Assembly (NCBI GenBank): GCA_020628975.1
Contig: JAHDEF010000004.1
Span: 1 to 32,102 of the forward strand
Direction of reading: 5' to 3'
DNA: 32,102 nt
Source: Aquimarina sp.
Lineage (GTDB): Bacteria > Bacteroidota > Bacteroidia > Flavobacteriales > Flavobacteriaceae
Both the position numbers and the translations under genes were made by a program. Below, piece after piece: positions 1 to 32,102 of the stretch. A model generated the notes under the pieces. It saw only the letters and a program-made list of their open reading frames with translations, did not search any database and had not been told where the DNA came from. Positions within the stretch are counted from its first letter, which is position 1. Each line of letters opens with the position of its first letter.

Positions 1-554
1 GTATGGATTGATCAAAAACGCCTTCACCACGTTGTTTATCTGTTTTCCCTCTTGTCCAATGCGGCATAGAAGAAACTACATGAATATTATGTTTTTTAAA
101 GAATGCTGGTAAATCGTGGTATTTAGGATTTGCTCTAATAATGGTAAGGTTCGAGCGTACAATAAAGTCTTTGATACCAGCTTTGGCTGCTTCTTCAACA
201 AACCAACGAAAATCAGGATTCATTTCAGGAGCACCCCCTGTTAAATCTAAGGTATGCGCGCCAGTGGTTTTAATGACTTCCAAACATTGCTGCATGGTTT
301 CGCGAGTCATAATTTCCTTGCGATCAGGACCAGCATCGACATGACAATGTTCGCAAACCTGATTACACATATAACCTACATTTATCTGTAAAATTTCTAA
401 AGCTTTCGGGCGTAATGGAAATTCTTTAATTTCGGTTATTTTATCTTTAAATGTGGGCAACTCACCGTTAGCAAAAATACCTTGACTTAATATTTCTAAC
501 TGCTTTTCGGCTTTTGCCAATTCACTCTCTCTTCTCAATAAAGATTTTTGCATC
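1..554 (-). CDS. arsS: Arsenosugar biosynthesis radical SAM protein ArsS (partial, C-terminus beyond left edge)
   Basis: This reading frame is open to the left edge, so the ORF track does not list it. It begins at ATG 554 and gives about 184 residues of the N-terminal half. A radical SAM cysteine cluster CNQVCEHC (C63, C67, C70) is followed by HVDAGPDRK and then LDLTGGAPEMNP, the pattern typical of ArsS-type proteins. ArsS takes part in building arsenosugars from methylated arsenic; it is a cytoplasmic Fe-S enzyme using S-adenosylmethionine. The next gene on the same strand encodes the CxxC carboxymuconolactone-decarboxylase-like protein usually found beside arsS, which supports the call. Whether the protein ends in a selenocysteine motif cannot be seen because the C-terminus is missing. 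Heptamer repeats lie about 10 nt upstream of the start codon. Confidence 0.85.
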
Positions 555-564
555 TTCTTCTAAT

Positions 565-650
565 CATTGGTTTTCAGTCGTTAGTCTTTAATAAAAATAG
601 TAGTAATATACCTTATGACTAATAACTTCTATTCTTTATGCTATGAAAAT
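565..650. repeat. Degenerate heptamer repeat, two opposed arms (weakest copy)
   Basis: On the plus strand four 7-nt units run from 565 to 592 (for example TTTTCAG, TCGTTAG). After a spacer, CTAA-type units on the same strand (CTAATAA, CTTCTAT) run from about 619 toward the stop codon of the next gene. The short inverted pair TTAGTC/GACTAA joins the two arms. The 7-nt phase is seen directly, but the units are more degenerate here than at the other three loci. The left arm ends about 10 nt before the arsS start codon. Confidence 0.5.
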
Positions 651-982
651 TACATAGATAGTTTGTCGTATTTTTTCATCATTTGTACTCCATGTACTAA
701 CGAGGCTCCTGCTTCTATAGCGGCACCTGCGTGTACTGCTTCCATCATTTCTTCTTTAGTTATACCGCGTTGTAAGCCATCTTTTGTATAAGCATCGATA
801 CAATACGGACATTTGACTACATGCGATACGGCTAAAGCGATTAATGATTTTTCACGGGCAGTTAGGGCACCTTCTTGAAAAACGCTTCCATAGTAATCAA
901 AAAACTTTTTTCCTAAATCTTCACTCCAATCAGTGATTTTGCTAAATTTTCTTAGATCGGCTGGGTCGTAATAATCACTCAA
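650..982 (-). CDS. Arsenosugar biosynthesis-associated peroxidase-like protein (AhpD/CMD fold)
   Basis: A 110-residue single-domain protein of the carboxymuconolactone decarboxylase/AhpD fold. The AhpD-type redox motif CPYC lies at residues 58-61, with an upstream glutamate at residue 44 (TAREKSLIAL) and downstream alanine-rich helices (EAVHAGAAIEAG). Family members of this subtype are found next to arsS and are annotated as arsenosugar-associated peroxidase-like proteins; their exact reaction is not settled to my knowledge. It is probably a cytoplasmic thiol-dependent redox protein acting with ArsS, which follows 95 nt downstream on the same strand. The start is TTG (TTG AGT GAT TAT), since no in-frame ATG is available and the N-terminus MSDYYDP fits the family. 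Confidence 0.85.
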   Translation of the reverse strand: MSDYYDPADLRKFSKITDWSEDLGKKFFDYYGSVFQEGALTAREKSLIALAVSHVVKCPYCIDAYTKDGLQRGITKEEMMEAVHAGAAIEAGASLVHGVQMMKKYDKLSM

Positions 983-1090
983 AATGTTACTTTTTTAATA
1001 GTTCGAAAAAACATAGATTTCTTACAGACTTTAATCTTAAGAATCCTACTGAATGTATAAATAAAGAGGTATAAGATATACAGATTTAAA

Positions 1091-1645
1091 TTATTTTAAT
1101 AGCTCATTTATAATATTATGAACTTTTTGAGTATTCCACTGAACTGCGCCTGTTTTTTTAACTTTTATTTCTCCTTTGCGATTAGTGATATAAGTGGTAG
1201 GAATACTTTTAGGATTTAGGTTCGGAAATGAACTTCCGTTTTCTACATAGACGGGTAAAGTAAATTTCCTAGCCTCTAAAAAAGTATTGACTTTATGCTG
1301 ATTATCATCTGTTAAAAATAAAAAGGCAACGTCATCATTATTTTTGTAGGTCTCATAAAGCGCTTGAAAACTTGGCATTTCAGCCACACAAGGTGGGCAC
1401 CAAGTAGCCCAATAATTTATAATGACCACTTTATTATTTAGGCTTGATATATCTACATTTTTAGTATTTATTCCTTGCAACCTACCCTTAAATGTTACCG
1501 TATCAATAGTATTTTCGATACTTGGTTGATTAAAATACCCTACTGCTTTTTGCACTTGAGTTTGCAGTAACACTCTAGTTTTAGGAATTATCATAAGCAC
1601 TAAAAAGATGATGAAAAATAAATTGCTTTTAATTTTTTGCTTCAT
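1091..1645 (-). CDS. TlpA-like thioredoxin-fold protein, membrane-anchored
   Basis: A 184-residue TlpA/ResA-like thiol-disulfide oxidoreductase. A hydrophobic segment at residues 8-20 acts as signal anchor, placing the thioredoxin domain in the periplasm. The active-site motif WATWCPPC has its cysteines at residues 83 and 86, and the cis-proline region is IPTTYI. Such proteins reduce disulfides, often for cytochrome c maturation, but the partner is not evident here. The ORF track starts at 1717, but that extension is read straight through the recA terminator hairpin; the internal ATG at 1645 gives the normal signal-anchor start and is chosen. It lies downstream of recA on the same strand. Confidence 0.8.
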   Translation of the reverse strand: MKQKIKSNLFFIIFLVLMIIPKTRVLLQTQVQKAVGYFNQPSIENTIDTVTFKGRLQGINTKNVDISSLNNKVVIINYWATWCPPCVAEMPSFQALYETYKNNDDVAFLFLTDDNQHKVNTFLEARKFTLPVYVENGSSFPNLNPKSIPTTYITNRKGEIKVKKTGAVQWNTQKVHNIINELLK

Positions 1646-1654
1646 AGTTTTTAT

Positions 1655-1692
1655 ACAAAAAAGCTGTGCAATATTGGTCGCACAGCTTTTGA
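1655..1692 (-). terminator. Rho-independent terminator of recA
   Basis: An 11-bp perfect stem (GCACAGCTTTT pairing with AAAAGCTGTGC, 1659-1669 and 1680-1690) has a 10-nt loop. On the minus strand it is followed by a run of T residues. It lies 39 nt after the recA stop codon and ends just before the ATG of the TlpA-like gene. Confidence 0.85.
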
Positions 1693-1729
1693 TTCCTTTC
1701 AAAAAAATTATATTCAAATGGATTAAGGA

Positions 1730-2746
1730 CTAGTTTTCTTTAGCTAGTTTGATCGCCTCAACAATTTTGGTTTCCAATTCTTCCATTAACTCAGGGTTGT
1801 CAAGCAACAAGCGTTTCACCGCATCGCGACCTTGACCTAGTTTTGAATCCATATAACTAAACCATGAACCACTTTTCTTAATAATTTCATAGTCTACACC
1901 AATATCAATAATTTCGCCTACTTTAGAAATTCCTTCTCCATACATAATATCGAATTCCGCCATTCTAAATGGTGGTGCTACTTTATTTTTTACCACTTTA
2001 ACGCGCGTTTTATTTCCACTTACATCACCTTGATTATCTTTAATTTGTGTTGATCGACGAATATCTAAACGAACAGAAGCATAGAATTTCAAGGCATTAC
2101 CCCCAGTAGTAGTTTCAGGGTTACCAAACATCACTCCAATTTTTTCACGTAACTGGTTAATAAAAATAACCGTACAATTGGTTTTATTAATTGTTGAAGT
2201 TAATTTACGTAATGCCTGAGACATTAAACGCGCATGAAGTCCCATTTTTGAGTCTCCCATTTCACCTTCAATTTCACTTTTGGGTGTCAATGCAGCTACC
2301 GAGTCAATAACCACAATATCGATAGCTCCTGAACGAATTAAATTATCGGCAATTTCTAAAGCTTGCTCACCATTATCAGGTTGTGAAATCACAAGGTTTT
2401 CAATATCAACCCCTAGTTTTTCAGCATAAAAACGATCGAACGCGTGCTCGGCATCGATAAAAGCAGCAATACCGCCTACTTTTTGAGCTTCTGCGATAGC
2501 ATGTAGTGTTAAGGTTGTTTTACCCGATGATTCAGGCCCAAAAATTTCAACAACACGACCACGAGGCAACCCGCCAACACCTAATGCTAAATCTAACCCA
2601 AGGGAACCTGTAGAAATTACATCTACCTCCTGAACCGCTTGGTCACTCATTTTCATTACAGCCCCTTTACCATAGGCTTTATCTAGTTTGGCAAGCGTTA
2701 ATTCTAACGCTTTCATTTTAGCATCTTTCTCTTTATCAGCACTCAT
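1730..2746 (-). CDS. recA: Recombinase RecA
   Basis: A full-length 338-residue RecA, the ATP-dependent strand-exchange protein of homologous recombination and co-protease of the SOS response. The Walker A motif GPESSGKTT is at residues 70-78, and the family blocks [31 protein letters not shown] and [30 protein letters not shown] are all present and intact. The C-terminus is acidic to mixed, as is usual. The gene is followed by a clear terminator and probably forms its own unit. No LexA-type operator could be recognised in the 182-nt upstream region. A candidate -7 element (TAAATTTG) lies 40 nt before the start. Confidence 0.98.
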
Positions 2747-2785
2747 AGTATTTCTTTGATATCATTTTTGAATAAGGCTAAAATA

Positions 2786-2793
2786 CAAATTTA
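2786..2793 (-). promoter_or_regulatory. Candidate -7 element upstream of recA
   Basis: TAAATTTG on the minus strand matches the Bacteroidota -7 consensus TAnnTTTG. A good -33 TTG at the expected spacing is not visible, so this is a candidate only. Confidence 0.4.
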
Positions 2794-2856
2794 GAAGTAG
2801 TATTCATTACACATTGAAAACTTGATACTTAAGCAAAAGTTAAAAAATATTAGCCT

Positions 2857-2872
2857 GGTGGGGGTGGGGGTT
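2857..2872 (+). other. G-rich tract in the recA-lipoprotein intergenic region
   Basis: The sequence GGTGGGGGTGGGGGTT contains two G5 runs in an otherwise AT-rich intergenic region. It lies 57 nt before the lipoprotein start. No function can be assigned from sequence alone. Confidence 0.5.
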
Positions 2873-2928
2873 CACAGCACTTATATCGTTTAACATTTAT
2901 ATAAAACAAATTATTAAAATTTATCACG

Positions 2929-4248
2929 ATGAAAAACCCAATGAAACTAATTTATTTATTTCTACTTGCTTCTTTTGCATTTCTTTCTTGCGAAGAAGAC
3001 GATTTAGAAACTACTGAATGTACGGAAATCAATGAAATGGAAATTGTAACCACCTTTGTTGAAACTGAAGATGAAAATATAGTCTCGTATAACTTCACAA
3101 CTAACAATGCCAAATTTGCAAACCTTGATTACGAATGGACTATAAACGAAGCTGCTATTGATGATGAAAAAGGACCTTCTTCCCTATTAAGTCTTCCTTT
3201 TACAGGAAATGGCACATTCGAAATTTGTATGAAGCCTATTTTGGAAGATGGTAATAATTGTAATGTTACACCAATTTGTACTACACTTGTTATTGATTCT
3301 TTTGAAGAAGATCAAACCCCCGCAGATATTTGTGATTTATTAGGTTTAGTAACACAAACACCTAACGGTAGAATTTCAGGAGAAATTCAAGGATCGAATG
3401 GACAAGTTTTGATTCCGCTACAAGTAATAAACGCAACTAATAAGCCTTTCAGTTTTTTCTTTGATGATTCTGTAAAAAATAATATTCGATGGTTTTTAGA
3501 TGGAACAGAACTAAGCAATGAAGATCGTAAAGTTATTTTCGAAGGTAATACCGAGTTAGAAAGTATAACATCTTTTGTATTTACGGAAGCGGGTACGCAC
3601 GAAATTAAAGTAATTGTTATATCTGAAAATTGTCCGAATGGAAATACTTTCTACGCAACTATTAGCGTAAATGATAATTTATTGGCTACGGTAACAACTT
3701 CTAAAGAAAAGCCAACAACTGACGAAAATAACGATCAGGAGCAAGGTGACGATGAAGATGCTGGTGAAGATCAAGAAGAAGTAGAAAGCCAAGAAGATAT
3801 AGATGGCGACAATGGAACTGAAGAAGTTGAAGGAGAAGGTGACGACACCAATATGAATCAACCTATTGACAATGAATTTCCTGAAGAAATAATTGCAGAA
3901 GATACGCCTCCAAGACAATTGACTTGCGATGATATTCAATTGCGTGGTGATGTGTTACAAATAACCCACAACAGTGGTCGTATTTCATCTGAAGGCCGTG
4001 CCTTTTTTAAAGCAACTAGAATTGATGATGCTAATTACACTTGGACTGTAAATGGGCAAGAATTATCGGCTCAAGAACGACAAGACTTAACAGACGGTGG
4101 GTTAATCTTTACACCTATAGAAACTGGAGACTATCACTCTTCAAATTTCAGATTAGGATCAGGAACACACGAAGTAAAAGTATTTATTGTTTCTCCAACC
4201 GTATGTCCTAACGGAAAAACCGTTACAAGTACAGTAACTATTCCTTAA
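2929..4248 (+). CDS. Lipoprotein with three PKD/Ig-like repeats and an acidic linker
   Basis: A 439-residue surface or periplasmic lipoprotein. The N-terminus has a hydrophobic signal ending in the lipobox FLSC (Cys21), followed by acidic residues. Three related beta-type units can be read by eye, about 35-122, 133-250 and 335-439. Units 2 and 3 share W-x-x-(D/N)-G-x-E-L-S, then GTHE(I/V)KV, then an S...CPNG ending; unit 1 has the weaker counterpart YEWTINEAAID. Between units 2 and 3 lies a strongly acidic, Asp/Glu/Gln-rich linker of roughly 60 residues with almost no positive charge. I do not recognise a specific family; PKD/Ig-like is inferred from the pattern. The function is unknown; binding of ligand or calcium at the surface would be possible. 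A terminator follows. Confidence 0.75.
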   Translation: MKNPMKLIYLFLLASFAFLSCEEDDLETTECTEINEMEIVTTFVETEDENIVSYNFTTNNAKFANLDYEWTINEAAIDDEKGPSSLLSLPFTGNGTFEICMKPILEDGNNCNVTPICTTLVIDSFEEDQTPADICDLLGLVTQTPNGRISGEIQGSNGQVLIPLQVINATNKPFSFFFDDSVKNNIRWFLDGTELSNEDRKVIFEGNTELESITSFVFTEAGTHEIKVIVISENCPNGNTFYATISVNDNLLATVTTSKEKPTTDENNDQEQGDDEDAGEDQEEVESQEDIDGDNGTEEVEGEGDDTNMNQPIDNEFPEEIIAEDTPPRQLTCDDIQLRGDVLQITHNSGRISSEGRAFFKATRIDDANYTWTVNGQELSAQERQDLTDGGLIFTPIETGDYHSSNFRLGSGTHEVKVFIVSPTVCPNGKTVTSTVTIP

Positions 4249-4301
4249 TACAACGAATACTAATATAAATCCCCCAATTCAAATTACTCTTTTGACGACT
4301 G

Positions 4302-4332
4302 AAGAGAGCCCTTGTGGCTCTCTTCTTTTATT
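4302..4332 (+). terminator. Rho-independent terminator after the lipoprotein gene
   Basis: A 9-bp perfect stem (AAGAGAGCC with GGCTCTCTT) with a 5-nt loop CTTGT is followed by CTTTTATTTT. It lies about 55 nt after the lipoprotein stop codon and just before the trhO promoter region. Confidence 0.85.
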
Positions 4333-4342
4333 TTAAAAAATG

Positions 4343-4350
4343 TAAATTTG
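4343..4350 (+). promoter_or_regulatory. Candidate -7 element of trhO
   Basis: TAAATTTG matches TAnnTTTG and lies 31 nt before the trhO start, directly after the preceding terminator. No clear -33 element is visible. Confidence 0.45.
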
Positions 4351-4381
4351 CAGCACATTTAACCTTAAATATTAGTATAGC

Positions 4382-5413
4382 ATGCAACTGTACAATAAAT
4401 TAAGCGCCAATGAACGTGCTGCCTTAATTGAAGCAGCAGGTACCGAGCGCGTTACTATTTCTTTTTACCAATACCATAATATTGGAAACCCACAGGTGTT
4501 TCGAGATCATTTATTCTTGACTTGGAATGAACTAGATGTGTTGGGTCGTATTTATGTAGCCAACGAGGGCATAAATGCACAATTATCAGTTCCTGCGCCT
4601 AATTTTGAAGCGTTTAAAAAACATTTAGATAGTATTAGCTTTCTTAATGATATTCGGTTAAATATCGCTCGTGAACAAGATAATATGTCGTTTTTGAAAC
4701 TAAAAGTCAAAGTGCGTGATAAAATTGTTGCTGACGGGTTAAACGATGAAACTTTTGACGTTACCAACAAAGGCGTACATGTGGATGCTGAAAAATTTAA
4801 CGAACTTATTGAAGATCCCGACACCGTGCTTGTCGATATGCGAAATCACTATGAAAGTGAAATTGGGCATTTTAAAAATGCGATAACTCCCGATGTGGAT
4901 ACTTTTCGTGATTCTTTAGATATTATTGAAGAAGATTTACGCAATAACAAAGAAGACAAAAAGCTTGTGATGTATTGTACTGGTGGAATTCGTTGCGAAA
5001 AAGCCAGCGCCTATTATAAACACAAAGGCTTTAAGAACGTTTTTCAGCTTGAAGGTGGCATTATAGAATACGATCGTCAAGTAAAAGAATTAGGTCTAGA
5101 AAATAAGTTTTTAGGAAAGAATTTTGTTTTTGACCACCGACGTGGCGAGCGAATATCTAAAGATATTATAGCGCATTGTCACCAATGTGGTAGCCCTTGC
5201 GATACGCACACCAACTGCGCTAATGAAGCTTGTCATTTACTTTTTATTCAATGTGAAGACTGTAAAAAGGCTATGGATAACTGTTGTTCTACCGATTGTA
5301 AAGACATCAACGCTTTACCTTATGAGGAACAAAAGGCATTACGAAAAGGCAAAGCAAATAGTAATAAAATTTTTAAGAAAGGAAGATCAGAAGTACTGAA
5401 ATTTAAAAAGTAA
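4382..5413 (+). CDS. trhO: tRNA uridine(34) hydroxylase TrhO (rhodanese family, YceA)
   Basis: A 343-residue cytoplasmic protein with the three-part TrhO architecture: an N-terminal ferredoxin-like domain (about 1-120, including NEGINAQLS), a rhodanese domain with the active-site loop CTGGIRC (Cys199), and a C-terminal Cys-rich segment (CHQCGSPCD, CANEACHLLFIQCEDC, CCSTDC) that may bind metal. Characterised family members hydroxylate U34 of certain tRNAs with molecular oxygen, on the way to 5-methoxy- or 5-carboxymethoxy-uridine. Length and motifs match the E. coli protein closely. The gene stands alone between a terminator and a palindromic repeat, so it is probably monocistronic. Confidence 0.93.
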   Translation: MQLYNKLSANERAALIEAAGTERVTISFYQYHNIGNPQVFRDHLFLTWNELDVLGRIYVANEGINAQLSVPAPNFEAFKKHLDSISFLNDIRLNIAREQDNMSFLKLKVKVRDKIVADGLNDETFDVTNKGVHVDAEKFNELIEDPDTVLVDMRNHYESEIGHFKNAITPDVDTFRDSLDIIEEDLRNNKEDKKLVMYCTGGIRCEKASAYYKHKGFKNVFQLEGGIIEYDRQVKELGLENKFLGKNFVFDHRRGERISKDIIAHCHQCGSPCDTHTNCANEACHLLFIQCEDCKKAMDNCCSTDCKDINALPYEEQKALRKGKANSNKIFKKGRSEVLKFKK

Positions 5414-5470
5414 TTATAGCCATTATTGGACTAGCTTAAACTTCATATTAAATCCTTAAGTTAACATTAA

Positions 5471-5612
5471 AGAAAAGAGGCTGTCTAAAAAGATGAAAAT
5501 CTTCCAAACGAACATTGAGCGAAGCCGAAATGTGGTTTAATTATCAGCTATCTGCAGGCTTCGACTAACGCTCAGCCTTCGTTTATGATACTTTTTAGAC
5601 AGCCTCTTTTCT
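5471..5612. repeat. 142-bp palindromic element with 22-bp perfect terminal inverted repeats
   Basis: The outer arms 5471-5492 and 5591-5612 are perfect 22-bp inverted repeats; the core of each arm is GAGGCTGTCTAAAAAG. A second, imperfect inverted pair lies inside: AAACGAACATTGAGCGAAG at 5506 onward against the complement of CAGCCTTCGTTT near 5584. The unit sits between the convergent ends of trhO and the isomerase gene, so its transcript could form a very long hairpin and serve as a terminator in both directions. There is no coding capacity. The size and structure suggest a MITE-like or REP-like dispersed repeat, which cannot be proved from one copy. Confidence 0.8.
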
Positions 5613-5635
5613 CTATCATGTAGAAACTACACTAT

Positions 5636-6568
5636 TTATTTTACCGCTATTAATTCTACATCAAAAATCAATATAGCATCTGGTGGAATAACACCACCAG
5701 CACCACGTGATCCGTACCCTAAATGTGGAGGGATTACAAAACGTGCTTTATCACCTACTTGTAATAAAGAAATACCTTCATCCCAACCAGAAATTACTTG
5801 ACCTTGACCTAATCCAAAATCGATAGGCTGGTTACGCTTGTATGAAGAGTCGAATACAGTACCATCTAATAATTGCCCTTTGTAGTGCACAGAAACTGTT
5901 TTTCCTTTTTCCGCTTTTACTCCGTCACCTTTTTGGATAACTTTGTAGCGTAATCCGCTTTCTGTTTGGTCAAAACCTTCAGAAGCATCTTTCAATAATT
6001 CTTCTGCCTCTTTCTTTGCTGCCGCTTCACGTTCTGCTTTAGCACCGTTGAATTGACGAAAAGTCTCTACAGCATTAAATGCTTCTGCAGCTGCACCTAC
6101 TCTAATAATTTCTACGCTTTCAATAGCATCACCTTGGGCTATAGCATCTACCACGTCTTGACCTTCAACTACATTTCCGAAAACAGTATGTTTACCATCT
6201 AACCAAGCAGTTTCTATATGCGTTATAAAAAACTGACTTCCATTAGTTCCAGGACCCGCATTAGCCATCGATAAAATACCAGGACCACTGTGCGTTAAAT
6301 CTGGGTGAATTTCATCATCAAATTGGTATCCAGGGTTACCGCTTCCAGTACCTTGTGGACATCCACCTTGAATCATAAAATCAGGAATAACACGGTGGAA
6401 TTTTAGTCCATCATAATATTTAGTTCCTTGTGGTTTTGCTGAGTTTTCCAAGTTTCCTTCTGCCAATGCCACAAAGTTACCTACTGTACCTGGTGTTTTT
6501 TCAAACTCTAAATTGGCTAAAATTTCACCTTTAGATGTAGTGAATTTAGCATATAATCCATCTTGCAT
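5636..6568 (-). CDS. Dual-family peptidyl-prolyl isomerase (cyclophilin-FKBP fusion)
   Basis: A 310-residue protein joining two unrelated prolyl isomerase folds. Residues about 5-160 form a cyclophilin with the catalytic stretch [13 protein letters not shown], plus NGSQFFIT and LDGKHTVFG. Residues about 203-310 form an FKBP with [24 protein letters not shown], and [14 protein letters not shown] charged, probably helical linker ([17 protein letters not shown]) joins them. Both sites look intact. No signal peptide is seen, so it should act in the cytoplasm as a folding catalyst. Cyclophilin-FKBP fusions (CFBP) are known from flavobacteria and spirochaetes. Transcription probably starts from its own -7 element and ends in the palindromic repeat downstream. 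Confidence 0.93.
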
Positions 6569-6592
6569 GATTTTTTTTCTTTATTTAAGTTG

Positions 6593-6600
6593 CAAAAATA
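6593..6600 (-). promoter_or_regulatory. Candidate -7 element of the cyclophilin-FKBP gene
   Basis: TATTTTTG on the minus strand matches TAnnTTTG and lies 24 nt before the ATG. No -33 element at standard spacing is visible. Confidence 0.45.
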
Positions 6601-6685
6601 TGGAAAAGAGAGTAGAATGAAGATATTGCAAAAAAGAGACTTTCTACTTTTTTCTAAATTCAGTCCTAATAATCATATTAAACTA

Positions 6686-7663
6686 CTATGGAACCATTGT
6701 GAAAGGTTCTATACGGCTTACATCAATTTTCTTTATACGAGAAAAACGTTCATTTGGATTATCGGTAACGAGCCACTTGTGTAGTGTTTTTACTTTCATT
6801 TTTTGATCGTTTTTTGCAATTCCATACCAATCAAAAGCAACAGAGACTTTATAATTGTTTTCATCGATCACTTCAATTTCAAAATTCTCAGGATGATGAT
6901 TACTAGATTTAAGCTGTAATGGAGTTCCGTTTAACCATGCTTTAAATTTTTCAATAGAACTAATTTTAGATTCAGAAGAAAAATTCAATTCAAAATCATC
7001 AGTTAGTAACTCTTCAAACGGAGTCACATTTCCATCAAGGCGTTCCATGTTTGCTATCCAATAATGCATTAAAGATAAGGCTCTGTTTGTGTGATAACTA
7101 TCCTTGAAGTTTGCTTCAATAGGGCTTGTCGGAGTTATTTTTACTGAGGAAAACTCAGGAAGTTCTCCTTCTTTTTCAATTAAATCGATAGTATAGTCAA
7201 GAGCATAATTAGCTTTTTTACCATCAGGTTGAATGTTGTTGTAATTTATTTTAGCAATTAATTGAGCTCCATTGCTCTCTGTATTTTGATAAGATACTTG
7301 CTGTACATGATGTGCATTTTTCCACCCTTTGTAAACGTCCAATCTCTTAGGGTAATTTTCTTTACCAGTCATGGTACCAGCACTAGTTTCGATGGTAATA
7401 TTTTCCGATAGAAGTTCCATTTGATTGGAAACTCTTTGAGGATTCATTGGGCGCTCATAAAGTTGATACCAGCGGTAATATTGAGTTTTGGCTAGATGTG
7501 TTGTAAGTGTTTTCTCTTTTTTAAAAACAATCTCAAGGGCTGTAGTTTCTTCTTTTGTTGGTTCTTCGTTTTTGGTTACCTCATTATTGGATTGTGTTTT
7601 TTTACAACAAACAAGAAAAGATAAACCTATAGGTAGCAATGCTTTTACAACATTAGTTTTCAT
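6686..7663 (-). CDS. Lipoprotein with two NTF2/SnoaL-like domains
   Basis: Read from the ATG at 7663, this gives a 325-residue lipoprotein with signal sequence MKTNVVKALLPIGLSFLVC. The ORF track start at 7711 adds 16 residues in front of a proper signal peptide and is less likely. After a Thr/Glu-rich stretch, two regions resemble NTF2/SnoaL-like folds: one begins near YYRWYQLYERPM and contains an IETSAGTMTGKENY strand, the other begins near ALSLMHYWIANMERLDG with DDFELNFSSESKISS. Such domains are often polyketide cyclase-like or ligand-binding; the function is not known here. It would sit in the periplasm or outer membrane. A perfect 16-bp palindrome lies 7 nt upstream of the start. Confidence 0.7.
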   Translation of the reverse strand: MKTNVVKALLPIGLSFLVCCKKTQSNNEVTKNEEPTKEETTALEIVFKKEKTLTTHLAKTQYYRWYQLYERPMNPQRVSNQMELLSENITIETSAGTMTGKENYPKRLDVYKGWKNAHHVQQVSYQNTESNGAQLIAKINYNNIQPDGKKANYALDYTIDLIEKEGELPEFSSVKITPTSPIEANFKDSYHTNRALSLMHYWIANMERLDGNVTPFEELLTDDFELNFSSESKISSIEKFKAWLNGTPLQLKSSNHHPENFEIEVIDENNYKVSVAFDWYGIAKNDQKMKVKTLHKWLVTDNPNERFSRIKKIDVSRIEPFTMVP

Positions 7664-7670
7664 AATTGTA

Positions 7671-7686
7671 TTGATTTTAAAATCAA
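7671..7686. promoter_or_regulatory. Perfect 16-bp palindrome upstream of the lipoprotein start
   Basis: TTGATTTTAAAATCAA is a complete palindrome ending 7 nt before the ATG at 7663. It could be an operator for a dimeric regulator, but it is AT-rich and might be a chance match. Confidence 0.3.
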
Positions 7687-7759
7687 GGTACGAACTTATT
7701 TTAGGAGGCATTTCCTCTTTCTAGAATATTTATGAAATCAGAATCAAGCAATGCCTAGT

Positions 7760-8521
7760 CTATCTTACAAAAACGGGCTCATTTTCTTTTACGGTATATT
7801 CTTCGCTAAATCGATACTCTTCGACATTAAAAGCTTTGATGCCTTCTAAAGATTCAATATCATTATCAATTAAATAGCGTGACATTAATCCTCGTGCTTT
7901 TTTAGCGTAAAAGCTGATGACTTTTAATTTGTCATTTTTCCAATCTTTAAAAACGGGGGTTATTACAGGGTTTAAAACCTTTTTTAAATTTACTGCTTTA
8001 GCATATTCGTTACTTGCTAAATTGACAATTAATTCTCCTTCTTTTAATTCTTGCTGTAGATATTCTGTTAGGGTTTCATTCCAAAATTCATATAGGTTTT
8101 TAGCGCTATTGACTCCAAATTTAGTTCCCATTTCTAATCGATAAGGTTGAATTAAATCTAGTGGCTTTAATAAACCATATAAGCCTGATAAAATACGTAA
8201 CGAATCTTGTAGCTGGTCTAATTTTTCTAACGGAAAAGAATAAGCGTCTAAACCACTATATACATCGCCATCGAAGGTATAAATTGCAGGGCGTGCATTT
8301 TCTGGAGAAAACGGAATTTTCCATTCATTGTTACGCTGCCAATTAAGATCTGCTAATTTTTCACTAATACTCATTAATTTAGAAAGTTCTGCGGGAGACT
8401 TTTCACGAATAGCTTTGTTTAAAATTTCTGATTTTGCTAAAAATATAGGTTCCGAAACTCTATTTGTTGGCAGTTCAGAAGTTTCATTCAACGATTTTGC
8501 TGGCGAAATAAGTATTTTCAT
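7760..8521 (-). CDS. yaaA: Peroxide stress protein YaaA (DUF328)
   Basis: A 253-residue protein with the conserved start MKILISPAKSLN and the blocks PAIYTFDGDVYSGLDAYSF, LRILSGLYGLLKPLD, MGTKFG, and VISFYAKKARGLMSRY. YaaA family members limit intracellular free iron and DNA damage during hydrogen peroxide stress and have been reported to bind DNA; they act in the cytoplasm. The ORF track begins at 8560, but its first 13 residues come from translating a heptamer repeat array, and the real start is the ATG at 8521, which gives the family N-terminus. A candidate promoter lies about 95 nt upstream, beyond that array. Confidence 0.93.
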   Translation of the reverse strand: MKILISPAKSLNETSELPTNRVSEPIFLAKSEILNKAIREKSPAELSKLMSISEKLADLNWQRNNEWKIPFSPENARPAIYTFDGDVYSGLDAYSFPLEKLDQLQDSLRILSGLYGLLKPLDLIQPYRLEMGTKFGVNSAKNLYEFWNETLTEYLQQELKEGELIVNLASNEYAKAVNLKKVLNPVITPVFKDWKNDKLKVISFYAKKARGLMSRYLIDNDIESLEGIKAFNVEEYRFSEEYTVKENEPVFVR

Positions 8522-8523
8522 AG

Positions 8524-8558
8524 TAATGGCAATCAGCTGGCAGCTATTGGCTATCAGC
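8524..8558. repeat. Heptamer tandem repeat, arm next to the yaaA start
   Basis: Five 7-nt units in exact phase, such as TAATGGC, AATCAGC, TGGCAGC and TATCAGC on the plus strand, end 3 nt before the yaaA start codon. They are inverted relative to the array at 8701-8783 (TATCAGC here, CTGATAG there). About 140 nt lie between the two arrays; this stretch holds a candidate promoter and nothing else recognisable. Confidence 0.75.
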
Positions 8559-8615
8559 ATTAATGTTTTTTAATTTAGTATCGCCTAAAGGACTTGACTT
8601 CTTATGGCTTATCTC

Positions 8616-8623
8616 CAAAAATA
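8616..8623 (-). promoter_or_regulatory. Candidate -7 element of yaaA
   Basis: TATTTTTG on the minus strand matches TAnnTTTG. It lies 95 nt before the yaaA start, so the leader RNA would contain the heptamer array. Confidence 0.35.
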
Positions 8624-8700
8624 AAATTAATTCTTAGTGAACATCTTATGAAATTGTTTTAAAAGCTAAAATTTTATGATTAAGAAAGTTTACAGCATTT

Positions 8701-8783
8701 TGTTATCCGTTATCTAACATCTATTTCCTACTTCCTATTTCCTGATAGCTGTCTCCTGTTAACTATTTCCTATTTCCTAATAT
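8701..8783. repeat. Heptamer tandem repeat, arm next to the pseudouridine synthase stop
   Basis: Nine units in perfect 7-nt phase run from 8721 to 8783: four are CTATTTC, and the others include CTACTTC, CTGATAG, CTGTCTC and CTGTTAA. Two further degenerate units (TGTTATC, CGTTATC) precede them after a 6-nt irregularity. The array stops 4 nt before the stop codon of the neighbouring gene. It is the most regular array in the window. Confidence 0.85.
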
Positions 8784-8787
8784 TTAA

Positions 8788-9861
8788 TCAAGACACACTG
8801 CTTTCTGCATATTTACGCCACTTATCAACACAGTTTGCGATATCATCAGGAATTGGGGCTTCAAAAAATTTCCATTCACCCGTTGTTGGATGTTCGAAAC
8901 CTAAAGTCCTAGCATGTAAAGCTTGACGAGGTAAAATGCGAAAACAGTTTTCAACAAATTGTTTGTATTTAGTAAACGTAGTTCCCTTCAAAATCTTTTC
9001 TCCTCCGTAGCGCTCATCGTTAAATAAGGTATGCCCAATGTGTTTCATATGTACACGAATTTGATGGGTCCGCCCTGTTTCTAACTTACATTTGACTAGG
9101 GTAACATAACCTAAACGCTCGATAACTTCAAAATGGGTTACTGCTGGCTTTCCTTTTTCAACTTCATCACCTTCCCAAACTGTATTTTGCAACCTATTTT
9201 TGGGGTGTCTACCAATATTCCCTTCAATAGTTCCTGCATCTTCATCAATATTCCCCCAAACTAAAGCTATGTATTCACGCTGACTCGTTTTATCAAAAAA
9301 CTGTTTTGAAAGATGAGTCATAGCTTCTTCAGTTTTAGCAATTACTAATAAACCACTCGTATCTTTATCAATACGATGTACTAATCCTGGTCGATCGCTG
9401 CTATTATTAGGTAAATTTTCGAAATGATAAATTAAGGCATTAATTAAAGTTCCATCGTAATTTCCATGCCCTGGATGCACAACCATTCCTGCTGATTTAT
9501 TTACTACTAAAAGCGCATCATCTTCATAAACAATATCAATTGGAATGTTTTGTGGGGTGAGTAAATTCTCATAAGGTGGATGTTCAAACATCACGCGAAC
9601 CACATCATTAGGCTTTACCTTATGATTGCTTTTAACAGGTACGTCGTTTACCCAAACGGCACCATCTTTTGCTGCTTGCTGTACTTTGGTACGCGTTGCG
9701 TTTTCAATAAAATTCATTAAAAATTTATCTACGCGCAATGGCACTTGCCCTTTCCCTGCAACAAAGCGGTAGTGTTCGTGTAAATCATCTTCTAAAAATT
9801 GTTGCGGTCCTATTTCTTCCTTCATGTTGTAATCTTCATTAAATATATTACTGTGACCCAT
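8788..9861 (-). CDS. RluA/RluD-family 23S rRNA pseudouridine synthase
   Basis: A 357-residue enzyme with an N-terminal S4 RNA-binding domain (LRVDKFLMNFIENATRTKVQQAAKDGAVWVNDVPV region, about 40-100) and a pseudouridine synthase catalytic domain. The catalytic Asp lies in HRIDKDTSGLLVIAK, and the family motifs VVNKSAGMVVHPG and LETGRTHQIRVHM are intact. It isomerises uridines, probably in 23S rRNA as RluD does; the exact sites cannot be read from sequence. The ORF start at 9861 overlaps the end of the PASTA gene by 14 nt, suggesting translational coupling. The ATG at 9825 is an equally credible start giving 345 residues. Confidence 0.92.
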   Translation of the reverse strand: MGHSNIFNEDYNMKEEIGPQQFLEDDLHEHYRFVAGKGQVPLRVDKFLMNFIENATRTKVQQAAKDGAVWVNDVPVKSNHKVKPNDVVRVMFEHPPYENLLTPQNIPIDIVYEDDALLVVNKSAGMVVHPGHGNYDGTLINALIYHFENLPNNSSDRPGLVHRIDKDTSGLLVIAKTEEAMTHLSKQFFDKTSQREYIALVWGNIDEDAGTIEGNIGRHPKNRLQNTVWEGDEVEKGKPAVTHFEVIERLGYVTLVKCKLETGRTHQIRVHMKHIGHTLFNDERYGGEKILKGTTFTKYKQFVENCFRILPRQALHARTLGFEHPTTGEWKFFEAPIPDDIANCVDKWRKYAESSVS

Positions 9862-10399
9862 CGCCCAACACTAAATCTATGGTAGAAGTTTTCATTAACA
9901 TATCCCCAGGCTGTAGCTTTTTTCCTTCATGCCTTAATTCTAGCACAACATCTTTAGCTAGATTGGGTACATATATTTTTTCTCCTATATTAAATCCAAT
10001 CGCTTGTAAAGTGGGTTTGGTTTGTCGCAACGTTTTTTGGATAACGTCGGGTATTTGTATTTTTCTATAACCTGAGGGATTTACGGTCAAGTAAATTTTT
10101 CGATTTTCTTTGACTAAATTTCCTGCTTTAGGATTTTGGTCAATAATAGACAATGGTGGGAATTTGGGATCAAAATTCGCTGAGTCTTGAACCGCTGCAC
10201 GTAAATCACTGTTTTCAAGTGATTTTTTGGCTAACACAACACTTAAGCGTTTTACGTTAGGCACTTCGATACGCTGTGAATGATTGGTGTAATAAGCCAT
10301 CCATTTTAAGCCCAAAAAACAAAACAACACAATACCCACAATTGCCAACAGTAGCTGAATAACAAAGTGTTTACTGAAAACAAACTTTAAAAAACCCAT
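9848..10399 (-). CDS. PASTA domain-containing membrane protein
   Basis: A 183-residue protein with a short cytoplasmic N-terminus, one transmembrane helix (about 11-33, LLLAIVGIVLFCFLGLKWM), and then PASTA repeats (RIEVPNVKRLSVVLAKKSLENSDL; KIQIPDVIQKTLRQTKPTLQAIGF). PASTA domains bind muropeptides or beta-lactam-like ligands in penicillin-binding proteins and Ser/Thr kinases; here there is no kinase or transpeptidase domain, so it is a stand-alone PASTA anchor with its repeats in the periplasm. It is followed by and overlaps the pseudouridine synthase gene, an arrangement common in flavobacteria. A candidate -7 element lies 16 nt upstream. Confidence 0.85.
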   Translation of the reverse strand: MGFLKFVFSKHFVIQLLLAIVGIVLFCFLGLKWMAYYTNHSQRIEVPNVKRLSVVLAKKSLENSDLRAAVQDSANFDPKFPPLSIIDQNPKAGNLVKENRKIYLTVNPSGYRKIQIPDVIQKTLRQTKPTLQAIGFNIGEKIYVPNLAKDVVLELRHEGKKLQPGDMLMKTSTIDLVLGDGSQ

Positions 10400-10414
10400 G
10401 TCTAAATTTTAACA

Positions 10415-10422
10415 CAAATATA
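10415..10422 (-). promoter_or_regulatory. Candidate -7 element of the PASTA-pseudouridine synthase operon
   Basis: TATATTTG on the minus strand matches TAnnTTTG and lies 16 nt before the ATG at 10399. A -33 element is not clear. Confidence 0.45.
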
Positions 10423-10546
10423 GTATAGTAAAATAGAACGTAATTTAGATTATACAACAAACCCGAAATATAATTCGCATTTGACCATGAACAACAATTG
10501 TCATTTTTTTAATTTCTAATGCCTATTTTCGACAAAAATTAAGCTT

Positions 10547-11119
10547 TTGAAACCAATATTCTTTCTTCTTTGTCTAGTAGTATCACTAGGAATCTGCACT
10601 TCGAAAAAACCAGCACTTTCTAAAGTTGATACGGTTAAAAAATATTATGAAGCTTTGAACGAAAAAAAGGTTCAAATAATATCAGAAATGAGTGCAGACA
10701 ACGTGATACAAAAAGAGTTGGATTACCGTTTACCATTGACCAAAAGTAAATTTATTGCACTTATTAAATGGGATATCGCTTTCGACCCCAAGTATAAAAT
10801 ATTGAATATAGAAGCATTTAATGACGGAGTTAAAGTTAGGGTTTCTAAAGAAGGAAAGCGCATTCATTTTTTACACGAGAAGCCAATTATTACAGAAGAA
10901 TTTTTTGAATTTACTAAGGGAAAAATTAGCACAGTCGGAACCACAAAATATATTTCTTTCGATCAAGAAAAATTTGTTTCTAAAAGAATACAACTGCGAA
11001 AATGGGTTGATGACCAATACCCTGAACTAAACGGCTTTTTATACGAACAAACCCCTGAAGGTGCGGTAAAATATCTAAAAGCTATAGCAGCTTATGATGC
11101 TAGATTTAAAAATAGATAA
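10547..11119 (+). CDS. Small exported protein of unknown function, NTF2-like in outline
   Basis: A 190-residue protein with a signal sequence (MKPIFFLLCLVVSLGIC followed by TSKK) that could be type I or a weak lipobox; the residue before the cysteine is Ile, which is unusual for a lipoprotein. The mature part begins DTVKKYYEALNEKKVQIISEMSADNVI, a helix-loop pattern like that of SnoaL/NTF2-like proteins. I do not recognise a specific family. The start codon is TTG; no in-frame ATG gives a better signal peptide. It is divergent from the PASTA gene and convergent with the UbiA gene, whose end is only 3 nt away. Confidence 0.65.
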   Translation: MKPIFFLLCLVVSLGICTSKKPALSKVDTVKKYYEALNEKKVQIISEMSADNVIQKELDYRLPLTKSKFIALIKWDIAFDPKYKILNIEAFNDGVKVRVSKEGKRIHFLHEKPIITEEFFEFTKGKISTVGTTKYISFDQEKFVSKRIQLRKWVDDQYPELNGFLYEQTPEGAVKYLKAIAAYDARFKNR

Positions 11120-11122
11120 ATC

Positions 11123-12010
11123 TTAAAATTTGAGTAATAATATACTGAAGACTCCCAAAACAATAAGACCTTTTAATATATTATGAAGTTTTACAAAATC
11201 TTTTTTCGTGGTAGATTTTACTAAGTAAATTAGAAAAACAATTAATATAAGTACACTTGTTTCGAAAAAATAATACAGCTTCCCTAAAGAAAATTTAAAG
11301 GTTAGCACACTTGCTGTAACTATAGCGATGCTTGTAAGTATATAAATTACATTTTTTGCGTAAGGTTCGCCATATTTAATTGGAAGCGAAGTGTAGCCTA
11401 AACTTAAATCACCCGCCATATTTTCTAAATCTTTTACGATTTCTCTAATTAGTATAATGAGTCCTAAAAATATAGCTTCAATAAAAATGACAAATTCATA
11501 ATTTTTAAAGAATATAAACACGGCAAATAGCGGAAAAAAAGCTAAAATGGTCGCCGTTACATTTCCTATAAAGGCTTGTTTTTTTAGTTTATGAGAATAA
11601 AACCATAGCCCAAATATGTACACTGATATAAAAAGTACGGCATTGAATGAATTTGCACTAGCTACAATTACAGCTAAAAAGTTCATTAAAAAATAAAGTA
11701 CCAAACGTGTTTTTTGACTTACATAAAGATTGATTTTAGTTCGTGTAGGCCTATTAATGACATCTTTTTCCCTGTCATAAAAATCATTGATAATGTAGCC
11801 TCCTGCAATTGCAATAGCCGTTGCTGATATTAAAGCGAATAACTTTGCATTTAAAATGGTTATCCAAGCATTTTCATCATTTGAAAAAATAAAAGCACTC
11901 ACTAGATATTGTGCTATTACGATCAACACAATATTGTAGCCTCGTATAGCAGAAAGAAAACTAATTGTTTTCTTTAAAAACCATTTAAATCGATGGGAAA
12001 AAATTGACAT
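11123..12010 (-). CDS. UbiA-family prenyltransferase
   Basis: A 295-residue integral membrane protein with about eight or nine hydrophobic helices. The first aspartate-rich motif is NDFYDREKDVINRPTR (about 77-92); the second lies in IREIVKDLENMAGDLSLGYTSLP. UbiA enzymes transfer a polyprenyl chain to an acceptor in the membrane. Flavobacterial members of this type are often annotated geranylgeranylglycerol-phosphate geranylgeranyltransferase, after the archaeal lipid enzyme, but the acceptor is unproven. It lies downstream of mevalonate kinase and mvaD on the same strand, which supports a role in using isoprenoid products. A 162-nt gap before it could hold a separate promoter, but none is recognised. 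Confidence 0.85.
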   Translation of the reverse strand: MSIFSHRFKWFLKKTISFLSAIRGYNIVLIVIAQYLVSAFIFSNDENAWITILNAKLFALISATAIAIAGGYIINDFYDREKDVINRPTRTKINLYVSQKTRLVLYFLMNFLAVIVASANSFNAVLFISVYIFGLWFYSHKLKKQAFIGNVTATILAFFPLFAVFIFFKNYEFVIFIEAIFLGLIILIREIVKDLENMAGDLSLGYTSLPIKYGEPYAKNVIYILTSIAIVTASVLTFKFSLGKLYYFFETSVLILIVFLIYLVKSTTKKDFVKLHNILKGLIVLGVFSILLLKF

Positions 12011-12172
12011 CTAAAAGCTTGCTATTAATTATACTAAAGTAAACCACCTTGAAGCAAACTCATAAGGTATTAAATAAAATATAACTAAAATTTTAAGGAA
12101 AGTATAGCGGTTTTTAACCCATTGACAGCACCAACAAATTATAGTTACTTCTAGAAAAATTATAAAATTTAA

Positions 12173-13111
12173 TTAAAACTTGTAAACTACTTCTAAAGGA
12201 TAATCTTTAAGCGCTTTTTGGGCTTTTTCTAGATCTTGAGTAAAACCTAAAATATAACCCCCTCCGCCAGATCCGCAAAGTTTCAAATAATAATCGTTGC
12301 TATCAATGCCTTTTTTCCAAAGCTGATGAAATTCAGTAGGAATCATTTGGCTGAAGTTTTCTAAAACAGTTTTAGACAAGGACTTTATATTGGTGAATAA
12401 AGAAGAAACATTTCCTTTCAAGAAATCTTCTACACAAGCGTCAGTATGTTTTACAAACTGCTCTTTCATCACATTTCTAAAACCTTCTTGCTTTAACTTC
12501 TCCATAAATAAATTTACCATGGGTGCTGTTTCACCAACGATACCACTGTCTAATAAAAAAACAGCTCCTTTTTCTTGGTGTTGCTCTTGTGAAGGGATAC
12601 CTGCCGTTTCTACATTATCTTTAGAATGTATTAAAATCGGAAGACTTAAATAACTATTCAATGGATCTAAACCTGAGCTATTTCCATGAAAGAATGATTC
12701 CATAAATGAAAAAATCGCTTTCAACTTTAATAATTTTTCTCTAGTTAAATTTTCAAGAACGGTAATTTTATCGCTTGCATATTTGTCATAAATAGCAGCT
12801 ACTAATGCCCCGCTACTTCCTACTCCATAACCCTGTGGTATACTACTATCGAAAAAAAGACCATTATCTATATCTTTTTGAAAAGCTTCTACATCAAAAA
12901 CTACCAATTCGCTCGCATTTTCTTTTAAGTAATTGGCAAAACGCTGAAGGTGACCATTAGATGTTTTATGCTCGGCAGTTAAATTTTTTTCAATTTTCAA
13001 CGCACCGTTGTAAAAGTTATATGGAATTGATAATCCTTTAGAATCTTTAATAATTCCGTACTCACCGAAGAGTAATATTTTTGAGTAAAATAAAGGGCCT
13101 TTAAATTTCAT
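12173..13111 (-). CDS. mvk: Mevalonate kinase (GHMP kinase family)
   Basis: A 312-residue GHMP kinase that should phosphorylate mevalonate in the mevalonate route to isopentenyl diphosphate. The N-terminus MKFKGPLFYSKILLFGEYGIIKDSKG carries the GHMP start motif, PQGYGVGSSGALVAAI is the ATP-binding loop, and LCGSGGGGYILGF is the third conserved motif. The ATG at 13111 is chosen because it gives this compact start and leaves 10 nt after the mvaD stop. The ORF track start at 13138 would add nine residues and overlap mvaD by 17 nt; it cannot be excluded. The tight spacing shows an operon with mvaD. Confidence 0.88.
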   Translation of the reverse strand: MKFKGPLFYSKILLFGEYGIIKDSKGLSIPYNFYNGALKIEKNLTAEHKTSNGHLQRFANYLKENASELVVFDVEAFQKDIDNGLFFDSSIPQGYGVGSSGALVAAIYDKYASDKITVLENLTREKLLKLKAIFSFMESFFHGNSSGLDPLNSYLSLPILIHSKDNVETAGIPSQEQHQEKGAVFLLDSGIVGETAPMVNLFMEKLKQEGFRNVMKEQFVKHTDACVEDFLKGNVSSLFTNIKSLSKTVLENFSQMIPTEFHQLWKKGIDSNDYYLKLCGSGGGGYILGFTQDLEKAQKALKDYPLEVVYKF

Positions 13112-13121
13112 TTGGGGCGAA

Positions 13122-14192
13122 TTAAAGTTTTTGGACACCTAAGCCAACTATATCACAAATATACTGCTTGTTTTGACAGAAACTAATTAACTCTCTGTTA
13201 ATAAACGACAAAACATCTTCTTTTACCGATTCAGGGTATAAAACATGTACATTAGCGCCTGCATCTAGGGTAAAACATACTGGTATTTTAGTGGTTTCTC
13301 TAAACTTCCATATACGATTAATGACCTCCATCGTTTCTGGTTTCATCAATATAAAATACGGCGATGAAGTCATCATCATAGCGTGCAAGGTTAAGGCCTC
13401 GCTTTCGACAATATGAATAAACTGCTCTATATTACCTGATTGCATGACCTCAGCCAAATCTTTTAAATTATGGTTGGCTTGCTGAAAACGTTGTTCTGCA
13501 AAGGGGTGACCGTGCATTAAATTGTGCCCTACGGTACTACTCACTTGCTTTTCCCCCTTATCAACTAACAATACAGTATCTTGATAATTATTAAAAACCT
13601 TGTGCATTTCAAAAGGAACTTTAACCGCATATTCATCACTAGAGCCTTCAATGTTTTCATGAGCTCCCCAAACAGTAACAGGCCCTTCCAAACTTCGACA
13701 AGCACTACCAGAACCCAATCGAGCCAAAAAAGATGCCTTTTGAAGCATTTGCTCTTCGCTTAGTCCATTTCCTAATTCTTTCTCGATAGCTACTAAACAT
13801 TGTGATAAAGCTGCCATTCCACTAGCTGAAGACGCAATTCCACTACTATGTGGAAATGTATTTTGACTATCAATTACAAAACTGAAATCTTTTAAAAATG
13901 GACAATATTTGTATATTCTTTCAAAAAAAGTTTGAATTTTAGGTTCAAAACTAGGTTTAGGCTTTCCCTCAAATAAAAATTTGAAATCAAAATCTTGTGA
14001 ATTTGTTTCTCGTTTAGAATAAGTTACAGAAGTAAGCGTTTTGCAATTTGAAAGCGTAAAACTTAAGGAAGCATTTTGTGGTAACTGCACCCCGTGTTTC
14101 CCCCAATACTTAACCAAAGCAATATTGCTTGGTGCGCTGTAACTTACTTTTCCTTCTTTTTTTAAATATGGTGCGATTTGACTACTAAACAA
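13122..14192 (-). CDS. mvaD: Diphosphomevalonate decarboxylase
   Basis: A 356-residue GHMP-superfamily enzyme that converts mevalonate diphosphate to isopentenyl diphosphate with ATP. Characteristic blocks are SAPSNIALVKYWGKHG, ASLSFTLSNCKT, the ATP loop FPHSSGIASSASGMAAL, SGSACRSLEGPVTVWG and LDAGANVHVLYP. All expected catalytic stretches appear intact. The start codon is TTG at 14192 (TTG TTT AGT AGT), since no ATG is available before the conserved region. It is the first gene of the mvaD-mevalonate kinase-UbiA unit and has a candidate -7 element 17 nt upstream. Flavobacteria generally use the mevalonate rather than the MEP pathway. Confidence 0.95.
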   Translation of the reverse strand: MFSSQIAPYLKKEGKVSYSAPSNIALVKYWGKHGVQLPQNASLSFTLSNCKTLTSVTYSKRETNSQDFDFKFLFEGKPKPSFEPKIQTFFERIYKYCPFLKDFSFVIDSQNTFPHSSGIASSASGMAALSQCLVAIEKELGNGLSEEQMLQKASFLARLGSGSACRSLEGPVTVWGAHENIEGSSDEYAVKVPFEMHKVFNNYQDTVLLVDKGEKQVSSTVGHNLMHGHPFAEQRFQQANHNLKDLAEVMQSGNIEQFIHIVESEALTLHAMMMTSSPYFILMKPETMEVINRIWKFRETTKIPVCFTLDAGANVHVLYPESVKEDVLSFINRELISFCQNKQYICDIVGLGVQKL

Positions 14193-14208
14193 TGTGAGTT
14201 TTTTTTAA

Positions 14209-14216
14209 CAAATATA
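14209..14216 (-). promoter_or_regulatory. Candidate -7 element of the mevalonate operon
   Basis: TATATTTG on the minus strand matches TAnnTTTG and lies 17 nt before the mvaD start, within the 74-nt divergent region shared with tspO. Confidence 0.45.
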
Positions 14217-14266
14217 ACTTTACCAATAGCTTTAGTTACATTCTAACACAAAAAATACATATTTTT

Positions 14267-14761
14267 ATGTCTTTAAATTCATTTTTTGTGAAAAGAAAAT
14301 TTATTCATATCGGAGTAGCTGTTTTGGTTTGTTTAGCTGCAGGTTTTTTGGGTTCGGTAGCTACGCAAACTTCTGTAGGTACTTGGTATCCGACTATAAA
14401 TAAGCCTTCATTTAATCCTCCGAATTGGATTTTTGCTCCCGTTTGGACTACCCTATACATCATGATGGGCGTTGCTGCCGGATTAGTTTGGAATAAAGGG
14501 TTTCACCACAAATGGGTAAAAACAGCTATGTATCATTTTGCATTTCAATTACTTTTAAATGTTTCTTGGTCATTGGTGTTTTTTGGATTGAAAGAAATTT
14601 TTGGGGCTTTACTGATTATCATTGGTTTGTTTGTGCTTCTTTTATTTACATTTAAATGGTTTAAAGTGGTAAAGCCAGTAGCTGCTTATCTTCTTATACC
14701 TTATATATTATGGGTAGGTTTTGCTACTATGTTGAATTTTAGCATTTGGCAACTCAACTAA
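14267..14761 (+). CDS. tspO: TspO/MBR-family membrane protein
   Basis: A 164-residue protein with five predicted transmembrane helices and the typical aromatic-rich sequence: GTWYPTINKPSFNPPNWIFAPVWTTLYIMMG, then WNKG, QLLLNVSWSLVFFG, and the C-terminal WVGFATMLNFSIWQLN. TspO proteins bind porphyrins and are linked to tetrapyrrole and stress physiology in the bacterial membrane; the physiological role here cannot be deduced. It is divergent from the mevalonate operon. The gene ends exactly where a heptamer repeat array begins. Confidence 0.93.
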   Translation: MSLNSFFVKRKFIHIGVAVLVCLAAGFLGSVATQTSVGTWYPTINKPSFNPPNWIFAPVWTTLYIMMGVAAGLVWNKGFHHKWVKTAMYHFAFQLLLNVSWSLVFFGLKEIFGALLIIIGLFVLLLFTFKWFKVVKPVAAYLLIPYILWVGFATMLNFSIWQLN

Positions 14762-14855
14762 GTTCCAAGTTAATAGTTATCAGTTAATGGTCTCAACTTA
14801 TTTTAATAAGTCAATCAAGTAACTATGAACTAAGAACTACAAACTAAAAACCTAA
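14761..14855. repeat. Heptamer tandem repeat, two opposed arms between tspO and the DUF4442 gene
   Basis: The left arm (14761-14788) has four units, AGTTCCA, AGTTAAT, AGTTATC and AGTTAAT. The right arm (14821-14855) has five, including AACTATG, AACTAAG, AACTACA and AACTAAA. The two consensus units are reverse complements (AGTT against AACT). Between them is a small hairpin (ACTTATT/AATAAGT). The array occupies the whole intergenic space: it starts at the last base of the tspO stop codon and ends 3 nt before the next ATG. Confidence 0.85.
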
Positions 14856-14858
14856 AAA

Positions 14859-15386
14859 ATGTCTTTCTACCGAAAAGTAGCTAAAGTAGGCCAACGCATT
14901 TTGCCTAAACGTACCTTATTTAAATATGCTTTCAATTGGTCGCCAATGTATCGACGTACAGTTGGGAAAGTTACTTATGTATCTGAAGATCTTTTTATTA
15001 TTAACATTGAACTTCCTATTAACTATAAAAACAGAAATTATGTAGGTAGTATTTTTGGGGGAAGTTTATTTTCAGCTGTAGACCCAATGCCTATGGTTCA
15101 GCTGCTGAATATTTTAGGCGATGATTATGTGGTTTGGGATAAAAGTGCTGAAATAAAATTCAAAAGACCAGGAATGGAAAAACTTTATGCTGAATTTATT
15201 TATCATCAAGAAGAAATAGATCGCATAAAAAATCAAGTTGCTCAACAACAAGAAATTGAAATCATCAAAACAATGCAACTTACCACAAAAGATAGAAAAA
15301 CGGTGATTTTCGAAGTAGCTAAAACCATTTATAGTGCTGATAAAAACTTCTACAAACAGAAGACAGCAAAACGATCCAAAACATAA
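14859..15386 (+). CDS. DUF4442 hotdog-fold protein (thioesterase-like)
   Basis: A 175-residue protein of the DUF4442 group, which has a hotdog fold related to PaaI/YiiD-type acyl-CoA thioesterases. The recognisable core is NYVGSIFGGSLFSAVDPMPMVQLLNILGDDYVVWDKSAEIKFKRPG. Hotdog enzymes of this type act on acyl-CoA or similar thioesters, but no substrate is known for this one. It has no signal peptide and is presumably cytoplasmic. The C-terminus is Lys-rich. The ATG directly follows the AACTANN heptamer array, so its translation initiation region consists of repeat sequence. Confidence 0.8.
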   Translation: MSFYRKVAKVGQRILPKRTLFKYAFNWSPMYRRTVGKVTYVSEDLFIINIELPINYKNRNYVGSIFGGSLFSAVDPMPMVQLLNILGDDYVVWDKSAEIKFKRPGMEKLYAEFIYHQEEIDRIKNQVAQQQEIEIIKTMQLTTKDRKTVIFEVAKTIYSADKNFYKQKTAKRSKT

Positions 15387-15477
15387 TTACTGATTAATTT
15401 ATCAAAAAATTAGGAGTTATTCTTATTTTTTTCGCCTTTATAAATAGAACTTAGAATAAATAATTTTACAATCGAGT

Positions 15478-16014
15478 ATGTTTAATCAGATACTTATTTA
15501 CTCTTTAATTTTTAGTCTTTCTATGCATTCACAAACCATTTTCGATTTTAATGAGGGTAGCAATTTTAAGGATTGGATTGTTATTGACGATGTAGTTATG
15601 GGCGGAAAGTCTTCTGGGAGTTTTGAAATTGATGAGAATGGGAATGGTGTTTTTAAAGGCGATATTTCTTTAGAAAATAATGGTGGTTTTTCTTCGGTTA
15701 GACATAATGTGGGCAAAGTTGTAGCTACACCTAATGCATCAATTTGTTTAGTTATAAAAGGGGATGGCAAAGAATATCAATTTCGAATAAAAGAAAATAC
15801 CGATGATTATTATTCATTCATCTACTCATTTACTACAAACAATCAATGGCAGGAAATTGAAATCCCTTTAAAAGATATGTATCCTTCATTTCGGGGAAAA
15901 AAATTAAATCAACCTAACTTTTCTGGCAATCATTTTGAGCAAATTACCTTTCTTATTGCCAATAAGAAAAACGAGCAGTTTAAACTCACAATCGATAAGA
16001 TCTTTCTGAAATAA
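15478..16014 (+). CDS. CIA30-family protein with signal peptide
   Basis: A 178-residue protein whose N-terminal 19 residues (MFNQILIYSLIFSLSMHSQ) look like a signal peptide. The rest matches the CIA30 domain, a galactose-binding-like jelly roll: DFNEGSNFKDWIVIDDVVMGGKSSGSFE, then GGFSSVRHN, CLVIKGDGKEYQFRIKE and the C-terminal ITFLIANKKNEQFKLTIDKIFL. The eukaryotic namesake assists complex I assembly; bacterial exported versions are common in Bacteroidota and their function is not known. It is convergent with the flavoprotein gene, with a 21-nt gap and no evident terminator. Confidence 0.85.
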   Translation: MFNQILIYSLIFSLSMHSQTIFDFNEGSNFKDWIVIDDVVMGGKSSGSFEIDENGNGVFKGDISLENNGGFSSVRHNVGKVVATPNASICLVIKGDGKEYQFRIKENTDDYYSFIYSFTTNNQWQEIEIPLKDMYPSFRGKKLNQPNFSGNHFEQITFLIANKKNEQFKLTIDKIFLK

Positions 16015-16035
16015 TCTATCTCCTTTTTTTACTAT

Positions 16036-17247
16036 TTATTTTTGTTGGCTTGCTATGGCATTAGCTGCTAAAAACCCTCCAGTCCAGGCATTTTGAAAAT
16101 TAAAACCTCCTGTAATGGCGTCGATATTAAGGCACTCCCCTACGATAAAACAATTAGGATATTTCTTACTTTCAAAAGTTTTAAAATTTACCTCTTTTAA
16201 ATCGACTCCCCCAGCAGTTACAAATTCATCTTTAAAAGTACTTTTACCTTCTATTTTGTATTCCGATTGGGTTATATTTTTCGTCAATAAATTCCAATCT
16301 TTTTTATTAAGATCACACCAGCGCTTTGCGCTTCCTTGTAAGCTAACCTCGACTAATCGTTTCCATAGGCGTTTTGGTAGCTGAAAACTAGGGGTGTTTG
16401 TCACCAAGCTTTTACTCGAACTATGCTCTTGTAAAGCTTCCAACACTTCTTCTTGTGAGAAATGTTTTGTCCAGTTAATAGCAATTGTGAAACGATAGCT
16501 TAATTGCTCTAAATCTCTAGCTCCCCAAGCTGATAATTTTAAAATCGCTGGCCCACTAAATCCCCAATGCGTGATCAATACAGGGCCTTCTGATTTTAAT
16601 TTTGTCGATCGAATCGCTGCTGAAGCATTTACTACCACACCTGGTAAATCTTTAATCGTTTCTGATTTGCAATTAAATGTAAATAATGATGGTACTGGGT
16701 CAATTACATTTAATCCTAGTTGCTTAAAATGCTCCCACATTTGCGATTGACTACCCGTGGCAACTACTAATTTTTGTGCTATAAACTGATCTGTTTTTGA
16801 ATCTATTTGCCAGTGATCGTCTTTAAACTCAAAACTTTTAACGGCTTGCTTCGTCTTGACCTCAATCTTATATTTTTCTATTTCCGAAAGGAAACAATCA
16901 ATAATACTTTCCGAAGTATTTGAAACTGGAAATACCCTTCCGTCTTCTTCTATTTTTAAAGATACTCCTCGGTCTTCGAACCATTCCATAACGTCTCCTG
17001 TCATAAAATGATGAAACGGTCCTTTAAGTTCTTTTTGCCCTCTGGGATAATTCTTTGTCAATTCATTGGGAATAAATTCAGCATGCGTTACATTACACCT
17101 TCCTCCTCCTGAAATTCGTACTTTCTGTAATACTTTCGAAGATTGTTCTAAAATTAAAATACGTAAATCGGGATTCAACACCGCACAATTGATAGCTGTA
17201 AAAAAACCTGAGGCTCCTCCTCCTATTACGACCACATCATATTTCAT
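16036..17247 (-). CDS. FAD-dependent oxidoreductase, BaiN/HI0933 (YhiN) family
   Basis: A 403-residue flavoprotein. The FAD dinucleotide-binding motif VIGGGASGFFTAINCA is at the N-terminus, followed by KVRISGGGRCNVTH, a hallmark of the HI0933-like family, and at the C-terminus GECLNIDAITGGFNFQNAWTGG, the second FAD-binding stretch. Family members are annotated as aminoacetone oxidases or BaiN-type oxidoreductases, but most have no proven substrate. It is cytoplasmic. It starts 4 nt after the stop of the tRNA methyltransferase gene, so the two are surely co-transcribed, though no functional link is apparent. Confidence 0.9.
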   Translation of the reverse strand: MKYDVVVIGGGASGFFTAINCAVLNPDLRILILEQSSKVLQKVRISGGGRCNVTHAEFIPNELTKNYPRGQKELKGPFHHFMTGDVMEWFEDRGVSLKIEEDGRVFPVSNTSESIIDCFLSEIEKYKIEVKTKQAVKSFEFKDDHWQIDSKTDQFIAQKLVVATGSQSQMWEHFKQLGLNVIDPVPSLFTFNCKSETIKDLPGVVVNASAAIRSTKLKSEGPVLITHWGFSGPAILKLSAWGARDLEQLSYRFTIAINWTKHFSQEEVLEALQEHSSSKSLVTNTPSFQLPKRLWKRLVEVSLQGSAKRWCDLNKKDWNLLTKNITQSEYKIEGKSTFKDEFVTAGGVDLKEVNFKTFESKKYPNCFIVGECLNIDAITGGFNFQNAWTGGFLAANAIASQQK

Positions 17248-17251
17248 TCAA

Positions 17252-17968
17252 CTACATTTTTAAATAAAAATCCTTTACTAAATCTACATAGTCCGACGTG
17301 TATTGATGACGCTCTATTTCGATCACCAACTCACTTAGCTTTATTTCTTCAACAGCTTCGTGCTGTAATTGCAATAAGCTTCTTTTTATAGAGGCTCCCT
17401 TGTGTCCTTTTACATGGGTAATACTAACAGGAAATAACCGTACCTCAACTGCAATATCTAAAAAACGATCTTCTTGCTCATAGGGAATGACTACAGCGAA
17501 AGTACCTTCTTTTGCCAATAGCTGTTTTGCACCATATAGCAAATGCTCGAAGGGTAACGCATCTTCGAATCTTGCTAAATTCTTAGCATCGTCTGCTGTT
17601 TTTTGAGTCGCGAGATGATAGGGAGGGTTGCTGATAATTAAATCGTATTCCTCTTCAACTTCCTGAAAATATTCTTGAAATGAGGCATGAAAACAGAATA
17701 AACGATCTCCCCAAGGACTATTTTCAAAATTTTCTACCGTTTGCTCGAAGGCGTCGTTATCAATTTCAATAGCTTCGATATGTGCTTCAGGAAATCGCTG
17801 CGCCATCATTAAACTAATTACCCCTGTTCCTGCACCAATATCCAGTACACTGTACGTTTCTCTAGTAGGCTGTACCCAAGCTCCTAACAACACGCCATCA
17901 GTTCCTACTTTCATTGCACATCGCTCTTGCGCTACTTCAAATTGCTTGAATTTAAACACATCTGCCAT
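17252..17968 (-). CDS. trmN6: tRNA1(Val) (adenine(37)-N6)-methyltransferase
   Basis: A 238-residue class I methyltransferase of the TrmN6/YfiC type. It starts at ATG 17968 with MADVFKFKQFEVAQERCAMKVGTDGVLLGAWV, a diagnostic beginning; the ORF track start at 18022 adds 18 unlikely residues. The S-adenosylmethionine motif is VLDIGAGTGVISLMMAQ, and the N6-adenine motif NPPY appears in LIISNPPYHLA. The enzyme methylates A37 of tRNA1(Val) in E. coli. It is the first gene of a two-gene unit with the flavoprotein and is divergent from the cytochrome c peroxidase pseudogene, sharing about 74 nt. Confidence 0.92.
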   Translation of the reverse strand: MADVFKFKQFEVAQERCAMKVGTDGVLLGAWVQPTRETYSVLDIGAGTGVISLMMAQRFPEAHIEAIEIDNDAFEQTVENFENSPWGDRLFCFHASFQEYFQEVEEEYDLIISNPPYHLATQKTADDAKNLARFEDALPFEHLLYGAKQLLAKEGTFAVVIPYEQEDRFLDIAVEVRLFPVSITHVKGHKGASIKRSLLQLQHEAVEEIKLSELVIEIERHQYTSDYVDLVKDFYLKM

Positions 17969-18042
17969 AAAATCTATAGTAATTCTATATAATACCCTAC
18001 AAATATCCGAATATAAAAACATCCAATCCTTAGTTTTGTATT

Positions 18043-19209
18043 ATGAATGTTCGCTTATTGCTTTATTTGTTATTGATTGTTTGTACTGCCTGTAAAAAGA
18101 AGGTCGATTACACCACCATCGCTAAAGTTGACGAGCCTTCTTTTAGTTTTAGCGCCTTGCCTTCACAGATCAACACTCCTTCGGATAATACGCTTAGTCA
18201 AGAAAAAATAGCATTAGGAAAACTACTTTTCTTTGATCCTATTTTATCAGGAAATAAAGATGTTGCTTGCGTTACCTGTCACCACCCTTCTCATGGTTAT
18301 GCTGAGTTTAGGGATTTGTCTATTGGTGTAAATGGTATTGGATTGGGTGTCAACAGAAAATTCAATAGCCCGAATACGATTCCTCTCGTTAAAAGAAATG
18401 CCTATACTGTTTTAAATACTGCCTTTAATGGGATGATTGACAGTGTTACCTCGAACCCCAAAAAGGCCGCTATGTTTTGGGATAACAGAATCAGCAGCTA
18501 AGAAGCACAAGCGCTAGAACCTATTAAAGCATTAGAGGAAATGCGGGGCACCAAAATTTCTAAAGTTGATATTTTGGATACCATCATTCAGCGTTTAAAA
18601 AACAATAAGCGCTATGTTGAATTATTCACAAATGCTTTCTCTAATGAATCTTCGATTACCACATCGACTTTAAGCAAAGCTATTGCTAGTTTCGAACGTA
18701 GTTTAACAACCCCTAATACTCGATTTGACCAATACCTAAACGGTGACCTCAACGCGTTGTCTTCTTCTGAAAAGGAAGGATTTGAAACTTTCAAACGTGT
18801 GGGCTGTGCCGAATGCCATAAAGGGCCTATGTTTTCCGATTATAAACTGCATGTTTTGACTGTTCCTGAAAACGAAAAATTATCTTTTGTAGATTCGGCT
18901 TTAGGGGATTTTAAATTTAGAACTCCTACACTTCGTAACTTACGCCTTACTGCTCCTTATATGCACAATGGCACTTTAAATAGCCTACAAGAGGTGCTAG
19001 AATTTTATGAAGGGATTGCTGGAAACAAGTCAAGGAATCCTAATGTGACTGCAAAAAAAATAGATCCATTAATTAAAAAAATGAGGTTGAAAACTAAAGA
19101 CATTCATCCTATAGTTTCATTTTTAAACAGCTTGAATAGTGATGATTTTGACAAAAAAATCCCACAACAAGTTCCTAGTGGACTTCCTGTGGGAGGGGAT
19201 ATCTATTAA
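18043..19209 (+). pseudogene. Di-heme cytochrome c peroxidase (MauG/CcpA family), interrupted by one in-frame stop
   Basis: Two ORFs in the same frame make up one gene of 389 codons. The N-terminus is a lipoprotein signal (LLLIVCTAC). The first heme site is CVTCH in VACVTCHHPSHG, the second CAECH in VGCAECHKGPMFSD, and the C-terminal block YMHNGTLNSLQEVLEFYEG is normal. The frame is broken by a TAA at 18499-18501 in WDNRISS-stop-EAQALEPIKALEEMRG. Related proteins have Leu at this position, so a single TTA to TAA change explains it. The rest shows no other damage, so the mutation is recent or a sequencing error. Restarting at ATG 18541 would yield only the second half without a signal peptide. 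The intact enzyme would reduce H2O2 in the periplasm. Confidence 0.88.
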
Positions 19210-19228
19210 CAAGTTTTAGGAGTAATCT

Positions 19229-19280
19229 AAATTTATAAAAGAAAACCTGAGCTTAAACTCAGGTTTTCTTTTATAAATTT
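19229..19280. terminator. Strong bidirectional terminator between the peroxidase pseudogene and the toxin gene
   Basis: A 23-bp perfect inverted repeat (19229-19251 and 19258-19280) has a 6-nt loop; the core is AAAAGAAAACCTGAG with its complement. The AT-rich flanks supply T-tracts in both directions. The right arm covers the last codons of the toxin gene (stop at 19271-19273). Confidence 0.9.
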
Positions 19281-19594
19281 CTGTTTGGGTTTTGTCGAGT
19301 ATCAAAAACTCGAACAATATAGATCTTCTTTTTACCTTCTCTATATGTAATTTTACAATGCTCTAGAAGTAACTTTCGATATGCATACTTCAAATGGCTG
19401 AATGCTTCATCTATTGCACCAATTTTAGTTAAATCAATTCTCGAATTTTCTAAAGTTTCAGTCTTTTCTCTAATAGATGTAGCGATATCTCTTGCTTTTT
19501 GTTTTCCATAAAGATCGATGTAAAACTTGGTTGCCTTTTCTAAATCTTTAGTAGCACGAGTAGTCCACTCAACTGGCTTAATTACTTCGTCCAA
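19271..19594 (-). CDS. RelE/ParE-family toxin
   Basis: A 107-residue toxin of the RelE/ParE superfamily. The pattern is EWTTRATKDLEKATKFYIDLYGKQKARDIATSI at the N-terminus, a central YAYRKLLLEHCKITYREGKKKIYIVRVFDTRQNP, where the last strand and Arg/Asp-Thr-Arg positions fit the family. Family members either cleave mRNA on the ribosome or inhibit gyrase; this cannot be decided here. The start codon is TTG (TTG GAC GAA GTA) at 19594 and overlaps the antitoxin gene by 13 nt, consistent with translational coupling. The 3' end lies inside a strong hairpin terminator. Confidence 0.88.
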   Translation of the reverse strand: MDEVIKPVEWTTRATKDLEKATKFYIDLYGKQKARDIATSIREKTETLENSRIDLTKIGAIDEAFSHLKYAYRKLLLEHCKITYREGKKKIYIVRVFDTRQNPNRNL

Positions 19595-19791
19595 TCTTCG
19601 ATCATTTTTTGGACATCTGATTGACTATGCAAACGACCTGCATCTATATCTGCTTCACCCTCAACAATCATTCGATCTTGTTTCTTTTGTTCAATATAAT
19701 CTTTTGCAGTTCTGTGTAATAATGCTAAAAATTGCTTATCCCCTATTTCAATGAATGCCTGTAACTCCTGTTTAATTTCTATAGCTCCCAT
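19582..19791 (-). CDS. Antitoxin of the RelE/ParE pair
   Basis: A 69-residue protein, small, charged and directly upstream of and overlapping the toxin. The N-terminal half (EIKQELQAFIEIGDKQFLALLHRTAKDYIEQKK) is helical; the C-terminal part EADIDAGRLHSQSDVQKMIEDW is of the type that wraps around RelE/ParE toxins. No clear DNA-binding domain is recognisable, but antitoxins in such pairs commonly repress their own promoter. The ATG at 19791 is chosen over the TTG at 19800 in the ORF track. A candidate -7 element lies 24 nt upstream. Confidence 0.82.
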   Translation of the reverse strand: MGAIEIKQELQAFIEIGDKQFLALLHRTAKDYIEQKKQDRMIVEGEADIDAGRLHSQSDVQKMIEDWTK

Positions 19792-19814
19792 AACTCTCAA
19801 GTTTACATTTACAA

Positions 19815-19822
19815 CAAAGATA
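19815..19822 (-). promoter_or_regulatory. Candidate -7 element of the toxin-antitoxin operon
   Basis: TATCTTTG on the minus strand matches TAnnTTTG, 24 nt before the antitoxin start. A TTG lies 23 nt further upstream, close to -33 spacing. A short hairpin-like GTTGTTTCAAC sits in the -33 region and could be part of an operator. Confidence 0.5.
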
Positions 19823-19863
19823 AATCATAATAATTTAGGTTGTTTCAACACCAAACAATCGAA

Positions 19864-20334
19864 CTACAAAGAAGTAATCTTATCCAACGCTCCTGTTATT
19901 TTAGCCAACACTTCATCTTTTCCATCGATATCATGACGTTGCTTTAAATACGCTTGATCATTGTAAGCTATATATACTTGATCTTTTTCTTGGTATACGA
20001 TGACCTTTTGAGGTAAATCTATGGCTAATGTTGGGCTTACTTGCATTAATGGAGTTCCCAAATTTGGATTTCCGAAGACCAATAATTTTGTTGGTCTTAA
20101 CTCTAAATCTTTTGAAGCTGCGTTTTTACTATGATCTAGCTCTAGAATAATCTTAAGGTTTGGATTGTTTTCTATGCGATCTCGAATCGTTGCATAGGTA
20201 GTTTCAAAATCTAGATTACTTTCTTTAACGATTAATCCTGTTTGTTCCATACTATGTTGTTGCTTATTGCAAGTACATGAAGTAACCAATAACAACACTA
20301 TAAAAGAAAAAAGAATAGGCTTAGTTAGTTTCAT
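19864..20334 (-). CDS. DUF302-family lipoprotein
   Basis: A 156-residue lipoprotein starting at ATG 20334 (MKLTKPILFSFIVLLLVTSC), with lipobox VTSC; a second ATG three codons upstream at 20343 is also possible. The mature part matches DUF302: TGLIVKESNLDFETTYATIRDRIENNPNLKIILELDHSKNA, LRPTKLLVFGNPNLGTPLMQ, and LPQKVIVYQEKDQVYIAYND. The biochemical role of DUF302 is not established. It would be attached to the periplasmic side of a membrane. It follows the small membrane protein gene on the same strand after about 90 nt. Confidence 0.85.
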   Translation of the reverse strand: MKLTKPILFSFIVLLLVTSCTCNKQQHSMEQTGLIVKESNLDFETTYATIRDRIENNPNLKIILELDHSKNAASKDLELRPTKLLVFGNPNLGTPLMQVSPTLAIDLPQKVIVYQEKDQVYIAYNDQAYLKQRHDIDGKDEVLAKITGALDKITSL

Positions 20335-20422
20335 GAAATGCATTTCTAGCTATAGTCGGTTTATTTTTTATTCCTTTCAATTTATAAAAAATACTTTGAT
20401 AACCATGTATAATTCCAAAACT

Positions 20423-20731
20423 TTAAATAACATCTACAACCTTTTCTAATAGATAATGACTTACGCCAACAACAAAAGTTAAAGCTACAACAGTACAGAA
20501 ACGAATAAGCGTTCTTTTAGGGTTATTTTTCAGTTTCCCTTCAAGGTAAAAAATATCAATAATAATGTATAAGAACGCTACGATGGCTCCAACTATTGAA
20601 CCTACATACAGTATAATATAATAATGCATCCAATCTAAGACTTCCTCCAATCGTGATGTAGATTCTGGTTTAGAACCGATAACAATTCTCATGTATAAAA
20701 AATAGCCAATATCATAGATACTTGTGACCAT
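20423..20731 (-). CDS. Small membrane protein of unknown function
   Basis: A 102-residue protein with two predicted transmembrane helices (YYIILYVGSIVGAIVAFLYIIIDIF and TLIRFCTVVALTFVVGVSHYLL) joined by a short basic loop (LKNNPKRTLIR). I recognise no family. The ATG at 20692 (MRIVIGSKPESTS) is an alternative start that would shorten it by 13 residues. It lies between the NYN-LOTUS gene and the DUF302 gene, all on the same strand, with gaps of about 90-110 nt, so co-transcription is uncertain. Confidence 0.55.
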   Translation of the reverse strand: MVTSIYDIGYFLYMRIVIGSKPESTSRLEEVLDWMHYYIILYVGSIVGAIVAFLYIIIDIFYLEGKLKNNPKRTLIRFCTVVALTFVVGVSHYLLEKVVDVI

Positions 20732-20841
20732 ATGAAATACTTGAGAATTCGATTTAAAATACTCATGGGCAAAACTTTATTTAGAACGACAACACTTAGC
20801 TAGATTCCACATCAGTGGCCTATATTTAAATTAAAAAAGTA

Positions 20842-21594
20842 CTATTTTTTCACAAATACTTTTTCTTTCTTCTTTACATAAATAAGCTTGCCCTTTCCTT
20901 TATTATTTTCTCTACGTTCTACTTCGAAGTTTCCTGTAGCGCTTATAAGTGGCGTCAACTTTTCAAAACCGTAATTTCTAGAATCGAAATTAGGCTGTTT
21001 CTTTTGCAATAAGCTACCCACATCACCTAAAAAAGCCCATCCATCTTCATCAGATAAATCAGATATGGTTGAAGCAATTAGTTTTATTTCTTTAGGCGTT
21101 ATTTTATCAAAGGTTTCTTCTGGTTCTTTGGTTATAGAAGTTTCATTTTCTTTACGCTCAGATTGTTTCCTAATGATTTCTATATAAACAAATTTATCGC
21201 AAGCTACAATGAAAGGCGTAGGTGTTTTCTTTTCTCCGATACCAATTACTTGCATTCCTGCTTCTCGTAGTCGAGTGGCTAGCCTTGTAAAATCGCTATC
21301 ACTTGACACTAAACAAAAACCATCGACCTTACCTGAATATAAAATATCCATAGCGTCGATAATCATGGCTGAATCTGTAGCATTTTTACCTGTAGTATAG
21401 CCGTATTGCTGAATGGGAGTTATAGCATTTTCTAGCAACACATTTTTCCATTTGGTTAGATGGGGTTTGGTCCAATCACCATAAATCCTTTTGATGGTAG
21501 GGTTACCGTACTTGGCTACTTCTTCCATCATTTCTTTTACATGGGCTGAAGGAATATTATCTCCGTCGATTAGTACGGCTAAATTGTGATTCAT
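20842..21594 (-). CDS. NYN-domain putative RNase with LOTUS/OST-HTH domain
   Basis: A 250-residue protein combining two domains. Residues about 1-145 form a NYN (PIN-like) nuclease: the acidic positions are in LIDGDNIP, KNATDSAMIIDAMD, and LVSSDSDFTRLATRLRE. Residues about 165-245 form a LOTUS/OST-HTH RNA-binding domain (LIASTISDLSDEDGWAFLGDVGSLLQKKQPNFDSRNYGFEKLTPLISA). The pair suggests a cytoplasmic, metal-dependent RNA-processing enzyme of the LabA/DUF88 group, known widely but with few proven substrates in Bacteroidota. All expected acidic residues are present. It ends in a basic tail. Confidence 0.9.
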   Translation of the reverse strand: MNHNLAVLIDGDNIPSAHVKEMMEEVAKYGNPTIKRIYGDWTKPHLTKWKNVLLENAITPIQQYGYTTGKNATDSAMIIDAMDILYSGKVDGFCLVSSDSDFTRLATRLREAGMQVIGIGEKKTPTPFIVACDKFVYIEIIRKQSERKENETSITKEPEETFDKITPKEIKLIASTISDLSDEDGWAFLGDVGSLLQKKQPNFDSRNYGFEKLTPLISATGNFEVERRENNKGKGKLIYVKKKEKVFVKK

Positions 21595-21630
21595 AATATC
21601 AAATTTTCATCTTTATAAAGTAAGGGCTAC

Positions 21631-22452
21631 TTATTTTATTCTCGCTAAAGTATCGGTGATCTCTTTTTGGTTGATCGGGTTTATTCGTTTCAATACAAAA
21701 TTTCCGAAGGCATCAAAAAAGCCTTTTCCAGAAAGCGCCCCTGCTTTGATGCTGTACTGTCCGTTAGCTAACTTTGTAGCCGCACCTAGCTTAGAATTAT
21801 CTGTTAAAATATCGAAGCCAGAGAGTGTCTTTTTAAAATCGTATTGCGTGCCTAAAAACTCAAATGTATAATCATTTGAAGCCTTGTCATTGGTAGTTTT
21901 AATATTTAATTCTTGTTGCGCCTCCAAACGCTCTTGAGCTTCCTCTGCTGCAAGTTGACGCTTGGCTTCAGCAATAATTTCAGCACGTGATTTTGATGCC
22001 TGTTCTTCATTTATCGCTATTGAATTTTCACTTCCATTATATTGGTGTGCCTGAATATATGGATCATCGAATGCCCCACGAAAAGCTTCGTAATAGGCTT
22101 TCTGAAAATCTTTTTCTGCACTATATCCCTCGATAGTCGTATGCACTGTTTTACCGTAGCAATCTTTCAAACTATAACTTATATAGGTTTTTAAAAAACC
22201 TCGTTTGTTCACAGAAACTTTCAATGCTTTGCAAGGCTCAAAACCTACAGGGGGCGTATCACCTTCAATCATTGTTACAAAATCAAACTTTCTAAAAGTA
22301 GATGCCACTAATTGATTTAAATTATATTGTCCTGCTTCTTTTTGCATGGTAAATTGAGTTGGCACCACAACAAATTTATATTCCGATAATTTTTGAGCGT
22401 TAGCAACAACAGAAGTTAATAGTACTAGTAAGGCTATAAATAGGTTTTTCAT
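21631..22452 (-). CDS. Exported protein of unknown function with coiled-coil segment
   Basis: A 273-residue protein with a clear type I signal peptide (MKNLFIALLVLLTSVVANAQ). The mature part has an N-terminal globular region (YKFVVVPTQFTMQKEAGQYNLNQL and ALKVSVNKRGFLKTYISYSLKDC), a central charged helix likely to form a coiled coil (SRAEIIAEAKRQLAAEEAQERLEAQQEL), and a C-terminal beta-rich part (TLSGFDILTDNSKLGAATKLANGQYSI, GKGFFDAFGNFVLKRI). The layout resembles other flavobacterial periplasmic proteins of unknown role, and I do not assign a family. The 155-nt stretch upstream holds no recognised feature apart from a short CAAATAGTATTTG dyad. Confidence 0.65.
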   Translation of the reverse strand: MKNLFIALLVLLTSVVANAQKLSEYKFVVVPTQFTMQKEAGQYNLNQLVASTFRKFDFVTMIEGDTPPVGFEPCKALKVSVNKRGFLKTYISYSLKDCYGKTVHTTIEGYSAEKDFQKAYYEAFRGAFDDPYIQAHQYNGSENSIAINEEQASKSRAEIIAEAKRQLAAEEAQERLEAQQELNIKTTNDKASNDYTFEFLGTQYDFKKTLSGFDILTDNSKLGAATKLANGQYSIKAGALSGKGFFDAFGNFVLKRINPINQKEITDTLARIK

Positions 22453-22607
22453 TTTTAATCTTTTTTTTTGGAAATATAACTTAAAACATTTGCATCAAAT
22501 AGTATTTGGTAAATCAAAATTTTAAACTTAAAACAGAATTTGCTTTGATTATAACATAAATTTATTAAATACAATATCAATATAACTCTTGTTTTAAACT
22601 GTTGTTG

Positions 22608-23909
22608 CTAATGGTGCAACTTAACAAAGTATTGATACATACTTTGCCAAAACTCATACCTTTTAGAGGTTTTGTCTAACAAATGATTATAAAAGTGAAT
22701 TACCATTTTTCCGTTTACATTTAAAACATCCGTTACAATTTTAGAAGCTGCCTCTTCTGCTTTAAAAGCACTTTTAAACCCTAAAAATGCGTTTTCAGAC
22801 ATACAAAAAGGAATAATTTTAAGGGGGGTTTGAATTTCATATTCTAAATCATAAAAGAAAAATGGAGAACAAGTGCCCGCCCTAAAACCCGCATGATTTA
22901 AATATCCCATTGAATAATCTGTTGTTACTTCTTGCTCGATAAGATTTCTGTAAGTAGTCGGAAGATTTAATTTTGCATATTGACAAAAGCTGGTTTTTGC
23001 TTCACGATGGGTGATTTTTTCAAATCTTTTTTGCTCTGTTTTTAGTGTGCGTTCTTCTTCTAAACCATCCAACGAAAATCGGATGCCAATACCACAATAA
23101 TCCGCAATAGATTTGATTAATCGTTGATAGGTTTGACTTTGGTAATTCACACTTTTTTCATGATATGAATAATTCCCTAAACCAAAGAAAAAACGAAGTG
23201 TCGCTTGGTTTTTTCTTGCGGTATTAATCATATAATTATAAACTTGAAAAGGATCTTTTTCTAGCTTAAACAACACTTTGCTACGCTGTATTATTCGCTT
23301 GATTTGAAGACTCCCTAAATCAGATATATATCCTTCGAAATTCCTAAACCATCCCTTTTTTCGAAAGGCATAAGCTTCTTTTACTTCGCAAATCAATTCA
23401 ACTTCTGCTTTTTTTTCTTGAAATTTTATTTCTGGAAAACGTTTTTTTAAAATACCTTTCAACTGCGTAGCCCAAATATCGACGATAGGTAGCTGTAAAA
23501 AACCTTCTTTAAAAGCTAAACTTTCAGTTGCTGGAAATCCGTAAGCATCCTTTGAATGTGGCACGTATTCTTCGTACCTACTTAATAGATAAAAACTAGC
23601 CGAAAAAACATCAAAATTAATAGCTGCTTTAGGATGTTTTACACTAAAAAACTCAGGGATTTTTTCGAAATAAGTTACCTCTGGCTTAAGTGTTTCGTCT
23701 ATTCCATGATCGAAAAGTAAACCTGAAGTTTTGAAAAATAATTCTTGCCCCAAAGCTTCTTCTCCATAAGAACATTTTGGCCCTGAATGCGCTACAAATT
23801 GTTCTATTTCGTTAGTAAACACAACTTCTAATCCGATAATGCGCTCTAACAATTGCTTAAAAGTATAGCGAACTCTAGGGCTTGGAAGTGTGTAAACAAG
23901 AAATTTCAT
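22608..23909 (-). CDS. Polysaccharide-deacetylase-like protein (DUF7033 type), catalytic motifs not visible
   Basis: A 433-residue protein starting at ATG 23909 with MKFLVYTLPSPRVRYTFKQLLERIIGLEV; the ORF track start adds six residues. The N-terminal part with FDVFSASFYLLSRYEEYVPH and FPATESLAFKEGFLQLPIVDIW is typical of DUF7033 in flavobacterial polysaccharide deacetylase-like proteins. The C-terminal half (MGYLNHAGFRAGTCSPFFFYDL) continues the family. However, the positions expected to hold the NodB-type metal ligands read CEVKEAYAF and GIRFSLDG, and no T/S-F-D-D or H-x-x-x-H motif is seen. It may be a non-catalytic or divergent member. It has no signal peptide. Confidence 0.7.
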   Translation of the reverse strand: MKFLVYTLPSPRVRYTFKQLLERIIGLEVVFTNEIEQFVAHSGPKCSYGEEALGQELFFKTSGLLFDHGIDETLKPEVTYFEKIPEFFSVKHPKAAINFDVFSASFYLLSRYEEYVPHSKDAYGFPATESLAFKEGFLQLPIVDIWATQLKGILKKRFPEIKFQEKKAEVELICEVKEAYAFRKKGWFRNFEGYISDLGSLQIKRIIQRSKVLFKLEKDPFQVYNYMINTARKNQATLRFFFGLGNYSYHEKSVNYQSQTYQRLIKSIADYCGIGIRFSLDGLEEERTLKTEQKRFEKITHREAKTSFCQYAKLNLPTTYRNLIEQEVTTDYSMGYLNHAGFRAGTCSPFFFYDLEYEIQTPLKIIPFCMSENAFLGFKSAFKAEEAASKIVTDVLNVNGKMVIHFYNHLLDKTSKRYEFWQSMYQYFVKLHH

Positions 23910-23985
23910 GCGTAAATGTAGATTCAAAACTAATTTACTGGGTTATATTTAAATTCTACCCAAGACCCGTGTATTTATTTTCAGT

Positions 23986-24579
23986 TCAAGAAACCCAAGT
24001 ACTAATTATCTTTTCGAATTGCCATTTTCCATTTACTTTGTGAAGTTTACAGGTGTAGCCTCCACCATATAAGAGGGTGATATTTTTATTCTTTTTACTT
24101 TTTTGGTTTAAAATTCTAGTGTTATTTACAGTAACAATTGCTTCATCCTGGCTAATATCAATTACACTAAAGGAAACATAATCAAAATCTTCCTTAGCCT
24201 TGTTCGCTATTTCTTGAAGCTCAGCATAAGATTTTGCACAAAACTTCACATGCCCAATGTTAGGTGGAATGACCTCTACATTTAAAAACTTTTTTGTTTG
24301 ATTAAATTCGTGAATATCTAGAATATCAAAATCAGATGCTTTTATATGATATTCATTCAGTACATATAGTTTTGATTTATCCCAAATAAATTGATAATCT
24401 TGAATATCCTTTTCGATTACAAAAGCTCTTTTTAGACTTTCACGAATTACCTCCTTTAAATCACTATCATTTGTATAATTTTGATTATTGCAATCGAAGA
24501 ATTTATCTTTAGTGTAAAGCGGTCGTTTTGCACAACTACTTAAAAGTATAATTCCTATAAAACCAATCCATTTTTGCAA
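23986..24579 (-). CDS. Lipoprotein of unknown function
   Basis: A 197-residue lipoprotein with signal sequence MQKWIGFIGIILLSSC (lipobox LSSC). The mature part has a helical N-terminal region (DLKEVIRESLKRAFVIEKDIQDYQF) and ends with a strand pattern LLYGGGYTCKLHKVNGKWQFEKI that resembles the final hairpin of NTF2/SnoaL-like or similar alpha-beta folds. I do not recognise a family. It lies between radC and the deacetylase-like gene on the same strand with gaps of about 57 and 76 nt. Confidence 0.65.
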   Translation of the reverse strand: MQKWIGFIGIILLSSCAKRPLYTKDKFFDCNNQNYTNDSDLKEVIRESLKRAFVIEKDIQDYQFIWDKSKLYVLNEYHIKASDFDILDIHEFNQTKKFLNVEVIPPNIGHVKFCAKSYAELQEIANKAKEDFDYVSFSVIDISQDEAIVTVNNTRILNQKSKKNKNITLLYGGGYTCKLHKVNGKWQFEKIISTWVS

Positions 24580-24636
24580 CTTATACTTTTAGAATTTTTC
24601 ATTATTCGTTTTTTTGACTATACAACAAGTTGTTTT

Positions 24637-25332
24637 TCACAACACTCCTTTATCTGCAAAACTGAAATGAGCTTTTTCTGTAATGATAATATGATCTAAA
24701 ACTTTTAAACTTAGTGTTGCAGCGCCCTCTTTTATTTTATCTGTAATATTTTTATCTGCCTGACTCGCTTGTAATTTTCCGCTAGGGTGATTATGTGATA
24801 AAATTAAGCTAACTGCGTTTTGATCGAGGGCTTCTTTAAAAATTAATCGCAAATCTACAGAGGTACTCGTAAGCCCACCGCTACCTATCATTTTTTTAAA
24901 GACAACTTTATTTGAATTATCTAAATACAGCACCCAAAATTCTTCATGAGCCAAATCTCCCATCAGTGGCTGTAAATACTTAAAAACATCATAACTACAG
25001 GTAATTTTAGGGTATTTAGGTATTTCTTGACTTTGTTGTCGCCTACCCAACTCTAAGGCAGCAATTATTGAAATAGCTTTGGCTGGACCGATACCCTTAA
25101 ATGCTGATAATTGATTGATCGAAAACTTTCCTAAAGTATTTAAATTATTATCTGCTTGCCCTAAAATGCGTTTACAAAGGTTTACTGCAGATTCATTTCG
25201 GCTTCCTGAACCTATAAGAATAGCTAGCAATTCTGCATCCGTCAACGTTTTCTTTCCTTTAGCTATTAATTTTTCTCTCGGTCGATCTTCTTCTGACCAA
25301 GATTTTATTGATAAATGAGACTTTGTATCCAT
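24637..25332 (-). CDS. radC: RadC/JAB-domain protein
   Basis: A 231-residue RadC-family protein. An N-terminal UPF0758 region with a helix-hairpin-helix-like element (LSAFKGIGPAKAISIIAALELGRR) is followed by a JAB/MPN metalloprotease-like domain whose metal motif is SHNHPSG (His180, His182) and an Asp near residue 193. Despite the historical name, a DNA-repair role is not established. The ATG at 25332 (MDTKSHLSIKSWSEEDRPREKL) is preferred; the ORF track ATG two codons upstream is an equally possible start. It is divergent from the DUF1569 gene. Confidence 0.92.
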   Translation of the reverse strand: MDTKSHLSIKSWSEEDRPREKLIAKGKKTLTDAELLAILIGSGSRNESAVNLCKRILGQADNNLNTLGKFSINQLSAFKGIGPAKAISIIAALELGRRQQSQEIPKYPKITCSYDVFKYLQPLMGDLAHEEFWVLYLDNSNKVVFKKMIGSGGLTSTSVDLRLIFKEALDQNAVSLILSHNHPSGKLQASQADKNITDKIKEGAATLSLKVLDHIIITEKAHFSFADKGVL

Positions 25333-25389
25333 AAGCATTCCGTAATAGCTAAATTTATGTAATTTTAAGTCAACTTAAATAAATCTAGT

Positions 25390-25827
25390 ATGAAAACTAT
25401 TTGGGATGCTTCTGTAAAAGAAGAATTAATAAATCGTGTTGAAAAATTATCGCCAGAAAGTCAAGCGCAATGGGGAAAAATGGATAGTGCGCAAATGTTA
25501 TGGCATTGCAAATATCCATTGGACGTTGCTATTAAAAATGAAAATAAGGGTAACGGAAAATTCTTTATGAAACTATTTAAGAAATCTCTTTACAGCGATA
25601 AACCTTTTAAACAAGGATTACCTACAGCAAAATTTCTTGTAGCCACTGAATCAAAAAATTTTAGCGACGAGAAGCAACAACTTATTGAAAAAATAAGTCA
25701 AGCACACGAATTAAAATCGCGTAGTTCTTGGAATCCACATCCTTTTTTTGGCAAATTTTCTCATGACCAATGGGGACAACTAGAATACAAGCATTTAGAT
25801 CATCATTTGAAACAGTTTGGGGTATAA
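25390..25827 (+). CDS. DUF1569 (DinB-like) protein
   Basis: A 145-residue protein of the DUF1569 family, a DinB/YfiT-like four-helix bundle. Typical parts are the N-terminal WGKMDSAQMLWHCKYPLDVAI, including the first metal-type histidine, and the C-terminal HPFFGKFSHDQWGQLEYKHLDHHLKQFGV, with the H-x-x-x-H pattern near HLDHH. DinB-like proteins often act as thiol-dependent metal enzymes; a substrate is not known. It is cytoplasmic. The gene is convergent with mpl and ends 3 nt before a heptamer-type inverted repeat. Confidence 0.88.
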   Translation: MKTIWDASVKEELINRVEKLSPESQAQWGKMDSAQMLWHCKYPLDVAIKNENKGNGKFFMKLFKKSLYSDKPFKQGLPTAKFLVATESKNFSDEKQQLIEKISQAHELKSRSSWNPHPFFGKFSHDQWGQLEYKHLDHHLKQFGV

Positions 25828-25830
25828 AAA

Positions 25831-25906
25831 GTCTTAGTAGTTAGTCGTTAGATCGCTACGCTTTTAGAAAACTAATGACTAATATCTAAAGACTAACTAC
25901 TAATTT
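25831..25906. repeat. Heptamer tandem repeat forming an 18-bp inverted repeat between DUF1569 and mpl
   Basis: The left arm has three units ending in TTAG (GTCTTAG, TAGTTAG, TCGTTAG, 25831-25851). The right arm has five units starting with CTAA (CTAATGA, CTAATAT, CTAAAGA, CTAACTA, CTAATTT, 25872-25906). Together 25834-25851 and 25886-25903 form an 18-bp inverted repeat with one mismatch, so the region could also act as a terminator for both converging genes. The mpl stop codon lies inside the right arm. Confidence 0.85.
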
Positions 25907-27239
25907 TTTCAAAATCCAATCCTCCATAATTACCACTACTCATTAACAACAATGCTGTTTGATCTAGGGATTCATTGTAAATATAGGAATGGAAATCATC
26001 TGCTTTTGTAAACACCTTTAAATCTGCTCTACCAAAAGCATCTTTTATTTGGCTTTCCGTTAAAGGCTGCATTTTTTTAATTGCTAAAGCTTCGGCACTA
26101 TAATATACTATAGCTTCATTGGCTTTATCTAACGCTCCTTTATATTGTACTAAAAAATCAGGGTTTAAGCTACTGTAAGTATGTAGTTCTAAACAAGCTA
26201 ATACCCTCTTGTTTTTGTATTGCTCTTTTACCGCTGCTGTTGTTGCTGACACCTTACTTGGGCTGTGCGCAAAATCTTTGAACACAACGGTATTTATAGA
26301 TTCTGAAATTTTCTCTAAACGCTTCGATGCTCCTTTAAAAGAGGCGATTGCTTCATAGAATTCATCTTCGTCAATTCCCATATTTTGACAAATCCACTTA
26401 GCACCTGCTAAATTGTTGAGATTATGCTTGCCAAAAATTTCCAAAGGCATATCTCCTTCTTCTGTTTCGATAAAAGCGACCCCATCTTCTACTGTGTAAT
26501 TAGGTGTCGCGTAAGGAATCTTGCGTATCTGATTTTCCGAAGCTTCTACAATTTCTTTCAACACAAGGTCTTCTTCATTATAAATCAAAACACCTCCCGC
26601 TACGATCTGATCTATAAAAATCTTGAACTGCTCGACATAATCCTCAAAAGTCTTGAATACATTAATATGATCCCAAGCAATACCACTTAAAAGAGCAATG
26701 TTGGGTTGATATAAATGAAATTTAGGTCGAAGATCAATCGGAGAAGAAAGGTATTCATCCCCTTCGAGTACCATAAAATCATTTTCCTCCGTTAAGTGCA
26801 CCATGGTTTCGAAACCTTCTAATTGCGCCCCAACCATATAATCTACCTCTTTTTCGTGATAGTGCAATACGTGCAAAATCATAGAAGTAATGGTGGTTTT
26901 TCCATGTGAACCTCCAATAACTACACGCGACTTCAATTTGCTTTGCTCAAACAAATATTCTGGGTACGAATAGATTTTCAAGCCTAATCCTTGTGCTTTT
27001 AACAATTCAGGATTATCTCCCTTGGCATGCATTCCCAAGATAACGGCATCTAATTCATTGGTGATTTTATTAGCATCCCAACCAAAAGTTTCTGGCAATA
27101 ATCCATATTTCTCTAATCTTGATTTGGACGGATCAAAAATAGCATCGTCACTACCCGTTACTTGATATCCTTTTTTATGAAGCGCTATGGCAAGATTGTG
27201 CATCGCACTACCACCAATAGCTATAAAATGTACACGCAT
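25893..27239 (-). CDS. mpl: Mpl-type murein peptide ligase (UDP-MurNAc:tripeptide ligase family)
   Basis: A 448-residue Mur ligase. The N-terminus MRVHFIAIGGSAMHNLAIALHKKGYQVTGSDD is the UDP-binding domain, GGSHGKTT (109-116) is the ATP-binding P-loop, and VLEGDEYLSS, IAWDHINVF, FGKHNLNNLAGA and VFKDFAHSPSKV are conserved positions of the catalytic and C-terminal domains. The start MRVHFIAIGG rather than that of MurC suggests Mpl, which reattaches recovered peptide (L-Ala-gamma-D-Glu-meso-DAP) to UDP-MurNAc in cell-wall recycling, although a MurC-like assignment is not excluded. It acts in the cytoplasm. The last codons overlap a heptamer repeat, so its C-terminus (KISS) is encoded by the repeat. 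Confidence 0.87.
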   Translation of the reverse strand: MRVHFIAIGGSAMHNLAIALHKKGYQVTGSDDAIFDPSKSRLEKYGLLPETFGWDANKITNELDAVILGMHAKGDNPELLKAQGLGLKIYSYPEYLFEQSKLKSRVVIGGSHGKTTITSMILHVLHYHEKEVDYMVGAQLEGFETMVHLTEENDFMVLEGDEYLSSPIDLRPKFHLYQPNIALLSGIAWDHINVFKTFEDYVEQFKIFIDQIVAGGVLIYNEEDLVLKEIVEASENQIRKIPYATPNYTVEDGVAFIETEEGDMPLEIFGKHNLNNLAGAKWICQNMGIDEDEFYEAIASFKGASKRLEKISESINTVVFKDFAHSPSKVSATTAAVKEQYKNKRVLACLELHTYSSLNPDFLVQYKGALDKANEAIVYYSAEALAIKKMQPLTESQIKDAFGRADLKVFTKADDFHSYIYNESLDQTALLLMSSGNYGGLDFEKISS

Positions 27240-27270
27240 ACAAGAAAAATTTATGCTAAAATAAGGTAGA

Positions 27271-27822
27271 TTATCCTTTAGACAATCTTTCGATCAAAGC
27301 ATCTGCTTCTTTTCCCTTATTATAATCAATAAGTGTTACCTGTGCGGCATAGGTTTTAGCCTTATCGATACTTCCGCCAAAAGATTTAGGCAATTCCATA
27401 TATAATTCAATCATTACCATACGCGGATCGATGTAAGTAGCATCTAAATCGGCAGCAATTTGTAAATGCTTTTTAATATCATCTAATATAAATATGGCTT
27501 TCAATTTATTTTGCTTGGCTCTCATACCTAAAGCTCCCGCATATTTAAAGTGATATGTAGCATTTTTAGTATCGGTAGCAATGGCTTTTTTAAAATAATC
27601 TGCTGCGTCACCCCATTCTTTTTGCTTGAATTTGATGTCTCCCAAATATTCTAAAGCCGTAGCATTTTGGGCGTCTATTTTTAAAACTTTTCTAAAAGAA
27701 AGTAAGGCTTCATCATAATTTGCTTTGCGGAATTGATTTACACCTTCTTGAACCAAATCATTGTTTTGACCCATCATTAAAAAATTAATACATAAAAAAA
27801 CAAAAAGGATGTTTTTATTCAT
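27271..27822 (-). CDS. Exported TPR protein
   Basis: A 183-residue protein with a signal peptide (MNKNILFVFLCINFLMMGQ) and tetratricopeptide repeats: LVQEGVNQFRKANYDEALLSFRKVLKIDAQN, then ATALEYLGDIKFKQKEWGDAADYFKKAIATDTKN, then a third unit (ATYHFKYAGALGMRAKQNK). TPR proteins mediate protein contacts; it probably works in the periplasm. It lies 31 nt upstream of mpl on the same strand and may be co-transcribed with it. It is divergent from the macroglobulin gene with 84 nt between. Confidence 0.85.
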   Translation of the reverse strand: MNKNILFVFLCINFLMMGQNNDLVQEGVNQFRKANYDEALLSFRKVLKIDAQNATALEYLGDIKFKQKEWGDAADYFKKAIATDTKNATYHFKYAGALGMRAKQNKLKAIFILDDIKKHLQIAADLDATYIDPRMVMIELYMELPKSFGGSIDKAKTYAAQVTLIDYNKGKEADALIERLSKG

Positions 27823-27906
27823 AATTTAGGCATAATTCGTGTTCGTAATAAGTCCCTTAGTATAACGCTAACATTTGCTACTAATTAACGATAAAATTAC
27901 ACTTTT

Positions 27907-30900
27907 ATGGCAAAGCAATATGTATTTCTTTTAATTCTTAGCTTATTACAATCTTTTTCTATGATACAAGCGCAACAAAATTATGAAGCCGCATGGTTGG
28001 AAATCGATCAATTAGAAATTGACGGAAAGGTCACTACTGCCTTAGAAAAAGTGAAAGAAATTCATAAAAAAGCGGTTTCCAAAAAGAATGATGAACAACG
28101 ATTAAAGGCTTTATTGTTTCAATGGAAATTTCAACAAATTATTGATGAAAAATCGCAAGTTGCCATATTAGAATCGGTTCATCAAGAAATCGAACAAACT
28201 TCTTTTCCTGTAAAAAATGTATTGTACTCTTATTTAGCCTCCTTTCTCGAAAGCCATTACAATGACAACTATTGGCGCATTAGTCAACGTACTCCTACAG
28301 AAAAAGCTGAACTAAGAGATTATCGTACTTGGGATGCAACGACTTTTGCTGCACAAATTGGTGACTTCTACAATAAGGCGTTGGAAAATAGTACGGCGCT
28401 TGCCACGATTTCTGTGGAAGATTTTACGGACTTATTAGTCACCGTACCGATTTCTAGAAAATACAAGCCTACCCTTTTTGACATTATTGCGCACAAGGCA
28501 CTTTCATTTTATAAGAATTCTAGAAATAATTTACAGCCTAAAGAAGCTTTTTTAATTACTGATGAAAAATACTTTGGAGTACCTAATGACTTTTACACTA
28601 CTCAAATAACCACTACAGACAAAGCCTCTTTTCTGTATCAATCCTTAAAAATTTATCAAAAATTAGAGCGCATCCACAGCCAACGAAAAAACAAAGAAGC
28701 TTTTATTTTTAATGTTTTAGAACGTTTCGAATATGTCAAAAATAACTGGAAAGGAAGTGAAACGGATGAAACCTATTTTAAATTCATCCAACAGCTCCAA
28801 GAAAACCAAAAGCATGTGGCTATTGATATCGTTTTAGCAAATGCTTATCGTTCTTTGGCTTTCCAAAAAGATGAGAACGGGAAATATCTATATCCGTTAT
28901 ACAATGTCAAAGCTTTAGAATTACTGTCTTCTATCGAGAATACATCTAAGAATACGAAGTATCTGATTCAAGCTAAAAATTTAAAACATCAAATTCTTCA
29001 AAAGAAACTCAATTGGCAAACGCAATCTTTGTATTTACCCAACGAAAAGCATCTAGCTAAATTGGATTTCACCAATACAAAAAAAGCCACTTTAAATATT
29101 TATCAAGTTCCATTTGAATTTAATCCTGATGAATTAAAACCTTACCACCAGAAGGATTCTTTACTTCAAGATTACCTAAAAAAAAGAAAGCTTGTCTATA
29201 CGAACACCTATCAATTACCTAAAAAGACAGATCATAATACCTATAACACCGAAGTCATAGTTCCTGAATTACCCTTAGGACATTACATTTTCACCTTAAC
29301 GGCCGATGATGATAAAGAAAGCTGGAAGTACCACCAACAAACCGTTTCAGAAATTGGTTTCAACAAAACGCTACTTAAAGGCAAAACTCGTTATCAAATT
29401 GTGGATCGCTACACGGGTGCTCCTATTTCAAACACCAAAATAGAAGTCCGTCATCGTGATCGCTATAATCGAGAAAACTCTTGGAGTACTTTTACCAAAA
29501 CAACCGATAACAACGGCTACTTTAATCAACCACAAAGTGACAAGCATAACAGTTATCAATTAGTTGTGCAATTTAATAAAGACAGCCTAAAAATAGAAGA
29601 CCACAACTACCGATATCGAGATAATAATAACTATGCCAATCAAAATAAAAAGTATCAATCTAAAACGCTATTGTTTCTAGATCGTTCTATCTATAGACCT
29701 GGACAAAAAGTATATTATAAAGCGATTGCACTTCAAAAAGAAAATGAAATCTCAAGTAGTGTAAGCGATCAACAAATCAATATTGAAGCGAGAGATGTGA
29801 ATGGACAATCTATTTTCAATAAAACGCTTACTTCAAATACTTATGGTTCTGTTCATGGGGAATTTAATTTGCCCAAAAGTGGTTTAACAGGGAACTTTTA
29901 TATTACGGCGTCTATTGTTAAACCTAGAGATCGATATAGAAATCAAAATGCTAATGTTAGCTTTTCTGTAGAGGAATATAAACGTCCTACTTTCGAAGTG
30001 ACTTTCGAGCCCGCTACTGAAATTTTCAAACTGAATGATACGGTAACTGTAAAAGGTTCTGCCAAAGCATTTTTTGGGGGAAATATTACGGATGCTAAAG
30101 TGACTTACTCCGTAAAAAGAACCGTACGCCCTTTGTATTGGTGGTGGCGAAGTTTCCCTAGTAATGAAAACGGAAAGCAAATTGACCAAGGAGAATTGGT
30201 AACGGATGCTGATGGAAATTTTGAAATTCAATTTGTAGCTGAAACGGATAGTCCTAAAGTTGAAAATAAGGTTTTTGACTACGAAATCACCGCTAAGGTT
30301 ACAGATGTTAATGGAGAAACTAGAGAGGCTACACAGACTATAAAAGTGGCAGATAAAAATTTATTGGCAGATATTATAATCGACGAAACATTGTCAAGTG
30401 AAACGCTAAGTGAAGTCATTATCAAAACTAAAGACGTTAACGGTAACCCGATTAAAACTACGGGTAGTTTAACAGCCTATAAACTTAAGGCTCCAAAGCG
30501 TTACTTAAATGCTCGTCCTTGGCCTTCTCCAGATATTCAAAATATTGATCTAGCTACCTTCGAAAGCACTTTTGCGCATATTCCATATACTAACGAAAAC
30601 GACCCAAAGCAATGGGAAAAGGGCGCTTCTTTTTGCGAACATACTTTTGAAAATACAGCTGAGACTACTTTCCTTTTAGATGAAACGAAAGATTGGCCCG
30701 CTGGAAAATATCTATTGGTTACCAAAGTAACAGATCCGCTTACCAAAGCTACCTCGGAAAACCAAAAGCTGATTACGCTGAGTCATGCAAAGCAAGACAT
30801 CCCCGCAGATCAGCAAGTATTTGATTTAGCTGTAGATTACAATCCTGAAAACACAACGAAGGCGACTTTTAAACTAAGTACTTCTGTAAAGCAACTACAT

Positions 30901-32102
30901 ACCTATCTAGAAGTATATGATGGCAATCGATTAATTCACGAAGAAAAAGTAACAATCAAAAAAGGAAGTAAAACTTTAAATATTTCGCTGCCAAAATTGA
31001 ATTATGATAAAGTAACCGCCAAGGTACATTACCATATTTTCAATCGATTTTATAGTCAACAGGAAATCTTAGATTTTTCTAAAACTCCTATACATCTAGA
31101 AATTGAAAAGAAACACTTTACGGATAAATTAGTCCCTGGCGTAAAAGAAACTTGGAGTTTCAAACTAAAATCGTCTGACAAGAATCCTTTTCAGGCAGAA
31201 GGGTTAGCGAGTATGTATGATGCTTCTTTAGATCAATTTCGACCGCATTCATGGAATACTAATTTTGCATTTGGTTCATACGCCCCACCAACTCCTGTAA
31301 CTCAAGAACTGAATAAACTAGCTACTAAAGGCACTTATTATAATGAAGTTGTAAATCGTATTCTGTTACCAAATATTCCTTTAGAAAAAATGAATTTGTA
31401 TGGATTTACGTTTAATAAAATCAACTCGTGGGAGTATCGACAGTATTTAAGTCTTCTTAGTAAAAAATTATTTCTTGCTAATTGGGATCAGGGTAAAAAT
31501 CAAAACAAAATACTTATATATGGTATTATAACTGATGAAGACGGAGAGTCTTTACCAGGCGTGAATATTATTGAAATGGGCACTAATAATAGCACGTTAA
31601 CTGATTTTGATGGATTATTCAATATTATATGTGAAAAAGGAAATACTCTTAATTTTAACTATGTTGGATTCAAAAGTCAATCCATAATTGCTCAAAAAAA
31701 CCTACAAACAGTAAATATTAAATTAGTCGAAGATGCATCAGTGCTTAATGAGGTAGTTGTTATCGGCTATAGCAAACAATCTTCTAAATCTTTAGCTAGA
31801 TCGAAAGGTGTACGATCTAGTAATATGAGAATGAGAAAAGCTATGTCTATGTCAGCTGACATGGAAGAAGCTGAGTTATCAAATACAGTACAAAGTAGAG
31901 CAGCAGGAGTGGCCCTTCAATACGAAACTACTGAAGGAGAAGCTGATGATGCAATTGAAAAATCTGAATTGAATGAAAGTAATATTGTTTCTACAGAAGA
32001 TCTAAAAACCATCAAAGCCCGAGAAAACCTCAACGAAACCGCTTTCTTCTTACCTAATTTAAAAACTAATAAAAAAGGGGAAATCGAATTTGAATTTACT
32101 TC
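27907..32102 (+). CDS. Alpha-2-macroglobulin family protein with SusC-like regulatory segment (partial, C-terminus beyond right edge)
   Basis: An open frame of 1398 codons with no stop, absent from the ORF track because it runs off the edge. It starts MAKQYVFLLILSLLQSFSMIQA, a type I signal peptide, and continues with a helical region of about 300 residues. An MG2-type macroglobulin domain begins near residue 585 (LLFLDRSIYRPGQKVYYKAIAL), followed by further MG domains. At about 1202-1285 lies a CarboxypepD_reg segment with SusC signatures: YGIITDEDGESLPGVNI, TLTDFDGLFNI, and LNEVVVIGYSK. A low-complexity Ser/Met/Arg stretch follows, then LNETAFFLPNLKTNKKG, the start of the A2M core. Bacterial macroglobulins are thought to trap foreign proteases. 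The thioester region is not in the window. Confidence 0.9.
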   Translation, partial: MAKQYVFLLILSLLQSFSMIQAQQNYEAAWLEIDQLEIDGKVTTALEKVKEIHKKAVSKKNDEQRLKALLFQWKFQQIIDEKSQVAILESVHQEIEQTSFPVKNVLYSYLASFLESHYNDNYWRISQRTPTEKAELRDYRTWDATTFAAQIGDFYNKALENSTALATISVEDFTDLLVTVPISRKYKPTLFDIIAHKALSFYKNSRNNLQPKEAFLITDEKYFGVPNDFYTTQITTTDKASFLYQSLKIYQKLERIHSQRKNKEAFIFNVLERFEYVKNNWKGSETDETYFKFIQQLQENQKHVAIDIVLANAYRSLAFQKDENGKYLYPLYNVKALELLSSIENTSKNTKYLIQAKNLKHQILQKKLNWQTQSLYLPNEKHLAKLDFTNTKKATLNIYQVPFEFNPDELKPYHQKDSLLQDYLKKRKLVYTNTYQLPKKTDHNTYNTEVIVPELPLGHYIFTLTADDDKESWKYHQQTVSEIGFNKTLLKGKTRYQIVDRYTGAPISNTKIEVRHRDRYNRENSWSTFTKTTDNNGYFNQPQSDKHNSYQLVVQFNKDSLKIEDHNYRYRDNNNYANQNKKYQSKTLLFLDRSIYRPGQKVYYKAIALQKENEISSSVSDQQINIEARDVNGQSIFNKTLTSNTYGSVHGEFNLPKSGLTGNFYITASIVKPRDRYRNQNANVSFSVEEYKRPTFEVTFEPATEIFKLNDTVTVKGSAKAFFGGNITDAKVTYSVKRTVRPLYWWWRSFPSNENGKQIDQGELVTDADGNFEIQFVAETDSPKVENKVFDYEITAKVTDVNGETREATQTIKVADKNLLADIIIDETLSSETLSEVIIKTKDVNGNPIKTTGSLTAYKLKAPKRYLNARPWPSPDIQNIDLATFESTFAHIPYTNENDPKQWEKGASFCEHTFENTAETTFLLDETKDWPAGKYLLVTKVTDPLTKATSENQKLITLSHAKQDIPADQQVFDLAVDYNPENTTKATFKLSTSVKQLHTYLEVYDGNRLIHEEKVTIKKGSKTLNISLPKLNYDKVTAKVHYHIFNRFYSQQEILDFSKTPIHLEIEKKHFTDKLVPGVKETWSFKLKSSDKNPFQAEGLASMYDASLDQFRPHSWNTNFAFGSYAPPTPVTQELNKLATKGTYYNEVVNRILLPNIPLEKMNLYGFTFNKINSWEYRQYLSLLSKKLFLANWDQGKNQNKILIYGIITDEDGESLPGVNIIEMGTNNSTLTDFDGLFNIICEKGNTLNFNYVGFKSQSIIAQKNLQTVNIKLVEDASVLNEVVVIGYSKQSSKSLARSKGVRSSNMRMRKAMSMSADMEEAELSNTVQSRAAGVALQYETTEGEADDAIEKSELNESNIVSTEDLKTIKARENLNETAFFLPNLKTNKKGEIEFEFT

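Follow-up and report, generated by a model that had tools for sequence, protein, structure and literature searches.

The 32,102-nt stretch analysed here (the window), which comes from an Aquimarina sp. MAG, contains a 266-nt gap between a gene for an RluD-like pseudouridine synthase and yaaA, and each end of this gap is occupied by a degenerate heptamer array (Table 1). Read along the sense strand, the RluD stop is followed by an 85-nt heptamer tract, which begins TTAGGAAATAGGAAATAGTTAACAGGAGACAGCTATCAGG, then by a 135-nt spacer, the yaaA-side array and the yaaA ATG. Pfam bears out the gene names given in the initial annotation of this DNA, and the arrays adjoin both genes as it had stated. 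Its observation is confirmed; its interpretation, i.e., that copy number of the repeat units tunes expression of a peroxide stress gene, for the most part fails.

Table 1. Features of the RluD-like/yaaA gap and further array pairs in the window.
Feature	Position	Strand	Evidence or remarks
yaaA (peroxide stress protein YaaA family)	7760..8521	-	PF03883, E 3.1e-90, match from residue 1
yaaA-side heptamer array, CT-core arm, length fixed	8522..8567	-	Putative 5' UTR and translation initiation region
Upstream in-frame ATG of ORF 7760-8560	8558..8560	-	39 nt upstream of yaaA start; false start
Spacer with candidate yaaA promoter	8568..8702	-	135/137/136 nt in the three species
Candidate -7 box TATTTTTG	8616..8623	-	TAnnTTTG type (Bacteroidetes); ~102 nt before ATG
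rluD-side heptamer array, AG-core arm, ~12 degenerate units	8703..8787	-	Lag-7 identity, TRF, homologous (TCAGGTA)n in L056/L057
RluD-like pseudouridine synthase	8788..9861	-	Pfam S4 + PF00849; stop TGA 8788-8790
Second family member in window	14761..14857	.	AG-core 14761-14787, CT-core 14821-14857; nearly fill ++ gap
Third family member in window	25830..25902	.	Inverted arms AGTCTTAGTAGTTAGTCGTTAG ... CTAATGACTAATATCTAAAGACTAACTACTAA, convergent gap

The two arrays and the yaaA leader

The rluD-side array is clearest at 8721-8783, within a full extent that follows from alignment to relatives (Table 1), and its sense strand contains TAGGAAATAGGAAATAGTTAACAGGAGACAGC. The clearest part consists of nine in-phase units, as originally claimed, every one of which starts with CT on the plus strand (CTATTTC, CTACTTC, CTATTTC, CTGATAG, CTGTCTC, CTGTTAA, CTATTTC, CTATTTC, CTAATAT), and it does terminate 4 nt from the RluD-like stop. 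This periodicity is highly significant: lag-7 identity is 37/56, while the other lags tested give 9-20 matches, and Tandem Repeats Finder independently reports 8721-8779 with a period of 7 and 8.4 copies.

On the sense strand the yaaA-side array runs GCTGATA, GCCAATA, GCTGCCA, GCTGATT, GCCATTA and CT, and the whole sequence between the spacer and the yaaA ATG reads GCTGATAGCCAATAGCTGCCAGCTGATTGCCATTACT. Lag-7 identity at 8524-8558 is 15/28, and other lags reach no more than 9; p is ~0.08 when the window is taken alone, while the orthologous arrays of the two nearest relatives, L056 and L057, are clearly periodic (0 of 5000 Markov shuffles reach them in either). The array lies beside the yaaA ATG (8519-8521), as had been noted, at a distance of 2 nt instead of the 3 nt claimed. 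The open reading frame 7760-8560, which starts at an upstream in-frame ATG, had been taken to translate the units as an N-terminal extension of YaaA. That extension is an artefact, since the same frame reads MLIADS* in both relatives, with a TGA after six codons, and the Pfam match starts with the annotated methionine.

A candidate promoter had been placed between the arrays, and a candidate -7 box was found there that follows the flavobacterial -7 consensus, TAnnTTTG (PMC9723704), and is kept in the relatives (TATTTTTG in L056; TATTTTTA, with a final A, in L057). Given this position, the yaaA-side units would fall in the yaaA leader. We infer a leader of ~90 nt, a provisional length because the candidate -33 element is weak (TTCA/TTTA, ~18-19 nt upstream). 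Within the spacer, whose overall identity to the relatives is ~70%, a 20-nt block at 8668-8687 (minus strand TTTCTTAATCATAAAATTTT) is identical in all three species and may be a regulator site or a second promoter. Elsewhere in the window, two adjacent plus-strand ORFs, 18043-18501 and 18541-19209, each resemble one half of a di-haem cytochrome c peroxidase-like gene, which a frameshift may have split.

Comparisons between species covered three species at the rluD-yaaA locus and nine orthologous gaps elsewhere. At this locus, L056 (CANMML010000001.1) and L057 (CANLOW010000001.1), whose YaaA is ~80% identical, hold both arrays at matching positions, and 95-101 of the 138-139 spacer columns are identical to the window. 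The rluD-side array measures 85, 50 and 29 nt in the window, L056 and L057, respectively, steps of exactly 35 and 21 nt, which correspond to 5 and 3 units; its units are altered too, being degenerate and AGGAAAT-like in the window versus near-perfect TCAGGTA in the relatives. The yaaA-side block is 46 nt long in all three species, and 38-39 of its 46 columns match the window, with 7-8 substitutions and zero indels. In other Flavobacteriaceae the yaaA gap is mostly roughly 90 nt long and array-free, so the array pair appears to be specific to this small clade.

A genome-wide family of array pairs at gene edges

The yaaA arrays are one of many gene-edging inverted repeat pairs in these marine bacteria. 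Our census covered 979 kb of the 1.94 Mb of this 70%-complete genome (G000) and 380-400 kb of a relative, G058, with ORFs called by a simple script, so the positions of some gene starts, and of the gap edges that depend on them, are approximate. The 979 kb hold 52 period-7 segments, 47 of them intergenic, compared with 1-10 segments for other periods between 4 and 15, except for the harmonic 14 (27), and none at period 7 after a first-order Markov shuffle. Arrays were present in 66/532 gaps of this genome and 36/241 gaps of G058, i.e., in about one gap in eight, and they lie a median of 8 nt from the gene edge versus 24 nt with random placement (p 6e-10). They also have a strong polarity: AG cores occupy the left half of a gap and CT cores the right half (36:6 vs 10:29; odds ratio 17; p 4e-8), and among pattern matches in which AGT- and ACT-arrays are paired at most 450 nt apart, AGT came first in 28 of 28 (28:0). 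Neighbouring units resemble each other more than distant units (p 3e-5), as slippage predicts.

The same pattern was found in 102 of the 201 Flavobacteriaceae sampled and, for a sample of 80 genomes from the class, in 38. Across 16 array-rich genomes a period-8 version of the pattern was rarer and a period-6 version nearly absent; these two patterns replaced reversed-pattern controls, which other heptamer arrays also match, so that they do not provide a clean null. The rluD-yaaA gap has all the marks of the family, namely period-7 arrays at its edges, AG on the left, CT on the right and a complementary second arm. Two further members lie in the window (Table 1), of which the one in the convergent gap overlaps the minus-strand gene at its 3' end; its outer ends form a perfect 13-bp inverted repeat (TTAGTAGTTAGTC / GACTAACTACTAA).

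Complementarity is greater between the arms of a given gap than between arms from different gaps, in this genome (p 2.5e-5) as in G058 (9e-6). Nine orthologous gaps carry arrays in each of the two genomes; there the within-species match between arms exceeds the cross-species match (p 0.01), and several orthologous gaps have switched unit type, e.g., gap 6-7 of locus L187, which is GCTATTA-like here and AGTACAA-like in G058. When the two arrays of the rluD-yaaA gap are scored as complementary arms, both relatives reach 30 (p 0.001 for L056; 0/2000 for L057), and the G058 ortholog of this gap, also with a score of 30, is among the best-paired gaps. Complementarity in the window is weak (score 18, p 0.08), which is consistent with a diverged rluD-side arm.

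Some loci carry heptamer pairs in successive gaps, with the unit type varying by gap (L261, G058:C2:225001-245000; L187, G000:C28), which gives the impression of entire gene clusters bordered by pairs. An integron-like cassette reading of such successive gaps was ruled out, since gene order is conserved between species. Several contigs of this genome (C12, C120 and C65; loci L172, L014 and L222) have a heptamer array in their first ~100 nt, so the arrays probably break short-read assemblies.

Proposed turnover of the arms and competing readings

We consider it probable that the arrays turn over at the DNA level, through slippage and arm-to-arm template switching that are stopped by functional sequence. 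The two yaaA-gap arrays would be the outer arms of one family member, the AG-core arm first and the CT-core arm second, each lengthening, shortening and homogenising through slippage by 7 nt per step. The arms of one gap would stay similar through processes acting on DNA, of which template switching between quasi-inverted repeats is the simplest; it is reported to homogenise inverted-repeat arms (PMC8604942, PMC7202029). Growth of an arm would halt at constrained sequence, whether coding sequence, a promoter or a translation initiation region, such that the rluD-side arm may be free in length and the yaaA-side arm frozen at five units in the yaaA leader and ribosome-binding region. Flavobacterium johnsoniae is without Shine-Dalgarno sites, and A at -3, -6, -12 and -13 favours initiation there (PMC6847099); A is kept at -3, -6 and -12 of yaaA in all three species, which together would give a plain reason for the frozen block.

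It is unlikely, though worth weighing, that the arms are instead functional intercistronic RNA hairpins that pair in the mRNA for termination, processing or stability. Their complementarity and the stem-loop shape of short gaps fit such hairpins, and the enrichment of arrays between co-directional genes (16% of gaps vs 7%, p 5e-4) could point to a role at the transcript level. However, G.U is no more frequent than A.C among the mismatches between arms (32:37), which leaves selection on an RNA hairpin unsupported and led us to reject compensatory pairing in RNA as the driver of arm likeness. The sense RNA of the rluD-yaaA gap folds no better than shuffles (whole gap z +1.15), and in a convergent G058 gap the arms flank a separate terminator-like hairpin. 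The lack of G.U bias and the ordinary fold together favour upkeep in DNA. A hairpin in the leader was also considered and is unconvincing (z -1.37 for the 44-nt leader, -0.83 for a 111-nt region); Rfam gave zero matches in 7600-9000 up to E 1, and zero in the whole window at the gathering score.

By analogy with TAACTGA repeats, the arrays may alternatively be binding sites of a DNA- or RNA-binding regulator, to which we likewise give a small chance. A constant core with the remaining positions free, a constant polarity and the adjacency of arrays to start codons would all suit a regulator, but unit types switch between orthologous gaps, and a sequence-specific reader would thereby lose its sites.

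Turnover through neutral slippage leaves both the AG-first polarity and the core common to the unit types unexplained. A more speculative thought, which we hold to be improbable, is an active gene-boundary system of Bacteroidota, in which a specialised activity, of replication, repair or reverse transcription, writes and rewrites inverted heptamer arms with a fixed polarity along gap edges and replaces the unit type of both arms together. If true, gene edges would be marked through structure and not sequence.

Copy-number tuning, in which slippage of the leader array moves the yaaA 5' UTR by 7-nt steps and so tunes a peroxide gene, now appears very unlikely. The yaaA-side array does lie next to the ATG, probably in the leader, and the 7-nt steps that had been predicted exist at the locus; however, they are confined to the rluD-side array, upstream of the candidate promoter. 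A comparison of unit number among relatives had been suggested as a check, with a fixed number speaking against tuning, and at the level of species the leader array is constant; of this species itself, a second isolate was looked for and none was found. Since its length is equal in all three species, the yaaA-side array does not appear to adjust yaaA through its copy number, and a regulatory role for copy number seems doubtful. The array is also degenerate, which should lower slippage, and the family has no tie to yaaA, peroxide or stress genes, being found in 82/503 co-directional and 20/270 other gaps. Heptamer arrays beside start codons do not, on their own, amount to evidence of phase variation. 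Equally remote is a mobile element with heptamer arrays as terminal inverted repeats, as inverted pairs, dispersed copies and relatives with short, array-free yaaA gaps might suggest, because the spacer is the locus's own promoter region and alignable across species, the arms are flush with both genes and not within a longer gap, and unit sequences vary among copies.

Relation to known repeat systems

REP, BIME and REPIN elements are dispersed intergenic inverted repeats of fixed palindromic sequence that are linked to RAYT transposases; the present arrays share the dispersed, intergenic and inverted arrangement, and only they are heptamer arrays. Closer parallels are the TAACTGA direct repeats of marine Beggiatoaceae, cyanobacteria and five Bacteroidetes, which in marine Beggiatoaceae have been proposed as regulator binding sites (MacGregor 2015, PMC4679880). 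Like the arrays described here, these are heptamer direct repeats, often a few nt from a start codon, they show 7-nt indels between close Cyanothece strains, and one Flexibacter litoralis set directly follows a stop in reverse orientation (PMC4679880). The yaaA-side array similarly precedes a start codon at close range (2 nt), and its units in the relatives, TAGCTGA and TAGCCGA, differ from TAACTGA at one or two positions. The TAACTGA unit itself is absent from the rluD-yaaA locus, where units are of GCTGATA/GCCAATA/GCTGCCA and TAGGAAA types, and arrays of it are present elsewhere in this genome (e.g., C30:9183). The TAACTGA system favours one heptamer, related ones being seldom repeated, and has mostly one orientation (PMC4679880), whereas the present family has paired inverted arms and a broad, switching vocabulary, and occurs in about half of the sampled Flavobacteriaceae.

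The GGGAATC repeats of Xanthomonas and the GGGGA(C/T)T repeats of Nostoc are dispersed intergenic heptamers near the preceding ORF; Xanthomonas genomes carry 70-75 convergent inverted GGGAATC pairs each, with matching gene contexts in two species and changed lengths (PMC4692102). These pairs follow the same gap-level logic as the present family, in which AG comes first (28:0) and arms are complementary. They are built from one fixed, G-rich, quadruplex-forming unit (PMC4692102), unlike the many AT-rich unit types found here, which have an AG/CT core, no G-tracts and cross-species switching; GGG is absent from both yaaA-gap arrays, whereas GGGAATC-type units have G-tracts of at least 3. Long simple sequence repeats with a heptanucleotide excess, for which slippage was proposed, likewise favour period 7, and in the summary of that work gene-edge inverted pairs are not described (Mrazek et al. 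2007, in PMC4679880).

Heptamer repeats near start codons and convergent inverted heptamer pairs that change in length are therefore already known; in the open-licence literature we found no description of the switching vocabulary, constant AG-first polarity and gene-edge placement seen in Flavobacteriaceae. The excess of heptamers in bacteria has been known since 2007 and its explanation is unsettled, and polarity, arm complementarity and unit-type switching offer testable handles on how such arrays originate and why they halt at genes.
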